Positions 1 to 64,000 of a stretch of DNA of 64,000 bases are shown one piece after another; position 1 is the stretch's first letter, and every line of letters starts with the position of its first letter. This DNA is from Candidatus Bathyarchaeota archaeon. GTDB lineage: Archaea; Thermoproteota; Bathyarchaeia; Bathyarchaeales; Bathycorpusculaceae. The translations under genes and the position numbers were made by a program. The notes beneath the pieces were generated by a model. It was not told where the DNA came from. It saw only the letters and a list, made by a program, of their open reading frames with translations, and did not search any database. The stretch lies in the NCBI GenBank assembly GCA_026014725.1, contig JAOZHV010000059.1, forward strand, positions 124,001-188,000, read 5' to 3'.

Positions 1-941
1 TCTACTTTTTCGAATAGAATATTTGGGCTAGCGAGATGAGCATTTTCGTAAACGATTTTCTTTAAGTCTTGTATAGAAATATTGGATGCAACAAACGGCA
101 AATTCTCTCCAGCTTTTCTGAAAAGAAGCCGTGAGACCAAGTTCTCTTCAACTTTACGCTCATATACAACAAACTTTGCCCTGAATCTATTTTCCTCAAG
201 AATCTGAAACATTTTCTCAAGCTTTTCTGGTCTTAAATAGGATGGTAGCGGGTGGAGTTCTAAGAGGATATTTATTTTGTCTTTTAGAGTGTTTGGCATT
301 CCCTTAATGATTTCATATTCATAACCTTCAACGTCCATCCGTATGAAGTTCGGGGGCGATTTATCCTTAACAAACTCATCCACCGTCATCACGGTTACAT
401 TTTGCAAGCCCAAGATTTCTCCGCCGACTGCCTCTTTATTCATGGCGCATAAGTTAGATTTGTCAGAAACAAAGATCTCTGCTTTGGTATTATTTTCGCC
501 AAAAGCCAGCTGAAAAGTGGCAACATTACTGAGATTATTCAATTTCACGTTTTTTTCTAGCAATTCAAAATTGCTACAAACGGGTTCAACACCGTAGACT
601 TTTCCCCCGTTTCCCACAAGGCGAGATTCAAGCAATGCATAGTAACCTATGTTAGCACCAATGTCTAATACAACGTCATTTTTCTTGATTACGCCTGAAT
701 TTATCAGGTAGTCAGTACAGAGCGGTTCCCGTTTTTTATATAAAAATAAGTCGGCATGAATAGCACCTTTTCTGGGAAAAACCATCATTTTAGACCGATT
801 AATCTCTAAAATTATTTTTTCGGGACGATATTTTAGATGCTCTGTAATTGTTTTCAAAGCCGTTGCCAAAATCAAAGCAACGGTTTTGACTAAACCTTTC
901 GTTTTTGTTTGTTTTAAAGTTCTAGAGAAAGGTATTCTCAT
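1..941 (-). CDS. FkbM family SAM-dependent methyltransferase (3' end cut by window edge)
   Basis: The reading frame is open on the minus strand from ATG at 941 to the left edge, so the C-terminus lies outside the window. About 100 residues in there is a SAM-binding motif I (VLDIGANIGYYALLE) followed by an acidic VEP segment, and later the FkbM signature around IRMDVEGYEYEII. FkbM proteins transfer a methyl group from S-adenosylmethionine, usually to a hydroxyl of a sugar or polyketide. In archaea they commonly lie in surface-polysaccharide loci, which fits the GT-C glycosyltransferase at 3 kb. The true substrate cannot be read from the sequence. No in-frame alternative start was found just upstream. 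Confidence 0.85.
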   Translation of the reverse strand, partial: MRIPFSRTLKQTKTKGLVKTVALILATALKTITEHLKYRPEKIILEINRSKMMVFPRKGAIHADLFLYKKREPLCTDYLINSGVIKKNDVVLDIGANIGYYALLESRLVGNGGKVYGVEPVCSNFELLEKNVKLNNLSNVATFQLAFGENNTKAEIFVSDKSNLCAMNKEAVGGEILGLQNVTVMTVDEFVKDKSPPNFIRMDVEGYEYEIIKGMPNTLKDKINILLELHPLPSYLRPEKLEKMFQILEENRFRAKFVVYERKVEENLVSRLLFRKAGENLPFVASNISIQDLKKIVYENAHLASPNILFEKV

Positions 942-1091
942 CCATCATCCCTATTTAGGCTTTAACGAGGCATCCTCAAATTATACCTCAATTGAAGCTT
1001 TGTCAAAGCAGGAGAAAAAGTGCAGAATGTAAAATTTAAAAGGGTATAACGTACAGACTGCACGTACATTAGCCGCAGTTTTGGTTAAAAT

Positions 1092-1973
1092 TTGGGAAAA
1101 CGTTTAAACGCATTTCAAAAGGTAAACCCACCCGTGGCCTATGTGATCTACTCGAACCAAGAAAAAGTATTAACAAGTTTGGGGCTGACCATTTCACAGG
1201 CCAGAGTTTATCTGGCTCTTGCCTCCAACGGCCCTTCAAAAGTAGCGGCTATTTCGCAGATTTCGAGAATTCATAGGACTCACCTGTATGAAGTTCTGAA
1301 ATTTCTTGAAAAACAAGGGTTGATTGAAAAACAGCTTGAGTCTGGAACATATGTGGCTATTCCTATTAAAGAAGCTGCTCAATTTTTAGTTGAACTCAGA
1401 AAAAAGGAAATTTTAAGGCTTGAAAGCCAAATTGAAGAAATTGCTGACACACTTCCTAAAAAGAACAGCGCGGTTCAGGTTAAACGTGAAATTCTGCTAA
1501 CATCCAGCAAAGTCTACACTTTAAACAGAGGTAGGAAATATTTGGAAAAGGCAAAATTGCATGTTGATCTATTGCAGACGTGGAAACGGTTTACGCAGCT
1601 TTGGCAAAATTATGAAACAACATTTGAAGAGCTTATGAATAGAGGCGTGAAGGTAAGACAGATTGTTGAATTCCCACCTGACGGCATTCAAGGCCAAAAA
1701 TTTTTAAATAAACAGTTATTCAAAAGCAACCAATTTGAGTTAAAGTTTATTCCTAAGACTGGAGGAAACTTGCTGATAATAGATGATGAAATGCTTCTGA
1801 TAAGTACTACGCTGGAGAAAAACCTTGGAGAAAACCCCATACTATTTTCAAACTATGACGGCTTATTGGGATTGATGCAAAACTATTTTGCCTACTCGTG
1901 GAATCACGCTTACAACTGGAAAAAAGAGCCCTTATATGAACAACAAGAAAACGCAATAAGCACCCAACCATAA
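1092..1973 (+). CDS. TrmB-family transcriptional regulator
   Basis: This 293-residue protein has an N-terminal winged helix (LTSLGLTISQARVYLALASNG, then an IHRTHLYEVLKFLEKQGLIEK recognition segment) followed by a coiled stretch (ELRKKEILRLESQIEEI) and a C-terminal alpha/beta region of about 150 residues, the TrmB arrangement. TrmB proteins sense sugars or other metabolites and control uptake or sugar-metabolism genes. The listed start is TTG; a GTG about 50 bases downstream, just before the winged helix, is an alternative. Upstream, a TATA-like TTTAAAAG near 1035 is followed by two ACGTAC hexamers (1049-1054 and 1062-1067), a possible operator. Target genes are unknown; the divergent FkbM gene and the glycosyltransferase downstream are candidates. 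Confidence 0.85.
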   Translation: MGKRLNAFQKVNPPVAYVIYSNQEKVLTSLGLTISQARVYLALASNGPSKVAAISQISRIHRTHLYEVLKFLEKQGLIEKQLESGTYVAIPIKEAAQFLVELRKKEILRLESQIEEIADTLPKKNSAVQVKREILLTSSKVYTLNRGRKYLEKAKLHVDLLQTWKRFTQLWQNYETTFEELMNRGVKVRQIVEFPPDGIQGQKFLNKQLFKSNQFELKFIPKTGGNLLIIDDEMLLISTTLEKNLGENPILFSNYDGLLGLMQNYFAYSWNHAYNWKKEPLYEQQENAISTQP

Positions 1974-2366
1974 AACCCAACGTCTTTTATTAGTAGATCA
2001 AAAAAATAGCCGCTTTGCTTTTGTACAGTCCGCCACAACCAGCCAGCAGCCCGAAACAGACGCAAAAACAACAACAAACTGCACTGCCAAGCCCAAAAGA
2101 AGATGAAGAAACAAAGCCAAGTGTTTCTTCTTCTTTTAATAGAAAAACAAAACCAAACAAAAATCTTGATTCCTGTTATATAGGGGGATAGGGGTCTTTA
2201 GCAGAGCAACAGTTTTTCCAACATGTGTTTTCTATTAATGACCTTCATGTAAGTTAACCTGCTCTGAACTCATTTCAACGCGGGGCTCTTAAATTTTTTA
2301 ACTGAGCGGTTGTAAAACACGCTTAAATACACTTTTTACCATGGTCTATGCTGGTGGGCTTTTTAG
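1974..2366. other. Intergenic region with a purine/pyrimidine hairpin
   Basis: No convincing gene. The plus strand carries a short open stretch (about 2018-2190) that would encode a disordered Pro/Gln/Lys-rich peptide; it has no clear ribosome site and may be a decayed gene end. Within it, AAAAGAAGA..AAGAAAC (2094-2111) can pair with GTTTCTTCTTCTTTT (2123-2137), a U-rich-ended hairpin that could terminate transcription of the TrmB gene. A G-rich run lies at about 2178-2196. Confidence 0.35.
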
Positions 2367-2876
2367 TTGTATTTTGATAAGCATGGTAGTGTTGTTTGGG
2401 TTAGTAAACCATGGATTGCCCCGGAAGCCATTGTTCGGACATTTTTTGTTGGGCTTATTGCTGTTTTGGTTTTCTGGTTCGAGTTCTCTTATAACATTGG
2501 CTTTTCTCAGTTTGCAGGGTTAACCCTTTTCGATTTAACTTTACTATTCTTCATTACAGTTTGGCTGATTGGCATAGTGCAATTGGTGATTTCTTGGGCT
2601 TCAAACACATATATTCTACGGCAAGACGAACTGGAAGTTAGACAGGGAATTTTAGCGGCGCGTTCGTTTACGGTCAATGCAAAAACTTTTGGCGAGTTAA
2701 CTATTTACCAATCAATTGGCGGGTGGCTCTTTGGTTATGGCGATTTAATTGTTACATGCAAAGGTCAACCTGAAACCAAGTTATCACTGTTGCGTTCCCC
2801 TTTCTTAACGGCAAGCACTCTACGTCAGGTTATGGGTAAGCCTCTTGTGAAGATGAATAGCCACATAGATAAGTAG
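2367..2876 (+). CDS. Membrane protein with bacterial-type PH domain (bPH2/DUF304-like)
   Basis: A 169-residue protein starting with TTG. Two hydrophobic segments (about residues 23-42 and 53-77) are followed by a cytoplasmic beta-rich domain: NTYILRQDELEVRQGILAAR, then a Thr/Val-rich strand pattern ending in a Leu-rich helix. This matches the bPH2 layout, in which a small PH-fold domain is tethered to the membrane by a hairpin of helices. Function in archaea is not established. It precedes the GT-C glycosyltransferase by 100 bp on the same strand, so the two may be co-transcribed. Another frame at 2341-2523 overlaps it but lacks family features. Confidence 0.7.
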   Translation: MYFDKHGSVVWVSKPWIAPEAIVRTFFVGLIAVLVFWFEFSYNIGFSQFAGLTLFDLTLLFFITVWLIGIVQLVISWASNTYILRQDELEVRQGILAARSFTVNAKTFGELTIYQSIGGWLFGYGDLIVTCKGQPETKLSLLRSPFLTASTLRQVMGKPLVKMNSHIDK

Positions 2877-2976
2877 AACATTTGCAAAGTTTTATTTTCC
2901 AAGCGTTCCTTATCAATGAACGTAAACAAAACTCGCTCCTACAAGTATCAGCTCAACTGAAGAGGCAATAATTAGC

Positions 2977-4383
2977 ATGTCGGGCAGGCACAGCTTCAGA
3001 AGAGTGCTGAGTAAATATTACCCTCTGTTAGCAATTATAATCGGCGTCATACTTGTATCTCTTATAATGGGTCCTTATCAAACACTCGATACAGAATTAG
3101 AATACAACACCACCCGTGGCGTTCTTCGATGGGGTTATCCGTACTTGGACAGGTTCGGCGAGCCACATCAAGATAGTTATGGCGACCTTTTCAACATGCC
3201 ACCGTTAGGATTCTACACACAAGCTCTGTTTTTCCGCATTTTCGGTCAAGCCTTAGAGAATGGTATAGTCTTGATAACGCTATTTGGAATAGCCAGCGTG
3301 GTTATGGTGTATAAACTGGGAAAGGAACTGTACAGTGAAGCAACAGCGTTGTTTGCCGCTGCGCTTTTTGGCTTGGCACCATGGCAACTAGTACTTACTC
3401 GAGCGTTCCTTATAGATGCGCAATGCCTGTTTCTGAGCCTGCTTTACTTATATGTCGGAGTCTTGGCTATACGAAAGAACTCGATTAAACTTGCCGCTGT
3501 TTCAGGCGTATTCTTCGCCGCTGCCCTACTTACCAAGCAATATGCTGTTTTTATGCTGATTCCGTTATTGCTCTTGTATGTTTACCATAGACCAAAAAAA
3601 CCAAAGATGGTGCCCAGTCAAGTAGTCGCTTTTAGTTTGCCAATGGTTTTTTCTTCGTTATTGTGGTACCAAATCATCCTTGGAAAGGAACTGTTTTACT
3701 TGTTTAATCATAATGATTTTAAGGACATAAACTTCCCAGAGGTTGTTCCCTCTTATTCTTTCATGTCTACTTTTTTGGTTGATTACGGCTTAGGAATCTT
3801 TTTTGTAGTTACATTTGTTTTTTCATTAATTGTTGGTTTTTGTTTTTGGAAACGCTTTCAGAAAAAATCAGTTGTTTCAGACTTGGTTTGCTTGGTAACA
3901 ATCCTGTCAATTTTAGGTATAGTCATGTATTTGGCTGTGAATCTAAACTTAAAAGCACCCTACACCAGCGCCATCAAGTACGTTTATCATTCTTTGCCGT
4001 TCTTTAGCTTGGCCACCGCATCATTAGCCAGCAAAAGTTTTTCATTGCTAAAATTTGCTAAGCAGTCGGTTAAAGTTACAAGAGTCGTCCTGTTAAGTGT
4101 CGGCATCACAGGGCTTGTCTTGTTAGTAATGTCACTAATTGCCGACTTCTATGCTGCACGGCAATTAGCGACAGCCTCATTCCTTATTTTCCGAGTGCAA
4201 CCCAACCAAGATGTAGGTTATTCTTTCCATGTCGCAGAGCCGCTGAGTCAGAATGACCCCTTGCTTGCCGTTCAGTTTATTGGGTTTATAATTTTGACGT
4301 CGGGAATTTTGTGGGCGAGTAGACACTTCACAGTTGAAGCGGTTAAATCGATTCGGGCTGAATTCAAGAAAATAGCAAGATAA
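2977..4383 (+). CDS. GT-C fold glycosyltransferase (GT39/PMT-like), polytopic membrane protein
   Basis: This 468-residue protein has about ten to twelve hydrophobic helices. After the first transmembrane segment comes an extracytoplasmic loop with acidic residues (TLDTELEYNTTRGVL) and an aromatic DRFGEPHQDSYGD stretch, then NMPPLGFYTQALFFRIFG. This is the usual layout of dolichyl-phosphate-sugar glycosyltransferases of the ArnT/PMT kind, in which acidic residues of the first loop act in catalysis. Such enzymes move a sugar from a lipid-phosphate carrier to a protein or lipid outside the membrane. The acceptor is unknown. The start is ATG, with the upstream PH-domain gene on the same strand. 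Confidence 0.78.
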   Translation: MSGRHSFRRVLSKYYPLLAIIIGVILVSLIMGPYQTLDTELEYNTTRGVLRWGYPYLDRFGEPHQDSYGDLFNMPPLGFYTQALFFRIFGQALENGIVLITLFGIASVVMVYKLGKELYSEATALFAAALFGLAPWQLVLTRAFLIDAQCLFLSLLYLYVGVLAIRKNSIKLAAVSGVFFAAALLTKQYAVFMLIPLLLLYVYHRPKKPKMVPSQVVAFSLPMVFSSLLWYQIILGKELFYLFNHNDFKDINFPEVVPSYSFMSTFLVDYGLGIFFVVTFVFSLIVGFCFWKRFQKKSVVSDLVCLVTILSILGIVMYLAVNLNLKAPYTSAIKYVYHSLPFFSLATASLASKSFSLLKFAKQSVKVTRVVLLSVGITGLVLLVMSLIADFYAARQLATASFLIFRVQPNQDVGYSFHVAEPLSQNDPLLAVQFIGFIILTSGILWASRHFTVEAVKSIRAEFKKIAR

Positions 4384-4416
4384 ACATGGTGCGTTAACAC
4401 TGCTGTTGAAGTGTCG

Positions 4417-4776
4417 TTAGATATTACATGCGTTGAGGAACAGCCAAAACTCTTCTACACTGTAAATTTTGCGTAGTTCTAAGTATTCAGGTTTAAAGCT
4501 ATTGCTTTCACCTGTTGATTCTTTAAAGTATCCTACTGTATGGGGATAGCCATTTTCCACTTCTTGGCTATCCAGAAACTCACCAAGCATAGTTGGCGGA
4601 CAGTTTTGGTTTGCAGTTTCTGGCGTTTTAAGCTGCACTTGGTAGGTGCGGTATTTTCCTTGGTTACCTTGAGGTGGGAAGTAGATTATTTTGTTGATTT
4701 CTTGGAAGTGGAATTTTTTTATTTGAAGATTTTCTTGGAACAAGTTACTCTTCTTAGTATATTGATGATTTATCAT
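4417..4776 (-). CDS. Small hypothetical protein (119 aa)
   Basis: The minus-strand frame encodes a hydrophilic 119-residue protein with mixed composition: a basic N-terminus, a Tyr/Pro-rich middle (IIYFPPQGNQGKYRTYQVQL) and a C-terminal helix ending EEFWLFLNACNI. I do not recognise a family. An overlapping plus-strand frame (4540-4854) is mostly hydrophobic and Cys/Phe-rich, as expected for a shadow, so the minus strand was preferred. It converges on the glycosyltransferase with a 33-bp gap. Whether it is expressed cannot be judged from sequence. Confidence 0.4.
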   Translation of the reverse strand: MINHQYTKKSNLFQENLQIKKFHFQEINKIIYFPPQGNQGKYRTYQVQLKTPETANQNCPPTMLGEFLDSQEVENGYPHTVGYFKESTGESNSFKPEYLELRKIYSVEEFWLFLNACNI

Positions 4777-4978
4777 TTAAGGGTTACATTGCTCTTCTAT
4801 TGGGCTGTTTCTATTTGTTTAGTATTGCTTTCATTAATCGTTCATAAGTGCTAAAAAATTGCCATTTTACTTAACTTTTGTAATGTTTTTCTTAATTTGT
4901 ATGAACAGTTCTCAAATCACTTTATATTAGCGATCACATAAGCTTGTTTAGAGCAAAAATAAAAGACGGTGAAATGGC

Positions 4979-5119
4979 GTGTTGGATTTAGCAATCCCGA
5001 TATTGGCGTTAGGCTTGTTTGCCTTACCCTTTGTGTTTCTGGGGTATGTCCGCTTACAGGTTCAACGTGCGCTTAAAGTAGCTTTCAAACGAGGCGAGCT
5101 AACTTGTTTAGCACGATAG
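4979..5119 (+). CDS. Small single-pass membrane protein (46 aa)
   Basis: GTG at 4979 is preceded at good spacing by GGTGA (4969-4973). The product has one hydrophobic helix from about residue 3 to 22 (LAIPILALGLFALPFVFLGY) and a positively charged cytoplasmic tail (RLQVQRALKVAFKRGEL). Its stop overlaps the start of the next small gene by one base (TAGTG), which suggests translational coupling. No family was recognised. The good ribosome site and coupled neighbour support it despite its length. Confidence 0.45.
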   Translation: MLDLAIPILALGLFALPFVFLGYVRLQVQRALKVAFKRGELTCLAR

Positions 5120-5205
5120 TGTTGGATTGCCAGACCAAAAACGCCATCCCCTGCTCGGAGGGCTGCATCGCCTACAAAACCTGCATCGCACGCAAGAAAC
5201 GTTAG
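5119..5205 (+). CDS. Cys-rich micropeptide (28 aa)
   Basis: The GTG start shares its first base with the stop of the preceding gene. The 28-residue product has four cysteines in the pattern C-x8-C-x3-C-x6-C (LDCQTKNAIPCSEGCIAYKTC) and a basic end (IARKKR). The spacing suggests metal or Fe-S binding or a disulfide-bonded peptide. I do not recognise a family, and 28 codons is short enough that chance cannot be excluded; the overlap and the concentration of cysteines are the support. Confidence 0.35.
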   Translation: MLDCQTKNAIPCSEGCIAYKTCIARKKR

Positions 5206-5260
5206 TGTCTGTATATACATGCATATTACATAATCTTATAAGATGATTTTCCTATGGTGC

Positions 5261-5413
5261 ATGCCTAGCAAGGAGGCGAAAAAGCAAGTGCTAAGTAGAG
5301 ACTGTGATGGTTGCAGTTTGCAACACATGTGCAGCGAACGCTACAGGCTTGTAGGCAAGAATGAGAAAGTGTACTGCCCAGATGGCACAGCACATCTCGT
5401 AGACCAAAACTAA
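5261..5413 (+). CDS. Small Cys-rich protein (50 aa), probable metal binding
   Basis: ATG at 5261 lies about 20 bp downstream of a TATA-like CTTATAAGA (5236-5244), so the message may be nearly leaderless. The product is charged and soluble and has cysteines in a C-x2-C-x5-C cluster (DCDGCSLQHMC) with a fourth at VYCPDGTAHL, compatible with one zinc or Fe-S site. It resembles the Cys-rich micropeptide just upstream in kind but not in sequence. Function unknown. Confidence 0.5.
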   Translation: MPSKEAKKQVLSRDCDGCSLQHMCSERYRLVGKNEKVYCPDGTAHLVDQN

Positions 5414-5698
5414 AGTTCGCTATCTTTGTTTATTCCTTTTCTTGTTCATAAATCCTTAAAAATAATAGCCACACCAGAAAGCATGTTTCTCTATTTTTGT
5501 GCCTGCGCTCGGTTATGCGCGATTGACTCTAAACTTATTTGTTTGCTTTACCGTGACCCCCTATCCCCCCTATTTAAAGCATCGATTTTTCGGCATGCTT
5601 TTGGCTTGAGAAACCGCCACTACCCCCTATAGGTTTCAACATAGAACCACTATAGGCGGCAAATATGTTGAGGGGGTGATTATTCACTAATTTCTTTT

Positions 5699-6454
5699 CT
5701 ATTTTAGTGCTTCTATTTTTATGCTTTCAAGCGGCAACCCGCCGTACTGGGTCTTGCTTATGTTTCTGTCTTCGCCTATGATGTTAACTGTGAATCCTGC
5801 CTGCCTAATGGCGTTAACGTAAGCGTCTTTTTGCATAGCGCCCGAAACACAGCCACAAAGCAATTCTTCGTCGTTTAGTTGTTCTTCCGTCAGCTTTCCA
5901 AGAAGGACAATGTCGGAAACGTACATTTTGCCGCCGCTTTTGAGCACGCGGTAGGCTTCCTTGAAAACCTTTGATTTGTCTGGTGCAAGGTTAATCACGC
6001 AATTGCTAATTATAACATCAACCGAGTTGTCCTCAAGCGGTATTTTTTCGATGTCGCCTAGCCTGAACTCAACATTTGAGTAACCGTGCTCTTTTGCAAG
6101 TATTCGTGCCTTGGCAATCATTTCTTCCGTCATGTCTAAGCCTATGACTTTGCCTGATTTACCAACTTTCCGAGATGCCAAAAAGCAGTCAAAACCAGCG
6201 CCACTGCCCAAATCAAGCACGATGTCGCCTTCTTTTATTTTGCTAAAAGCAGTTGGATTTCCGCAGCCTAAGCCAAGGTTCGCTTCAGGGGCAACGTTCA
6301 TTTCTTCTTCAGAGTAGCCGATGCTTTTTGATATTCTTTTGGCGACTTCGGTGTTTGCGCTTTCGCAACCGCAAGAGCAACAGCAAGAATTGTTACTGGT
6401 TGCGATTTTTGAGTAGGCTTTTCTTACAGCTTTCTTGACGTCTGTATCCTTCAA
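5699..6454 (-). CDS. arsM: Arsenite S-adenosylmethyltransferase ArsM
   Basis: ArsM methylates As(III) with SAM to methylated arsenicals. The 251-residue protein has the methyltransferase motif [12 protein letters not shown] (residues 79-90) and [10 protein letters not shown] (151-160). Cys64 (GLGCGNP), Cys152 (SNCVIN) and Cys202 (CGCVSG) match the three cysteines known to bind As(III) in ArsM. An extra N-terminal cluster, CCCSCGC (24-30), is common in archaeal and bacterial homologues. The start is TTG with GGTGAAAAGAG just upstream. The gene stands alone without arsR, arsB or acr3 in the window. A palindrome flanks its TATA box (see 6483-6508). Confidence 0.92.
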
Positions 6455-6482
6455 CTCTTTTCACCGATTACGCATTCAAATA

Positions 6483-6508
6483 TATAACAATATATAAAAG
6501 TTGTTATA
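6483..6508 (-). promoter_or_regulatory. arsM promoter: TATA box inside an 8-bp inverted repeat
   Basis: TATAACAA (6483-6490) and TTGTTATA (6501-6508) are exact inverted repeats separated by TATATAAAAG, which reads CTTTTATATA toward arsM. The promoter element therefore sits in the middle of an operator-like palindrome about 30-55 bp upstream of the start codon. A repressor bound here would block TBP. The binding protein is not known. Confidence 0.6.
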
Positions 6509-6564
6509 AATAAGCCACGATACTGATGAACTTCACTTCTAAAAACTAAAAGAACTTGGATAAG

Positions 6565-7842
6565 CTATTTTTTGAGTAGCTCCATCAGTTTAGGCATCAA
6601 TTCGCATCCACGCTCCAAAACGCCAAGACTACCTTTAGCGCATTCCCTCTCAGAAAACTTGCCTGCTTTTCCGTTGCCAACTTTATCACCTGAAAGCAGC
6701 ACTGGAACCATAGTGTCGCTGTGCACTTTCAAACTGCAAGGCGTCGCATGGTCAGTTGTGACGCAGACAAGAGTATCCTCCAGAGAAATCTGCTCCAGCA
6801 ACGGACCAAAAAAGTACTTGTCAATGGCGGAAATAACCTCTGTCTTCAGCACACAGTTCCCATCATGCCCAGGTTCGTCTGGACCTTTAAGGTGAATGTA
6901 GAAGCAGTCATATTTCGGCAACGCATCAAGAAGCGCTTTCACTCTAACCGCCATGTCTTGTTGCAGGTTTCCTGAAGGCGGAGGGAGAAGGGAGGAATCC
7001 ATACCTGCCAACTGAGCTATACCGCGTTCAGCGTGCATATCCGCTAAACAAGCAAAGCGCACCCCATATCGTTCATTGATGTTGAAGAATTTTGGCAGTT
7101 CGTGCCCAGCATCCCTTGTTAAGACAACGTTTGCTTTAAGTTTGCCCTCAGCGGCACGCTTTACGTTGATGGGATGACTTTCCCATAACTTGTGAGTTTT
7201 CTCGATAAACTCGTTAACCAAAGCGGCAGAAACCCTCGCAGCTTCAGTATCAACGACAGGTTCACAAGTTTTCAGAACCATGTCAACATCAAGCTTTGCT
7301 ACGCCAAGACCATTAACAAGGATATATGCTGGGTCGCTGTTGGTTATTTCGCTTGAGAGAGGTTTAGCCTTACTCTTTATCAGCAGCACTGCACGGTGCC
7401 CCAGCGTGTTGCGGAACTCAAACGTCGCGGGGTAAGATTCAAGCTTGATTTCCTTGTTAGCGGCTTCCGCTAGCGTGGTGGCTTCTTCAGTTGTTAAGCT
7501 TCGGGCTACACGGCGGTCAAGTATGGCTTTTCCCTGACCTAGCGTGGCGAAATTACATCTTAACGCTAAATCTCCATCTTGCATCTTCAGGCCTACACCA
7601 GCAGCTTCAATGACGCCTCTGCCAGTGCTGTACATGAAGGGGTCATAGCCTAGAAGTGAAATAACCGCTACATCACTTTCAGGTGCCACACCCTGCCTAA
7701 CTGTGTACATTAAGCCTGTCTTTCCGTTTTTGGCAAGGGAATCCAAGTTTGGCGTTTCAGCCGCTTCAAGGGGGGTTTTGTTGCCTAAAGATTCAATCGG
7801 CAAATCGCCCATACCGTCAATTGCAACGTAAATTAACTTCAA
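6565..7842 (-). CDS. apgM: 2,3-bisphosphoglycerate-independent phosphoglycerate mutase, archaeal type
   Basis: Interconverts 3- and 2-phosphoglycerate in glycolysis and gluconeogenesis. The 425-residue length and motifs fit the archaeal alkaline-phosphatase-superfamily ApgM: the metal-binding AIDGMGDLP at residues 8-15 (Asp9), the phosphorylated serine in APESDVAVISLLGYDP (Ser56), HLKGPDEPGHDG and VTTDHATPC. It is followed upstream by the HPr-kinase-like gene on the same strand with a 64-bp gap. Together with the class II fructose-bisphosphatase at 53 kb it points to working gluconeogenesis. Confidence 0.93.
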   Translation of the reverse strand: MKLIYVAIDGMGDLPIESLGNKTPLEAAETPNLDSLAKNGKTGLMYTVRQGVAPESDVAVISLLGYDPFMYSTGRGVIEAAGVGLKMQDGDLALRCNFATLGQGKAILDRRVARSLTTEEATTLAEAANKEIKLESYPATFEFRNTLGHRAVLLIKSKAKPLSSEITNSDPAYILVNGLGVAKLDVDMVLKTCEPVVDTEAARVSAALVNEFIEKTHKLWESHPINVKRAAEGKLKANVVLTRDAGHELPKFFNINERYGVRFACLADMHAERGIAQLAGMDSSLLPPPSGNLQQDMAVRVKALLDALPKYDCFYIHLKGPDEPGHDGNCVLKTEVISAIDKYFFGPLLEQISLEDTLVCVTTDHATPCSLKVHSDTMVPVLLSGDKVGNGKAGKFSERECAKGSLGVLERGCELMPKLMELLKK

Positions 7843-7906
7843 ACCCTTTTTGTCTCCTTCAGGTTAGAGCTAAATAGTTTCCTTTATTATTTTTTGCATC
7901 CAAAAA

Positions 7907-8884
7907 CTATGTTTCTAAAGAAAGAATCCTTCGAATCTCGCTCTGAGTCCGCTGAGGCGTATCAGTAGTGTTCACAAGGAAAACGCTACTTTGTTCGAAG
8001 AGCCTTCGAAAGAAGTTTTTTCTCAAAACGATTTTTCGGTTGTCTCGCGTCAATTGGTGAGGATTACAAAAATTATTCTCCAGCAAATATTGCACTGCTT
8101 CGTCCGTGTTCAGCGGTGTCACAATGTTCTTGTCTGATGAATCACGTTTAAGCATGATTATTCGCTTCATCGTTGTCAGAGGAATCACGCCGCCACTACC
8201 TACAATCCACCGCACGTTAACGATTGCCCTGCCACGGTTGTCAAATTGGGCTTTATCAACCAAACGTTCGTACTCATTCCAAATTTTGCCTATATCAGCT
8301 TGAATGTAACAGTTCTTTTCCGAACCAAACGCTAAGGGTTCACGACTACTGAGCCGCACGAAATACCAATCATCAGAAACCAAGCGCGCGTTCGGAATCC
8401 GCAACAAACCCCATGAATGCGTTGTCTTGCCTGTGCCTGAAGGCGCAATAATTGAAACACCCAAACAACTAATGTCAATTGCCGCACCATGCACAGAGTA
8501 GATTCGGTGCGCATCCTCCAAAATGTCACCAGCTACTGCAAGCGCAATGCTTTTCACCCAACCGTAATAGTCAACGTTAACCAAAAAAGCTGTTTTTGTG
8601 TAAGGGTCATATTTTACTGTTAAAGGTTGTTTCGGCTCGTTTATAACTATGAGCCTGCCATGAGAGCGCGTGTTTTCGTTCGCTGTGAAAAAATTGTCTT
8701 CCCACTTGTTTAGTATTTGCTCGGAGTCAGTCAATAGTTTTATGCAACAACCGTAAATGTCAGCTTTGTTCGTATAGAGTAATCTATGCTCGTAAGCTTC
8801 AAAGAGGCGGTTTTTTTCGTCAGCGTCAATCAACTGCACGGAGTAACTCATGCTAAAACATCTCTTGAGATAATTATCTGCCAT
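7907..8884 (-). CDS. HPr kinase/PEPCK-like P-loop protein
   Basis: A 325-residue protein with a P-loop APSGTGKTTHS (residues 147-157) preceded by YSVHGAAIDI and followed by LVSDDWYFV (169-175). This is the arrangement of the HprK/PEP-carboxykinase-like fold, in which the second acidic motif binds metal. The C-terminal third (PLNTDEAVQYLLENN) also resembles that group. Bacterial HprK phosphorylates Ser46 of HPr, but no HPr gene is seen here and archaea generally lack that PTS system, so the substrate is unknown. The start may be M12 rather than M1. It lies between phosphoglycerate mutase and an M48 protease. Confidence 0.65.
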   Translation of the reverse strand: MADNYLKRCFSMSYSVQLIDADEKNRLFEAYEHRLLYTNKADIYGCCIKLLTDSEQILNKWEDNFFTANENTRSHGRLIVINEPKQPLTVKYDPYTKTAFLVNVDYYGWVKSIALAVAGDILEDAHRIYSVHGAAIDISCLGVSIIAPSGTGKTTHSWGLLRIPNARLVSDDWYFVRLSSREPLAFGSEKNCYIQADIGKIWNEYERLVDKAQFDNRGRAIVNVRWIVGSGGVIPLTTMKRIIMLKRDSSDKNIVTPLNTDEAVQYLLENNFCNPHQLTRDNRKIVLRKNFFRRLFEQSSVFLVNTTDTPQRTQSEIRRILSLET

Positions 8885-8942
8885 ATTTTGAATTAATCCT
8901 AATGCATAAGGATTTCTACTATCTAAAAAATGAAGCAGGATT

Positions 8943-10394
8943 TTAGCTTTTTAATGTGGCAATAAACGCGTTTGTCACATCTCTAATGGAACGAAGTAAC
9001 GGATGCTTAATTTTCTCAGATGTGAGCTGCTCAAGACGATTCACTCTAAAGTAAATGGGCGGGTGGGGGTCAAGACCAATCCATTCTTGAACACGATAAG
9101 AAGGCGCCCGCTCAGACAGCAACCGTTGATAACCAATTTTCTCCAAAGACCTTGCTAAAACATGTGGGTTACCAACCAACATGGCGGACACTAAGTCTGC
9201 TCTAGCCTCAAAGAATTTAGCGATGAAAAATATCAAGACCATGACAGACCAGAAGTAAGCAAAAAACAAAAATGAAGAAAAAATCAGCGGAAGCAACGGA
9301 AACAGTACGTAGAACCTGAACAAAAACTCAGAGGAGACTAATGCGTACAAAATCAGCGGGTCTCGTCCTTTAAGATGCCCAAACTCATGGCCCAGAACGC
9401 TTAAAATTTCGTTCTCTTGGAGTTGAGCAAGAAGCCCCGTTGTTATCAAAACTAGCCCGCGTTTGGGGCTTGAACCTGAAGTAGCAGCATTAGCAACCAT
9501 AGTATTGGACACAACAATCTTGGGCACGGGAAAACCAAACTTGTCAGCGACTTTTTTGACAAGTTCGTAAACGTTGACTTTTTTCACCTTCAGATTCTCC
9601 AGCTCGCAGGGCACACCATGTTTGAGAAAAATTTTTCCAGCGGCTTCAGTGTCAACTTGACCTTGCTTAGCGATTATTTCCTTGTAGATTTCTTTTTTTA
9701 TTGTTGTCAACTTTTCTCGCGAATACTTTTTGTTAAAGTCGCTTTCACAGTCGGGCAAGAAATATTCTAAAAGATGAATAGTTGGGTTGGCTTGTGTAAT
9801 TTGCCAATCAGCTGATTTTTCAATGAAGTGATTAGAGAAAAAAAAGAAACCAAACTGAAACGCTATAAGAATTAAAGGGGCAATCCAAAAGATGTCAGGT
9901 GATACTGTTGCTATGGTCAAAAATACAGTCATACCCAAAAAAATGAACACTGCAAAGAAGATAAGCTGCACCTCAAAAAGGAAATGATTGAAGGATTTTT
10001 TAGCTTTCATATAAGCCTCAGGAACTATTTCTTCGCCTTCACGCCATGCAAAGGAAACAGTTGAGTTTTTGGCGTTCTGGGAGAAGATTTGCATCGCAAT
10101 TAGAACGTCCTGTTTTGCTTCATCAAGGGTTGACTGCGTAACTGAAGGGTCTATGGGAGTTACCTTCAATTCAAAGGGGTTGCCGCTTTTAACTTCCACT
10201 TGAATAGACCGCTTCTTCCGCATGTCATTAATAACATACGAGAGAAATTCACCTTGACTTGTCGTTTCTCTAGAAACATCTACAAATCGATGCTTCTGAG
10301 GAAGCACATACTGGGTATGAATAAAATCAAGTAGCTTATTGTAAAAACTATGCGGCACTTCTGGAGTATAACTATAAAAAATAGGCTCGGTCAT
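8943..10394 (-). CDS. M48 family membrane zinc metalloprotease (HtpX/Ste24-like)
   Basis: The active-site motif HEFGH lies at residues 336-340 (VLGHEFGHLKGRDP), and a downstream EARAD provides the third zinc ligand. Transmembrane pairs lie at about 143-163 and 168-188 and again at about 350-395, bracketing the catalytic domain as in HtpX. The 140-residue cytoplasmic N-terminus is longer than in HtpX and is not a family I recognise. M48 membrane proteases degrade damaged or misfolded membrane proteins with the active site on the cytoplasmic side. The ATG start is at 10394, and upstream is the divergent receiver-domain gene. Confidence 0.85.
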   Translation of the reverse strand: MTEPIFYSYTPEVPHSFYNKLLDFIHTQYVLPQKHRFVDVSRETTSQGEFLSYVINDMRKKRSIQVEVKSGNPFELKVTPIDPSVTQSTLDEAKQDVLIAMQIFSQNAKNSTVSFAWREGEEIVPEAYMKAKKSFNHFLFEVQLIFFAVFIFLGMTVFLTIATVSPDIFWIAPLILIAFQFGFFFFSNHFIEKSADWQITQANPTIHLLEYFLPDCESDFNKKYSREKLTTIKKEIYKEIIAKQGQVDTEAAGKIFLKHGVPCELENLKVKKVNVYELVKKVADKFGFPVPKIVVSNTMVANAATSGSSPKRGLVLITTGLLAQLQENEILSVLGHEFGHLKGRDPLILYALVSSEFLFRFYVLFPLLPLIFSSFLFFAYFWSVMVLIFFIAKFFEARADLVSAMLVGNPHVLARSLEKIGYQRLLSERAPSYRVQEWIGLDPHPPIYFRVNRLEQLTSEKIKHPLLRSIRDVTNAFIATLKS

Positions 10395-10536
10395 CTCACT
10401 GACTCTGACCTTTTCGCCACTAAATCAAGAGCTTCTCCACGTTATAACGTTATGGTGTATCATGTTGGCACTACAAATGTCAGTTCAATTAGGCGAAATA
10501 GCTATAGCCATCAAGGAGGTTACGAAGAGGACAGCG

Positions 10537-10685
10537 TTTATAAATCTCGGAAAACATCTGTAGAGTTGCCGCAAGGTGGCAAGTCTTTGTTACATCAAAT
10601 TAAATAATTGATGTTACGTTGACTTGACACTTCACCTTCCAGTGAAGCAAAAGGCGAGATATTCACAATAAAAGGATGTTGAAAA
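10537..10685 (+). promoter_or_regulatory. Promoter and structured leader of the receiver-domain gene
   Basis: A TATA box TTTATAAAT (10537-10545) predicts transcription starting near 10565-10572, which leaves about 115 nt of leader before the GTG at 10686. The leader holds three short hairpins: TTGCC/GGCAA (10566-10570 with 10578-10582), ACATCAA/TTGATGT (10592-10598 with 10608-10614) and CTTCAC/GTGAAG (10630-10635 with 10642-10647). The pairing is exact in each; a regulatory role is an inference. Confidence 0.4.
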
Positions 10686-11066
10686 GTGTCGGAGCCCAAA
10701 AAAACAATACTAGTTGTTGATGACGACAAATCTATACTTCGCACCTTCAGCCGTATACTCCAAAAGAGCGGTTATGAAATTGACACGGCGGAAACGGGCA
10801 AAGAAGCTATGGAGAAAACGGAAAAACGCCACTACGACCTAGCCCTAGTAGACATCAGACTCCCAGATATTGATGGCACAGAGTTGCTTGCAAAACTCAA
10901 AAAGCCACTCCAGCAAACCGTGAAAATAATGATTACTGGATTTCCGTCGCTTGAAACTGGTGTCAAAGCCCTCGATGAAGGTGCCGATGCTTACCTAGTT
11001 AAACCTGTCAAACCTCAAGAACTGTTGGCTCTTTTAGAAGAAAAATTGAAAAGCCAAGAAGCATGA
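10686..11066 (+). CDS. Stand-alone response regulator receiver protein (CheY-like)
   Basis: All receiver-domain landmarks are present in 126 residues: acidic pocket VDDDKS (11-16), phospho-acceptor Asp56 in LVDIRLPDIDG, Thr84 in MITGFPS and Lys106 in YLVKPVKP. No output domain follows, so it works through protein contacts or as a phosphate relay. A partner kinase could be the soluble PAS histidine kinase at 26.7-28.8 kb, but no kinase is adjacent. It is next to the tubulin-like locus, convergent with the 800-residue membrane protein; a link between them is speculative. GTG start. Confidence 0.9.
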   Translation: MSEPKKTILVVDDDKSILRTFSRILQKSGYEIDTAETGKEAMEKTEKRHYDLALVDIRLPDIDGTELLAKLKKPLQQTVKIMITGFPSLETGVKALDEGADAYLVKPVKPQELLALLEEKLKSQEA

Positions 11067-11093
11067 AGCTTAGTTTAGTTTTGTTGAGTTCGC

Positions 11094-13496
11094 TTATTTC
11101 CTTCTGGTTAAAATCAGGTTGTCTTTATCGAAGGCGAACTCGCCATACCTTTGCGTGTAATAGAGCCTCAGGTATTCTCCAGCGAATTGAGGCTGAAACG
11201 GCAGATCCCTTGGTGTTAACTTCTCTTTCTCTTTAAGTTGCTCCTCTATGGCTGCTTCCGCCAATGGATAATTGAGCAATAATTCTTTGCGTTCGCTGTA
11301 AACCGCCAACGTCTGCACAGCCTCATCCATGTAAGAGAGGTAAGTCGGCAGGTTCTCCATTATCTGGTTGATTTTGAATTTAGACGGATTGGAAAGCGTT
11401 TCAGTTGCTACCTTGAGGCGCTCGCGCAAGGTTCCATTCTTTTCCCAAATGTAATCCTTAGTTGGCAGCAAGCGTTCAATGGTTTCTTCCTCGCTGATTA
11501 ATTCAGCATAAAGCATGGAAAGTACATCGTTTGACATAGCAAGAGAAGTTTGGACATCATCCTTAAATGCGAACAAATCCACCATGCTCAGTTCTTCCTT
11601 GGCGATTCTTTGCGCCGCTACACTCTTCATATCCTCAGCCTTCTTTGAATAAGCAAGCACTTTAGGGGTGTTATCACCAAAAACCCATGGCAAAACATCA
11701 GCTTGCCCACTCAAATAAGCCAGCGGCGACAATGACTTATGCAGATAACGCATAGACGCTCGGATTTCAGAGCCATACTGCCGCTTCCAATTATTGAGCG
11801 CATTATAGAGAGCTTCTATAGCAATCCAAGGTGCTTCATTAGTCTGCAACTTCTGAGAAGCAAACTCAACTACTCGGCATTTCTCTGGAAGCGACGGATC
11901 ATACAATGGCTTAATTATGCCATAAAGTGGGTCTGCAACCACAATAACCTCTTGAGTAAGAGCACGCCCAGCCTCTAAAACTGCCTTGATAGCCACAACT
12001 CTCTCAGCCACAGAAAGCTCTTTGTGATACTCAGCGTTTAATGTGGTTTTGACATCCAAGCCAGCTTCCTTGAGTTTTCCAACCCAATTTGAGAATTCAC
12101 AGTTGACAAAGACTTGGTACTCGGCCAATGTGGCGTTAAGCTCAGCCTCTGCAAATTCGAGGTCAGCGTTCAATTTGCCTAACGCATCAAAAGTGGGGTC
12201 CAGTTCTGACTGGTCGTAATTGTCGGTTTCTATTTTTTTGAACAATTCATCAAATGAATCCCCAATCACCAAAGCCTTGCCTTCCGAGGAAGCCATACTT
12301 ACGGGGATATTCTCTTTGACGTTTCTTATTTGCTCGTTAAAGAGTCCTAGCCGTTCCTTGAGCGCTTGAGCTCTTTCCCTAACCTGAGTTATCGTCACTG
12401 TCTGCTTAGGCGTGACATCCATGAACACCACAGGCAAAGTAAACAATAACGTTGCTAAACTGCCAAACACAATCGTGCCAGCGCTGATGTCCGCCGTGTA
12501 AGCCAGCGGTCTCTCAAGAGTATCCAGCAAGATGAAGAACATGACTGCCGCAAACGTAGCAGTTAAACAGGGAAACAGTTTATCAGCAAGGCTTCCACTG
12601 CCGCCGCTGACCAAAAGGCGCGTAAAGAAAACTAATGCGAAAGCAAGCCCGGCCACCATAATTACAAACATAATGATGCCAGGAAGTGAATCAAGATATT
12701 GCGATAGCGCATCCTTAATGGTTCTCCCCACCCAATTAGGCTCCCAAGTAGTCTGCCCAGCAATATCATAAATAATCTTGGACGTATCGTACAAGCGAAA
12801 CTGGCTCATCGCTGACGTGAGGTCTTTTCCGATTAAATTCAGTGGAACCATAAGTGGCGGAGCAGACCCAGGTTCAAGCCACCATTCTACCCGTTTAATC
12901 GGCAGGACAACGTAAGTGAAATACTGCATTATTTGCAATGGTATCGAAATTAAAGCATAATAAATGACGGATAGGACGCCGTTCTTCTTGAAAAACACGA
13001 TAGAGGCTAAAAGCAACGGCACAGCCAAAAAATAGGTTGGTGCAAAGAATAGTACTGTCACCGCCAATATGCCGAAGTCAAAGGCAAGAGCACTTTTATA
13101 ACTATTAAAAATCAGGGGTAAACCAATAAACATCGCCATCCAAATAATTATGAAGGTTATGCGGATAAGGGTGTCTCCCAAGAAGGAAATGAAGTATAGT
13201 TTTGCCAAATTATTTAGTAACCCTAAGCCGATGATGGCGCCAGCGATTGGCATTCCATACAAGGGTTTTATGAACGTGACAAACGCTATTAATATCGCGA
13301 TTAAAATCGGCAATGGTTGAGGAAACAGCGGCAAAAACGTTGTGCCCAGCGCAACCGCAACCAAGGTAACAATTAACGTGACTATTTTGAGAAAGGGAGT
13401 CTCAAGAATACGCTCGCGCTCTGTTTTTTTCTTCCTCTGTTCCTTTCGTGTTTTATACCACCCGTTTAAGCGAGAAACCTTCGGAGTCTTCGTCAA
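11094..13496 (-). CDS. Large polytopic membrane protein with helical cytoplasmic domain, unknown family
   Basis: The 800-residue product begins with a very basic segment (KTRKEQRKKKTERER) and then has about nine or ten hydrophobic helices in the first 360 residues, with a loop of about 70 residues near 190-265 (EPGSAPPLMVPLNLIGKDL). From about residue 370 onward it is soluble, rich in Glu, Lys, Leu and Ala, and predicted helical or coiled-coil by eye (for example RAQALKERLGLFNEQIRNVKENI). I do not recognise the family. It starts 61 bp from, and divergent to, a degenerate tubulin-like protein and lies beside a tubulin-superfamily GTPase, so it could be a membrane anchor for that system. TTG start. 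Confidence 0.75.
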   Translation of the reverse strand: MTKTPKVSRLNGWYKTRKEQRKKKTERERILETPFLKIVTLIVTLVAVALGTTFLPLFPQPLPILIAILIAFVTFIKPLYGMPIAGAIIGLGLLNNLAKLYFISFLGDTLIRITFIIIWMAMFIGLPLIFNSYKSALAFDFGILAVTVLFFAPTYFLAVPLLLASIVFFKKNGVLSVIYYALISIPLQIMQYFTYVVLPIKRVEWWLEPGSAPPLMVPLNLIGKDLTSAMSQFRLYDTSKIIYDIAGQTTWEPNWVGRTIKDALSQYLDSLPGIIMFVIMVAGLAFALVFFTRLLVSGGSGSLADKLFPCLTATFAAVMFFILLDTLERPLAYTADISAGTIVFGSLATLLFTLPVVFMDVTPKQTVTITQVRERAQALKERLGLFNEQIRNVKENIPVSMASSEGKALVIGDSFDELFKKIETDNYDQSELDPTFDALGKLNADLEFAEAELNATLAEYQVFVNCEFSNWVGKLKEAGLDVKTTLNAEYHKELSVAERVVAIKAVLEAGRALTQEVIVVADPLYGIIKPLYDPSLPEKCRVVEFASQKLQTNEAPWIAIEALYNALNNWKRQYGSEIRASMRYLHKSLSPLAYLSGQADVLPWVFGDNTPKVLAYSKKAEDMKSVAAQRIAKEELSMVDLFAFKDDVQTSLAMSNDVLSMLYAELISEEETIERLLPTKDYIWEKNGTLRERLKVATETLSNPSKFKINQIMENLPTYLSYMDEAVQTLAVYSERKELLLNYPLAEAAIEEQLKEKEKLTPRDLPFQPQFAGEYLRLYYTQRYGEFAFDKDNLILTRRK

Positions 13497-13557
13497 GCAA
13501 TCTACCTAAAACCTTATTTTGACTGAATTACTCTTAAAGCTTATGTAGGTACCTCTG

Positions 13558-14919
13558 ATGACGACTAGCACAGGCTCTTTTAACATACTAGCAAGCATTG
13601 AAAAGCACGTTCAAGCCCTAAAACCGTTACTACCCAAACAAGCCATTGTATGCATCGGCGAATACCCCATTAAAATTCTTCTAAGGGAGCCGGGCATAAC
13701 CAAAACAGACTGGATAATGCCGATTTTGATTGAAAAATCAAGCGATGAAATCTATGAATGGCTTCCAAAGGGCTTTAACCCCCACTTCATCTTAGACTTC
13801 GAAGATGCCAAAATCAAAATGCACTTCTGGTACAATGTCTTGCCGTACATTTCCAAGGATGAGTCTGTCCCTGCAAGTTTAAAGAAAAAATCTCTTGAAA
13901 GACTCCACGGCGCCCTAATTTGTGCGTCACTATGGGACGGAGTTGGCAGTGCTTCTCTACCAACATTGATATCTAAATTTAAAGCATTAAATATTGAGTC
14001 GTTATCTGTAGCCTTTTTGCCCTCGAAGTTGCAGTCTGCAGACGCCCACTTTAATTGTTATGCTTCTCTGCAGATGTGCTTGCGCACTGATGGGGCAGTG
14101 GTTTTGCTTTTGGATAGAGACCACCTTGAAAGCTATTCTGGTGTAAATCGACAGGGAGAGTCAATTAAGGGCAATGTGGTCGCCAATCATTTGGTTAACC
14201 TGCTTTTAGCTAAAGATATGCTTGTTGAAGAACTTTCAGAGTTATCTCGAACTTTCAACAGCAAGCTGTTCACTGCGCTTTTTGTTACGGGTGCAAGTTA
14301 CAAGATTTACGGTTCTTTAGATAACATGCTAAAAACAGCACTGTTAAAGCCTCTATTAACGTTTGACTTGTCAAGCACTGCCGTGCTCTATGTTCTCTTG
14401 CGTATGCCCCTGAGCCTCAAAGATAAGCTTCCGAGAGCAAAAATTGAGTTAGCCATAGCTAGCTGGTTTGAGGACAAAGCAAACCTCAAGTCAATGTATA
14501 TTACTGAACCTGTGTACACCGAAGACATGAGTGACCGAGTAGACATAGCACTTCTTGTTGGCGGTTTTGACACCACTGAAATATTTAACAAATTAGACAA
14601 AAAAGTAATGTCACTCAAGAATCAGGCAGTCGAGAAGGGTTTGATAACTGAAGATTGGCAAGTTATAACTAAAGAAAAGCCAGAGGTACCTACAAACGCA
14701 GTAGAGTCTCCTGCACCCCTTGAGTCTTTACCACTTATTGAAGAGCCAACAGTTGAGCGGGAACCCTTAGTTGCCAAAGAGAAAAGTGAAAGCACTCTTG
14801 AGAGCATCGCTGGAATCCAAAATATCGAGGAACAAAACTCCACAGTTGCTGAGAAAACAAGGGGTAAAAAGCCAAAAAGAGCACGTAAAACAAAAAGGCA
14901 AAAACAAGAAGTTAGTTAA
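13558..14919 (+). CDS. Divergent tubulin/FtsZ-like protein lacking the GTP-binding glycine loop
   Basis: Residues about 27-365 follow the order of a tubulin-fold core: a beta-strand IVCIGEYP, a helix leading to ICASLWDGVGSASLPTLIS (122-138) where FtsZ has GGGTGSG, then LNIESLSVAFLPSKLQSADAHFNCYASLQ (a T5/NAxR-like segment), VVLLLDRDHLES and a long H7-like helix, then a second alpha/beta part ending DIALLVGGFDTTEIF. The tubulin signature is reduced to DGVGSAS, so GTP binding is doubtful. The C-terminus (370-453) is disordered, first acidic Pro/Glu-rich and then strongly basic (KKPKRARKTKRQKQ). The fold assignment is inferred from pattern, not from a search. It probably pairs with the 884-residue GTPase convergent to it. 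Confidence 0.55.
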   Translation: MTTSTGSFNILASIEKHVQALKPLLPKQAIVCIGEYPIKILLREPGITKTDWIMPILIEKSSDEIYEWLPKGFNPHFILDFEDAKIKMHFWYNVLPYISKDESVPASLKKKSLERLHGALICASLWDGVGSASLPTLISKFKALNIESLSVAFLPSKLQSADAHFNCYASLQMCLRTDGAVVLLLDRDHLESYSGVNRQGESIKGNVVANHLVNLLLAKDMLVEELSELSRTFNSKLFTALFVTGASYKIYGSLDNMLKTALLKPLLTFDLSSTAVLYVLLRMPLSLKDKLPRAKIELAIASWFEDKANLKSMYITEPVYTEDMSDRVDIALLVGGFDTTEIFNKLDKKVMSLKNQAVEKGLITEDWQVITKEKPEVPTNAVESPAPLESLPLIEEPTVEREPLVAKEKSESTLESIAGIQNIEEQNSTVAEKTRGKKPKRARKTKRQKQEVS

Positions 14920-14961
14920 AAAAATAAACAAGCATGAGTAGCAAAAACTGCTACCCTACGC

Positions 14962-17616
14962 TTACTTGCTTTTCGCGTTGATATTGTTGGGACCGTGGTT
15001 GTTTATGTCTCTGATGACTTGTGTAGCGTGCAGTCCATGTTCAAGCAGGTATGAACGCGAGAGGTACCTTTCGAAATCGTTTGATTTACTGTAGAGTAAC
15101 TGCATTTCATCGTATGCTTCCATGTCTTCAGGTTTTCCTCTTCCACCGACTACCAGTATTTTGGTTTCCCATGCATCGCGTGATTCAATAACTCGCACTG
15201 TTATGGTTCTAGAAACTTCGCTGGTTACATATCCTGCTAGTGCAGTGTAGACTTCTTGGGACATATCCTCAGTCCACATGTTGGGCGGTGTAGAGACTGT
15301 TACCCAGATGTAGTCTGTCTTGTATGTGGGTTTGAAGCCCATGATGCTTGGTGTTTTGAAAGCTCTTACAACGCTTTTCATATAGTCTTTAAAGTGGTCC
15401 ATGTCAAGGATTTGTTTGAATATGATATCTCGCGTTAGCGTGTCTTCTTGTTCCGTCAGTATTTTGAAGATTATTTTGAGTTGTTCGCCCTCTGTGAGGT
15501 CTGCACATTTTTCAAAGTAGCGTTTTGGCGCTGCAATAGCGGCAATTTTTTCTTTGTATTCTTTTTGCAATTCAACGATTTTGTTTAATCGTTTTCGGTA
15601 TTCAGAGACTAATTCAAACCGTTTTCCTAATTTCTCGTAGAGTTTGATTGTGCTGTCAATTTTCTCGAGGTTTTCAATGGCAAAGGCTTCTTCTTGCTCT
15701 ATGCGCTTGAGGTCACGCTCCAACTGTAGAAGTTGTTCTCGGGCATAGCGTTTACTGCTGAGGAACTTTCTTACTTGAGCTTCCATTTTTGATTTGTCGA
15801 ATTCTTTGCGTTTCTTTGTCTCTTGGACTCGCAGGACTTCGTTGTCAAAATTGCCTCTCTTCTGCATTCTATTTGCCAAAATTCCGTTGATGTAAGCCAA
15901 GTGTTCATCAATCATTCTGGATTCGTCTGATGGCGTTCGAAGCATGAGCTGGATAACCAGGTAGATTGTTGCTAGTTCTGTTTGGATGTCTTTTAAATCC
16001 TCTAATTCTGCTTTGCATTCTGGAAGAACTTCATAGTATCGTATTAGCGCCTCAGTGAGGTATCTGGTTTCATCGTAGAATTTGAGGATTTTTAGTGATC
16101 TCTCAGCTAGCTCTGCGATGTTAACTAAGTCCTCTAAAACTTTCTTTTGTCTCAGAGTGAAAATTTGTGAGCTTGGAATCAACTGGTTTAACCGCTCGAT
16201 GATTGTTGCTTTTTTGTTAGAGAAGTCTAAATGCGTCTTTGTCAGGTTCACAAGCAATGCTTCTAGGTTGTCTAATTTTCGTGAGCCCTCTTTACGCAAT
16301 GTCAAGTTGATTATGGCTTCTTCGATTGGTCCAACTTTTCCCATTAATTTTATGGTTGAGAGAAACTGCATGATTTCGTTTAACCAGTTTTTCACTTGGA
16401 TTTCTATTCCTTTAACATGTAAGGCTATGTCATCTTCAAGCCGCGGGTTGCTATTTATGACATTTTTTAGTTTCTCATCAAATTGTTCTTCATTGAAAGT
16501 ACCCGTCTTGATAAGGTAATTTTTAAAGAGGTCGCGAGTGACATCACTGTCTACTTTTATGACATTGTTGATTTCATCAAGAATGCACAGTTTCTCTCTT
16601 CTTGACTCCTGCATAAGCTGCATGCCTTCGAAGTTCAGTTTGAAGGCTTGAAGGTAATCTTCCACTGGATATGTTACCTTCATCATGCCTAAAGTGTGCG
16701 CTGAATTGTTTGTTAGCCCTACTTCGGTGCCTATGCCGCCTAGGAGGTCTGCTAAGTCAAAGTCCATTAATAGGTATAGTAGGTCTACGACCATTTCGTC
16801 CATTTCTCTTCGGGCGCTAATGATGTTGCCGACCTTTGAGAAAGCAGGAAGCAAGGGCAGATAGATCAGGGCGTTGAGGGGATTTCGGTAGTAATCACCA
16901 TATTCATTGCACACATATTCGTTGTAGTCTTTATTTAGTAAAAGTGAAAGCTCATTCATGGCTACGAATGCAGAGCAACCTTTTGCTGGTGGGTCATCTC
17001 CGCCACAGGGCGTGATGACAAATGCTATGATTGGTATGCCTGAACCTAGCACTTTTCGGAGGTGTCTTGCAAAGTCAAAGAATACTCCGCTTCCAGTGCC
17101 ACCGCCCAAGCCATAGACTAAAACTACGGTTGGCGTAATTATGGAGGAAAGGGCTTGCTCTTTAAAGGAGTTAATGCAACTTCGAATTATACCTAGTTGA
17201 TAATAGTTTAAAGCATAGATTGCTTTTGCTAGAGCGCGTCTTCTGCCTGCGCCGCCAGCCATCGGTGGAATAGCCATTGTTGATTCTAGCCATGGGTGGA
17301 AGTTAACTTTAGCTCCTTCTCCTACAAGGTATTCGCCGTATTTCTGGTTGATGAAATCAAACATTGCCTCAGCAGTGGGGAACTTTACTGATTGAGCAAT
17401 GAGGCGCATTCTTTCGCGCGGTATACCTGCTTTAACCATTGATTTTAAAATTTGTTCATGGGTTTCTTGTAGAGCGCGGATTTCAGGGTCAGCGATGTCG
17501 ATGGCTAAAAGAGAGAGCCTTGTTATGTCATTCTGCAATAGCTCTTTCGTTTTTCTGTTAGCCAAAAAAGCTTCAACAATGTTTGTACCGGCTGAACCGA
17601 GCCCTATCAATTGCAC
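14962..17616 (-). CDS. Tubulin/FtsZ-superfamily GTPase with long helical insertion (884 aa)
   Basis: The N-terminus IGLGSAGTNIVEAF (4-17) is a T1-type loop, PPMAGGAGRRRALAK (117-131) resembles T3, and YGLGGGTGSGVFFDF (168-182) is the tubulin/FtsZ signature. A T7-like catalytic segment DFDLAD (285-290) keeps the acidic residues of NxDxxD with the first Asn replaced by Asp. After about residue 320 comes some 380 residues of helical, partly coiled-coil sequence, then a C-terminal domain (about 720-850, YIWVTVSTPPNMWTEDMSQE). The size and insertion differ from FtsZ, CetZ and tubulin; the nearest described group I can name is FtsZl1/Tubulin_2. GTG start. It lies 27 bp downstream of the exported protein gene and is probably in one operon with it. 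Confidence 0.85.
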   Translation of the reverse strand: MQLIGLGSAGTNIVEAFLANRKTKELLQNDITRLSLLAIDIADPEIRALQETHEQILKSMVKAGIPRERMRLIAQSVKFPTAEAMFDFINQKYGEYLVGEGAKVNFHPWLESTMAIPPMAGGAGRRRALAKAIYALNYYQLGIIRSCINSFKEQALSSIITPTVVLVYGLGGGTGSGVFFDFARHLRKVLGSGIPIIAFVITPCGGDDPPAKGCSAFVAMNELSLLLNKDYNEYVCNEYGDYYRNPLNALIYLPLLPAFSKVGNIISARREMDEMVVDLLYLLMDFDLADLLGGIGTEVGLTNNSAHTLGMMKVTYPVEDYLQAFKLNFEGMQLMQESRREKLCILDEINNVIKVDSDVTRDLFKNYLIKTGTFNEEQFDEKLKNVINSNPRLEDDIALHVKGIEIQVKNWLNEIMQFLSTIKLMGKVGPIEEAIINLTLRKEGSRKLDNLEALLVNLTKTHLDFSNKKATIIERLNQLIPSSQIFTLRQKKVLEDLVNIAELAERSLKILKFYDETRYLTEALIRYYEVLPECKAELEDLKDIQTELATIYLVIQLMLRTPSDESRMIDEHLAYINGILANRMQKRGNFDNEVLRVQETKKRKEFDKSKMEAQVRKFLSSKRYAREQLLQLERDLKRIEQEEAFAIENLEKIDSTIKLYEKLGKRFELVSEYRKRLNKIVELQKEYKEKIAAIAAPKRYFEKCADLTEGEQLKIIFKILTEQEDTLTRDIIFKQILDMDHFKDYMKSVVRAFKTPSIMGFKPTYKTDYIWVTVSTPPNMWTEDMSQEVYTALAGYVTSEVSRTITVRVIESRDAWETKILVVGGRGKPEDMEAYDEMQLLYSKSNDFERYLSRSYLLEHGLHATQVIRDINNHGPNNINAKSK

Positions 17617-17643
17617 ACTGTTTTGGTAGATTCGCGTTGGTTA

Positions 17644-18585
17644 TCACATCCCGACTAATCTTTTGAGTCTGTCTTTTACTGATTCTAAGCTTGACGACAT
17701 TGTTCTGTCAATTTTAGATGCACGAAGCGTCAAGCCTTCTAAATCCTTAATTTGGTCTTCAACCACAAGCTGGAAGTAACTTACTTTTCCTCTAAGTCTG
17801 AGGAACAGAACCGCAAACAGAACGGCTACTATGGCTGTGATTGCGATGATTGGTAGAAACATCATTTGCATAACTGAACCCGCTGGAGGATTGGCAACAT
17901 CTATGCCATTTAAGAGGGCAATCGCATTTTCGACATCTCCACCATTAGCTACGTCTTGAGATATTTCGAGAACTTTTTCGAAGGCAGCAGTGAAGCCTGC
18001 ATCAACACCGCTGTCTTTTAGTGATTGAAGTTTTTTCTCTTTCGCTTCATAGAGTGTTAGGTAATTAGACATCTCGGCGGTAGTTGCTGTAATTGTAAGT
18101 TTGTCAATCTGCTTTCCTGAAGGCCCAGCTAACGAAACAGCATCGATTGATTTTGCGCTACTAGTGGTGGATGGAACCTTTCCGTTCAAGGTGATTTCAA
18201 ATTCGCCTGCAACCCAGTTAAAAGAAGTGGTTGCAGTATTAGGGCTAAAGGCAGCTCCTAAATCGTAAGTGTCGTCATAACTCCAATATGCGCCAGATGA
18301 GGGTTTTGCCAAATACGTCGTTAGTTTTAAGTTGCCTTCACCCGAGGCGATGACATTTACAGTGAACGTGATTTTAATGTCTATCCCAGGAACTATTGCG
18401 CCTAAACGGGTAGTTTCGTTTGTGGATGCGTCATACTCTAACAATACCTGATCTGTCTGAGCATTCACAACTTTGTAATCAGTTATCCATTCTGCATCTC
18501 CTGCAGCCTTTACTGGTGAAGCGGATATTACAATCATAATTGTTAAACTTAATAAAAGACCTAAAGTAAGGATTTTAGTTCTCGT
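17644..18585 (-). CDS. Exported single-pass protein with cytoplasmic helix, probable ACG start
   Basis: Upstream of the first ATG (18537) the frame stays open and encodes an ideal signal peptide (RTKILTLGLLLSLTIMIVIS, then ASPVKA). The only plausible start placed correctly behind the strong GGGGAGGA site (18593-18600) is ACG at 18583-18585, seven bases from it; an in-frame stop lies further up. The mature part is a beta-rich extracytoplasmic domain, then a helical segment with a tetratrico-like EVLEISQDVANGGDVENAIALL stretch, one transmembrane helix (MMFLPIIAITAIVAVLFAVLFL) and a cytoplasmic amphipathic tail (KIDRTMSSSLESVKDRLKRL). Its position just upstream of the tubulin-like GTPase suggests it links the filament system to the cell surface. 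Confidence 0.7.
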   Translation of the reverse strand, partial: TRTKILTLGLLLSLTIMIVISASPVKAAGDAEWITDYKVVNAQTDQVLLEYDASTNETTRLGAIVPGIDIKITFTVNVIASGEGNLKLTTYLAKPSSGAYWSYDDTYDLGAAFSPNTATTSFNWVAGEFEITLNGKVPSTTSSAKSIDAVSLAGPSGKQIDKLTITATTAEMSNYLTLYEAKEKKLQSLKDSGVDAGFTAAFEKVLEISQDVANGGDVENAIALLNGIDVANPPAGSVMQMMFLPIIAITAIVAVLFAVLFLRLRGKVSYFQLVVEDQIKDLEGLTLRASKIDRTMSSSLESVKDRLKRLVGM

Positions 18586-18810
18586 TTTTAGTCCTCCCCT
18601 GAATTTTTCTTATGAAACCATACATATAACACTTGTGCTTATCCGCTTTAACAACCAAATTTTAAGACAAAAATGCCCTCTCACCCAATTGATTACCTGA
18701 AAACAACGAAGAAAACCTTGCGACGCTTGCCTGCTTTTCCTTTTTGTTAACTTGACTTTGCAAACCAACCGTTAGATTTGGCAATTCCGTTAATTGGTTT
18801 TTTCAAAAAC

Positions 18811-18819
18811 TATAAAATA
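18811..18819 (+). promoter_or_regulatory. TATA box of the GH5 gene
   Basis: TATAAAATA lies 45 bp upstream of the ATG at 18864, placing the transcription start near 18838. The leader of about 25 nt carries the purine-rich ribosome site GGAAGAGAGAGG directly before the start codon. Confidence 0.6.
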
Positions 18820-18863
18820 GGTTTCCATCGATAACGTGTTTTCAAATTCAGGAAGAGAGAGGT

Positions 18864-20681
18864 ATGAATACAATCGACCTTGCAAAAACACGTCAGGCCC
18901 TAAACCTCAAAAAACTCGCCAAGCCAATCGCCATTTGCATCAGCGCACTATTCATCATAAGCATGATTTCTATGCTCTCAGCAACTTCAGTGCAAGCAGC
19001 CACAACCACATCCCCACTGCATACGTCGGGCCACTTAATCCTCGACGCTAACAATAACCCTGTTTACCTGCGAGGCATCGGCAGAGCAGGAGACATCGAT
19101 TCCCTAAGTGGCATCTGGAGCGGCCCAGGCGATTCCGTTTATAACTATGGAAACAAATGGCAAACTGACTTCACTGTCCTAGCGCAAAAAATGGATGCAA
19201 CATTTGCGTGCTACCGAGACGTTTGGAAAGTTAACATGATTCGCGTCTTTGTACCTGTTGACTGGTGGTGGGACGACAAAATAAACCCTGCACAAGCATA
19301 CGGTGAAGGACCAAATCAGGTAATGAGTTACAAAAACTACATAGAACTCATCGCGCAAGAAGCAGACAAATACGGCATATACGTTGACTTCTGCCCCTAT
19401 TCAGTGCTTAACTACTACAAAAACCAAGGCAACTGGGATGGAATCCCAGGCAGCTTGGGCACAGCAAGTTTAGCCTACATGCAGAAAATCAACCAGAATG
19501 AAATAACTGCATGGCGAATGTGGTGGACAAGCGTAGTTGAAAGGCTAGGAAAATATCCTAACGTAATCTTTGAAATGTGGAATGAACCCGACAATGACAA
19601 ACAAGCGTACTACAACTATATGATAAACGCATACCAAGCAATCCGCGCAACAGGCAACACCAACCTGATTTTCATGCAATACTACCTCGGCTTAGTTCCA
19701 GGATACAATGAACTCACGTGGGTACCAGAATTCCACAACCAACTCAAAAACGCCCTCGGCAAAGAACCATTAAATGTTGCATACACCACACACCCCTACA
19801 GACGGGCACCATACCCCAACCTCGTATGGTCAACAACCTGCCAAGGCGTTAAACAACAACTCAGCGCAGCCACAATGATTCCAGCAACACGCTCAAACGG
19901 CATAGATGTTCCGTTGGTTTTCAACGAGATGGGAGTTATGCTTGAACCATCCATGTACAGCAACGACTACTTCCCAGACGCACAAAAACCCGAGAGCACT
20001 CTTACCGTGGAACAGAAGATGCAAAATGAATTAGCATTCTGGGATGCAATACTTCGCAACGCTTACGAAATGGACGTGGGCGTTTGCTCCTACTACTGGA
20101 TGCAGACAGGCGTCTGGTGGGGTTCAGAAGCACTAATATCCCAAGCTAATTGGCCAGCGAATGCAGCGTCACCAACACCCTCACAAACGGGACAAATATT
20201 CATCAACAATTACGTGGCTAAAACACCAGTAAACCCGACACCAACCACTACACCATCACCAACCCCAAACCCGACACCAGTACCGATACCGACACCAGTG
20301 CAAACTCCAACGCCGACAGCAACGCCCACCCCAGAACCCACACCAACACCTACTCCACAACCAACACCAACCCCTTCATCAACTCCTATTCCGACACCAA
20401 CACCAACGCCCACCTCGACAGCGCCAACTCAGTCGCCAGCGGAAACCCCAACGCCTCAACCAACACAACAAGCAAACGTGACACCAACATCTACAGAAAA
20501 ACCAACAGCACAGTCACAAGAATCCAGTCCAAAGCCAACACAGACGCCGACAGAACCCCCAAACTCATCTGCAGAGCCAATACCAACATTCCGTATACAA
20601 CCAACATATCGTAACCACTGGAGCGCATGGTACCTGTTTAAATGGGGTCGCTTTAACGCGTGGTTCTTTTACTTCCGCTAA
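18864..20681 (+). CDS. Secreted GH5-like endoglucanase/mannanase with Pro-Thr linker
   Basis: A signal peptide (hydrophobic core 22-40, cleavage near SVQAA) precedes a TIM-barrel domain of about 390 residues. YLRGIGR near 68-74 matches the GH5 start (LRGVN), Glu241 in MWNEPDND is the acid/base position, His310 in TTHPYR and the nucleophile Glu355 in VFNEMGV follow in order. A Pro/Thr-rich linker of about 130 residues then leads to a short aromatic and basic C-terminus (YRNHWSAWYLFKWGRF) that may anchor the enzyme to the surface. GH5 enzymes cut beta-1,4-linked glucans or mannans; the exact substrate cannot be read. It supports use of outside plant-type polysaccharide. Confidence 0.88.
   Translation: MNTIDLAKTRQALNLKKLAKPIAICISALFIISMISMLSATSVQAATTTSPLHTSGHLILDANNNPVYLRGIGRAGDIDSLSGIWSGPGDSVYNYGNKWQTDFTVLAQKMDATFACYRDVWKVNMIRVFVPVDWWWDDKINPAQAYGEGPNQVMSYKNYIELIAQEADKYGIYVDFCPYSVLNYYKNQGNWDGIPGSLGTASLAYMQKINQNEITAWRMWWTSVVERLGKYPNVIFEMWNEPDNDKQAYYNYMINAYQAIRATGNTNLIFMQYYLGLVPGYNELTWVPEFHNQLKNALGKEPLNVAYTTHPYRRAPYPNLVWSTTCQGVKQQLSAATMIPATRSNGIDVPLVFNEMGVMLEPSMYSNDYFPDAQKPESTLTVEQKMQNELAFWDAILRNAYEMDVGVCSYYWMQTGVWWGSEALISQANWPANAASPTPSQTGQIFINNYVAKTPVNPTPTTTPSPTPNPTPVPIPTPVQTPTPTATPTPEPTPTPTPQPTPTPSSTPIPTPTPTPTSTAPTQSPAETPTPQPTQQANVTPTSTEKPTAQSQESSPKPTQTPTEPPNSSAEPIPTFRIQPTYRNHWSAWYLFKWGRFNAWFFYFR
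20226..20580 (+). repeat. Low-complexity Pro-Thr coding repeat
   Basis: An imperfect tandem array of ACACCAACACC-like units codes for TPTPTP-type linker between the GH5 domain and the C-terminal tail. Such repeats change length easily by slippage. The antisense strand gives an artificial Gly/Val-rich open frame. Confidence 0.85.
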
Positions 20682-20805
20682 AACCACCAACCAATTCCCT
20701 TTTTTGTTTTCAAGCACCTAAATTTAGTCACAGTTTTTAAGGGACAAACAATAAGACCTAAAACACACTACGATTGTAATACATGACATGCGGTGAATAC
20801 AAACA

Positions 20806-21735
20806 ATGGAAATCATAAATGTCCGTTTGCCCGATAAAGTCGTCTCAGACATAGATAAACTCGCAAAAAAGCATGAACTCACCCGCTCCGAAGTCATGCG
20901 CCAAGCATTAACCATCTATCTACACTTGACTGAAAACGTCGGCGCCATGCTAAGACCAATAGTTTTCCAAGTAAAACCCGCACAAATAACCTACACGCGA
21001 AGAGGCGACGTATCAATCCTGAAAATGCCGACAGGGCACGCCATAGTAGCTGGCTCAACCTCAACAGGCGCTGTGGGTCCTAAAGAAATGGATAAAGTAA
21101 AAGTGAACGGTCGGGTTCTGGGGAAGTTTCTGGGGAGGGTTGCTTTGATGGATGTGACAGCCACAGGTGCGTTTCCTCTGTTGTTGTCTGTAACGTTAGG
21201 TGTTGAGAGGGAACCCACAGGCAACGAAATTCTCGAAGGCATTAAACGCGAAGCCCGAAGCATCGGATTAGACCCCAACCAAGTGTTGATGGAGAACACT
21301 GAGGATAATTTTGAAACGGTGCAAACAGGTGCTGGGTTGACCGTCATTGGCTTAGCAAACGAGGACGAGCTAAGACTTGGAAAAACATGCCCAGGCGACT
21401 TAATCGTAGCAATCGGCAAGCCTAAAGTTGGAGACGAAGTAATTGCGGCAGAAGCCAGAGGCGAAATCGCCGACCTCAAAAACGTCACACAGCTCTCGCA
21501 GAGAAAGTACATTCATGATATTCTGCCTGTCGGAGGTTTCGGTATAGCAAATGAAGCAAAAATGATGGCATACGGGGTTGGCAGACAACTTAAACTTAAC
21601 GATGTCCAAGGCTTGGATTTGAACAAGCCTGCAGGTCCAGCCACGGTAGTTCTTGCCACTGTTGATAAGGACAGGCTTGAGGATTTAGTAGCTTTGATTC
21701 CTAAACCCATCACTGTTGTGGGAGAAATATTGTAG
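20806..21735 (+). CDS. Ribbon-helix-helix plus AIR-synthase-like (HypE/ThiL/SelD-type) fusion protein
   Basis: The first 45 residues are an RHH DNA-binding domain (IINVRLPDKVVSDIDKLAKK, then LTRSEVMRQALTIYL). The rest (about 60-309) resembles the AIR synthase-related fold: Gly-rich strands, LLLSVTLGVEREPTGNEILEGIKREARSIGL, and a second half with PGDLIVAIGKPKVGDEV. In AIRS enzymes this fold binds ATP or a nucleotide. A transcription factor gated by a nucleotide or phosphorylated ligand is therefore likely. It converges on the CoA operon (14 bp from the PPAT gene stop). The ligand and target are unknown. The start is ATG 20806. Confidence 0.75.
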   Translation: MEIINVRLPDKVVSDIDKLAKKHELTRSEVMRQALTIYLHLTENVGAMLRPIVFQVKPAQITYTRRGDVSILKMPTGHAIVAGSTSTGAVGPKEMDKVKVNGRVLGKFLGRVALMDVTATGAFPLLLSVTLGVEREPTGNEILEGIKREARSIGLDPNQVLMENTEDNFETVQTGAGLTVIGLANEDELRLGKTCPGDLIVAIGKPKVGDEVIAAEARGEIADLKNVTQLSQRKYIHDILPVGGFGIANEAKMMAYGVGRQLKLNDVQGLDLNKPAGPATVVLATVDKDRLEDLVALIPKPITVVGEIL

Positions 21736-21749
21736 CCTAAACTTGCAAA

Positions 21750-22229
21750 CTATATTGCACTTTTTAGTAAGTGTCCATTGCGGTCGATTTCTCCACGGCG
21801 TATTCGAGTAGTAGAAATGGGAGTTTTATTTTCCGCTGGAACCATGTTTACAGTGAAAATTTTTAATGGCGGAAGCCCTGCGTGTTGGCGTCTCTGGTTA
21901 ATAACAAGTGCTGTTTTTTCTGTTTCTTTGCTTACAACTAAGGCTTCTAAGCCCTCGCCAGAAATGGTTGAGCCGTAGGGGTCATGTAAGGGAACGATTT
22001 CAAATCTTCCAGCTAAGCCTAGACTTTCCAGAAAAGCCGTCAGCTCTCGGAGACGTTCACCGTAGGGTGCGGTCTTGTGGGGTTTGCCAAGTTTTGAGAC
22101 GAATTCATCTGAAGTTAAGCCGATTACGACTTTTTCGCCTACCTCAAAGGCTTTGCCGAGCAGAGCTTTGTGTCCCTTGTGAAGTTCATCGAATGTTCCG
22201 CCAACCGCTACTTTTTTGAATTCTTTCAT
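21750..22229 (-). CDS. coaD: Phosphopantetheine adenylyltransferase, archaeal type
   Basis: Transfers AMP from ATP to 4'-phosphopantetheine, giving dephospho-CoA. The nucleotidyltransferase motif KVAVGGTFDELHKGHKALL contains the HxGH equivalent HKGH, and ISTTRIRRGEID corresponds to the C-terminal STTxIR motif. At 159 residues it fits the archaeal/eukaryotic form rather than bacterial CoaD. The start overlaps the stop of the pantoate kinase gene by four bases, so the two are translationally coupled. Confidence 0.93.
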   Translation of the reverse strand: MKEFKKVAVGGTFDELHKGHKALLGKAFEVGEKVVIGLTSDEFVSKLGKPHKTAPYGERLRELTAFLESLGLAGRFEIVPLHDPYGSTISGEGLEALVVSKETEKTALVINQRRQHAGLPPLKIFTVNMVPAENKTPISTTRIRRGEIDRNGHLLKSAI

Positions 22230-23161
22230 TTTAACAGCCTTGCGCCTTGGAAGTCGACTTTGCTAACTATCACCTGTTGTGTGGGTAACGCTTGTTTAAA
22301 AGCTTCTGCCACCTGCTCCACGTTTTCTTCAAGCACTAAAGCGTGTACTGCTTCGCCAAGCATGTTCTGTGCCGCGCCAACAGCGCCATTTTCTTTTGCT
22401 AGGCTTACGAGTTGATGGACGTTTTCTGTTGCAAACCCTGCCTTTTGTGCGAATTCCCAGCAGCTGTCCAAGAAGTTCTCTAGAGTTGGCTTTGCCAGAA
22501 TGGCTTGCAGGGTTTTTCTGCCGTAAAGGTTGATTTGCTCTTTCCGCTGGGGGGATGATAGCACGTGTTTTTTTGGCATATTTGATTGACAAAAGCCAGC
22601 TACTATCATGTAGTTAGGGGTTATTGGTATGCGGTCGACTTGGCAAATACCCGGCGCGCCTGGTTCAACAACCAGCACGCATCCGCCGCTGAATGTTAAC
22701 GCGCTTACTGTGCCTAAGCCTGTTTGGCTCTCAATCTCAGCTACATGTGCGATTTTTCCGATTTGATTGTATGTTAATGGCAATTCTAATGCGTGCTTTA
22801 GTGCTAAGCCAGTTGTTAATGCTCCACCTGCACTGGTTCCAAATCCTGCTCCGATTGGAACTGCGATTTGGTGTTCGATTGTAGCTGCGTATTTTTTGTT
22901 TGTTTGGGCTAGAAGTGTTTCTGCAACTTTTTTTGTCGTTTTTGCTTCCACAACAAGCTTCGAGTTGATAAAAACTTCTATACTACACTTTTCTGCTTCT
23001 TGAACGGTTACTTTGGTGTGCACGCCTTTCTCAAGCCCAAAACCTCCACCGACTGCACCCACTCTTTCTAAATCTGTTATGGGTTTGCCATTTTTTGTGT
23101 CGCAGACTTCAAAAAAGCTGGAGATTGCTCCTGGTGCGAAAGCTTGGGCAGTTCTAATCAA
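22226..23161 (-). CDS. Pantoate kinase (GHMP family)
   Basis: Archaea make 4'-phosphopantothenate by phosphorylating pantoate first (pantoate kinase) and then joining beta-alanine. The 311-residue protein starts AQAFAPGAISSFFEV and has the GHMP ATP-binding motif PIGAGFGTSAGGALTTG. The FAPG start and Ser/Gly-rich loop are typical of COG1829 pantoate kinases rather than homoserine or mevalonate kinases. It overlaps the transporter gene upstream by eight bases and the PPAT gene downstream by four. The companion phosphopantothenate synthetase is not in the window. Confidence 0.87.
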   Translation of the reverse strand: MIRTAQAFAPGAISSFFEVCDTKNGKPITDLERVGAVGGGFGLEKGVHTKVTVQEAEKCSIEVFINSKLVVEAKTTKKVAETLLAQTNKKYAATIEHQIAVPIGAGFGTSAGGALTTGLALKHALELPLTYNQIGKIAHVAEIESQTGLGTVSALTFSGGCVLVVEPGAPGICQVDRIPITPNYMIVAGFCQSNMPKKHVLSSPQRKEQINLYGRKTLQAILAKPTLENFLDSCWEFAQKAGFATENVHQLVSLAKENGAVGAAQNMLGEAVHALVLEENVEQVAEAFKQALPTQQVIVSKVDFQGARLLK

Positions 23162-23930
23162 TGGGGCCGCCTATTTTTTGTGGTTTTAACCTTTTATATC
23201 TGAGTGATGGGAATGCCTTGTAGCAAGCTTTGATGATAGGTGGACCCACAAGGAGGACAAAGGGAACTTCTGTTATAAACGTCCAAACAAAGAGGATTGG
23301 AATGAAAGTGGCTGGTAGAGCTTCTTTGACATATCCTGCTGGGTCAAAGAATAGTTGGCTGTATCCCCAGTAAGCAACGGAGAGTAATGCGGCTCCTGCA
23401 GCCATTCCCACCACGGATCCGACAGCGTATTTGCGCCATTCTTGCCAGCGTTTGGAGACAACCAAGATTACTATTAAGCTTAGCACGACTGTTGAGGTGA
23501 AAAGGGCAAGTATCTGTGTGGTGGAGAGCCTTGTTGCGGCAGCAAATTCGGTTGGGGCTATTATAGTGGGGACTAGCAATCCTAAAGCTACAACTATGCT
23601 TGCTAAGAGGGCGGTTATGATGAGTTTTCTTGTGTTGATATCTGTGAATGTGACGTAGCCGATGATGAAGAATACGATGAAGTTTGGTGGGACGCCTGCT
23701 GTTAAGCTGAGGAATGGGTTGCCGTGAAAGAGCATGTCTCGGATGAATATGCCGATGGCTGCGCCGAAACCTCCAACCCATGGTCCGAAAAGAACGGCGA
23801 AAACTGCGGGTACAATTACGGCTGGGTAGAAGGCTACTCCTAGAAAGTTGAGTCCGAGGTCTGTTAAGCGTCCGACTACAGCATATATTGCTGCGGAGAT
23901 TCCGATTACTGCTATTGTTTGGGCTTTCAA
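23154..23930 (-). CDS. ECF transporter S component, probably for pantothenate or a CoA precursor
   Basis: A 258-residue membrane protein with six hydrophobic segments and the S-component start IAVIGISAAIYAVVGRLTDLG, followed by FYPAVIVPAVFAVLFGPWVGGFGAAIGIFI and a PPNFIVFFIIGYV loop. S components bind one substrate and use a shared energising module (EcfT and ATPases) that is encoded elsewhere. The overlapping pantoate kinase and PPAT genes make a CoA precursor the natural guess. The start is TTG. About 70 bp upstream is a tandem 10-mer that may be an operator. Confidence 0.8.
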   Translation of the reverse strand: MKAQTIAVIGISAAIYAVVGRLTDLGLNFLGVAFYPAVIVPAVFAVLFGPWVGGFGAAIGIFIRDMLFHGNPFLSLTAGVPPNFIVFFIIGYVTFTDINTRKLIITALLASIVVALGLLVPTIIAPTEFAAATRLSTTQILALFTSTVVLSLIVILVVSKRWQEWRKYAVGSVVGMAAGAALLSVAYWGYSQLFFDPAGYVKEALPATFIPILFVWTFITEVPFVLLVGPPIIKACYKAFPSLRYKRLKPQKIGGPID

Positions 23931-23999
23931 GGTTGGTCACGTTGATAGAGCTAAAAAGTGGAAACTGAGCTTGCAATTAAGTATTCCGTATAGAATGTT

Positions 24000-24019
24000 T
24001 AAACATGATTAAACATGAT
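24000..24019. repeat. Perfect tandem 10-mer upstream of the CoA operon
   Basis: TAAACATGAT occurs twice head to tail (24000-24009, 24010-24019), directly after the stop of the endonuclease V-like gene and about 70 bp before the S-component start. One helical turn of spacing would place two protein sites on the same DNA face. RHH regulators often bind such repeats, and an RHH fusion protein is encoded at the other end of the operon; the link is an inference. Confidence 0.4.
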
Positions 24020-24020
24020 T

Positions 24021-24344
24021 TTATCGCTTGGCTGGTTTCTGTTGACGTTTAGCTAGTTCAGCGTGGTCTCGCGTGTACTCTTCTTTTGTGCAAATGTAAG
24101 GTTGATTGCTCGCTGGCAACAGCGAGTTGTGTTTGTAGCCGCGTTTCTGCATCTCCTGCACCTGCTGTTCATGGCGAGTGTAGAGTTGTTCGATGCGGTC
24201 TTTAAAACGCAGGGTCTGGGGATGGTTTTGATAAGCTTTGTATTTGCCTTGCAGCGCGCCTACTATGCAGTGGAGTTCTGCGTGTTCGCCTAGGAGATGT
24301 TGGCGGTCAAGTTCCGAGACGGGAACGCACCAGATACGAACCAT
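24021..24344 (-). CDS. Pyrimidine-dimer DNA glycosylase-like protein (T4 endonuclease V type)
   Basis: The 107-residue protein opens MVRIWCVPVSELDRQHLLGEHAELHCIVGAL in separate pieces that track T4 endonuclease V (start, SELxxQHLxxEYRELP, helix). The glutamate in LGEHAEL corresponds to the catalytic Glu of the phage enzyme. It continues with the HPQTLRFKDRIEQLYTRH region seen in cellular members of this family. In T4 endonuclease V the amino group of Thr2 is the nucleophile; here residue 2 is Val, whose free amino group would serve if Met is removed. The role would be repair of UV dimers or other base lesions. The C-terminus is short and basic. Confidence 0.75.
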   Translation of the reverse strand: MVRIWCVPVSELDRQHLLGEHAELHCIVGALQGKYKAYQNHPQTLRFKDRIEQLYTRHEQQVQEMQKRGYKHNSLLPASNQPYICTKEEYTRDHAELAKRQQKPAKR

Positions 24345-24408
24345 TCCTAAAACCTAATAATTTAAGAAGGAATCAAAGGGAAAGAAAGCTTGTGCCTTTA
24401 TTTGGCGG

Positions 24409-24750
24409 TTACTTCTTGTGCCTTTTGATTCTGTCTTGCCGTTGCTCTTTTCTTCGCCAGTCCTTCTTTCGTTGTGTTTGGGGCATTGAAAATCTTTCTG
24501 GTCGCGGGACTTCAATTTTTCTGTAACTTGAGATGTTTAGGTAGAATGTTGCGGAGTCGATTTTGTTGTCTTTTAGGTCTTGGATGTTTTGGTTTAATGT
24601 TTTTCGGGCTTGTGGGTTGGTTGTTTTGTCGAATGTTTCTGAATAAACCATGTATGCGGCATGGAACTGGAAGTTTTGGGGGTTGTCGATTAAAAGTTTC
24701 TCGGTTTGTGGTTGGGTTTGGTTGTTTTGTTGGTTTGGTTCTTGCGTCAT
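24409..24750 (-). CDS. Hypothetical hydrophilic protein (113 aa)
   Basis: A Gln/Asn-rich N-terminus is followed by a folded-looking helical part (FQFHAAYMVYSETFDKTTN, then a TLNQNIQDLKDNKIDSATFYL stretch) and a strongly basic end (RKKDWRRKEQRQDRIKRHKK). I do not recognise it. The start overlaps the stop of the upstream small frame by four bases, and the endonuclease V-like gene follows after 64 bp. The basic tail suggests nucleic-acid contact. Overlapping frames on both strands are low-complexity shadows. Confidence 0.5.
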   Translation of the reverse strand: MTQEPNQQNNQTQPQTEKLLIDNPQNFQFHAAYMVYSETFDKTTNPQARKTLNQNIQDLKDNKIDSATFYLNISSYRKIEVPRPERFSMPQTQRKKDWRRKEQRQDRIKRHKK

Positions 24751-24983
24751 ACATATTCAGCTTTGATGTGAAGCATGATTGTTTTTCCCTCTTTTATAGG
24801 TGTGCCTTGTAAAAGTGTTGTTTTTGTTGATGTTGGGTTGGTTTGGCGCTTGGTGTGCTTGTTTTTCCTAGTAGTTGTTGAGTAGCCCCTCCCCCTTACA
24901 ACAACAATCAGCAGGTTGTTTTGAACGCGTTTTTTTGTGTTATGCCTGTTTGTGTTTTCAGTAAAAATTGCAGTTCTTAACAA
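24747..24983 (-). CDS. Possible small basic protein (78 aa)
   Basis: The frame gives a Lys/Arg/Thr-rich product ending GTPIKEGKTIMLHIKAEYV and its stop overlaps the next ATG (ATGA), which hints at real coupling. The N-terminal half is low in complexity and may not be translated. A shorter start inside the frame is possible but no clear ribosome site decides it. Treat as uncertain. Confidence 0.3.
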   Translation of the reverse strand: MLRTAIFTENTNRHNTKKRVQNNLLIVVVRGRGYSTTTRKNKHTKRQTNPTSTKTTLLQGTPIKEGKTIMLHIKAEYV

Positions 24984-24998
24984 CGATTTTTGCTTTTT

Positions 24999-25162
24999 CA
25001 GTGGACCAAGTTTTAACCCGATTAAGCTTTGCCTAATCGCCCCGCGAGGGGTTTCGGTTGTTTACAGCCAACCGAAAGGTTGTTCTTGGTGCACTGCTGG
25101 GGAGATTGGATTGCTTTAGGGGTATTCTAAAACTGCGGCCCCAGTGTAGTATTACGTTTTTT
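24999..25162 (+). ncRNA. Candidate structured RNA: multi-branched fold plus 3' hairpin and U-run
   Basis: Read by hand, the outer stem pairs CAGTG (24999-25003) with CACTG (25092-25096), continues ACCAAG (25005-25010) with CTTGGT (25085-25090), then AACC (25015-25018) with GGTT (25078-25081). Inside sit three back-to-back hairpins: CGATTA/TAATCG (25019-25024, 25034-25039), CCCC/GGGG closed by a GCGA tetraloop (25040-25051), and TTTCGGTTG/CAACCGAAA (25052-25060, 25069-25077). Downstream, CTGGGG (25097-25102) pairs with CCCCAG (25139-25144), and a run of seven T ends at 25162. It is not tRNA, SRP or RNase P RNA by their signatures. The plus strand was chosen because of the U-run. Confidence 0.5.
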
Positions 25163-25318
25163 TAAAAAAGTGTTACTTAGATATAAGCGTTACCCTGCTA
25201 AAAAGAAAAAACGAATAGTTGAATCTGCTTATTGGCATGTTTAGTTGTTTTGCCTCGGATTGCGTAAATTAAATAAGCCAACATTTGCACCTATCCAAGA
25301 CCGCTTGGGTGCTGGCTG

Positions 25319-26692
25319 ATGAACCGAAGGAAAATCATAGTAGCCGCAATAATACTCGTAGTGTTGATTGGCTCAGTTGTCGTTGTCAGTTGTATTTATT
25401 TGAAAGGTTCCAAACCGTTCTATGTCGGCGTTACCTACGGTGGAGACAACGTTGCCGACGCAAAACAGTTAATCGACAAAGTAAAAGACTACACCAACCT
25501 CTTTGTGTTGCTATCAGGGGAAATGCAGGACAACATAACCGCAATCAACGAGGTCGGCGACTACGCAGTTGATTCTGGTTTAAACTTCATGGTTTATTTT
25601 GGAACAGACAAAGCATTGCTATCAAAAAATTGGCTTGAGACCTATGATGGTCGCTGGAACGCAAGCTTTTTGGGATATTATTACGGCGATGAAATGGGCG
25701 GAAAAATGCTAGACAACGAACGACAATTCTATGACAACAAAAAACAAACCACTATTATGAAATTTGCTGATGGAAGAATTTCAAGCAGGATTGACGCTAA
25801 CACGAGGGTTGATTACAAACCTGATGGCTCCATAGTAACGACGCTTAATAACCAGTCAGACCCTAAAGGTTGGTCATATACAACATATTACCCCAACGGA
25901 ACCGTCGTTTATACAACTTCTATGTTCAGTGGTGAAGAAACCATAGAATACCTTACAAACGCGCCCTACACTTATGAAGAACTATTGAATGCTCGCCCCC
26001 TCCAGAATTTTAACGAAACTGCCGAAATATTTGTTCACGAAATCAATTTTGTAATAAACCGTTTTGGTCCAAGAGCCAACTTCACTTATCTAACATCAGA
26101 TTATGCCCTCTACTGGTTTGACTACCTCGGAGGCTACGATGCAGTGCTTGCTCAGTTAGGCTGGAATCACACGGTGGAACAGGATATTGGGCTTGTACGT
26201 GGGGCGGCAAATCTGCAGAACAAAAGCTGGGGCACGATTATTACGTGGAAATACACTCAAGCGCCATACCTAGCGAGCGGTCAAGAAATTTACGACCAAA
26301 TGCGCCTTTCATACGAGTGTGGCGCTAAATACGTTGTAGTCTTCAACTATGCCGATGACATGACTGGTCCCTACGGCACACTTCAGCCTGAGCATTTCCG
26401 AGCTCTTGAACGTTTCTGGCGTGACACGGTTCAAAATCCGTTTGTGTGGCATGGAACCGTTAAGGCTGAGGCGGCGTTGGTTTTGCCTAAGGATTATGGG
26501 TGGGGTATGCATAAGCCTGATGACACGATTTGGGGTTTATGGAGCGCAGACAGCACTTCAGGGCAGATTTGGACGCAACTGCAAAGCAAACTGCAACAGT
26601 ACGGCTCAAAACTAGACATTGTTTACGATGACCCAGCATATCCAGTGGCGGGAAAGTACTCCAACATTATCTACTGGAACCAAACAGGCTAA
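25319..26692 (+). CDS. Membrane-anchored extracytoplasmic protein, possibly TIM-barrel-like
   Basis: The N-terminal helix ([21 protein letters not shown]) acts as an anchor or a lipoprotein-like signal. The 430-residue outer part has strand-helix alternation: [97 protein letters not shown]. That is what a TIM-barrel glycosidase-like protein looks like, with YYGDEMGG a possible active-site region. I could not assign a glycoside hydrolase family. Many NxT/NxS sites suggest N-glycosylation. The start is 157 bp after the structured RNA candidate on the same strand, so the RNA could be its leader. Its stop overlaps the convergent kinase gene end. Confidence 0.65.
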
Positions 26693-28752
26693 ACCCTGCT
26701 CTTCCGTGCCGTATCAATTCTGTTAGCTATTAGGCTGTGGCCGTTCGCTGGCACGTTTATCAAGGTTTCAAATTCAACTTTGCATTGAGGTTCAATTGGT
26801 AAAGTCACAGTGAACACTGAGCCTTTGCCTAGTGCGCTTTTAACCGTGATTTTGCCGCCGTGTGCTTCCACGAAACGCTTGCATACAGCTAAACCGAAAC
26901 CCATGCCCTGCGCTTTAGTCGTAACCAACGGCGTGAAAAGCTTGCTCAACTCCTCTTTAGGTATGCCCACTCCAGTGTCAGTAAACGAAATTCTCACACA
27001 ATCACCTCTGCGAGCGCTCTTTACCTTCAATGTCCCGCCTTGTGGCATTGCTTCAAACGCGTTCTTGGTGAGGTTGATGAAGACTCTTAATAATCGGTCT
27101 TTGTCAGCGCTAATCAAGGGTTCTTCCAAAGTTTCATCTTCGATTCTTACGTTGTTGGGAACCTGCAGGTGAGAAAGTGCCTCTTTTAAGATTGATCGTA
27201 TTGAAAATTCTGTTATTTCTAAGTGGATTTCATGCGAATAATCGAGAAGGTCATTTATGATTTTGTCTGAGCGTAAAATGGCGTTGTCTATAGCTCCAAG
27301 CATCTCCTGTTTTACGCGGTTAGAGATAGTGTCCTGTTTAACTCGAAGATAGTACACAGCGTTTCTGATGGCTGACAATGGATTACGCAAGTCATGCCCA
27401 ACCATCCCTGCTAACTCACCAATCGCCGCAAGCTTCTCAGCTTTAACTAGTTTAGCCTGCGCCTGCTGTAACTGCTTAGTTCTTTTTGCGACCAGCTGTT
27501 CCAGCTTCTCTGAATACATTTTCAGTTTGTTTTCCAAAAGCTTCTTTTCAGTTATGTCAACAGTCAATTCTAAAGCCGCTATAATGTTTCCAGACTCGTC
27601 TTTAAGTGGAGTAACAATAAGCTCAGCCCACATTGGACTGCCATCTATACCTATGAAAGCATATTCATGCCTATCGAAACTAACGCCGTTTTCAAAAACC
27701 TTTCTAACTCCACAATCAGGACAAATAGTATCTAATTTGTTAAAAGTTGAATAACAAGGCTTGCCTTCGCAGCCTGGATTATACTTCTTTAGGTAACTGT
27801 TCACCCACATTATCCGATAGTCTCTGCCGATAATTCCAAGTCCAGCTCCAACATTATCTGTGACGGCTTCCAGCTTGTCACGTTCAAGTTTAAGCGCAGT
27901 TTCAAGTTTCTTCTGCTCGGTAATGTCACGCGTAATAATATGGAAAAACTTCTTTCCCGAAAGCTCGATTACCTGCACCGTGTTTATGACATCTCTGATT
28001 TCCCCGCTCTTGGTTCGATGCTTTGTTTCAAACTCTTCTCTGCCTTCCCTCAAGATTCTTTTTATACGCTCTCTTGTTTTTTGGGGAGTTTCAATCACTT
28101 CATAATCAGAAACACTCAGCTTTGCAAACTCTTTGCGTGAATAACCGAGTTGCCGATGGGCTTCATCGTTGAATTCTACCGCCTTAGTAGTTTGTAGGTC
28201 TAGTATTAGAATGCCCAACGGTGCCTGATCAAACAGAGCCCGATAACGTTTCTCCGCCTCTCGAATTTTTAGTTCTGCTTGCTCGCGTTTAGTAACAGCT
28301 TCTCTAATGTCTTTGACTTTCTCTTCGACAAGTGCTTCCATTCGCTCAGCGTATTCTTGAAGTTTCCGCTCAGTTTCTTTTCTCTGTGTAACGTCATGAA
28401 AAACCACAAGGTCAGCAGGTTGACCATCAAAAGTTATTCTTTTTCCTTTTATCTCCACAACCTTTTTTTCGCCGCTTGGCACGCTAAAATAAACTTCATA
28501 AGGGTCAACACGGCTACCGCTCAATCTCTTAGTAAAGTTTTCCAACATCATTTTTTTACTTTGCTCGGTCAAACAGTCAACCGTTAGGAATAATTTTCCA
28601 ATCAGATCCTTTCGGTTTAGAGAGGTGACTTTCCAAAACTCGTCATTCGCCATAATTATAATACCGTTATGGTCAATTATCATTGCAGGGTCAGATAGCA
28701 AGTTTAAAAGTATTCGAACTTTGCCTTCAAGTTTGGGGCTTTTCATGGTCAT
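26689..28752 (-). CDS. Soluble PAS-PAS-PAS sensor histidine kinase
   Basis: Three PAS domains in tandem (about residues 10-125, 165-290 and 295-405) lead to a HisKA domain with phospho-acceptor motif [15 protein letters not shown] and a HATPase domain with N box [12 protein letters not shown]1 box DTGVGIP and G2 box GFGLAVCKR. There are no transmembrane segments, so it senses a cytoplasmic cue. The third PAS carries four cysteines (GCEGKPCY and ICPDCGV), a pattern that could bind metal or Fe-S or respond to redox. The stand-alone receiver at 10.7 kb is a possible partner. The start overlaps the stop of a small upstream frame (ATGA). Confidence 0.92.
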
Positions 28753-28949
28753 TTTGCAATCCTCCTCGGCAATTGAATCTGTAGTTTAACCCTCACAAGT
28801 TTCGGAAAAACTCCGTTTTGCCACCCAAGTGTTCCAAAAAGCTGATGCTGACGTAATCTTTGGAGAGACCATTTACGCCTACATATTGCTTCGTTAACGT
28901 AGACTGCTATGCTTTGGACATTATTTTTATCGTAGCGTTGTTTAGCCAA
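28749..28949 (-). CDS. Possible small basic protein coupled to the histidine kinase
   Basis: A 66-residue basic product (for example [19 protein letters not shown]) whose stop codon overlaps the kinase start by four bases. That overlap and the lack of any other feature in this stretch favour translation. There is no recognisable domain, and composition alone would not support it. Confidence 0.35.
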
Positions 28950-29168
28950 CTCTCGTTGGGCTCCTGCCCTGTTTACTTCTATCTTCGATGCCGATGGTAC
29001 CTTTATAGGTGTACGAAGCTGCCATAAAGGACTTATGAATCAGTAATCTTCATCGAAAATTAAAGGTTAAAACATGTGAAATATCGAATGGAAATACTTG
29101 AAAGTGTTTTTTCCAAAAGGTAAAAAAGAAAAATAACATGCAAACTAATTAGCTAAGAGGTTACCGAT

Positions 29169-29534
29169 GTGAAATGTGAACGTTGTGGTGTCGCATTACA
29201 GGAATCTGAGGTTTGCACTTTTCAAGGCAAGGTTCTATGTGAAGACTGCTGTTTTGATTTGATGAATCCACCTAAAGTTTGCGACCCAACCGCCGTGTCC
29301 TCAACATTAACCATACGCAAGCAACTAGGTCAATCAGGCACCGAAGGCTTAACAGAACTGCAAAAACAAATCTATGAAACCGTAGTTGCCAAAGGTAAGA
29401 TTAGCAGGCAAGAACTCATGGAGTCATTAAAGTTAACGCCTCAGGAGTTAGAGAAACAGTTTGCGGTTCTTAGGCATTGTGAACTGCTAAAATCCTTCAA
29501 AGAAGGAAACACCATCTACCTAACAAAATACTAA
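29169..29534 (+). CDS. Zinc-ribbon plus winged-helix protein
   Basis: The first 40 residues hold a treble-clef or LIM-like zinc site (CERCGVALQESEV, then CEDCCFDL). Residues about 60-121 form a winged helix (GLTELQKQIYETVVAKGKIS, RQELMESLKLTPQELEKQFAVL, then a basic wing ending NTIYLTKY). A DNA-binding regulator is likely. GTG start close behind the AAGAGG site. It lies 130 bp before the ValRS gene on the same strand. Similar small zinc/HTH proteins are common in Bathyarchaeia-type genomes, but no target is known. Confidence 0.7.
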   Translation: MKCERCGVALQESEVCTFQGKVLCEDCCFDLMNPPKVCDPTAVSSTLTIRKQLGQSGTEGLTELQKQIYETVVAKGKISRQELMESLKLTPQELEKQFAVLRHCELLKSFKEGNTIYLTKY

Positions 29535-29672
29535 CCCGCTTGCCCAACTGCTACGGTTTCTTTTCAAATATAGCAATCCTTTGCTGTGAGTCAGGGTAAT
29601 GTTTTTAGGTGCTTCCTTAGTTTTGCATAGTCAAATAGTAATAGTAGTAACAGTAATCAAGGATTGATATGC

Positions 29673-32147
29673 ATGCAGCCTATGCCTAAAGAATACAACT
29701 TCACAGAAATCGAACGCAAATGGCAAGCTAAATGGGAAGAAATGGGCATCTACCGCTACGACTGGAACGACAAAAAACGCACACCCTACAGCATAGACAC
29801 GCCTCCGCCCTACCCCTCAGGCGAACTCCACATGGGCAACGTCCTAAATTGGACATACTTTGACATGGTAGCAAGATACAAACGCATGCAAGGCTACAAC
29901 GTGCTCTTCCCCCAAGGCTGGGACTGCCACGGCTTAGGCATAGAAATCCAGGTGGAAAAACAAAACAACATCCGCAAACGTGACTTGCCGCCTGACCAGT
30001 TCCGCAAGTTGTGCATGGAGCTGGTTGAAAAGTACATAGCCATGATGAAAGACGGCATTTTAAAGCTTGGAACCAGCATAGACTGGACCACCGAGTACCG
30101 CACCATGGACCCCGATTACTGGCGGCGTACTCAGCTCAGTTTTATTCTTCTGCAAAAAAGCGGCTACATGTACCGAGGCACACACCCCGTGAACTGGTGC
30201 CCACATGACGAAACAGCCATAGCCGACGCCGAAGTTGACCACATAAAACGCGAAGGCACCCTGCACTACATACGCTTTCCACTAGAAGGCGGCAGTGAAT
30301 ACTTGCTCATAGCAACTTCACGCCCAGAATTCATCCCAGCATGTGTTGCCGTAGAAGTCAACCCCACAGACGAGCGCTACAGCAAATACATCGGCAGAAA
30401 AATCTCAGTGCCTCTGATGAACCGAGAGGTCACCATCATTGCCGACGAAGCCGTTGACCCCCAGTTTGGCACAGGCGCAATGCAGATTTGCACCTACGGC
30501 GACAAGGAAGATGTGAAAACCGTCATAAAACACAAACTCCCAGTTATCCGACTCATAACTGAGAACGGTAGAATAAGCGAGGCAGGCTACAAATACGCTG
30601 GATTAACCATTAACCAGGCAAGAGCCGCCATAGTTGAAGACCTCAAAGCGGCTGGTCTGCTTGAGAAAAGTGAGAAAATTCAGCAAGAAGTTGGTGTTTG
30701 TGACCGATGCAAAACACATGTGGAAATTCTTGAGCAAAAACAGTGGTTTATGGATACACGCAAATTAACTGATGATGTTGTGAAAGCTGCTAGTGAAATG
30801 GTTTGGTATCCTGATTACATGAAAAACCGCTTAATCGACTGGGCAAAGGCTCTAGATTGGGACTGGGTGATAAGTCGCCAACGATTGTTTGCCACCCCGA
30901 TTCCAGTTTGGTACTGCAAAAGCTGCGGAGAAGTCATCGTTGCCCAAGAGAGTTGGGTGCCAATTGACCCTAGAATGGAAAAACCCCGAATTGACAAATG
31001 CCCCAAGTGCGGCGGAACCGATTTTATGGGAGAAACAGACGTCTTTGACACATGGATGGACTCCTCAATCACTTGCGCAGTTCACGCAGGCTGGCCTGAC
31101 CGAGCTGACTGGAAACACCTGTTCCCCGCCAGCATTCACCCCTCAGGCACCGACATCATCCGCACATGGGCATACTACCTCATAGTACGCCACTTAGCAC
31201 TCTTTAACGAGAAACCCTTCCACAGTGTCCTCATAAACGGCATGGTGCTGGGCTCAGACGGTAGAAAAATGAGCAAATCCCTCAAAAACTACGCCGCCGC
31301 ACCCGAAGTCCTCAGCAAAAACGGAGCTGACGCCACACGGCAATGGGCCGCAGGCGGAGGAGCAACAGGCTCAGACATCCCCTACCGCGCACAAGACGTC
31401 GAGTACGGCAGGCGCTTTTTAGTTAAACTGTGGAACGCTTCAGGATTTGCCAGCAAACTCTTAGCCGACTACAACCCCCAAACAAACGCAACCATCAAAC
31501 TCCAATTACTTGATGAATGGATAATTAGCAAAACAGAAAACCTCACAAAAAAAGTCACCGAAGAATTCGAAAAATGCCAGTTCAACGTCGCAGTCGAAGA
31601 CATCCGCAACTTTACTTGGCACGTTTTCTGCGACAACTACTTAGAAGCAGTAAAAGACCGCCTCTACCGCCCTGAAGCACACGGACAAGACAGCAAACTG
31701 GCAGCACAATTCACTCTCTACGAAGTGCTATACCGCATACTGCAACTTTTAGCACCCATCACGCCACATGTAACTGAGGAGATTTACCAGCACATGTTTG
31801 CTGAAGGCAAAGGCTACAGTAGCCTGCAAATCACGCCTTGGCCAAAATTCAACCCGCAACTGGCAAATGACGAAGCCGAAGTACACGGCGATTTAATCGT
31901 GGCAATAATAAGCGAAATAAGACGCGACAAAGCAGAAAAGAAACTGCCCCTCAACACTCCAATCCAAAACCTAACAGTCTACGCTGTTGACCCTCACACA
32001 GCAGAGGTCGTTGAATCCGCATCCGCTGACATAACCTCAACCATGAAAATCGACAAAATCAACATCTTACCACAAAAAACAGAGCAAGGCAGACAAGTGG
32101 GACAAACTGGCGTTTACATTCAAATCAAATACTGCGGAAGCGAATAA
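29673..32147 (+). CDS. valS: Valyl-tRNA synthetase, archaeal type
   Basis: Charges tRNA-Val. The class I signatures are DTPPPYPSGELHMGNVLNW in the first 65 residues (HMGN replaces HIGH) and KMSKS at about residue 532-536. The PPPYPSG form is typical of one archaeal ValRS group. The editing domain (TSRPEF, GTGAMQICTYGDKEDV) and two zinc-ribbon-like pairs (CDRC, then CKSCGE with CPKCGG) are present, followed by the anticodon-binding helices. Start: ATG at 29673 lies nine bases behind CAAGGA; a TTG at 29664 and an ATG at 29682 are alternatives. The next gene, aspartate dehydrogenase, follows after three bases. Confidence 0.93.
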   Translation: MQPMPKEYNFTEIERKWQAKWEEMGIYRYDWNDKKRTPYSIDTPPPYPSGELHMGNVLNWTYFDMVARYKRMQGYNVLFPQGWDCHGLGIEIQVEKQNNIRKRDLPPDQFRKLCMELVEKYIAMMKDGILKLGTSIDWTTEYRTMDPDYWRRTQLSFILLQKSGYMYRGTHPVNWCPHDETAIADAEVDHIKREGTLHYIRFPLEGGSEYLLIATSRPEFIPACVAVEVNPTDERYSKYIGRKISVPLMNREVTIIADEAVDPQFGTGAMQICTYGDKEDVKTVIKHKLPVIRLITENGRISEAGYKYAGLTINQARAAIVEDLKAAGLLEKSEKIQQEVGVCDRCKTHVEILEQKQWFMDTRKLTDDVVKAASEMVWYPDYMKNRLIDWAKALDWDWVISRQRLFATPIPVWYCKSCGEVIVAQESWVPIDPRMEKPRIDKCPKCGGTDFMGETDVFDTWMDSSITCAVHAGWPDRADWKHLFPASIHPSGTDIIRTWAYYLIVRHLALFNEKPFHSVLINGMVLGSDGRKMSKSLKNYAAAPEVLSKNGADATRQWAAGGGATGSDIPYRAQDVEYGRRFLVKLWNASGFASKLLADYNPQTNATIKLQLLDEWIISKTENLTKKVTEEFEKCQFNVAVEDIRNFTWHVFCDNYLEAVKDRLYRPEAHGQDSKLAAQFTLYEVLYRILQLLAPITPHVTEEIYQHMFAEGKGYSSLQITPWPKFNPQLANDEAEVHGDLIVAIISEIRRDKAEKKLPLNTPIQNLTVYAVDPHTAEVVESASADITSTMKIDKINILPQKTEQGRQVGQTGVYIQIKYCGSE

Positions 32148-32150
32148 TCC

Positions 32151-32888
32151 TTGACAAAAAAGGTCGGTTTAATTGGCTGCGGTGCCATCGGCACGGTTCT
32201 GGCAGAAGCTATAGAACGCAAAATAGTCGTCTGCGATGAACTTGTCGTGTTCGATGTTGACCCATCCAAAGCCCAGAAACTGAAGAAGTCGCTTAATTTT
32301 CCAGTAACCATAGTCGCAAACGTAGACGAGTTACTAGCTACCAAACCCAAAGTAGTTGTTGAAGCCGCGTCTCAGCAAGCAGTGAAGGAATACTGTGAAA
32401 AAATCCTGTCTCAAAACATAGACTTAATCGTCATGAGCACAGGCGCGCTCCTTAGCCTCAACATCCAAAGCCCCAAGCTTCATTTTCCCTCGGGCGCAAT
32501 CGGCGGATTAGACGCACTCGCAAGCACCACCAACGCGGGCATAGACAAAATCACCTTGGCTTCTCGCAAAAACCCCAAAGCGCTGGGGAAAACCAACACG
32601 CAAGAAAGCATCATCTACGAAGGCTACGCAGAGGAAGCCGCCAAGCTTTTCCCCAGAGAAATGAACGTCGCCGCAACCTTGGCATTAACCGTTAAGCCTG
32701 CAAAAGTTTTGGTGCAAGTCATCTCTGATCCAGCGGTAAAGCGTAACACTCACGAAATCCAAGTGAAATGGCGCTATGGTGAAATGTTCTTGCGCTTTGC
32801 CAACGACCCACACCCAGACAACCCGCACACCAGCGCGCTAGCAGCATGGTCAGCAATTAGACTACTTCAGACATTACTACAAGACTAA
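32151..32888 (+). CDS. nadX: L-aspartate dehydrogenase
   Basis: Oxidises aspartate to iminoaspartate with NAD(P), the first step of NAD synthesis when NadB is absent. The Rossmann motif VGLIGCGAIGTVLAEAIE starts the protein. The family-typical segments ASQQAVKEY, STGALLSL, PSGAIGGLDAL and the final NPHTSALAAWSAI region are in the expected order, and length (245) is standard. A quinolinate synthase partner is not in the window. The TTG start is directly downstream of valS, so they are likely co-transcribed. Confidence 0.9.
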   Translation: MTKKVGLIGCGAIGTVLAEAIERKIVVCDELVVFDVDPSKAQKLKKSLNFPVTIVANVDELLATKPKVVVEAASQQAVKEYCEKILSQNIDLIVMSTGALLSLNIQSPKLHFPSGAIGGLDALASTTNAGIDKITLASRKNPKALGKTNTQESIIYEGYAEEAAKLFPREMNVAATLALTVKPAKVLVQVISDPAVKRNTHEIQVKWRYGEMFLRFANDPHPDNPHTSALAAWSAIRLLQTLLQD

Positions 32889-32941
32889 AAACAAAAAAAT
32901 CAGTAAAGATTAAAAAAGAAAAAAGAAGATTCTGTTTCTGT

Positions 32942-34399
32942 TTACTCAGTTGTGTTTTCGTCGTTTTCGTCTGCTTGGGAAGTGTCGCTGCTTTGGGCTT
33001 CGTCCATTTGCTCCAACGCTATTTCGGTAGGCGCCTGATGAGGCGCTAATGAAGGGTGGGCCGGGGGGGCTAAGTCCTCCACTATTCCCTGTTCAACCGC
33101 GGGTTCAAGTGTTTGCTGTATTGCAACTTCTTCTGGCGCAACTTCGAAGTCTTCGCTTACTTTGACAGTTTCAACTGGTTGCTCCGTCTCTGGAACAACC
33201 TCTGGAACGGCGGCTTCTTCGATAATTACTGGTTCCTCAGGTGTTGACTCTTCAATTTCTAGTTCTTGAGGTGCAATCTCAGGGGTGGGTTCGTTTATTT
33301 CTTCTACTTCTGGTTCAGGGGGGACTATCGGAGCGGTTTCCTCTTCGGTTACTAGCTCAACAGCCTCTGCTTCTTCTGGCTCAGCCTCAATTGGAGCTTC
33401 CTCAATGGCTACAGGTGCATCTGTGGCTTCTTCAACTGCAACTGGCTCATCTGCAACTATTTCAACTGGCATAGCTTCTGTTGGCGTTTCTTCAATTGGA
33501 GCAGCGGCTTCTACTGTTGCCTCTTCGATTGTGGGCGTTTCTTCCATGGCTTCTGCTGTTTCAATAGGCGCTGACTCTACTGGGGCTTCTTCTACGGCTG
33601 GAGCAGTTTCAAGCGGAGCCTCGACTATTAAAGGGGCTTCCTCTACCTGCGTGGCTTCTGCTGGCGTCTCTTCTATGGGCACTGCTTCTTCCATGGGGGC
33701 AGCTTCGGTGGTCTCAATTGGAGCGGTTTCCTCTGGAAGGGTTTCAATGGGTGCTTCGGCTGGAGCTGGTTCAACTGATGGTACTTCTGCTGTCGCAGTT
33801 TCGATTGGAGGAGCTTCAACTGGAGCGGGTTCAACTGGCGCTGGTTCTACAATTGTTTCTGCAGGAGCCTCTTCAAGCACTACTGTTTCTGCAACAGTTT
33901 CTACTGGAGCTTCAACTGGAACTGGTTCTACTGGCGCTGGCGCAACTTCCGCCTCGATCACTGGAGCAGCAACTGGTTCTGGAGCCGTTGGAGCTTCTAA
34001 GGGTTGAGGTGACGGATAAAGCTCGTTGACGGCTTGCTTTATCACGCCTAATTCGATTCTTGTCGTTTCCAAGCTGGTTACGAGGAGATTTATTTCTCGT
34101 TGGTAAATATCGTCATCGATTTCTCCGACAACATGTTGAATTTCGTAGTTAGCGAGGAGGGATTCGAGGGTTTTTATTTGGTTTTCCAGCTCTGTTGTTT
34201 TTATCTGCATTTTGTCTGCTAGTTCTTTGCGTTGTTTTTCAATCTCTTGGATTGCTGCGGTAATATCGCCTGTGAAGGAGTCGCGAGTGGCTTGAGAAAT
34301 TTTTCCTGTCTCGAAAAGATTGTCAAGAGCTTGCTTCTTCTTCTTGGCTATTTCATATTCTTCGTTTAATCGTTTAAACGTATACTTCCATGAAATCAC
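32942..34399 (-). CDS. CdvA-like coiled-coil protein with acidic Pro-Ala-Glu-rich tail
   Basis: Residues 1-125 form a coiled coil (KRLNEEYEIAKKKKQALDNL, ISQATRDSFTGDITAAIQEI, then EIDDDIYQREINLLVTSLE) of the kind annotated as CdvA-like in TACK and related archaea. CdvA binds membrane and DNA and recruits ESCRT-III-type CdvB in archaeal division. The canonical CdvA PRC-barrel is absent. From residue 130 to the end the protein is a disordered array of AP-VE-ETAP units about 350 residues long. No CdvB or CdvC lies in the window. Related coiled-coil proteins of unknown role are an alternative. Confidence 0.7.
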   Translation of the reverse strand: MISWKYTFKRLNEEYEIAKKKKQALDNLFETGKISQATRDSFTGDITAAIQEIEKQRKELADKMQIKTTELENQIKTLESLLANYEIQHVVGEIDDDIYQREINLLVTSLETTRIELGVIKQAVNELYPSPQPLEAPTAPEPVAAPVIEAEVAPAPVEPVPVEAPVETVAETVVLEEAPAETIVEPAPVEPAPVEAPPIETATAEVPSVEPAPAEAPIETLPEETAPIETTEAAPMEEAVPIEETPAEATQVEEAPLIVEAPLETAPAVEEAPVESAPIETAEAMEETPTIEEATVEAAAPIEETPTEAMPVEIVADEPVAVEEATDAPVAIEEAPIEAEPEEAEAVELVTEEETAPIVPPEPEVEEINEPTPEIAPQELEIEESTPEEPVIIEEAAVPEVVPETEQPVETVKVSEDFEVAPEEVAIQQTLEPAVEQGIVEDLAPPAHPSLAPHQAPTEIALEQMDEAQSSDTSQADENDENTTE

Positions 34400-34802
34400 G
34401 TTTAGGCACCGTTAGGTGTGTAGCGCAAAATTAAAGATAACATTTGTTAACATGCACATATATCGGTAAGTATTAAAACCAAACAATAGAGCAAAAAAAT
34501 AGAATTTTTAGAATCAACTATCATAGGGATTCTCTAACTTTATATATACAAACAATGTAATTTTTCTTGAAAATATCCCTATGATATTTACAGTTTTATG
34601 TAAACTCCCGCTAGCAAATCCCTGCATTATGGCATTATATGTGCAAAAAGTCTGGGCTTGTTTGTTTTCATTTTGCTGTTGGCGTGGTGGCTTAGTCGCG
34701 TAGAAAGCTACATAAGTTTATACTTTTTAATCTTTGTTACAACTTTCTATTCGAAATCTGAATAATACTTATATATCTAAACAAGAATAAACATTACTGA
34801 GC
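34400..34802. promoter_or_regulatory. 403-bp intergenic control region between the CdvA-like and PadR genes
   Basis: AT-rich and without genes. A 12-bp exact inverted repeat, TATCATAGGGAT (34519-34530) and ATCCCTATGATA (34575-34586), brackets a TATA element (TTTATATATA, about 34539-34548). A second TATA, TTATATATC (34769-34777), serves the PadR gene. Near the CdvA-like start a shorter palindrome TAACATTTGTTA lies at 34438-34449. Confidence 0.55.
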
Positions 34803-35204
34803 GTGCAAAACATGGTAGCCCTAACAATTACAGTCAACGGCGAAAAGTCAGAAGCAAGAATAATCAAAAAAATGAATGAACGAGTAATCAAAAGCTTCAT
34901 GGACACAATCATCCTGGCAGAACTCCAAAACGGACCCATCAGCGGATACGACGTAATTACATACATACACCACCGCTTCGGCTTCCTAGTCAGCTCAGGC
35001 ACCGTCTACTCACTTCTCTACTCGCTCGAACGCAACGGCCTAGTTGAAGGAATCTGGATTGAACGCAAACGAGTCTACAAACTAACCGAAAAAGGCGCAA
35101 AAACCATCGAAACAATCATCAACTCACACGACAAAATCAAAAGCTTCCTGTCTACAATCCTCAAAACGCCGACAACCACTAAACCTACACTTTTTTGCCA
35201 CTAA
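34803..35204 (+). CDS. PadR-family transcriptional regulator
   Basis: The winged helix is typical: FMDTIILAELQNGPISGYDVITYIHHRFGFLVSSGTVYSLLYSLERNGLVEG read in pieces, with the SGYD and GTVYSLL signatures, then a basic wing (RKRVYKLTEKG) and a dimerisation helix. PadR regulators act as ligand-responsive repressors. With TATA at 34769-34777, transcription should start near 34797-34800, so the message is leaderless or nearly so, beginning at GTG 34803 or ATG 34812. The ligand is unknown; the inverted repeat upstream may be its own operator. Confidence 0.85.
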   Translation: MQNMVALTITVNGEKSEARIIKKMNERVIKSFMDTIILAELQNGPISGYDVITYIHHRFGFLVSSGTVYSLLYSLERNGLVEGIWIERKRVYKLTEKGAKTIETIINSHDKIKSFLSTILKTPTTTKPTLFCH

Positions 35205-35263
35205 TTGAATCGAAATACTAAAAAACCCCTTCTCATTTTCCTATAGCCGCATCGAATCTTTGC

Positions 35264-35341
35264 GGGTCCGTAGCTCAGTCAGGCTAGAGCACCGGACTTT
35301 TAATCCGGGGGTCGCGGGTTCAATTCCCGTCGGACCCGCCA
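35264..35341 (+). tRNA. tRNA-Lys (anticodon UUU)
   Basis: All cloverleaf parts pair: acceptor GGGTCCG with CGGACCC, anticodon stem CCGGA/TCCGG around loop CTTTTAA with anticodon TTT at 35299-35301, and T arm CGGGTTCAATTCCCG. The CCA end is encoded (35339-35341). There is no intron. Confidence 0.97.
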
Positions 35342-35410
35342 GGGTTGGGGAAGTGAACCTCGGACGAAAGTGTACCCCTGAACGTGGTGTTTATAGTGGA
35401 TTTTAAAAAA

Positions 35411-36022
35411 CTAGTCAATCTTTATGGATACGCCTTTGGGTTCGTCCTTGCTGTACGTTGGTAAAGTTACTTCAAGTACACCGTTCTTAAAAGTCGAGCG
35501 CGCCTTTCTAACATCAACTTTTTGCGGCAACTTAACTTCCTTATGGTAACTGCGCTCAGGGTTGTCTACAGAAATTGTTAAAGAGTCTTCAGTGCCGTGA
35601 AGTTTTATGTCGCTTTTGTCAGCGCCAGGTAGTTCAGCTACGACTTTAACGTCGCCATTTACGACTGTCACGTCAATTAATGGTTCTCTTTCCTTTTTGA
35701 CGTTTATGGTGGCTTTGCCGAGTTGAGGTTGCCGTTTGATGTTACCGAATTCGTGGATTTCTGGCTTACCGTCTTGCCCAATCCTCACTGAGTACCCATA
35801 GACAAAGGGTCCCCACTCTTCGACTTTGGTTCCATCAGGCAGCACGCGAGTTTTGTGCAAGTCCTGTGGAGCGGCTTTAGTAAGCTCGTCTAATTCACGT
35901 TGCATGCGTTCATGCATACGCATGACTTTCTCTTCAAAATCGTCGAAAAAGCTTCTGCTTGGGAATGGGTAGCGCCTCCGATTGAACCAGCTTGGCATCC
36001 AATCGTCTTCGTCTCTAAACAT
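35411..36022 (-). CDS. Small heat-shock protein, Hsp20/alpha-crystallin family
   Basis: ATP-independent holdase that keeps unfolding proteins soluble. Residues about 110-203 are the alpha-crystallin domain: PLIDVTVVNGDVKVVAELPGADKSDIK, LTISVDNPERSYHKEVKLP, and the signature TFKNGVLEVTLPT. The C-terminal GVSIKID contains the IxI-like contact motif. The N-terminal 110 residues are longer than in Hsp16.5, with an extra beta-rich insert (TKVEEWGPFVYGYSVRIG). It lies 34 bp downstream of the thermosome gene on the same strand, so the two are probably one stress-controlled transcript. Confidence 0.9.
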   Translation of the reverse strand: MFRDEDDWMPSWFNRRRYPFPSRSFFDDFEEKVMRMHERMQRELDELTKAAPQDLHKTRVLPDGTKVEEWGPFVYGYSVRIGQDGKPEIHEFGNIKRQPQLGKATINVKKEREPLIDVTVVNGDVKVVAELPGADKSDIKLHGTEDSLTISVDNPERSYHKEVKLPQKVDVRKARSTFKNGVLEVTLPTYSKDEPKGVSIKID

Positions 36023-36056
36023 GTTTTTTCACCTCCAAAAAAGAAAAGGGTGGTGT

Positions 36057-37700
36057 TTAATCGTAGCTTGGCATTTCATGCGATTTTTGCCCTTTCGGTT
36101 CTTTGTCCATGCCTTTAGCTGCGATTAGGTCGTCGATTTTCAGTATCATGTTTGCAGCTTCAGTGGCTGATTTGATTACTTGTTGCTTGACACGGACTGG
36201 TTCTACAACGTTAAGTTCAAGCATGTTCTTGATTTTGCCAGAGAAGACGTCGACACCAAAGCTTGGGCTGTGGTTGCTTTCATGTTCCGCTCTCAACGCG
36301 ACCATGATGTCTATGGGATCTAAACCTGCATTTTCAGCCAGCATCAGAGGAATTGCTTCTACAGCTTCAGCATAAGCCTCTATAGCCAGTTGCTCTCTTC
36401 CGCCAACTTTAACAGCGTAGCTTCGAAGTTGCCTTGAGATCTCAGCTTCTGAAGCACCGCCCCCTGGAACGATTTTGCCATCTTCAATAGCGTTGCGGAC
36501 CACGCAAAGGGCGTCATGAAGTGAACGCTCGGCTTCAGCGGTAACGTGCTCTGAGCCGCCTCGGATAACGATGGTTACCGCTTTGGGATTCTTGCACTCT
36601 CGGACATAAAGGAGTTTATCGTCGCCGATTTTTAGTTCTTCAACTGCTTTTGCTGTGCCTAAAGCATCTGCTGTTAGGTCTTTAATGCTTGCGATGATTT
36701 TGGCGCCTGTAGCGCGTGCGAGTTTCTCCATGTCGCTGCTGCTTACACTTTTCACTGCAAGTATTCCTGCTTTTGCCAAGAAGTGGAGTGCCATGTCGTC
36801 TATGCCTTTTTCGCAGAATAGAACGTTAGCCCCTGCGTTGCGCACTTGTTCTACCATTTCTTTAAGCATGCGTTCCTCTTCATCGAGGAAGAGCTTCATC
36901 TGGTCTGGTCTTTCGATGTTGATTTTAGCGTCAAACTCGGTTTTTTCTATCTCAAGTTTAGCATTGAGCAAAGCAATTTTTGCGTCATGTATATGCTTTG
37001 GCATTTGGCTGCTAGCAACTTCTTTGTCGATAACCATGCCCTTGACAAGTTCAGTGTCTTCTAGGCTCTTGCCATGTTTCTTTACTACTTTAATTAGGTC
37101 GATGTCGGCTTTGATTTTTCCATCCCGCTCTTCAGCGACTTGTTTAACTGCGTCTACTGCCAGCCTTGCGAAGTGTTCTTTTGAGCCAGTTATGCCTTTG
37201 CTGCCCATAGAAGTCAGGGCGACATTCAATAAAACTGAGTCGTCTTTCATACTAACAGGCATTGCTATATTGTTTAGGACTTCTTGGGCTTTGTCGCTTG
37301 CTTTCTTGTAGCCATCAATGATTACTGTTGGGTGGATATTGTCGTCTAAGAGGCTTTCAGCTTTTGACAATAGTTCCCCTGAGAGAATCACGGAGGATGT
37401 AGTGCCGTCTCCAACCTCGTTGTCCTGCGTCTTTGCCACTTCGACTAGCATTTTTGCTGCTGGGTGCTGTACATCGAGTTCTTTGAGGATAGTGGCACCG
37501 TCGTTGGTAATGGTAACGTCGCCGATGCTGCTGACCAGCATTTTGTCCATACCGCGTGGTCCAAGGGTTGTTTTCACGGTTTCAGCCACAATCTTGGCTG
37601 CCATAATATTGTTTTTTTGCGCTTCTTTTCCAGTTGTTCTTCCTGTACCTTCCTTTAAGACGAGTACAGGTATGTTTCCTTGTTGAGATATAGCTGCCAT
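36057..37700 (-). CDS. Thermosome subunit (group II chaperonin)
   Basis: ATP-driven folding chamber of archaea. The 547-residue protein has the group II signatures TLGPRGMDKMLVS, TNDGATILKELD and GDGTTSSVILSGELL, with KIVPGGGASEAEIS in the C-terminal equatorial part and the apical helical protrusion region near 240-270. The C-terminus lacks a Gly-Met repeat. Start ATG 37700. A 15-bp palindrome lies 32 bp upstream at the predicted transcription start. Only one thermosome gene is in the window; hetero-oligomer partners may be elsewhere. Confidence 0.95.
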   Translation of the reverse strand: MAAISQQGNIPVLVLKEGTGRTTGKEAQKNNIMAAKIVAETVKTTLGPRGMDKMLVSSIGDVTITNDGATILKELDVQHPAAKMLVEVAKTQDNEVGDGTTSSVILSGELLSKAESLLDDNIHPTVIIDGYKKASDKAQEVLNNIAMPVSMKDDSVLLNVALTSMGSKGITGSKEHFARLAVDAVKQVAEERDGKIKADIDLIKVVKKHGKSLEDTELVKGMVIDKEVASSQMPKHIHDAKIALLNAKLEIEKTEFDAKINIERPDQMKLFLDEEERMLKEMVEQVRNAGANVLFCEKGIDDMALHFLAKAGILAVKSVSSSDMEKLARATGAKIIASIKDLTADALGTAKAVEELKIGDDKLLYVRECKNPKAVTIVIRGGSEHVTAEAERSLHDALCVVRNAIEDGKIVPGGGASEAEISRQLRSYAVKVGGREQLAIEAYAEAVEAIPLMLAENAGLDPIDIMVALRAEHESNHSPSFGVDVFSGKIKNMLELNVVEPVRVKQQVIKSATEAANMILKIDDLIAAKGMDKEPKGQKSHEMPSYD

Positions 37701-37731
37701 GTTAAATCACTCTCCTACCAAATTTTTTAGG

Positions 37732-37770
37732 TTCGCTAGAAGCGAAACTCAACACAGCAATTTTATCGAA
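37732..37770 (-). promoter_or_regulatory. Thermosome promoter with palindrome at the transcription start
   Basis: On the minus strand a TATA-like CGATAAAATT (about 37759-37769) predicts transcription from about 37737. There sits the palindrome TTCGCT-AGA-AGCGAA (37732-37746), 32 bp from the ATG. A repressor here would block polymerase recruitment, as archaeal heat-shock repressors such as Phr do, though the sequence does not match a known Phr site that I can recall. Confidence 0.5.
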
Positions 37771-37991
37771 ATGGCAGAAAAAAAATAAAAATTTTTCGGA
37801 GATTAATTGCGGAAGCATGCATCTATTTTTGTACCTTAAAACTAAATAATAAAGATGGAAAGATAAAAGTACGTGTTGGCGGGCAAGTGCTACTGGTTGC
37901 AAAAGGTGAATAGATATCCTAAAACTCGACAAGCAACGCAATTTCGGTCAAGCTTTCAACACTGAAGAGGAAAACGGAGCCGCATAATTGT

Positions 37992-39131
37992 TTGATACGA
38001 ATTAACGTTATCTCTTTCCTAAATTACCTGGTGTCTGGCGCATTAACCCTTCTTATTCCCTTATTGCTGATTGAACGAAAAATGAACATTGCAGAAATCG
38101 GCATGATACTCTCAGTTCTTCCACTGGTCTTTCTCGTTGCTCGTCTCTCTTTTGCCTCAATCGCTGACTACGTAGGCTGGTCACATATTTTTCTATTTGC
38201 CAATTGGCCGACCTCTGTAGGCTCAATAATTATCTATTATTTCGCAACTTCATCCCCTATCTTTCTTGCTGGAAAAATTGCGGAGGGACTAAGAGAATCA
38301 TCGTATTGGGCAGTAATCCGCACAGCCATTTATCAGGTTGCGCCCCAGAAAGCAGCAAAAGAAGCAACAAAAAATAACGCCATCCTTTGGATTGCCACTG
38401 CAGTCGGCAGTGCAGTAGTTGGATTGAGCATCGGTTACATTGGTTTTTCACTATCGCTTGCTGTTTTAGCTTTGATTTCCTTATTCATTGGCATCCCAGC
38501 ATTGATGCTTTGGAAAAGTAATAAAAAAATCGATGTATCAAAAAATGGGAAGGCTTTCGCTGCGCTTATCCCAAAAGGGAGAACAAAACTTTTCTGGATA
38601 GGGTCGTTGGCTTTGATGTTTAACAGTTTATCTGCGTATCCGCTGGTGACGCTGTTGCTTCCAGCGTATATGAATCTAAATTTGGGATATGATTACCTGA
38701 CCATAGGTTTGCTTTTCTTGTTTTATAATGCCGTGGCAGGGGTAGCTGCCTTCTTTAGTCTTAGAAAGCCATTGAGTTCACGACTGGCGTTAGCATTAAC
38801 GGTGCTTAGTATTGTTGCGTCTGTTTTTCTAACTCTTTACAGCATAGCTTTCACCATAGCACTTTTGGTGTTGGCGTTCGTGCGTGGATACGGTATAGGC
38901 TATTTTGAGTACACGATAATCAAGGTGACAAAGAACAGCAGCAACATATCCGTTGACATAGGCTTAATCCACATGCCCCAGAGAATCGCAGAATTCGCAT
39001 CGCTCATGTTTGCAGGTTACCTTGCACAAACCATAGGTTATGCACCAGTCTTCGTTGCCCTAGGGAGCTGTTTTGGTCTCTACGCGTTAATTGCACTCTA
39101 CGTCATTAGAAGAAGCGATGTCGCTCATTGA
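37992..39131 (+). CDS. MFS transporter
   Basis: A 379-residue protein with eleven to twelve hydrophobic helices, two halves separated by a basic loop (LMLWKSNKKIDVSKNGKAF). The motif-A-like loop between helices 2 and 3 is weak (LSFASIADYVGWSHIF). Export of small molecules or drugs is the common role of such short MFS proteins, but the substrate is not readable. The start is TTG. It diverges from the thermosome gene. Confidence 0.8.
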   Translation: MIRINVISFLNYLVSGALTLLIPLLLIERKMNIAEIGMILSVLPLVFLVARLSFASIADYVGWSHIFLFANWPTSVGSIIIYYFATSSPIFLAGKIAEGLRESSYWAVIRTAIYQVAPQKAAKEATKNNAILWIATAVGSAVVGLSIGYIGFSLSLAVLALISLFIGIPALMLWKSNKKIDVSKNGKAFAALIPKGRTKLFWIGSLALMFNSLSAYPLVTLLLPAYMNLNLGYDYLTIGLLFLFYNAVAGVAAFFSLRKPLSSRLALALTVLSIVASVFLTLYSIAFTIALLVLAFVRGYGIGYFEYTIIKVTKNSSNISVDIGLIHMPQRIAEFASLMFAGYLAQTIGYAPVFVALGSCFGLYALIALYVIRRSDVAH

Positions 39132-39236
39132 CAGAAAGCCATCAACAACAGCCACAAAATTGTAAGGCGGCAAGATGAAGTATTTTTTCGGTGTTCTTTC
39201 TTACATTGCTTACCTTAGAAAAACTGATTTTTTGAG

Positions 39237-39446
39237 CTACTCCTCTTTAGCCCAGTATGCTATTTCGTTTCTGTAACAATCAAGACACAATTGTCTATCT
39301 TCAAGGACGTATTCAGGATTTTTTTTACTACACCCAGCGCACTCGTTAATCCTAACAGCGCTAACGCAAATAGCCCTCTTACGTACTTGCACATGTTTAC
39401 TGTTTTCTGTTTTTTCCCTAGAAATTCTTTGTGCCAATTTTTTCAA
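39237..39446 (-). CDS. Small zinc-finger protein (69 aa)
   Basis: A basic N-terminal half is followed by a four-cysteine site: NECAGCSKKNPEYVLEDRQLCLDCYRNEIAYW, with spacing C-x2-C about 17 residues before C-x2-C. This is a treble-clef or LIM-like zinc knuckle. Family and role unknown. It is alone between an MFS gene and a viral-type domain gene. Confidence 0.6.
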   Translation of the reverse strand: MKKLAQRISREKTENSKHVQVRKRAICVSAVRINECAGCSKKNPEYVLEDRQLCLDCYRNEIAYWAKEE

Positions 39447-39645
39447 CCAATTTCAATTGTCCAAAAATAGAATAAATATTTATCCAAAGTTAAATACATA
39501 TAAATATACGAAACATTTATCCGCTCGCTGTTTAGCTGGCGAATGACTGTTTGTTAATTATTCTTCGACAAAAGTGTTAGCAATAGACCGCTCAGAGAAG
39601 GTTTTTCAGCTAAAAGATGTACATACTTGGCTGTTCTTGTTATGC

Positions 39646-39951
39646 TCATTTGTTTTCCGATTGTTGTTTGCTCGTATTTGCATGCTTACAGTAAACATTG
39701 TTTAGCATGTTTGATACGTCGAATTGATATATTAGAGTACACCTGCAAAGGTGACCTACTTCTTCTTGAACCAAACTGCCTTCTGCCGCAGGCCTTGTGT
39801 CATAAACTGGGCCATAAAGGGGGTGAATTAGTTGTTTAGGAAAGGGGTCGCCAGCATGTAAAATCCATGTATACCCTTCCAGTGCCTTGCATATGGGGCA
39901 TACTTGTGAATCTTCTTGTGTTTTCCAAATGATTCTAAGGCTGATAGACAT
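39646..39951 (-). CDS. Orphan MuF/head-morphogenesis-like zinc domain protein
   Basis: The 101-residue protein reads IWKTQEDSQVCPICKALEGYTW and later VGHLCRCTLIYQF. Cys18, Cys21, His67, Cys69 and Cys71 give the C-x2-C ... H-x-C-x-C pattern found in the C-terminal part of phage head morphogenesis (SPP1 gp7/Mu F) proteins. In viruses this domain is fused to a larger minor capsid protein; here it stands alone and no other virion gene is near. It may be a remnant or a recruited domain. The opposite-strand frame is a shadow. Confidence 0.6.
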   Translation of the reverse strand: MSISLRIIWKTQEDSQVCPICKALEGYTWILHAGDPFPKQLIHPLYGPVYDTRPAAEGSLVQEEVGHLCRCTLIYQFDVSNMLNNVYCKHANTSKQQSENK

Positions 39952-40008
39952 AAACTGGCTCCCTTGTTTTTAGTTATGTATTTTTTGGCAGGACATTTCT
40001 CTCATCGA

Positions 40009-41349
40009 TTAGACGATACCTTGGTCCAGCATAGCGTCTGCCACTTTAACAAAGCCGCCGATGTTTGCACCCTTTACGTAGTTGATGAAGTCGCCTTCTT
40101 TGCCGTATCGCACGCAGGTTTGGTGAATCGATTTCATGATTAAACGGAGTCGTTCATCTACTTCCTGTCGAGTCCACGATAGTCGCATGCTGTTCTGAGA
40201 CATTTCCAGCCCCGATGTCGCTACACCGCCTGCGTTCGCCGCCTTTCCTTGACCATACAATACTTCGTTTTCAAGGAAAACTCTGACGCCCTGAGGTTGG
40301 GTCGGCATGTTAGCGCCCTCACATATGCAATAGCAATCGTTCTTTATGAGAGTCTTAGCATCTTCTCCGCTGATTTCATTTTGGGTAGCACAGGGCAATG
40401 CGACATCGCATTCGATTTCCCATGGCTTTTTGCCTTCCAAGTAGTCTGCGCTCTTGTATTTACTTATATACTCCTTTATGCGCCCCCGCTTGTTATTCTT
40501 TAAATCCATTACAAACGCAAGTTTTGCACCTGAAATACCGTCTGGGTCATAGATGGTTCCATCGCTATCTGATAAAGTAACTACTTTGCCACCGAGTTCA
40601 GAAACTTTTTCTGCCGCATATTGGGCAACATTGCCCGAACCAGATATGACAACAACTTTGCCCTCGAAGGTTTCTTTTCTTGTCTTGAGCATTTCTTCAG
40701 CAAAGTACGTAACACCATAGCCTGTGGCTTCTGGGCGGATTAAGCTGCCGCCCCAGTTAATGCCTTTGCCAGTTAATACACCCGTGAATTCATTTTGAAT
40801 TTTCTTGTACATCCCAAATAAAAATCCGATTTCTCGCCCGCCAACTCCGATGTCACCTGCTGGAACATCAGTATCTGCACCTACATGACGTGAAAGTTCG
40901 AGCATAAAGTTCTGGCAAAAACGCATCACTTCAGCGTCGCTTTTACCTTTCGGGTCGAAATCTGAACCGCCTTTGGCACCGCCCATAGGCAGGGTTGTCA
41001 GTGAATTCTTAAACACCTGTTCGAATGCGAGAAACTTTAGGACACTAAGATTGACACTTGGATGGAAACGCAAGCCGCCTTTGTATGGGCCAATGGCGCT
41101 GTTCATCTGAATTCTGTAGCCTTTGTTTACTTTAATTTCGCCTTTGTCGTTAACCCAAGTTACCCTGAACATGATTGTTCGTTCAGGCTCAATTATTCGC
41201 TCTAGAATGTTGGCTGATTGGTATTTGGGATTATTTTCAATTATTGGCCAAACAGAAGTTATGACTTCCTCAACTGCTTGGTGGAATTCAGGCTGATGTG
41301 GGTTTTTTTCTTTTACATATACCATAAAGTCTTCAGGGGATTTATACAT
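40009..41349 (-). CDS. gdhA: Glutamate dehydrogenase (hexameric GdhA type)
   Basis: Interconverts glutamate and 2-oxoglutarate plus ammonia with NAD(P). The 446-residue length, GPYKGGLRFHPSVNLSVLKFLAFEQ, the catalytic Lys in LPMGGAKGGSDFDPKGKS, DVPAGDIGVGGREIG and the Rossmann VVISGSGNVAQYAAEK match the E. coli-like 50-kDa class rather than the shorter archaeal class. That suggests acquisition from bacteria at some time. It follows a zinc-ribbon gene by 18 bp, and the divergent pair of Lrp regulators probably controls both. Confidence 0.95.
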   Translation of the reverse strand: MYKSPEDFMVYVKEKNPHQPEFHQAVEEVITSVWPIIENNPKYQSANILERIIEPERTIMFRVTWVNDKGEIKVNKGYRIQMNSAIGPYKGGLRFHPSVNLSVLKFLAFEQVFKNSLTTLPMGGAKGGSDFDPKGKSDAEVMRFCQNFMLELSRHVGADTDVPAGDIGVGGREIGFLFGMYKKIQNEFTGVLTGKGINWGGSLIRPEATGYGVTYFAEEMLKTRKETFEGKVVVISGSGNVAQYAAEKVSELGGKVVTLSDSDGTIYDPDGISGAKLAFVMDLKNNKRGRIKEYISKYKSADYLEGKKPWEIECDVALPCATQNEISGEDAKTLIKNDCYCICEGANMPTQPQGVRVFLENEVLYGQGKAANAGGVATSGLEMSQNSMRLSWTRQEVDERLRLIMKSIHQTCVRYGKEGDFINYVKGANIGGFVKVADAMLDQGIV

Positions 41350-41367
41350 GGTCTAATCACTGCTCGT

Positions 41368-41691
41368 TTAGGTTTTTCTGACTATACGTATACCATCAAA
41401 GCTCAATGGTGCATCTTGGGCATCGTTGGAAAAGTTAATTTCATACGCATCCTTAGAACCGCACGCAGGGCAAGACCTGATTCTGTATTTACAGTTTTGG
41501 CAGACTTCAGATTCCATGCCCAGCTGAAAATACATGTCTTCTTGACCATCTATGTTTCCAGCAAATAATCCAACTATTTCAACCCAAGTCTTACCACAGT
41601 GGGCGCAAGCAAATCTCTTCTTGAGACCGACCTCAAAGTTATGCTCGACTTGATCAAACACTTTTTCTAGTCGCATGTGTAGCAAACCCAT
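41368..41691 (-). CDS. Zinc-ribbon protein upstream of gdhA
   Basis: Two zinc pairs are visible: FACAHCGKTWVE and VCQNCKYRIRSCPACGSKDAYEI. I chose ATG 41691 over the longest frame (41754) because TATATAAG on the minus strand (about 41711-41720) predicts transcription starting near 41690, making a leaderless message. An internal ATG at 41676 is an alternative. The product has 107 residues, and its function is unknown. Being 18 bp ahead of gdhA, it may be a regulator or partner of the dehydrogenase. Confidence 0.65.
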   Translation of the reverse strand: MGLLHMRLEKVFDQVEHNFEVGLKKRFACAHCGKTWVEIVGLFAGNIDGQEDMYFQLGMESEVCQNCKYRIRSCPACGSKDAYEINFSNDAQDAPLSFDGIRIVRKT

Positions 41692-41879
41692 TAGCCTAAG
41701 ATAATTGAATTGGTATATAAGATTTTGTAGAATAAATAAAGAAATAAAATCCAAACTTTCAGATACTATTGCTGAAAATAGCGCTGATTTCGACGCGCAT
41801 CTCCAACCTTATCAATCACAAATTTTGTAAACAGAATTATATATGAATCAACTACTAACTAGCTGGTGAAGAGCTAAAC
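41692..41879. promoter_or_regulatory. Divergent promoter region between the gdhA operon and the Lrp pair
   Basis: A minus-strand TATA (TATATAAG, about 41711-41720) faces the zinc-ribbon/gdhA genes; a plus-strand TATA (ATTATATAT, about 41835-41843) faces the first Lrp gene, whose ATG at 41880 is preceded by GGTGAAGAG. The 120 bp between leave space for regulator binding to both sides. Confidence 0.55.
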
Positions 41880-42371
41880 ATGGGTGCAAAACTCGACGAG
41901 GTAGACATTGCTATTATCAGGGCCCTGCAAAAAGATGCCCGAGCTAGCTTTGCTGCAATCGCCAAAAGCTGCAATGTCTCTGTTGACACAATAAGTAAAA
42001 GATTCAAAAAAATTGAGAATTCAGGCGTTGCAAGAGGAACAACTGTTCTACTGAACCCTAAAAGTTTTGGTTGTGACTGCATGGCAAGTTTTGGAATAAG
42101 AGCCGACTTTTCTCACATAGAAGAAATACTTCGGTTTCTTAAAAAAATGCCTGATATTATTTTCTCTACTCAAACAATGGGGAGGCATAGCATATTTGCA
42201 TTAGCCATTGTTAAAAATGTTACAAAACTCAATCAAGTTAAAGAGGCAATTAAAGGGCATCCCATGGTTAGGGAGGTAACTACGAGCATATGGGTTAGCG
42301 AGATACTGTTATGCCCTGAGAACTTCGAGTTGCAAGCAACTACAGGAGACCGCCTAATTGGACAACGTTGA
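41880..42371 (+). CDS. Lrp/AsnC-family regulator, first of a tandem pair
   Basis: The N-terminal HTH reads VDIAIIRALQKDARASFAAIAKSCNVSVDTISKRFKKIENSGV. It is followed by the RAM ligand-binding domain (FGIRADFSHIEEILRFLKKMP, then HSIFALAIVKNVTKLNQVKEAI). Lrp proteins form octamers that respond to amino acids. Its neighbour is glutamate dehydrogenase, so glutamate or another amino acid is a likely signal. The 3' end overlaps the next Lrp gene by 14 bases. Confidence 0.88.
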   Translation: MGAKLDEVDIAIIRALQKDARASFAAIAKSCNVSVDTISKRFKKIENSGVARGTTVLLNPKSFGCDCMASFGIRADFSHIEEILRFLKKMPDIIFSTQTMGRHSIFALAIVKNVTKLNQVKEAIKGHPMVREVTTSIWVSEILLCPENFELQATTGDRLIGQR

Positions 42372-42822
42372 CCTCTTCATAATTGAGGCATTGACCAAAG
42401 ATGCTCGTACCTCCTTCCGCCAAATTGCAATGAAATTGAACGTTTCACCCGATACTATCATTGACCGCTACAACGCTCTTCAAGAAAAAGGGGTTATTCG
42501 TGGGTCAACAATTGTGCTCAACCCTAAAGAAATAGGTTACAATGCAATGGCAGTTTTTATGATTGACATTTCACCAGCAGAGGACAGCAAAAACCGCTTT
42601 GATTCTTCAGCGATTTTAGAGACTATAATAAAAATGAAAAACATAATCGTGGCTTCCAAAACTGTTGGAGACCATGATTTGATGGCTATTGGAGTAGTGA
42701 AGGATTTTCGGCATTTGTTTGATGTAAGAAACGAAATTGCCGCCATTCCAGGCGTCAAAGATATGGAAGTATCTTTTTGGAGCGAAATAACTGAACTTTC
42801 CCCTAAGTACTTTGTCATTTAA
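42358..42822 (+). CDS. Lrp/AsnC-family regulator, second of a tandem pair
   Basis: A TTG start inside the end of the first Lrp gene gives a 154-residue protein with the same HTH plus RAM layout (NVDLFIIEALTKDARTSFRQI, then STIVLNPKEIGYNAMAVFMIDI). The two proteins are clear paralogues, so mixed oligomers are possible. The HTH recognition helices differ (VSVDTISKRF against VSPDTIIDRY), so they may read similar but not identical sites. Overlap implies coupled translation and a fixed ratio. Confidence 0.87.
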   Translation: MDNVDLFIIEALTKDARTSFRQIAMKLNVSPDTIIDRYNALQEKGVIRGSTIVLNPKEIGYNAMAVFMIDISPAEDSKNRFDSSAILETIIKMKNIIVASKTVGDHDLMAIGVVKDFRHLFDVRNEIAAIPGVKDMEVSFWSEITELSPKYFVI

Positions 42823-43009
42823 CCCTCTTATGCATGAGTTAATGGTTCGATGCTTGCATGTAACCCTTCCATACAGAGATTGAATAATCGTTAGACGTTT
42901 TCTTTGTGCGTATGCAATAGTAGGGCGGCGGCTACTGCCTTAACTTAAAGCGATTTTTCAGATAAGTGTTGTAGCAGGTAGCCAAAGAAAAAGGAGAGAT
43001 TAAATTTTA

Positions 43010-43321
43010 TCAAAATAAGGTGGGGTCACTTGCTTTTTGTAAGACTTGTTGAGCTAATTCTAGACGAATTTGTATAGCTGTATGCTGCTGAAGAAGAGTA
43101 TTATCTTTTAGCATTTCTTTATGGTTTTTCACATGGTTTTCAATAGCCTCGTTCATCTTTCTCAATGTTGGAATCATGAGAATTTCTTCGCCACAATCTG
43201 GACACTTAATGAATCCCTTTCGCGGGCAATCGTTTGCTCCTGTGACTACTTTTAGGTACATTTCTTGGAGATTTTCGTTGCTGTTTAGTTCTTTGATTTG
43301 AATTTCAGCCATTTCATCCAA
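43010..43321 (-). CDS. C2H2-like zinc-finger protein with helical flanks
   Basis: Of 103 residues the middle carries FIKCPDCGEEILMIPTLRKMNEAIENHVKNH, a C-x2-C ... H-x3/4-H finger. The C-terminal half is helical and Gln-rich (QQHTAIQIRLELAQQVLQ), suited to dimerisation. An extra Cys is in the NDCPRKG segment. No specific family was recognised; a DNA- or RNA-binding role is likely. The start could be M4 (MAEIQI). Confidence 0.6.
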   Translation of the reverse strand: MDEMAEIQIKELNSNENLQEMYLKVVTGANDCPRKGFIKCPDCGEEILMIPTLRKMNEAIENHVKNHKEMLKDNTLLQQHTAIQIRLELAQQVLQKASDPTLF

Positions 43322-43652
43322 TCCCCTGTCGTGATACTCCTATAACAAATCTGAATTAACAATACATATTATAAAATAATTCATAATATCAACGTATATA
43401 CGTGCCAATGATGACTACGCGTATTTCAGAGCATAAATCGGTTGCAAGTGGTAAAGAAACCTTAAATTATGCACCATTCAATGTCCTTGTTTTGCATCGT
43501 TTATGGTGAATATTTTTTTATGCGTTTTGAGCTAAACTTATCCACCTTCTGCTAGATTTTTGAGTGGAACCTAAAAAATTTGAACATGCAAACGGCAAAG
43601 AGGTTTGCCTCTTGCCATAAGATAGAAAAAGAGCTTCTGCTGACTTATAATT
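43322..43652. other. Intergenic region, AT-rich promoters only
   Basis: There is no gene with support. TATTATAAAATAATT near 43367-43381 could serve the zinc-finger gene on the minus strand, and ACTTATAAT (43643-43651) lies directly in front of the creatininase-family start, too close to act as its TATA box if ATG 43653 is used. Confidence 0.4.
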
Positions 43653-44426
43653 ATGACAAAGACGCACAAAGCCCCAAAGCAGTGCCTGTGGCTTGACCAA
43701 TTAAGCACCAAAGAAGCCGCGCCAGCTACAAAAGATGGAGCAGTTGTGATTTTCCCAATTGGAAGCGTCGAAGAGCACGGCGACCATTTACCCTTGTGCA
43801 CAGACAGCATACAATCCGAATACATCGCGCTTGAAGTTGCCAAGAAAACAGGTTGCTTAGTTGCGCCCCCGTTGAGGTATGGCATCTGTAATGCAGGGCG
43901 CAATTTCGCTGGAACAATAACGATAGAATTCGATACGCTGTACAAGTTAGTGCACGACGTTTTGTCAGAGCTGGTTCGCAATGGCTTTACCAGAATTATC
44001 GTTTTGAGTGGGCATGCGGGGCAGTCGCACATGGTTGCGCTGAGACTAGCGGCACAGAACATAGTTGTAAAAAATGATGAAGCAAAAGTAGAGCCGAAAG
44101 TGCGAATTATGGTTCTCTCTGACTTTGATTTTGCAGAAGAATTAACGCCCAAGTATGCTTCGCCGAAGGACGGACATGCAGGCACCATTGAAACCTCTCG
44201 GGTGATGGTCATTGCGCCTGAACTAATCAAAGCAAAGGGCACGGCTAGTTTTCCCAAGATGCCGCGCTTCGAAGTTGTGGCGCATCCTGAACTGTTTTTT
44301 CCAAGCGGAGTCAACGGTGACCCAACCGCAGCATCGGTGAAGAAGGGGCAAGAAATCAACCAGTACATCATTGAACAGTTGGAGAAATTGGTTAAAGAGT
44401 TAAAACAGCCATCTGATTATCCTTGA
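43653..44426 (+). CDS. Creatininase-family amidohydrolase
   Basis: The metal-binding signature FPIGSVEEHGDHLPLCTDS (Glu and His ligands) and LSGHAGQSHMVALRLAAQ are intact, as is the later HAGTIETSRVM. At 257 residues it fits the family that includes creatininase, the MftE mycofactocin peptidase and archaeal ArfB (FAPy deformylase in riboflavin/F420 synthesis). ArfB is plausible in an archaeon with F420-type cofactors, but the sequence alone does not separate these roles. Confidence 0.85.
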   Translation: MTKTHKAPKQCLWLDQLSTKEAAPATKDGAVVIFPIGSVEEHGDHLPLCTDSIQSEYIALEVAKKTGCLVAPPLRYGICNAGRNFAGTITIEFDTLYKLVHDVLSELVRNGFTRIIVLSGHAGQSHMVALRLAAQNIVVKNDEAKVEPKVRIMVLSDFDFAEELTPKYASPKDGHAGTIETSRVMVIAPELIKAKGTASFPKMPRFEVVAHPELFFPSGVNGDPTAASVKKGQEINQYIIEQLEKLVKELKQPSDYP

Positions 44427-44498
44427 GAAACGTTCATGTGTCAAGATAGCTTTAAATCGTTAGCAGAACAATCGAATTACATTTAGGGGAAATATTTC

Positions 44499-45266
44499 AT
44501 GCCTTATTGTGAAAACTGTGGATCACAAGTAAATCCGAACGCAAAATTTTGCGGCAATTGTGGTGCAGCCCAAAATCAACAAACCGCAAGCCAGTCTCCA
44601 GTTAATGCTCAACCAAAACCTCAGCAGCCTTCCTACTACTCGCCGCCTTCCACCAGCGCCTTTGCTCCGCCTCCTCCACCGCCTCCGATGATGCAAGCTC
44701 CACCTGCCCAAGAGCACCCGAAAATCCCACCAGCGGCAGCAGCACCTGCTCTCCAGACCAGTTCCGAAAGCACCATTGGTGTGATTCTTTTGCGGAAGCC
44801 TAAATCTCTTGGAAGATATGACACTTACACTGGCGTATTGACCAATCAACGAGTGATTTTTGCTCAAATGACCAGTGAAATGCTCACGCAAGCGGCGCAA
44901 CAAGCAAAAGAGCAAGCTAAAGCAGAAGGCAAGGGCTTTTGGGGGCAATGGTCTGAACAGCTTAAGGGTACGTTTGGCTACACGAAAAAGTACTTAACTA
45001 TACCGCCTCAAGCGATTTTGGCTGAAACACCCGGCAACTTTGCATTAAACAACAACGCCATAAACGAAGTTAAAGTGCACTTGAAGGGGGCAAACCAGCA
45101 AAACCAGAGACGAGAACTCGAAGTTGAATTCTGCTCAAACTCAGGAAAGCATGTGTTTCGCATGGACGAGAACAGCGACTTTACAGGATTGCTAAAGCAG
45201 GTGTACGGTGATAGGGTTAAGATGCCCTTTGGGTACTTCTCAAAATCTATTAACATCAAATTGTGA
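44499..45266 (+). CDS. Zinc-ribbon plus proline-rich linker plus PH-like domain protein
   Basis: An N-terminal zinc ribbon (YCENCGSQVNPNAKFCGNCGA) is joined through about 70 residues of Pro/Gln-rich linker (with a run of seven Pro) to a C-terminal beta-rich domain (STIGVILLRKPKSLGRYDTYTGVLTNQRVIFAQM). That domain resembles bPH-type domains with the phrase VLTNQRVIF. Such proteins are often membrane- or partner-binding adaptors. Function unknown. A purine-rich AGGGGAAA site precedes the ATG. Confidence 0.65.
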   Translation: MPYCENCGSQVNPNAKFCGNCGAAQNQQTASQSPVNAQPKPQQPSYYSPPSTSAFAPPPPPPPMMQAPPAQEHPKIPPAAAAPALQTSSESTIGVILLRKPKSLGRYDTYTGVLTNQRVIFAQMTSEMLTQAAQQAKEQAKAEGKGFWGQWSEQLKGTFGYTKKYLTIPPQAILAETPGNFALNNNAINEVKVHLKGANQQNQRRELEVEFCSNSGKHVFRMDENSDFTGLLKQVYGDRVKMPFGYFSKSINIKL

Positions 45267-45395
45267 AATACCCCTTTTTTGTTTTTATCTTGCAATTTGC
45301 GCCTCAAGAAGCCTTTGACTGTATGCGCTTATGATGTGCGGCGAAACAAAGCTTATATTTTGAACGGTAGAAATAGAGCGCTTGGAGATTGGAGT

Positions 45396-45731
45396 ATGAA
45401 GGGAGCAATAGTATTCTTAGCTGTCTTTGCTTTGCTAGTGGTGCTGACTTTAGGAAACACTTCGATTCCACCTGGACAGGCTATATACAATGCGTTTTTG
45501 CCTGGCACTGAAGCGGCTTCAGGTTATCTCATTGCTGGTAGTTCTGTCGATGCTGTCACAGCGATAATTGCGGTATTCAACGGCGTAATCTATGGTTTCG
45601 TTGCGTGGCTAATATTCACCTTGTTGATGATGGGCAGAGGAAAAGACAAGAGACCGCAGAACATTCAGCAAATCGTCAACGTCAATGTCGGCGAGAAGAA
45701 AGAGGAATCGCCTCCACCGCCACCCCAGTAA
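45396..45731 (+). CDS. Small two-helix membrane protein (111 aa)
   Basis: The open frame extends upstream to 45279, but ATG 45396 sits four nt behind two GGAG sites and begins the first hydrophobic helix (MKGAIVFLAVFALLVVLTLG). A second helix follows (IIAVFNGVIYGFVAWLIFTLLMM) and then a cytoplasmic tail that ends in Pro residues (EKKEESPPPPPQ). The family is not recognised. It follows the zinc-ribbon/PH-like gene on the same strand, and both have Pro-rich segments, which may interact with a common partner. Confidence 0.6.
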   Translation: MKGAIVFLAVFALLVVLTLGNTSIPPGQAIYNAFLPGTEAASGYLIAGSSVDAVTAIIAVFNGVIYGFVAWLIFTLLMMGRGKDKRPQNIQQIVNVNVGEKKEESPPPPPQ

Positions 45732-45849
45732 CCTAAGAGCTTTGAGAGCTTACGAGCCCTGATTTTTTTCTTTTCACTCGCTAGCTGTTGCTATTGACGA
45801 ATAGAAACAGTTATAGCTTTTGAAAAGAATAGTTGAACAGTGATTTGTT

Positions 45850-46278
45850 ATGCAGTTTTTTACAGTTACAGATGAATCTAACATTAAACATAAGGTTCTT
45901 GTTATCCCGTTAAGCCAAACAGAAATGAACCGCTTGGTAGGGCAGTGCGAAAAATGTTTACCCTCAATCTCCATCTCTTCTTTGGTTCAAGCTGGTCATC
46001 CATACGTGATTGTTGACTTCGGTGCAGATGCGTGGAAAACAGCCATACCGCTTGATGAGGAATCCGAGGATGGGCACAAGATTGGTGATGAACTGGCGGT
46101 TGGAGATGTTTTGAATGTGATTTTAACGTCTGATGCAAAAGCCATGAGGGTTTCAAGAGATAAAGTGTACATGAATGTGCCCTTGGAGAGCATTTTAGCC
46201 TTTAGCTTTCTCTACACTGCGGATATAGCTGAGAACTATGCGCTGTTCAAAATGTACAAGCAGCCCAAAGCCGAATAA
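45850..46278 (+). CDS. Conserved-looking hypothetical protein (142 aa)
   Basis: A soluble, acidic protein with alternating strands and helices: FFTVTDESNIKHKVLVIPLSQ, HPYVIVDFGADAWKTAIPLDEE, ELAVGDVLNVILTSDAKAMRVSRDKVYMNVP. The GDVLNVILTSD and RVSRDKVYM pattern suggests a small beta-barrel. Codon use is like its neighbours, supporting a real gene, but I cannot name a family. Confidence 0.6.
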   Translation: MQFFTVTDESNIKHKVLVIPLSQTEMNRLVGQCEKCLPSISISSLVQAGHPYVIVDFGADAWKTAIPLDEESEDGHKIGDELAVGDVLNVILTSDAKAMRVSRDKVYMNVPLESILAFSFLYTADIAENYALFKMYKQPKAE

Positions 46279-46290
46279 GCCAACGCAGTG

Positions 46291-46938
46291 TTAACGCAGG
46301 TACCGCAAAAACCAATCTTTCGAGAGCGCGGCAACCTCTTCTAACTTACCCCTTTCCTCAAAAAGATGAGTCGCGCCAGAGATGAGGACGAGTTTGTTTT
46401 CGTTTTTCATCTGTGCCATGGCTTGACGGTTAAGCTCAATCACGACTGTATCTAAACTGCCTACCAGCAAAAGCGTCGGTGCCACCACTTGCGAGAGGTA
46501 GCCTTCTGCTAAGTCAGGTCGACCTCCACGCGAAACCACAGCTGAGATGTCGTTTGGAAGTTTCGCCGCCGCAATCAGTGCCGCAGCTGCCCCTGTGCTT
46601 GCGCCGAAGTAGCCGAGTTTGTAGTTTTCTGTGGTTTGGTTGTTTCTGAGCCATTTGGTTGCTCCTATGAGGCGTTCTGCCAGCAGGGGAATGTTGAATC
46701 GGTATTCTGCTGTGACTATGTCTTCCTCTTCCTCCTCTGGGGTAAGCAAGTCAAACAGCAAGGTTCCGATGCTTGCTTTGTTGAATTCTTTTGCGACGTA
46801 TTGGTTTCTTGGGCTGAATCGGCTGCTTCCGCTTCCGTGCGCAAACAGCACTATGCCCTTGGCGTCTGAGGAAACTGTTAGGTTTCCTTCGACTTTCACG
46901 TTGCCTACTGGGATTCTGACAGCAGTCTCTTGCATCAT
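46291..46938 (-). CDS. Alpha/beta hydrolase (dienelactone hydrolase-like)
   Basis: The nucleophile elbow is GYFGASTGAAAALIAAA, with LFAHGSGSSRFSPRN for the oxyanion region, LLLVGSLDTVV for the Asp position and SGATHLFEERG for the His. At 215 residues it is a minimal hydrolase without lid. Its start overlaps the stop of the phosphoribosyltransferase by four bases. The same pair is a common arrangement, sometimes fused in one protein, in bacteria and archaea, but its biochemical role is not established. Confidence 0.87.
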   Translation of the reverse strand: MMQETAVRIPVGNVKVEGNLTVSSDAKGIVLFAHGSGSSRFSPRNQYVAKEFNKASIGTLLFDLLTPEEEEEDIVTAEYRFNIPLLAERLIGATKWLRNNQTTENYKLGYFGASTGAAAALIAAAKLPNDISAVVSRGGRPDLAEGYLSQVVAPTLLLVGSLDTVVIELNRQAMAQMKNENKLVLISGATHLFEERGKLEEVAALSKDWFLRYLR

Positions 46939-47633
46939 ACTGCGGTTACTCCTGACTTTTGGGCGAGGTTTTGCCTGTTTTGTTTTAGCAGTTGAATTAC
47001 TTCTTCGTCGCTGGTTTGGCTAAAATCGTCGTAGAATTGCCCTATGGCTTGGAAGTATTCAGGCGTATAGGGACAAATCACGCGGTCTGCTTGGTTTTTT
47101 AGTTCTTTGATGGTTGAGGGTGGACCCACTGGAATCGCTACTGTTATGCTTGCGGCACCCTTGTTTCGGACTGAGGCTAGTGCTGCTTTCATGGTTGAGC
47201 CTGTAGCTATACCATCATCCACAAGAATGACCCTCAGTCCCGTCAGGTTGGGGTAGGGCGCGTCTTGCCTGTAGAGTTTGAGCCTGCGCTGGATTTCCTT
47301 TTTTTGCCGTTCACTTTCTTGTTTGATGTACTCTTGGCTCACATTCATGTAAGCGATTAAATTGTCGTCTAAGAACGTGGTGCCGTCTTCCGTGATTGCG
47401 CCGATGGCTAATTCAGGATTGTATGGTGCACCGAGCTTGTGCGGAATAATCACATCCAAAGGCAAGCTCAGAGCATTGGCTATCTCGTAGCCAACGACCA
47501 CTCCGCCTCGGGGAATCGCCAGCACTATGCCGTTTTTTCCAGCAAAATCCCTAAGTTCCAAGGCTAAGCGCTTTCCAGCGTCAACGCGGTCAGAAAAGTA
47601 AGCCATCTGCCTCATTACCTCGCAATCTACCAT
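46935..47633 (-). CDS. Phosphoribosyltransferase-family protein
   Basis: The PRPP-binding signature VILVDDGIATGSTMKAALASV is intact. The N-terminus (FSDRVDAGKRLALELRDF, then IPRGGVVVGYEIANAL) is that of the phosphoribosyltransferase group found beside or fused to dienelactone hydrolase-like proteins. The start may be M10 (MAYFSD) instead of M1. The base substrate is unknown. Confidence 0.85.
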   Translation of the reverse strand: MVDCEVMRQMAYFSDRVDAGKRLALELRDFAGKNGIVLAIPRGGVVVGYEIANALSLPLDVIIPHKLGAPYNPELAIGAITEDGTTFLDDNLIAYMNVSQEYIKQESERQKKEIQRRLKLYRQDAPYPNLTGLRVILVDDGIATGSTMKAALASVRNKGAASITVAIPVGPPSTIKELKNQADRVICPYTPEYFQAIGQFYDDFSQTSDEEVIQLLKQNRQNLAQKSGVTAV

Positions 47634-47812
47634 TTTATTAATGCGTTGGAACTGATATAAGAAGTGGTTGCATCAGCGTGTACTCACAAAACTTTATGAT
47701 GAGCCTCTGGAGAAGCCGAGGTGCAACGCTGTAAAGGCTTTGGGTGATTAGGCGGTTAGAGCGATACTCCCTTTGCATTTTGAAAGAGCAGAGCAATGAT
47801 ACTCCAGACGGG

Positions 47813-48889
47813 TTAGACCAAGCCCAGTGTAGCATACAAAAACAGCCCATACACAACCAGCAGTACTATGCCTTCTTTTTTACTTAACCTCTTTTTAGAC
47901 AAGAAATAGAGCAAAAGCAGGTTAGTGACAAGTGAAAAAGCTGCCAAGTAAAGCAACACTCTTGTGTCTATCTGTATTGGCGAACCTGCAAGCGCAGAAA
48001 CAAAGAAGGCAACCCCTAAAACAACAGTGGTGTTAACGAAACTGCTGCCGGCGATGTCACCAAGAGCAAGGTCGGAATGCCCTCTTAAAAATAACTTCAT
48101 ATCTAGAACAAGTTCAGGCAAACTAGTGCCAAACGCAACCACCGTGGCACCAATCACTGCTTGCGCAACTCCAACTGACTGTGCTATAAAAACTGCTGAC
48201 TCCACGAGAAAATATGCACTGCCCGCCACACCAAGAATACCCACCATTGTAAAAAGCAGGTACCGTTTCAATCTGTGCTTCTCTTCAACTGAGACGGTTT
48301 CGCAGTTTTCAGGGGGTACTCTAACTCTTGAGAGGCGATAGGTATAGACAACAAAAAGCAGTATCAACGCCAAACCCAAAAGCCAAGATGCTGACGAAAC
48401 AAAAAGCAGCAGTACTGGCACTGCACAAGAAACTAGAAGCCCAAAACGTATGCTGCTTAATTCAGGCTTCGCAAAACAAGGCACCACATTACACCCAGCA
48501 GATGCTCCTGCACCGTCGAACGCAACCGTTTTTCGGCGCTTCATCAAAAACAGGACAAAAGGTGCTAAACCTAAAATGACGCAGACTATTGCTATGTTTG
48601 CGCCTAAAACGTTCCCGACAGAAATTGCCGCGCCCCCGCTCAATGCTGCTATAAGGGCGACGGTTAATTCGGGCAGGTTAGTTAAAAAGCCAACGAGGCT
48701 AAAGCCGATTATGGTTTTTCCAAGGCGTGTTATGTCGGCTACTTTGCAAGCGTTTTTTATCGTAAGGTTGCTTGCCCAATTGAGAATAACAAAGGATACG
48801 CCCATAACTAATACGCTTAAAGCAATTTGGGTAAGCAACACCAACATCCTCTGAGGGTCTTTTGGAAGCTCTATTCTTTCAACACACAT
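47813..48889 (-). CDS. Sodium/calcium exchanger-family membrane protein (CaCA)
   Basis: Ten or so helices in two inverted halves, each with the alpha-repeat motif: GFLTNLPELTVALIAAL with GNVLGANIAIV in the first, and AFGTSLPELVLDMKLF with DIAGSSFVNTTVVLG in the second. In the first repeat the usual GTS reads LTN. Such proteins exchange Ca2+ or other cations for Na+ or H+. ATG 48889 was chosen because the longer frame from 48955 adds a Cys-rich stretch unlike the family; ATG 48850 is another option. It diverges from the TPP riboswitch. Confidence 0.85.
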   Translation of the reverse strand: MCVERIELPKDPQRMLVLLTQIALSVLVMGVSFVILNWASNLTIKNACKVADITRLGKTIIGFSLVGFLTNLPELTVALIAALSGGAAISVGNVLGANIAIVCVILGLAPFVLFLMKRRKTVAFDGAGASAGCNVVPCFAKPELSSIRFGLLVSCAVPVLLLFVSSASWLLGLALILLFVVYTYRLSRVRVPPENCETVSVEEKHRLKRYLLFTMVGILGVAGSAYFLVESAVFIAQSVGVAQAVIGATVVAFGTSLPELVLDMKLFLRGHSDLALGDIAGSSFVNTTVVLGVAFFVSALAGSPIQIDTRVLLYLAAFSLVTNLLLLYFLSKKRLSKKEGIVLLVVYGLFLYATLGLV

Positions 48890-49094
48890 AAAGTATACGC
48901 TGGCTAAGAGCTGCACTTTGCAACAAATAATGGCGCTCTCTGCCACAAAGTGCACCGCTTATACAACGTCCACAAGAAACCAAAAACCAACGCTCACACA
49001 CAAACCCCTGCTTGTTGTTGCAAGGGGGAGAAGGAGTTGCACACAACAACTAAAGAAAAAACTAATATGCAACATAGCCGCATTACTCTTTTCA

Positions 49095-49190
49095 GTTCTT
49101 GGGGAGCTGGGAAACGACCCGGCTGAGAGGACAGTACCTTCTGTCGACCCGATGAACCTGAACCAGGTAATACTGGCGGAGGGAAAAAAC
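49095..49190 (+). ncRNA. TPP riboswitch (THI element)
   Basis: The conserved thiamine pyrophosphate aptamer core is visible: GGGGAGC near 49101, CGGCTGAGAGGA at 49119-49131 (the CUGAGA loop that binds the pyrimidine), ACCC with GATGAACCTGAACCAGG (49147-49167, pyrophosphate side) and TAATACTGGCGGAGGGA to 49184. P1 forms between GTTCTT (49095-49100) and AAAAAC (49185-49190). The only purine-rich ribosome site of the downstream gene, GGAGGG (49178-49183), lies inside the aptamer 3' core, so ligand binding should hide it and stop translation. Confidence 0.95.
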
Positions 49191-49193
49191 AGT

Positions 49194-49727
49194 TTGAACA
49201 CCACTAGTCAACTTAAAATAGAGTCTAAAACCCGAATACTAGCCGAAGCAACAATATTTATCGCACTGTCAATCGTGCTTAAAGACGTTCTGCCACCAAT
49301 ATTTGAGATGCCGCAAGGAGGCGCAATCACTATCGCAGGTCTGGTGCCGCTACTGTGGTTTGCGCTCCGCAGAGGACCAAAATACGGAATGCTCGCAGGC
49401 TTCACATACGGCTTAATACACGCAATCCTTCCAGGCGCATACATCATAAACCCACTACAAGGCTTTCTTGACTACCCACTGGCTTTTACTGCGTTAGGCT
49501 TAGCTGGCTTCATAAAAAAGATACCCATAGCAGGAATCGCTCTCGGCATAGTCGGCAGGTTCCTCTGCTCGTTCACTGCAGGCATAATCTTCTTCACAAC
49601 ACTCGACCTTGACGGCGTCGCAGGCTCAGCAATCTACAACGGCTTCTACTTAATCCCAGAATTCATCATAACAACGGTTGTCATCTACATACTGCTGAAG
49701 CGAAAAATACTCTACATATACATGTAA
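49194..49727 (+). CDS. thiT: Thiamine ECF transporter S component, ThiT-type
   Basis: A 177-residue protein with six hydrophobic helices. Its start motif RILAEATIFIALSIVLKDVLPPIFEMPQGGAITIAGLVPLLWFALRRGPKYG in pieces tracks ThiT, including the conserved PxGGxxT and RxGPKxG segments, and a later HAILPGAYIINPLQGFLDYPLAF. The first possible start behind the riboswitch is TTG 49194; the frame open from 48918 runs through the riboswitch and is not coding there. Regulation by TPP confirms the substrate class. The energising module is not in the window. Confidence 0.93.
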   Translation: MNTTSQLKIESKTRILAEATIFIALSIVLKDVLPPIFEMPQGGAITIAGLVPLLWFALRRGPKYGMLAGFTYGLIHAILPGAYIINPLQGFLDYPLAFTALGLAGFIKKIPIAGIALGIVGRFLCSFTAGIIFFTTLDLDGVAGSAIYNGFYLIPEFIITTVVIYILLKRKILYIYM

Positions 49728-49756
49728 AAAGCTTCGCTAGCACCATTTTTCTTTTT

Positions 49757-50635
49757 TTATTTCTTTATTTCCGAGAGCACAAACTTGACGATTTCATCCG
49801 CGATATTAACGTCGGTAACTACCTGCAAGCCTTTCCAGCCTGGCTGACTGTTCACGTCAACAATTCGTGGCCCCTCTGGCCCTTCCAAGATGTCGACACC
49901 TGCAACTTTGCAACCCACCGCCTTGGCGGCTTTTATGGCTATGTCTTCGAAGTCTTTGCTGATTTTTGTTGGCGCGGGTTTGGCTCCTTGGCTGTAGTTG
50001 GTTTTCCAGCCCTGAGCAACGCGGCGCATCGAGGCGACGACACGGTTGTCTATGACGAAGGCGCGTATATCGCTGTAGCCGTGCTGCACGAATTCTTGCA
50101 TGTAAATAACCCCGTGGTGGAACGTTATGGCTTTGAAAATCGTGTCTGCTACGTCTATGTCGTTGACGCGTGTGGCGCCTTGTCCGCGTGAGCCAAAGAT
50201 GGGTTTTACGACTATGTCGCCGCCGAGTTCGTTGAAGGCTTTTATGGCTTCGTTAACGCTTTCAGTGGCTAATGTACGTGGTATGGGGACACCTGCGTCT
50301 TCGAGGATGGCTAGTATGTCGTATTTGTCGACGCAGTGCTCGATGGCTTCAGGCGGGTTCACCATGTAGAAGCCTTGGCGCTGGAGCTTGTAGAGCATGT
50401 CCATGCGGAAAACCAGTTCTTCTAGGCTGCCGCGTCCAATCGGGCGAATGATAAGCGCGTCTAGGTCTTCTAGGATGCTTGTGCCGTTGATTTTGAAGTA
50501 GGGTTTGTATGCTAGGCGTGCCACGAGCCGCGGGAAAGTGAAGCATTCGTATTGGATGCCGCGTTTGGTTAGTGCTTCACGGACTTGCGTGCTGCTCCAT
50601 GCTTCCGGGTTGCGCGTCATGATTCCAAATTTCAT
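49757..50635 (-). CDS. RimK-family ATP-grasp ligase, possibly tetrahydromethanopterin:glutamate ligase
   Basis: The 292-residue protein shows ATP-grasp features: DKYDILAILEDAGVPIPRT, GGDIVVKPIFGSRGQGATRV (ATP-binding), YMQEFVQHGYSDIRAFVI, and VAGVDILEGPEGPRIVDVNSQPGWKGL with the metal-binding Asp/Asn. The length and the N-terminal segment fit the MptN/CofF/RimK branch, which adds glutamate to cofactors (H4MPT, F420) or to protein. MptN is my first choice, but family assignment cannot settle the acceptor. Confidence 0.78.
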   Translation of the reverse strand: MKFGIMTRNPEAWSSTQVREALTKRGIQYECFTFPRLVARLAYKPYFKINGTSILEDLDALIIRPIGRGSLEELVFRMDMLYKLQRQGFYMVNPPEAIEHCVDKYDILAILEDAGVPIPRTLATESVNEAIKAFNELGGDIVVKPIFGSRGQGATRVNDIDVADTIFKAITFHHGVIYMQEFVQHGYSDIRAFVIDNRVVASMRRVAQGWKTNYSQGAKPAPTKISKDFEDIAIKAAKAVGCKVAGVDILEGPEGPRIVDVNSQPGWKGLQVVTDVNIADEIVKFVLSEIKK

Positions 50636-50750
50636 TGGTGCGTTCTTCCTTGCCGAGTCTTTGAGAAAGTGCTGAGTGATTTGTGTTCTTAAAGCTTATG
50701 GGGAAAATGAAGAGGATTAGCGCCAATAAATCCGTGATAGCAATCAGGGT

Positions 50751-51239
50751 TTATTCTTGGTTTCTGCCGAGGTATGCTTGCACACTTTTGTTTCTACCTA
50801 TCAATTCGCCGATGAAAGCTCCAATGGTTAAGCAGATTGCTAAGCTGGTAACTGCAAAGAACTGCTCACCCAGAGAATTCACTATTTGCGCCATAATTCC
50901 AGCGGAGTTTAGGTTAAGCACGATTGCTGCCCAGATGCTAAAGCCGATGATGGATGCGCCGACAATGAGGAGAGCAGCGCGCTTGCCAAGTGACAGCTTT
51001 GAGGGGGTGACTCGGATGAAGCCTACAAAACCAATCAGCACCACAACCGTAAGCACTAAAAAAGCTGTTTGCGCCAAACTGATACCCATCACCACTCCGA
51101 AAACCGCAGACACAACAGCCAACACAGTCGTCAGAGTTATCCAATAGGATTTCTTAGATGCAAAACTCGGCGTCTCTGGCTCCGCTTTGCCTTTGGGCTT
51201 GGCTTTCTGCTTAGGACGAGACTTAACAGACTTAGGCAT
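50751..51239 (-). CDS. Hypothetical four-helix membrane protein
   Basis: A basic Lys/Pro-rich N-terminus (MPKSVKSRPKQKAKPKGKAE) precedes four hydrophobic segments (about residues 34-55, 58-75, 87-108 and 128-146). There are no motifs I recognise. It lies upstream of RimK-like and downstream of the P1B ATPase on the same strand. Confidence 0.55.
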   Translation of the reverse strand: MPKSVKSRPKQKAKPKGKAEPETPSFASKKSYWITLTTVLAVVSAVFGVVMGISLAQTAFLVLTVVVLIGFVGFIRVTPSKLSLGKRAALLIVGASIIGFSIWAAIVLNLNSAGIMAQIVNSLGEQFFAVTSLAICLTIGAFIGELIGRNKSVQAYLGRNQE

Positions 51240-51280
51240 AACGATTAATTTCAGGTTCAGCCCTAATTAACATTTCACAG

Positions 51281-53233
51281 CTACTTTACTCTTTCAAGCC
51301 GTAGTGTGTTGAGCAAAAGAAGCATTGTGACGCCGTCGTCGCCTGCCGCCACCGTGAACCACAACGGCGTCAAGCCAAGCAAGCCTAAAGCGCCCAAAAC
51401 GAACTTGACGATTAGTGAGCCCGCAATGTTTTGTTTAGCAATAACCATGGTTTTCTTGCTCAAGTTGATTAAGTAGGGGATTTGCGCAAGCTCATCTTTC
51501 ACCAGCACCACGTCTGCCGATTCAAGGGCTACATCGACTCCGCGTGCGCCCATGGCAATTCCGACATCGGAAGAGGCAAGCGCGGGAGCATCATTAACGC
51601 CGTCGCCGACCATGGCTACTAAGCCTTCTTTGCCCTTCATTTCCTCGACAATGCGCAGTTTGTCTTCAGGGAACAGTTCCGCATGCACGTCATCAATGCC
51701 CAGCGACTGCGCAGTATCTTTAGCAATGTCTGCCTTGTCGCCCGTCAACATGGCTGTTCTGATGTCTGCCCGTTTGAGGGCACCTACTGCTTTGAGAGCG
51801 TCTTCCCTAACCTCGTCAACCACACAGACCGCGGCTAAACCTGTCTTGCCAACCGAAACACAAACCGCAGTGTGAATGTCGCCCTCGGTGATTTCGAAGG
51901 CTTCGGTGCAGTCGCAGCCCAACTCACGCATGAACTCGACGTTGCCGATGGCTACGTGTTTATCGTTCACTATGCCAACAATGCCTTTGCCTGGCACCTC
52001 TACAACGTCAATAACTTTGACTTTGCTTAAATCGATGCCTCGCTCTACAGCTTTACGCACGATAGCCTGAGCAATGGGATGGTTAGAAAACTGGTCAAGC
52101 GCCGCGGCGTAAGTCAGCGCTTCATCTTCAGCCTCCGAGACGTGGACTCGCCGCACTTCATGAACCGCTTGCCGCCCAAGCGTTAACGTACCTGTCTTAT
52201 CAAAGACTACGGATTTTACTTTGGCTAGTTTTTCGATAAAGATTCCGCCTTTTATTATGACGCCTCGTTTTGCAGCGATTGTTATAGCGATGAAGACGGT
52301 TGCGGGAACAGAAATAATGAATGCACTGGGACATGAGACTACCAGCAAGATGAGGGAGCGGTAGAACCAAGTTTCAAATGTTCCGCCTAAAAGAAACGGC
52401 GGCACCACAGCGGTGAAAACTGCAAGTGTAATGACGATGGGTACGTAAATTTTTGCGAACCTGTCAACTAAGCGTTCTATGGAGGCTTTACGTTTCTGTG
52501 ACTCAACAACAAGCTCAACGATGCGTGACACTAAGGTTTCTGTTGCCTTCTTAGTCACCGCAATCTTGAGCACGCCGTTCATGTTCATTGTGCCAGCGAA
52601 TACGCAGTCGTTAACTTTTTTCGGCACAGGCACCGATTCACCCGTGACCAGTGCTTGGTCAACATGTGAGAAGCCTTCAATTATGTTGCCGTCTAGGGGG
52701 ATTCTTTCGCCTGGCTTGACGAGGATAACTGCTCCTGATTCCACTTCTTTCACGTTTACGGTTTTTTCGGTGCCGTTTAGCACGCGTGCTGTTTCGGGGA
52801 TGACTTTGGATATTTTTTCCACGGTTCTTCTTGCCCTGTCTTGGATGTAACCTTCAAAATACTCTGCCAGCGTGTAGAGAAACAGGACTGTCGCTGCTTC
52901 GAAGCGGTAATCCAAAAACAGTGCGCCCAGACCCGCGACAGCCATCAAAAACTCAACGCTGAAGCGTCTTTCAATAAACAGTTCTTTTAAACCGATGACT
53001 CCGATGTAGACGGCTGAAGCAAGAATTGCTGTATAGTAGAGAACCATTGATACGCTTGCTTCCACGTTGATGACGGGTACTGTGAAGCCAAGAGGGATGC
53101 CTTGCACAAACAGGTCCAGCAAACCGCTGATGACGATGGTGAGGATTAGCCAAATGCCCAGCCCAATCAGCACTTTCTTATGTTGCTCTTCTTCGGTTGA
53201 TTCTTTTTTCGGTTTCTCTTCACATGCAGCCAT
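51281..53233 (-). CDS. P1B-type heavy-metal ATPase with CPS metal motif
   Basis: The core is complete: DKTGTLT with phosphorylated Asp345, LVTGES in the actuator domain, SNHPIAQAIV (HP motif), MVGDGVNDAPALASSDVG and eight hydrophobic helices. The helix-6 metal motif reads SCPSAF (Cys301-Pro-Ser303) where Cu and Zn pumps have CPC. There is no N-terminal HMA domain; the N-terminus is acidic and basic only, with one Cys and no His-rich tail. C-terminal AAGDDGVTMLLLLNTLRL takes the place of the usual HEG segment. Export of Zn, Cd or another divalent metal is likely, but the altered ligand set prevents a firm choice. Confidence 0.9.
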   Translation of the reverse strand: MAACEEKPKKESTEEEQHKKVLIGLGIWLILTIVISGLLDLFVQGIPLGFTVPVINVEASVSMVLYYTAILASAVYIGVIGLKELFIERRFSVEFLMAVAGLGALFLDYRFEAATVLFLYTLAEYFEGYIQDRARRTVEKISKVIPETARVLNGTEKTVNVKEVESGAVILVKPGERIPLDGNIIEGFSHVDQALVTGESVPVPKKVNDCVFAGTMNMNGVLKIAVTKKATETLVSRIVELVVESQKRKASIERLVDRFAKIYVPIVITLAVFTAVVPPFLLGGTFETWFYRSLILLVVSCPSAFIISVPATVFIAITIAAKRGVIIKGGIFIEKLAKVKSVVFDKTGTLTLGRQAVHEVRRVHVSEAEDEALTYAAALDQFSNHPIAQAIVRKAVERGIDLSKVKVIDVVEVPGKGIVGIVNDKHVAIGNVEFMRELGCDCTEAFEITEGDIHTAVCVSVGKTGLAAVCVVDEVREDALKAVGALKRADIRTAMLTGDKADIAKDTAQSLGIDDVHAELFPEDKLRIVEEMKGKEGLVAMVGDGVNDAPALASSDVGIAMGARGVDVALESADVVLVKDELAQIPYLINLSKKTMVIAKQNIAGSLIVKFVLGALGLLGLTPLWFTVAAGDDGVTMLLLLNTLRLERVK

Positions 53234-53336
53234 TCAGCCTCAAGACCGTGGTATCGTAGAAAACTCGCTTGATAATACTCTTACTGAGAGTAGAATGGTA
53301 AGACGCATTAAAAGTCTTCTAAAAAAGAAGAGAAAA

Positions 53337-54320
53337 TTAGGGTAAGAATTGCTTGTAGACGGGGTGCCCTTTGAAACGCAGAATAGTCTCAGATTTCTCG
53401 ATGGTTCCGCTCGGTAGCCGCATACAAATTGACTGCACAATTGCGCCATCACGAATTAAGCGTACGCCGTCTAATAGTTCGCCTTTTGTTACACCTGAAG
53501 CGGCAAACACTAGTTCTTGCCCTTTCGCCAGCTCATCTTGGTTGTAGGTTTTGTTTACATCCACGCCTGCTTTAGTTAAGCGTTCCATGCGTTGGGGGTC
53601 TTTTTTGTCATCCCAAACTTTCACAAGCATGGTTCCGCCCATACACTTGACTGCTGTTGCAGCTATAGTTGCTTCTGGACCTGCGCCTGCACCTATGAGC
53701 AAGTCAACACCTGACTGCGGGAAGCATGAAACCACTGCGGCAGCGATATCTCCGTCGGGGATTTGTATTATTCTTACGCCTAGTTTTCGTAATGTTTTTA
53801 GAATTTCGTTGTGTCTTTCACGGTCCAACATGATAACGGTGAAGTTTTGTAGTGGCATGGATTTTTCGCGTGCTACTGTTCGCACGATTTCTTCGATGCT
53901 CATGTCCATTGATAGTTTGCCGATGGAGTGGTGGTCTGTTGCGATTTTAAAGTAGTAGCCGTCATCTGGTAGGACTTGGAAGCATCCTGCTGGTGCACAG
54001 GCAAGTGCTGATATGGCGTCTTTTCTGCCTTTGCTGGCTGCTGTGGTGCCGTCCACTGGGTCTACGATGAATTCTACTTTAGGACCTTTTTGTGTTCCGA
54101 CTCTTTCTCTGAAGTTGAATGCTGGTGCGTGGTCTTTTGGTCCTTCACAGCAGATTACTTCTCCTTCGATATCTGTTTGTGCAAGAACGGCTCTTGAGAA
54201 TTCAACGGCGTTTTTATCAACTAAGTCGCAATCTCCTTGTCCGACGTGAAAGGCTGCGCCTACTGCTGCGGCGATGGTTATTCTTGTTAATGATGGGGCT
54301 AATGCTCTTAGAGAAACCAA
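53337..54320 (-). CDS. glpX: Class II fructose-1,6-bisphosphatase (GlpX)
   Basis: Hydrolyses fructose-1,6-bisphosphate in gluconeogenesis. Recognised by GDCDLVDKNAVEF, CEGPKDHAPAF, IVDPVDGTTAASKGRKDAISALA, and LLIGAGAGPEATIAATAVKCMGG. The open frame extends to 54437, but TTG 54320 behind GAGGAAAACAA gives 328 residues, the usual GlpX length, starting VSLRALAPSLTRIT. GlpX is common in bacteria and uncommon in archaea, which mostly use the FBP aldolase/phosphatase, so transfer from bacteria is likely. Confidence 0.93.
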   Translation of the reverse strand: MVSLRALAPSLTRITIAAAVGAAFHVGQGDCDLVDKNAVEFSRAVLAQTDIEGEVICCEGPKDHAPAFNFRERVGTQKGPKVEFIVDPVDGTTAASKGRKDAISALACAPAGCFQVLPDDGYYFKIATDHHSIGKLSMDMSIEEIVRTVAREKSMPLQNFTVIMLDRERHNEILKTLRKLGVRIIQIPDGDIAAAVVSCFPQSGVDLLIGAGAGPEATIAATAVKCMGGTMLVKVWDDKKDPQRMERLTKAGVDVNKTYNQDELAKGQELVFAASGVTKGELLDGVRLIRDGAIVQSICMRLPSGTIEKSETILRFKGHPVYKQFLP

Positions 54321-54472
54321 ATTGTTTTCCTCATTAGCTCTGATGTGCTGTATTGAGTTAGGCAACTGATTATTAAGTTTGCGCGAAAAAAACCAGAACT
54401 TTTCATTGGAAGACCGATGCTTCTCGGGAGTTAGCAAAGGGATAAAACCAACCTTTGACCATAGATTTTTTA

Positions 54473-55324
54473 ATGAACCAAAAGTCTGCAGTAACTTTCA
54501 TCTTGGCACTTTTGTTTTTAGCGTTAGCTACAGTGCAGTGCGTCGGTTTTGCATCTGCCAACCCCACTGGTTCAAGCCTCATGCTTTCCATGCCAGCGGA
54601 GCACATTAATTACACTATCACACGCATCAACGGGACTCTGTGGGCAAAAATCGACGGCAACTACCCCATCAGCATCCAAACCGAGCCAGACTGCGAAATC
54701 GGCGGCGACTTGCCCATGGTTTACCCCATGCCACCACAAACCACAAATATTCACGTGTGGCTGGGCGACAGCGAACTCACTTGGAGCAATTACACGCAAG
54801 CGTATCCTGAAGCTTTGCATCACACTGCCCTTGGAGACTGGTGGATGATTTACACTGTTCTGCCAGACGTTTCAGACTCTTTTGTGCTCAAAATTCATTA
54901 TGAGCATCCGCTCCAGAGAGTCAACAACAGCTACGTGTTTCTCTATGACCTAAACATCAGTCCATACCTTTCGCCAGAAAACAGCGTCTCCACCGCTTAT
55001 TTTACTGTGCGTATGGAAGCAAACACCACTGACGTGCGGGCTTACACTACAGGCATGTCTGATGCGCCAAGCGACTGGAATCCTGCAGACTACGCTGTTA
55101 CAAAACAGGATGGCTGGGATGTTGTTGCGATAGAGTTACGTTCGGAATACAATAATTTGCTGGGAGATTTAGTAGTGGTGTTTTCTGACGCTGATGAAAT
55201 ACCTGAATTCCCCCTGTGGGCTCTGGCGATTTTGGCTGTGACTTTGTTGCTGCTTGCGGTTGTGCTTTATGTTAACAGGCGAGCGGTTGGCGCTTCTTTT
55301 AGTTTGAGAAAAACATCTATCTAA
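54473..55324 (+). CDS. Surface protein with signal peptide and PEFP-type C-terminal anchor
   Basis: ATG 54473 starts a signal peptide (KSAVTFILALLFLALATVQCVGFASANP). The mature part is beta-rich with several N-glycosylation sites (NYT, NGT, NNS). The C-terminus is tripartite: EIPEFPLW, a hydrophobic helix (ALAILAVTLLLLAVVLYV) and a basic end (NRRAVGASFSLRK). This is the PEF-CTERM/archaeosortase type of sorting signal seen in many archaeal surface proteins. The archaeosortase is not in the window. The function of the outer domain is unknown. Confidence 0.72.
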   Translation: MNQKSAVTFILALLFLALATVQCVGFASANPTGSSLMLSMPAEHINYTITRINGTLWAKIDGNYPISIQTEPDCEIGGDLPMVYPMPPQTTNIHVWLGDSELTWSNYTQAYPEALHHTALGDWWMIYTVLPDVSDSFVLKIHYEHPLQRVNNSYVFLYDLNISPYLSPENSVSTAYFTVRMEANTTDVRAYTTGMSDAPSDWNPADYAVTKQDGWDVVAIELRSEYNNLLGDLVVVFSDADEIPEFPLWALAILAVTLLLLAVVLYVNRRAVGASFSLRKTSI

Positions 55325-55566
55325 AACAATCCCAAGGTTTGAGGCGCCTTAGGGATTGCGGGTTTATCGTGGTTCTTTGTGGTAAAAAGCGAGTCCGATT
55401 GGGGGTTTTCTGTAGCGTGGAACTTCGAACTCGAAGAGCGGAGTTTTTTTCAGTTTTTTTCTCTCCAACAAATGGCATGGTTAGTGTTGCTTTATAACTT
55501 TTTTGCTCTGCCTGTAGTGTTCTGCAAGGGAAACTTGGCACTAAACAGTGTTTAAGCACGATTTTT

Positions 55567-56202
55567 TCAGAAGAAGCAAGGGATGTACTCGCGCACTCTA
55601 AACGGCACGCCTAAATCGTCGGCGACTTTTTGCACGCGGGCTATGTCAACTTCGGGCAAGCGCACTGCCGTCACCTCAACGTCAAGCATTGCTTTGGCTT
55701 TTTTGATGAAATCAAGAACTGCCTCGTACGCGTTGGGGATTGCGGGTTTGCAGATTTCCTCATACGTTGCCCTGTCAGGCGCGTTGAGGCTCACGTTAAC
55801 CTTGTCCACTCCTGCCGCCTTGAGTTCAGCCGCCACAGCTCTGCCCTTGTTGAGCACGTAGCCGTGCCCGTTAGTGTCGAGGCGAATCTGTAGCGGTCTG
55901 CCATAGTGCGCTCGCACCCACCGCGCCACCTCCAAGAGCACATCCAGCCGCTGTGTAGGTTCGCCGAAACCGCAGAAGACCAGCCCATCCCAGCTTCGCA
56001 TGTGCAAGACTTTTTCCAGTTCAGTTGTGATTTGCTCTACTGTAGGTTCGGCTGTGAGTTTGAGGTTGAAGCCTCCGACGCCTTGGCGGTAGCGCCGCAG
56101 GCAAAAGTAGCAACTGTTGCTGCACTGGTTGGTGACGTTTAGGTAGAGCGTGTTGTCTAACCAGTAAACTGTTGCTGGGGCTTTGTTGTCTTGTTGTGGC
56201 AT
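55567..56202 (-). CDS. TatD-associated radical SAM protein
   Basis: The [4Fe-4S] motif is CSNSCYFC (C-x3-C-x2-C), embedded in LYLNVTNQCSNSCYFCLRRYRQG; FCGFGEPTQRLDVLLEV is the GGE-like SAM segment, and VNVSLNAPDRATYEEICKP follows. Length 211 and these features match the TatD-linked radical SAM group (TIGR04038 type), small proteins often next to a tatD-like hydrolase. A tatD gene is not visible here. Substrate unknown. Confidence 0.85.
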   Translation of the reverse strand: MPQQDNKAPATVYWLDNTLYLNVTNQCSNSCYFCLRRYRQGVGGFNLKLTAEPTVEQITTELEKVLHMRSWDGLVFCGFGEPTQRLDVLLEVARWVRAHYGRPLQIRLDTNGHGYVLNKGRAVAAELKAAGVDKVNVSLNAPDRATYEEICKPAIPNAYEAVLDFIKKAKAMLDVEVTAVRLPEVDIARVQKVADDLGVPFRVREYIPCFF

Positions 56203-56316
56203 ATGTTTTTCTGAAATGTACCTAAGGCTGAGATTCTTTATTTAGTGTTTGCGGAGTAGCCGCTTTTTGCAGAGTAAAAGTGGCAGGGTTGGTGTGAATA
56301 GAAAAAGTGGGTTTGA

Positions 56317-56601
56317 TTATTGTTTTGTGTAGTCTTTGATGGGCGAGATTGGAATCGTTAGCGTTTCTAGGACGCCTTCGACGAGGCGGATTTTGTCGCC
56401 AACAAAATGCAGTGCGGCAGCGTTAGAGTCGGCTTCGAAGAGGATGGCGAAGTCCCATCTGCCAAACACTTGATACGCCTCTTGGAGGCGTACGCCTTCG
56501 ATTGGTTGGGCTTCGAATTCCATGAGGGGCTCGTAGAGTTTTGCTGCCATGTTGGGGCTGATTTTGATCATGGCGAGGTATTTTTGTTTAGAATGAGCCA
56601 A
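56317..56601 (-). CDS. Stand-alone Lrp/AsnC ligand-binding (RAM) domain protein
   Basis: A 94-residue protein reading YLAMIKISPNMAAKLYEPLMEFE, EAYQVFGRWDFAILFEADSNAAALHFVGDKI and ETLTIPISPI, the RAM fold without a helix-turn-helix. Such SraA-like or DUF-type proteins can bind amino acids or partner with full Lrp proteins. The two Lrp proteins at 42 kb are candidates. The start is ATG or the nearby alternative M11. Confidence 0.75.
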   Translation of the reverse strand: MAHSKQKYLAMIKISPNMAAKLYEPLMEFEAQPIEGVRLQEAYQVFGRWDFAILFEADSNAAALHFVGDKIRLVEGVLETLTIPISPIKDYTKQ

Positions 56602-56715
56602 CTTTGTTTTTCACCAAGAAGTGTATTGTGGGGTGGGGTATAAAACGATTTTCTGTTTTTTTGGTGTGGTGCGTGTTGGTTTTGTGTGGGGGTTGGGGTA
56701 AGGTTTAAGTGTGTT

Positions 56716-56733
56716 GTAAACATTTCTGTTTAC
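56716..56733 (+). promoter_or_regulatory. Operator of the toxin-antitoxin pair
   Basis: GTAAAC (56716-56721) and GTTTAC (56728-56733) form an exact inverted repeat with six bases between, ending one base before the antitoxin's GTG. RHH antitoxins usually repress their own promoter by binding such repeats. TTTAAG near 56704 is a weak TATA element. Confidence 0.55.
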
Positions 56734-56734
56734 G

Positions 56735-56962
56735 GTGAACTTCGTGGCTCAAGTGCAACTTAGACTCCCAGAAAAAACTCTCGAGCAAATTGATGCGTGG
56801 GTAGCTGAAGGCAAATTCAAAAGCCGAAGCGATGCCATAAAAACCATAATCAGCCTTTATGAGGAACGGGAAAAAACCCGCAATTTCTACGAGATGCTGC
56901 AAAAAGAGAGCCAGCAAGCCAAAGAGCACCCTGAAGAGCTCATCCCCTTAGAGGACCTCTGA
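56735..56962 (+). CDS. RHH-type antitoxin of a RelBE/ParDE-like pair
   Basis: The N-terminus AQVQLRLPEKTLEQIDAWV, then SRSDAIKTIISLYEE, is a ribbon-helix-helix DNA-binding domain. The C-terminus (FYEMLQKESQQAKEHPEELIPLEDL) is acidic and probably wraps the toxin. 75 residues; GTG 56735 or GTG 56744 can be the start. It ends two bases before the toxin start. Confidence 0.82.
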   Translation: MNFVAQVQLRLPEKTLEQIDAWVAEGKFKSRSDAIKTIISLYEEREKTRNFYEMLQKESQQAKEHPEELIPLEDL

Positions 56963-56963
56963 C

Positions 56964-57230
56964 TTGTATAGGGTGCTTCTGCGACCTAAAGCGGCGAAGG
57001 CATTCCAAAAAATAGATAATAAAAACCAAGAACGCATAAAACAAGCACTCCGAGAGCTCGCCGTTGATCCCTATAAAGCTGGAGAACAATTACACCCAGC
57101 CCACTTTTGGAAAACAAGAGCAGGCGATTACCGAGCCATCTACGAGATAAACAAAGACAAAAAAGAGGTAATCGTGCTATTTGTGGGACACCGAAAAAAC
57201 GTGTACGGCAACTTCACAAAAATACTCTAA
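56964..57230 (+). CDS. RelE/ParE-superfamily toxin
   Basis: The product (88 aa) shows the RelE fold in order: YRVLLRPKAAKAFQKIDNKNQERI, LAVDPYKAGEQL, the RAGDYRAIYEINKDKKEVIVLFVGHRKNVY segment with conserved Arg, Tyr and the C-terminal GHRKNVY. RelE toxins cut mRNA on the ribosome; ParE members act on gyrase. The motif GDYRAIYEI and GHRKNVY favour the RelE side. It is translated from TTG directly behind the antitoxin. Confidence 0.85.
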   Translation: MYRVLLRPKAAKAFQKIDNKNQERIKQALRELAVDPYKAGEQLHPAHFWKTRAGDYRAIYEINKDKKEVIVLFVGHRKNVYGNFTKIL

Positions 57231-57384
57231 CAAACACAAACCTTCCGCGCACGCCGTACCCCAGCCCCAAGCCCTGCCACACACTAAACCCTTCCACAAA
57301 AAACCCCAAACCGTCATCTTACATTACAACTAAAACTAATTAAAGAAAAAGCAAGTGAGACACTAGAGCATGGTTCGTTGAACA

Positions 57385-58650
57385 CTAATAGTTTTTTGTC
57401 TTTCGATAGTACTTTTTCCATTTTTCGGTATACCGCTTAAGAATGATGTCAAAACTCCCGTATTTTGGCAATTGCATTTTAACCCATGGTAAAATACGGA
57501 GTTTATCGTAGTCCTGAGGCGGTAATCTTGCTGAATGCATCAGTTTTTCTGCCACCATGCTTTCATAGCTTTTCTCTTCCTCACGCATTTCTCTCCAAAT
57601 TTCTTTGCCCAATTTATCTTCTGGTTCTTTGATTGCCCAAGTCATCGCTTCATAAAAAATGTGCTCAGGAGTATAATACTGGTTCATCGTTGCAGGATGG
57701 CGTGTGAGTATAACCGCAAAGTCCTCCAAATTAGTCTCAAGAGCCTGTACAGCCATGACAACTTGCGTTAGAATTGCCATTCGATAAGTATGTTCAAGTT
57801 CTGATTCTTCCTTGCTGTAGGAGAAACCATTATTTTCTTCCAACTCTTTTTTGTGTTTCTCCTGAATATTTCTTTCAATTTTAACATATTTATCTTTCAA
57901 TTGCCCAATATCATATTTATCGATATCTAAATGAGCAACAGTTTTGAGATATTTTTTATTTTCTTCAACATTCTCAGTGAGGATATCAAAAAAGATATCG
58001 TCACCTAATTCGTTGTCGATGTTGTTGCTTTGTCGTTTGTTTGCCAACCATAATTGATTAATTGTTTTTTTACTCTCTGCATCTAACGACCGAGTATACT
58101 CTTTAATTATATCTTTAACGTCTTTTCGGTGCATATCCCTTAAAGCGAGACCTACTATCGTTTCTTGAAGTACGTCTACAGGCAGTGAAAGGTGTTCGAG
58201 CCCACATCTTCTTTTAATTATCGTATTTCTTAGGTAAAATAATGCTGAAAATAATTCAGCTAGTCTTACTGTGAGGATATTCATTGAGATTTTTTCATCA
58301 GAATTTCGTACTAAAGTTTCATCGAAGTTAAGATAAGTAAGCGCACTTATATGTGAAAAAAACTCGCCGACTTCTCCCTCATAAATATTCTTGTTAAATT
58401 TTTGTCTTAAGTCATTAAGGTAATCGAAAACATGATACTCATTAGGCTTTGTCACCAAAGCATAACCTTCGGAGGTTTTTTCTAAAATGCCTTCACCGAC
58501 TAGCTTTCTTAACCATCGGGATAGCGATCGATCATTTGTCTTAGTGATAATTTCTTTGCTGACTAAATATTTTTTAATTTGAGAATACGCGAGCACTTCA
58601 CCCTCTTTCTGCCATGCAGAGACTATGGCATCTACTTTAGTAGTTTGCAT
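57385..58650 (-). CDS. Winged-helix N-terminus plus large helical domain, unknown family (421 aa)
   Basis: Residues 1-75 contain a winged-helix-like part (DAIVSAWQKEGEVLAYSQIKKYLVSKEIITKTNDRSLSRWLRKLVGEGILEKTSEGYALV in pieces). Residues about 80-421 are mainly helical with several YIxxLRNTIIKRR/EHTYRMAILTQVVMAVQALE-type stretches. The family is not recognised. Composition is more AT-rich than in nearby genes, which suggests a foreign origin. A 15-bp palindrome lies four bases upstream of its ATG, and a perfect 16-bp palindrome lies in front of the opposite cluster, consistent with a provirus-type regulator or defence protein. Confidence 0.6.
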   Translation of the reverse strand: MQTTKVDAIVSAWQKEGEVLAYSQIKKYLVSKEIITKTNDRSLSRWLRKLVGEGILEKTSEGYALVTKPNEYHVFDYLNDLRQKFNKNIYEGEVGEFFSHISALTYLNFDETLVRNSDEKISMNILTVRLAELFSALFYLRNTIIKRRCGLEHLSLPVDVLQETIVGLALRDMHRKDVKDIIKEYTRSLDAESKKTINQLWLANKRQSNNIDNELGDDIFFDILTENVEENKKYLKTVAHLDIDKYDIGQLKDKYVKIERNIQEKHKKELEENNGFSYSKEESELEHTYRMAILTQVVMAVQALETNLEDFAVILTRHPATMNQYYTPEHIFYEAMTWAIKEPEDKLGKEIWREMREEEKSYESMVAEKLMHSARLPPQDYDKLRILPWVKMQLPKYGSFDIILKRYTEKWKKYYRKTKNY

Positions 58651-58653
58651 AGT

Positions 58654-58668
58654 TGCTATTTAATAGCA
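58654..58668. promoter_or_regulatory. 15-bp palindrome in front of the winged-helix gene
   Basis: TGCTATT-T-AATAGCA is an exact inverted repeat, four bases upstream of the minus-strand ATG at 58650 and about 55 bases before the plus-strand gene at 58722. It is well placed for self-control by the winged-helix product. Confidence 0.45.
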
Positions 58669-58721
58669 CAGTTTTATTTAATTCTGCCTTTTTGATAACA
58701 TAGTGACAGAGAGGTGAAAAA

Positions 58722-58883
58722 ATGCTACAAGCAATAATAAAAATATTCGCCAAAAATCCACCAAGCATAGCAATTGCCCTCGCAGGGACTTTAGCATTGC
58801 TTGGTCGATATAGCGAAGCCACTAGCTTTCTCTTTGGTGGAATACTGTTGCAGGTACTTTGGCTCTTCCTAAGACGCCACTAA
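58722..58883 (+). CDS. Small hydrophobic membrane protein (53 aa)
   Basis: ATG 58722 follows GAGAGGTGAAAAA, a good ribosome site. The product has two hydrophobic stretches (PSIAIALAGTLALLG and SFLFGGILLQVLWLFL) and a basic end (RRH). In a viral-type context such small two-helix proteins can be holins or superinfection-exclusion factors; this is only a guess. Confidence 0.55.
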   Translation: MLQAIIKIFAKNPPSIAIALAGTLALLGRYSEATSFLFGGILLQVLWLFLRRH

Positions 58884-58914
58884 CTTTAGAAATGACATGT
58901 GCATTCCTCGCTCG

Positions 58915-58965
58915 TTTACCAATTGGTAAATTTTGCAATTGGTGAATTTCGTGAGTATTTATATA
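58915..58965 (+). promoter_or_regulatory. Promoter of the terminase cluster with perfect 16-bp palindrome
   Basis: TTTACCAATTGGTAAA (58915-58930) is a perfect palindrome. It overlaps a tandem pair of 16-bp units, CAATTGGTAAATTTTG (58920-58935) and CAATTGGTGAATTTCG (58936-58951). Directly downstream is the TATA box TTTATATA (58958-58965), placing transcription start near 58985, about 20 nt before the TTG start at 59004. This has the form of a repressor site controlling the plus-strand operon. Confidence 0.6.
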
Positions 58966-59003
58966 TACGATATGCACTCCCTTCCCTCGGAGGAAGAAAG
59001 GCT

Positions 59004-59405
59004 TTGAAGGAAGCAATCAGTCAAGTTAAAAGTTTAGTTGCAGGCGACCTCGTCTGCATAGAATGGTCAGACGCCAGCATAGGCAAAAGCCTAAGCAACG
59101 GCATAGGTGGCATAGACGTGCCTGTCAAGAGTTGGGGCGTGTTCATCGGCGTCTTGGGCAAAAGAAGGGAGCATGTGATTTTAGCTCAAAACGTGTTTTG
59201 TTTTAGTGATGGGCTTTATGACATAGACTACACTGCCATCCCTCTGCCGTGGGCGACAGGCGCAACCGTTGTCGAAAAAGCGCATGTCAATGCAGAGGAA
59301 GCCAAAGTTTTGTTGCACAGTTTCACTATCAACGAGAAGGCAAAGAGCGAGAAAACTACGTACAACCGTTCAAGATGTAGCCAGCGGAGGCTTAGAAACC
59401 ATTGA
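59004..59405 (+). CDS. Small SH3-like-barrel protein at the head of the terminase operon (133 aa)
   Basis: TTG 59004 behind GGAGGAAGAAAGG was chosen; the longer frame (58899) runs through the promoter. The protein reads VKSLVAGDLVCIEWSDASIGKSL, VKSWGVFIGVLGKRREHVILAQNVFCFSDGLYDIDYTAIPL, an all-beta pattern typical of SH3-like barrels, then a Lys/Arg-rich end. I do not recognise a named family. It overlaps the following gene by four bases. Confidence 0.6.
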   Translation: MKEAISQVKSLVAGDLVCIEWSDASIGKSLSNGIGGIDVPVKSWGVFIGVLGKRREHVILAQNVFCFSDGLYDIDYTAIPLPWATGATVVEKAHVNAEEAKVLLHSFTINEKAKSEKTTYNRSRCSQRRLRNH

Positions 59406-59650
59406 CCGATTGGGTAAAACGTGCGCTTACAAGCAAGAGAAACGGCAAAAAAGGTTTGGCAGAGGCTGTGGAGCCCGATGAACGGTTAGTGCTGGGCACA
59501 AAAGTCGTAATTGCGTTAACCTTTAGTTTAACTGCTTTGGAGATTGCACATTTAGCGATTTTGGGTACTTGGAACAGTGAAGTTTTCGCGGCAATAACGG
59601 GCTTGATTGGAACTATCACAGGGATACTGATTTCTCAGAAGGCGAGTTGA
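59402..59650 (+). CDS. Holin-like two-helix membrane protein (82 aa)
   Basis: A charged N-terminus (DWVKRALTSKRNGKKG) is followed by two hydrophobic helices (VVIALTFSLTALEIAHLAIL and EVFAAITGLIGTITGILIS) with a short turn between and a short tail. This matches the shape of phage holins, which open the membrane at the end of infection, but small membrane proteins are hard to assign. TTG start overlapping the stop of the previous gene. Confidence 0.55.
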   Translation: MTDWVKRALTSKRNGKKGLAEAVEPDERLVLGTKVVIALTFSLTALEIAHLAILGTWNSEVFAAITGLIGTITGILISQKAS

Positions 59651-60012
59651 GGAGACGAACATATTTGGAGCCTATTAGAAACTCTATGCACAAACCTATA
59701 GGGGGTAGGTCAAAACGCCGCTCCACACGTTTCATAGAAAAGAGAATCTCCAACTTAACCGAGAGATTTGATGGCAATACACAACGGATGCGTGCTCAAC
59801 TAATAATGGAACTTAAAGCACTTCAGGAAACGGCTGTTGACCAAGTTCAGTCAACACGCGGCAACAAAACAGCCGAACAACAGAACTGGGCTAGACTCGC
59901 AACTTACATTAGCCAAGTTATCAACAGCATAACCAAAACTTACGATATTAGCCAAATCAAGGATGAACTTGAGGAGCTAAAGAAGATTGTTGGGGAACTT
60001 GACAAGCAGTGA
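59647..60012 (+). CDS. Coiled-coil protein before the terminase (121 aa), possible small terminase
   Basis: A basic N-terminal 35 residues (RRRTYLEPIRNSMHK, GGRSKRRSTRFIEKR) followed by two long helices (MRAQLIMELKALQETAVDQV and ISQVINSITKTYDISQIKDELEELKKIV). Position immediately in front of TerL, with overlapping frames, is where a small terminase is expected. No HTH is obvious, so the assignment rests on context. Confidence 0.5.
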   Translation: MRRRTYLEPIRNSMHKPIGGRSKRRSTRFIEKRISNLTERFDGNTQRMRAQLIMELKALQETAVDQVQSTRGNKTAEQQNWARLATYISQVINSITKTYDISQIKDELEELKKIVGELDKQ

Positions 60013-61442
60013 GTATCTCGCAGTTCAAGCGGGATATTAAAAAAATAAAGCAAACAGTCGCCTCAAAACAAAAATTCACTGTTTCGCCTGACCCGCTAGT
60101 TTTCTGCAAAGACACCTTAGGCTTCACACCAACAACATACCAAACAGAACTCATAAACCAGTTCCAAACAAACCAGTTCATAGCCGCAAGGTGGGCACGC
60201 CAAACAGGAAAAAGCCACACCATAAGCGCACTTCTGCTCCATTATGCGCTAACACATCCCGACACAAACATCGGCATAGTTGGTCCAAGCTGGAGACAAA
60301 CAAAACTAATCATAAAACACATCAACAACTTCCTATCAAAAATCCCAAAAACTCAATACAAAAAACCCCAAAAAACAACTGTAACACTCACCAACGGCAG
60401 CAACATCGAAGCCTACCCAAACAACCCCGAAACCATCAGAGGACCAAAACTCCACATCGTATACGCAGACGAATTCAACTTCATACCAAACGATGAAGAA
60501 CTCTACGACGCCATGCTCTTCACACTGGGCACAACAAACGGCAAATTCATCGCTACAAGCACACCATGGCACACCGATAGCATCTTCTACAAAATCTTCC
60601 ACAACCCAACCTACCAAGACTACGCAAAAACACACGTAACATACCAACAAGCACTAGAACCAAACGGACCACTAAAACAACAAATCCTAAACCGCATAAA
60701 ACGCCAACTCGAAGGCGGCCCCAGCCGATGGCAACGCGAAATGCAAGCAGAATGGTCAGAAAACCAAAACGTCTGGCTAACCCAAGCCCTAATCACCCAA
60801 TGCATCGAACACACCCTCGACTACATCAACTTTGAAACAACAGTCAGAGGCACTTTTTACGCTGGATTAGATTTAGGTAAACACCAAGACCCAAGCGTGC
60901 TAGCCATCGTAAAGGCAGACCAGCAACAACTAAGCCTCGTCCACCTCCACAAGTTCCCACTAGAAACACCCTACGCAAGCGTCATCGGCTACGTCAAAAC
61001 CATCAGCGATAGATGGCAAACCATCAGAAAAACACTAGTCGACCAAACAGGCGTAGGAGAATACATCACCGAAGACATGAAAAACACAGGACTCCACAAC
61101 ACAGAAGGCGTAACTTTCACACCAGAAACCAAACAGGAAATGGCACAACACCTAAAACAAGCCATGACCGAAAAACGCCTCCAAATCCCCTACGACAGCC
61201 AACTCATAGCAGAACTAAACCTAGAAACCTACGAACTAACCAAAGACGGCAAAATCCGCCTTAACCACCCACTGGGAACACATGACGACCGCTTCTGGGC
61301 ACTCGCCCTAGCAACTTACGCCGCAAGAACACCGCCCACACCAAAACTCTGGATAGTAAACAAAACCTTCAGAGCAAAAAACACCCTGCGCGGTCTGCGG
61401 CAACGACTACAAACCCACAAAACAGGAGGTGAAACAAGATGA
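60009..61442 (+). CDS. Terminase large subunit
   Basis: Viral DNA packaging motor. The ATPase half has Walker A ARQTGKSHT (63-71; Lys68), Walker B LHIVYADEF (148-156; Asp154, Glu155) and a C-motif near KFIATSTPW. The nuclease half has the RNase H-like acidic residues Asp287 (YAGLDLGKHQDPS), Asp345 (LVDQTGVGEY) and Asp426/427 (GTHDDRFWAL). 477 residues is a normal size. GTG start. All catalytic residues are intact, so the gene is under selection or recently acquired. The strand is A/C-rich and poor in G/T. Confidence 0.92.
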   Translation: MSISQFKRDIKKIKQTVASKQKFTVSPDPLVFCKDTLGFTPTTYQTELINQFQTNQFIAARWARQTGKSHTISALLLHYALTHPDTNIGIVGPSWRQTKLIIKHINNFLSKIPKTQYKKPQKTTVTLTNGSNIEAYPNNPETIRGPKLHIVYADEFNFIPNDEELYDAMLFTLGTTNGKFIATSTPWHTDSIFYKIFHNPTYQDYAKTHVTYQQALEPNGPLKQQILNRIKRQLEGGPSRWQREMQAEWSENQNVWLTQALITQCIEHTLDYINFETTVRGTFYAGLDLGKHQDPSVLAIVKADQQQLSLVHLHKFPLETPYASVIGYVKTISDRWQTIRKTLVDQTGVGEYITEDMKNTGLHNTEGVTFTPETKQEMAQHLKQAMTEKRLQIPYDSQLIAELNLETYELTKDGKIRLNHPLGTHDDRFWALALATYAARTPPTPKLWIVNKTFRAKNTLRGLRQRLQTHKTGGETR

Positions 61443-62950
61443 GACACCGAAGACCCGAACATTTCCACATACGCAGCCTCAAACGCACCTATAATCGGCA
61501 AACCAGCACATTCACAATAGACATCAGCTACACCACAGCACCACCCATACTAACAGAACGCACAAAAGAGGTTGCAGAAGCATTCGGGCTCGGTGCAGAC
61601 CAAACAAGAAAATTCACGCTATTCGACAGCATCAGCATTTGTATAAAACCAACAGACATCGTGCTAATCACAGGAGACAGCGGAAGCGGAAAAAGCGCAC
61701 TCCTAAAAGCCATCAAAGCCGACCTCGGCACAGAAGCCCAAGACACAAAAGACCTACAAATCAACCACGACCAACCCATCATCGAAACCATAGGCAACAA
61801 CACCACACAAGCAATCCAAGCCCTAAGCCAAGTCGGACTAAACGACGCATTTCTATTCCTACGACCATACAAACAACTAAGCGACGGACAAAAACACCGC
61901 TACCAAATCGCACTCCTAGCAGCACAACAAAAGCCGTTTTGGCTCCTAGACGAATTCACAAGCACACTAGACCGCGACACAGCAAAAATCGTCGCCTACA
62001 ACCTACAACGCACAGCACGCAAAATGGGCAAAGCAGTCATCGCCGCAACCACACACAAAGACATCCAACGCGACTTCGCACCAAACGTACACATCCACAA
62101 ACGCTACGGCAAAGAAGTCACCGTAACATACCACCCAAAAGCCACAGCAAAACAATGCACCCTAACAAAACAAATCAAAATCCAACCCGGCACAAAACAA
62201 GACTACCAACAACTAAGCCAATTCCACTACCGCACCACACGGCTACCACCAACAAGAAAAATCTTCACCCTAAAACACAAAAACCAACTCTGCGGAGTAA
62301 TCGTCTACAGCTACCCCACACCCACAAGCTTCGGCAGAAGCAAAGTCTGGAAAGGCAACATAAAACAACTCCAAACAGAAGTCAGCGCAATCAGCCGCGT
62401 AATCATCCACCCAAAATACCGAAGCATCGGCTTAGGAGAAAAACTCGTACACGACACACTACCGCTCGCGGGAACACCGCATATCGAAACCGTAGCAGTT
62501 ATGGCAAAATACAACCCGTTCTTCGAAAAAGCAGGCATGCAAAAAATCGCACAAAGCACACCCAACAAACACGTCACAAACGCGCTACAAGAACTAGAAA
62601 AACTCGGCTTTGACACAGCACTCATGGCATCAACAAACTACAACCAACAAAAAATCCAGCAAACAGGCACACAACCAATCATCAACATCCTAACAAACCT
62701 CTCCAAACACGACCCAACCATACGCAGAAAACTCGCACCCACAAAAAACATCTACCCAAAACACCAAGAATTCACACAAAAAATCCAAACCCAAACCACC
62801 ACACAACTCGCAGAAACACTAAAAAAACTCAGCTTCACAAACCAAACAAAAACCTACCTACACTGGCAAAGTAGCGATGGACCACTGCGGTTCGACGCCC
62901 AGAATCCACCTACGTCTCCAAACCCTACACTCATACCCGCACCCCCTTGA
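61439..62950 (+). CDS. ABC ATPase fused to GNAT acetyltransferase (COG2401 type)
   Basis: Walker A GDSGSGKS (79-86), ABC signature LSDGQKHR (147-154), Walker B FWLLDEFTSTLDRDT (167-181) and H-loop TTHKD (205-209) are complete, though the domain is compact. A GNAT domain follows from about residue 240 to 400, with the acetyl-CoA segment VIIHPKYRSIGLGEKLV. The protein has no membrane helices, so it is not a transporter. COG2401 proteins occur in archaea and their viruses with unknown function. It overlaps the terminase gene by four bases. The last 40 residues are encoded in A/C-rich then GC-rich DNA and may differ from the ancestral end. Confidence 0.85.
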   Translation: MRHRRPEHFHIRSLKRTYNRQTSTFTIDISYTTAPPILTERTKEVAEAFGLGADQTRKFTLFDSISICIKPTDIVLITGDSGSGKSALLKAIKADLGTEAQDTKDLQINHDQPIIETIGNNTTQAIQALSQVGLNDAFLFLRPYKQLSDGQKHRYQIALLAAQQKPFWLLDEFTSTLDRDTAKIVAYNLQRTARKMGKAVIAATTHKDIQRDFAPNVHIHKRYGKEVTVTYHPKATAKQCTLTKQIKIQPGTKQDYQQLSQFHYRTTRLPPTRKIFTLKHKNQLCGVIVYSYPTPTSFGRSKVWKGNIKQLQTEVSAISRVIIHPKYRSIGLGEKLVHDTLPLAGTPHIETVAVMAKYNPFFEKAGMQKIAQSTPNKHVTNALQELEKLGFDTALMASTNYNQQKIQQTGTQPIINILTNLSKHDPTIRRKLAPTKNIYPKHQEFTQKIQTQTTTQLAETLKKLSFTNQTKTYLHWQSSDGPLRFDAQNPPTSPNPTLIPAPP

Positions 62951-63256
62951 GCGCATAACGTCCAAACTTAGGTTGCTCTCTCCCGAGCCTAGCCAGATTC
63001 GCCTGCCAAACGATGAAACAACTCCCCTACGGAAGCTACCCACCGACCGCCAGCCCCAAAGGACGGATACTCAACGCTTCGGAAATGAAGACCCAAGCGG
63101 CCACGAACGCCTCATCCGCAGATGTCAGCCCGTCATGTAGAGGATTTACGGAAGTAATGGACCCCTAACCCACCGCCTAAGATCCATCGCCGCACATAGA
63201 AGGCTCAATCAAACTTTAAAACCTTCCCGAATAAACCGCCACCATTTCGGGGTGTT
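62951..63256. other. GC-rich island without a convincing protein gene
   Basis: By count the lines at 63001-63060 and 63061-63120 hold 60% and 58% G+C, against 47% in the A/C-rich line at 62701-62760. Short hairpins are visible, for example TAGG..CTC with GAG..CCTA around 62969-62992. Short frames on both strands look like shadows. I tested by eye for SRP RNA, RNase P RNA, 5S rRNA and tRNA signatures and found none. It may be a noncoding RNA or the remains of an inserted element. Confidence 0.3.
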
Positions 63257-64000
63257 CTACAACTTTTCAGAAGCAACCTTTAAGGTTCGAGCAACTGCTT
63301 CCAACTCGCTTAGCATAGTTTTACTGTTTTTCTGAATAATTTTAATGAACGCACTCCCCACGATGGCTGCATCCGCACCTGCCGCAATCACAGTTTTCAC
63401 ATGCTCAGGCTTGGAGATGCCAAACCCAACCGCCAACGGAATCTTCCCCGCCGTAAAAGGCGCAACACGCTTAATCAGCTCAACCGTAGACTCCTCAACA
63501 GTTGTTTTAGCGCCCGTAACGCCGTAATGCGAAACCAAATACAGAAAGCCCGATGAAGCGTTAACAATCTTAGTTAAGCGCTCGTTGCTCGTGGACGGCG
63601 TAGCCAAAAAAATCGTATCCAACCCATGCGCTTTCGCGGTTTTCTTGTATTCATCGGCTTCTTCCACAGGCAAATCAGGCACAATAAACCCATCAACCCT
63701 ATGCTCCCTTGCAACACCCAAAAACTTGTCCAACCCAATCCGAAACACAGGATTATAATACGTCATCACAACCACAGGCGCATCATGCCCGCTCTTGATT
63801 TTTTTAGCAATTTCCAAAACCTTCATCGGCGTGGTTCCCGCATTTAGAGCACGCAAACTCGCAGCCTGAATCGTCGGCCCATCCGCAATCGGGTCAGAAA
63901 ACGGCAACCCCAACTCCAAAATATCCACTCCCCCACGAAGGAGCGCATCAGCGATCCGCGGCGTTTGCTGTGGCGTTGGGTCACCAGCAGTAATGTAGCC
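63257..64000 (-). CDS. trpA: Tryptophan synthase alpha chain (5' end cut by window edge)
   Basis: Cleaves indole-3-glycerol phosphate to indole and glyceraldehyde-3-phosphate. The visible part starts GYITAGDPT, contains the catalytic Asp region DILELGLPFSDPIADGPTIQAAS, IVPDLPVEEADEY, and the phosphate-binding GFGISKPEHVKTV and ADAAIVGSAFIK. A GTG at 63928 lies in-frame but is internal, because the typical YxTAGDP segment precedes it. The frame is open to the right edge. The other trp genes presumably lie beyond it. Confidence 0.95.
   Translation of the reverse strand, partial: GYITAGDPTPQQTPRIADALLRGGVDILELGLPFSDPIADGPTIQAASLRALNAGTTPMKVLEIAKKIKSGHDAPVVVMTYYNPVFRIGLDKFLGVAREHRVDGFIVPDLPVEEADEYKKTAKAHGLDTIFLATPSTSNERLTKIVNASSGFLYLVSHYGVTGAKTTVEESTVELIKRVAPFTAGKIPLAVGFGISKPEHVKTVIAAGADAAIVGSAFIKIIQKNSKTMLSELEAVARTLKVASEKL

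Follow-up and report, generated by a model that had tools for sequence, protein, structure and literature searches.

An FtsZl1-family GTPase and a tubulin-like protein without the GTP-binding signature in a conserved four-gene block of Bathyarchaeia

The FtsZl1 family of tubulin-superfamily GTPases and its operons with vWA, GTPase, OmpA, and kinase partners were described by Makarova and Koonin in 2010 (PMC2875224). The authors identified neither T6-H7 nor any later element in these proteins and offered three options, namely that the elements are present but diverged, that filaments form by a novel mechanism, or that no filaments are formed, and a reviewer of the paper proposed a role in transport or signaling (PMC2875224). 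Tubulin_2 proteins have been set aside as divergent (PMC9871819), and non-canonical FtsZ-like sequences whose role is undetermined have been attributed to Bathyarchaeia (PMC9723716). No filament tests of FtsZl1 proteins were found in the literature; the characterized tubulin-superfamily proteins form filaments. Here, we analyzed a locus on contig 59 of a 2.56-Mb Bathyarchaeota genome, within a 64,000-nucleotide stretch of DNA (the window), that encodes an FtsZl1-type protein (FtsZL884), a second tubulin-like protein (the pseudo-tubulin), and two membrane proteins (SP297 and TM800). FtsZL884 resembles the described FtsZl1 proteins in its Tubulin_2 domain, in an extended helical region, and in having operon partners associated with the membrane, and it coexists with a canonical FtsZ in this genome. 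It differs in the identity of the partners, here a pseudo-tubulin, an exported protein with a tail, and a protein read as having 10 membrane helices.

Gene layout and start codons

The first-pass annotation of the window had singled out four unusual genes standing together, and all four reading frames were confirmed at those places. The features of the locus are as follows (window coordinates).

11094 to 13496, minus strand: TM800, with about 10 predicted transmembrane (TM) helices (residues 35-365) and a predicted cytoplasmic helical half (residues 366-800; 11097-12401)
13558 to 14919, plus strand: pseudo-tubulin, 453 aa, predicted tubulin fold without the GTP-binding signature; convergent to FtsZL
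14962 to 17637, minus strand: FtsZL884, putative FtsZl1/Tubulin_2 GTPase; 891 aa from ACG 17637 or 884 aa from GTG 17616
15328 to 16671, minus strand: predicted helical insertion within the C-terminal domain of FtsZL884, ∼445 residues, about 323-770 of 891 (AlphaFold2 secondary structure)
16747 to 16767, minus strand: T7 loop MDFDLAD of FtsZL884, residues 291-297
17086 to 17112, minus strand: T4 tubulin signature GLGGGTGSG of FtsZL884, residues 176-184
17644 to 18585, minus strand: SP297, with a signal peptide, an exported domain of variable sequence, a single TM helix, and a cytoplasmic tail that is conserved; the probable start is ACG 18585, which lengthens the earlier-called frame of 17644-18537
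17647 to 17796, minus strand: cytoplasmic tail of SP297, LRGKVSYFQLVVEDQIKDLEGLTLRASKIDRTMSSSLESVKDRLKRLVGM, a candidate docking segment
18624 to 18638, minus strand: promoter-like element GCACAAGTGTTATAT of the SP297-FtsZL operon, a TATA-like box plus an upstream 8-mer

The gap within the operon formed by the SP297 and FtsZL genes is probably shorter than the 27 bp first reported. In 19 of 21 own-family loci the conserved FtsZL N-terminus, TRIYQNSVQLIGLGSAGTN, begins at an ACG codon, with ATG and TTG in one locus each, and 11 of the 21 lack any ATG, GTG, or TTG in the stretch from the preceding stop codon to the T1 loop. The most likely start of FtsZL884 is ACG 17637, which lies 6 nt beyond the stop codon of SP297, and GTG 17616, the source of the 27-bp figure, was rejected because most orthologues have no start codon at that place. 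ACG accounts for 9.7% of the threonine codons in these genes, so the codon, and not just the residue, looks constrained at the FtsZL start. For SP297, the most likely start is ACG 18585, where relatives show ATG or TTG, and which stands at the usual distance from the promoter-like element. The literature searched yielded no paper on ACG starts in archaea. The promoter-like element recurs near the SP297 start, at 14 to 15 of 15 positions or close to it, in the loci of 18 of 19 complete own-family relatives, and agreement is lower (12-13 of 15) in loci L041 and L046. Its 13-base core occurs once in the genome; with this single copy no co-regulated genes were found, and the element was rejected as a regulon marker. 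An open reading frame at 16082-16519 on the plus strand was also rejected as a gene, being an antisense shadow of FtsZL. Those relatives that have names in GTDB are Bathyarchaeota metagenome-assembled genomes, including Candidatus Bathycorpusculum.

The two tubulin-like proteins and their membrane partners

FtsZL884 matched the Pfam family Tubulin_2 (PF13809) with a score of 48.9 to 49 bits, above the curated cut-off of 27, and the same match was obtained for 26 of 26 aligned FtsZL homologues, whereas its score for Pfam Tubulin (32 bits) fell just below the cut-off of 33. Because the Tubulin_2 score exceeds the cut-off, FtsZL884 is, by sequence, a member of the known FtsZl1 family and not of an undescribed one. 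The T1, T4, and T7 motifs are all intact, in agreement with the original reading of the protein as a tubulin-superfamily GTPase. The T4 signature is kept in all 26 aligned homologues, with a T to S change in one, and F293, D294, and D297 of the T7 loop are invariant among them; these alignments, like those of the pseudo-tubulin, are shallow (26-27 rows). By hhalign, LMDFDLADL of FtsZL884 pairs with LINLDYADL of the canonical FtsZ encoded by a separate gene of the same genome (E 6.6e-7), and the T7 loop should complete the GTPase site of an adjacent subunit. A canonical FtsZ (∼350 aa, two domains, FtsZ_C) was ruled out for this gene on the basis of its length of 891 aa and its match to Tubulin_2 rather than FtsZ.

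The AlphaFold2 model of FtsZL884 (mean pLDDT 82) predicts a complete tubulin fold with an insertion, the low-confidence parts being residues 101-146 and the loops near 264 and 304. Helices extend over residues ∼325-770 and are followed by an alpha/beta C-terminal part, such that the order of elements in the model can be read as S6, H7, H8, S7, the helical insertion, and S8-H10-S9-S10, where the element names are our own assignment. The large helical insertion of the first-pass annotation was thereby upheld, and its length was revised from 380 residues to the value listed above. Foldseek matched the model to CetZ2, TubZ, gamma-tubulin, and FtsZ, with CetZ as the top match and a best E of 3e-5; a PDB sequence search with FtsZL alone returned just a chance coiled-coil match. 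Compact bacterial Tubulin_2 proteins, which have no insertion, align to FtsZL884 residues 4-292 and 764-880.

The protein encoded at 13558-14919 had been called a degenerate tubulin, and both halves of that description were borne out. A missing tubulin fold had been among the refuting conditions set in the first-pass annotation, and the prediction shows the fold to be present. Its AlphaFold2 model (mean pLDDT 77; about 90 or more at residues 120-370), taken with the Foldseek results, predicts a complete fold with GTPase domain, core helix, and C-terminal domain. At E ≤ 0.001 Foldseek matched the model to 1109 PDB chains, of which CetZ was the best (E 7.8e-16) and TubZ, FtsZ, BtubA, and OdinTubulin were further examples. 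Using sequence alone, a profile of 27 homologues found Asgard AtubB2 (2.2e-5, best) and CetZ (7.6e-5) in the PDB, and 15 of the 27 members gave a weak Pfam Tubulin match (best 4.6e-5). The GGGTG(S/T)G signature is absent from every homologue that covers the region, with SLWDGVGSA or a similar sequence in its place. An acidic residue is retained at the T7-like place (E225 here, E or D in homologues) and may be equivalent to the catalytic acid. Profile similarity between the pseudo-tubulin and FtsZL is weak (hhalign probability 7.5%), which argues that the former is not a simple recent duplicate of the latter; FtsZL was rejected as a recent ancestor for this reason and because CetZ and Asgard tubulin gave better fits. 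The pseudo-tubulin seems to resemble CetZ/tubulin more than it does FtsZL. The comparison with alpha/beta tubulin drawn in the first-pass annotation is therefore a loose one, in that a pair is present and close kinship is not. The pseudo-tubulin also evolves much faster, with an identity of 0.54 versus 0.72 to 0.82 for FtsZL.

The exported protein and the membrane protein of nine to ten helices that had been noted as two membrane partners were both recovered. In SP297, the mean identity within the own family is 0.74 for the cytoplasmic tail versus 0.41 for the exported domain, and the tail is likely a docking segment. TM800 contains ∼10 hydrophobic segments with a basic N-terminus and basic loops. 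Hydropathy and the positive-inside rule suggest 10 helices, N-in/C-in, as the best reading, with residues ∼196-270 forming an exported loop; the basic N-terminus, the basic loops, and the even helix number would place both ends, and with them the helical half, in the cytoplasm. The TM half, which holds many invariant Pro and Gly residues, is better conserved within the family than the cytoplasmic half (identity of 0.56 versus 0.45). Searches of Pfam and the PDB with TM800 and SP297, singly and by alignment, gave nothing above chance or coiled-coil level, and NCBIfam and PADLOC gave a meaningful match for none of the four proteins.

Conservation and distribution of the block

Gene order, on which the first-pass annotation had made its proposal depend, is preserved. 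The four genes stay together in the same order and orientation in ∼20 own-family genomes from six genera and also in a second Bathyarchaeia family (f27); protein identity across the recurring blocks is 29% to 87% while the flanking genes vary, and the recurrence is more than chance. The pseudo-tubulin gene lies on the strand opposite FtsZL in most loci. Five more distant Thermoproteota genomes outside the class keep the SP, FtsZL, and TM proteins and have a pseudo-tubulin-like gene on either strand. A profile of these distant pseudo-tubulin-like proteins matches the family of the 453-aa protein with an E of 2.7e-14, some of the assignments being weak when taken one by one (E 0.007 in one locus). 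Across the 91 genomes of the GTDB family that were searched, TM800 was present in 27 and FtsZL and the pseudo-tubulin in 26 each, the three sets of genomes being nearly identical. The exceptions to this near all-or-none occurrence are contig ends in three genomes (G005, G015, and G034) and an 85-residue fragment bordered by masked bases in a fourth (G053). Fisher's test for the co-occurrence of FtsZL and TM800 in the 91 genomes gave a p value of 5.5e-19, which ignores relatedness and so overstates independence. Conserved neighboring genes need not encode proteins that touch.

Within the genus, the module was found in 18 of 32 members, canonical FtsZ in six, and ESCRT-III homologues in all 32. 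From the comparison with ESCRT-III we conclude that the module is accessory. Canonical FtsZ and the module are found in all four combinations, and many module-bearing genomes are without canonical FtsZ. As had been noted for the vWA and OmpA-type partners of this locus, no vWA, OmpA, Ser/Thr kinase, or divergent P-loop GTPase gene was present among the Pfam-scanned neighbors, which cover part of the neighbors across loci. A fifth gene of ∼240-310 aa stands next in many related loci and is absent from this one; one of its copies weakly resembles a bacterial PH domain (E 0.06).

Proposed role and comparison with known systems

On balance, we think it probable that the four genes specify an accessory cytoskeletal module, attached to the membrane and based on the FtsZl1 GTPase, with the pseudo-tubulin as its regulator and envelope or shape remodeling as its function. 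In this model, FtsZL884 would bind GTP and polymerize head to tail as tubulins usually do, each subunit using its T7 loop to complete the GTPase site of its neighbor, and the helical insertion would stand out from the filament. Tethering to the membrane would be provided by the conserved SP297 tail and the cytoplasmic half of TM800, and the exported parts of both proteins would connect to the envelope. The pseudo-tubulin, presumed unable to hold GTP in the usual way, would regulate the filament as a cap, nucleator, or co-subunit. The polymerization, the partner contacts, the capping, and the output of the module are all what we infer from these comparisons. That distantly related archaea retain the four genes as a set suggests a membrane-attached cytoskeleton rather than a cell-division machine, and the output is probably envelope or cell-shape remodeling and not cytokinesis.

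Three other functions were weighed against this model. FtsZL884 might be a non-filament GTP switch or scaffold in a transport or signaling module, in which TM800 is transporter- or channel-like, SP297 is an exported sensor or substrate-binding partner, and the tubulin-like pair forms a closed gating heteromer. The better conservation of the TM half with its invariant Pro and Gly residues and the suggestion of the 2010 reviewer (PMC2875224) speak for such a role, which we nevertheless consider unlikely given that TM800 matches no transporter family and that the intact T7 loop makes sense mainly at a polymer interface. A role in division, included among those first proposed for the locus, would have the module replace or aid FtsZ or ESCRT-III. 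A tubulin-superfamily GTPase with membrane tethers would suit that task, and so would the lack of canonical FtsZ in many module-bearing genomes, but ESCRT-III homologues occur in all 32 members of a genus of which 14 do without the module, and FtsZ and the module assort in every combination; we hold this explanation to be very unlikely. Least probable is a mobile-element, plasmid-partition (TubZ-like), or anti-virus block. The patchy, near all-or-none distribution within one genus would fit it, yet PADLOC gave no match, no relative was found in viral contigs or phages, the plasmid matches were distant bacterial Tubulin_2 proteins only, the neighbors are ordinary chromosomal genes, and membrane anchors do not suit DNA segregation. 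Searches of viral contigs, phages, and plasmids gave no support for a mobile or viral origin.

Within the cytoskeletal model, the pseudo-tubulin might not cap or regulate the filament but could instead be a stoichiometric co-subunit, as in an alpha/beta-like heterodimer. Its complete predicted fold agrees with this arrangement, and the retained acidic E225 could serve to complete the GTPase site of a neighboring FtsZL. Lattice-forming tubulins do not show the much faster evolution seen here relative to the partner, and because most loci carry the pseudo-tubulin gene on the strand opposite FtsZL, equal dosage of the two is not built in, so that we regard a co-subunit role as quite doubtful.

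As a tentative and broader proposal, which we judge possible but less than probable, the block may represent a two-tubulin cytoskeleton apart from FtsZ, CetZ, and the eukaryotic-type tubulins that may be ancestral within part of the Thermoproteota. It would join an active FtsZl1 GTPase to an obligate GTP-dead tubulin that caps it or co-assembles with it through the retained acidic T7-like residue, use a dedicated pair of membrane proteins as anchor, and have reached its division of labor separately from alpha/beta tubulin. It is unusual for an active tubulin-superfamily GTPase to be accompanied by a conserved pseudo-tubulin, and the pairing would demonstrate that a regulated tubulin filament can be built in a second way. 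The 2010 question of the T6-H7-T7 filament parts also takes a different form in this branch, which has them as judged from motifs and model; the filament question thus becomes directly testable, with D294, D297, and defined partners. The presence or absence of the module between close relatives provides natural comparisons of cell shape in Bathyarchaeia, whose cell biology is almost unknown.

The first claim of an undescribed system must be divided, in that the GTPase belongs to a known family and the four-gene module around it appears undescribed in the open literature searched, which excluded the supplementary families A1-A2 and B1-B9 of PMC2875224. Relative to FtsZl1 (PF13809, PMC2875224), FtsZL884 has its insertion inside the C-terminal tubulin domain and an identifiable T7; its alpha/beta C-terminal part is a partial difference from the mostly helical C-terminal domain reported in 2010, and the vWA, OmpA, kinase, and P-loop GTPase partners were not seen near the module. 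CetZ, the archaeal shape tubulin, is the nearest solved fold to the pseudo-tubulin and the top match of FtsZL, and it too is archaeal and dispensable for division, but it binds GTP, has no such operon, and shares only ∼15% sequence identity. Asgard AtubA/B, OdinTubulin, BtubA/B, and alpha/beta tubulin are likewise tubulin-superfamily partners acting as pairs. Both members of those pairs bind nucleotide, whereas in the present pair, whose members are not close paralogues, one has lost the GTP signature. Plasmids of Rhodococcus and Agrobacterium also carry two Tubulin_2 genes side by side, and the Rhodococcus protein is about 30% identical to FtsZL over residues 1-280. Those proteins are compact (507-568 aa), have no insertion, and retain most of the signature in both members of the pair; the two genes are separated by one of ∼100 aa, and in Agrobacterium the neighbors include vWA and CbbQ/NorQ genes. 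The FtsZ membrane tethers ZipA, EzrA, and SepF are membrane-associated proteins with a conserved cytoplasmic segment that act beside a filament-forming GTPase. The likeness of SP297 to them is one of functional analogy alone, with no family similarity found, and SP297 is set apart by its signal peptide and large exported domain.

Putative start codons and upstream element of the SP297 and FtsZL genes

Three short features mark the 5' ends of the genes for the exported protein SP297 and the Tubulin_2-family GTPase FtsZL:
17635-17637, (-), putative ACG start codon of FtsZL, from orthologue comparison
18583-18585, (-), putative ACG start codon of SP297, preceded by GGGGAGGA
18624-18638, (-), promoter-like element RCRCAARTGTTATAT, upstream of SP297

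The ACG at the FtsZL start position was kept in 19 of the 21 loci from the organism's own family, and at 11 of the 21 no alternative ATG, GTG, or TTG start was available. ACG appears to be the start codon of FtsZL in the window and its orthologues; if so, this archaeal gene would retain a non-canonical start codon across relatives, a notable case in its own right. The SP297 gene of the window seems likewise to begin with ACG, whereas its relatives have ATG or TTG at that position. The element RCRCAARTGTTATAT, predicted to be a locus-specific promoter element, was kept at most loci of the organism's own family, and the genome contains a single copy of its 13-base core.

Variation within and beside the module

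Two features of the window vary among relatives:
14650-14919, (+), pseudo-tubulin tail (approximately residues 365-453), Pro/Glu-rich, then Lys/Arg-rich
18864-20681, (+), GH5 cellulase-like gene adjoining the module, tail rich in Pro and Thr

Some pseudo-tubulin orthologues possess the tail and others lack it; that of L039 has a similar acidic stretch at its N-terminus instead. The cellulase-like gene lies beside the module in several genus members, with only 32 to 62% identity, and is missing from others. A fifth gene (∼300 residues), absent in the window, accompanies the module in a second Bathyarchaeia family (f27) and some other genomes, its product combining a beta-rich N-terminus (weak bPH_3 match) with a helical C-terminus:
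L100:12569-13483
L102:1745-2671
L107:3185-4117
L041:13445-14383
L047:6640-7566
L149:13547-14437

One distant Thermoproteota genome (G528) carries a split FtsZL gene in an otherwise intact operon, reflecting either a frameshift or an assembly error:
L150:7514-10170, FtsZL in two frames

Other Tubulin_2 contexts

Compact Tubulin_2 genes are paired on plasmids:
L159:11857-15437, Rhodococcus
L160:7982-11641, Agrobacterium

In both, a gene of ∼100 codons separates the pair and an aliphatic amidase is close by; vWA and CbbQ/NorQ genes adjoin the Agrobacterium pair. Three other Thermoproteota loci (L152, L153, and L155) encode a different Tubulin_2 protein with N-terminal transmembrane helices (1016-1051 residues; a 371-residue frame in L155). 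Its neighbors are proteins of ∼700 to 770 residues, most of which bear C-terminal transmembrane helices; this arrangement constitutes another undescribed context.
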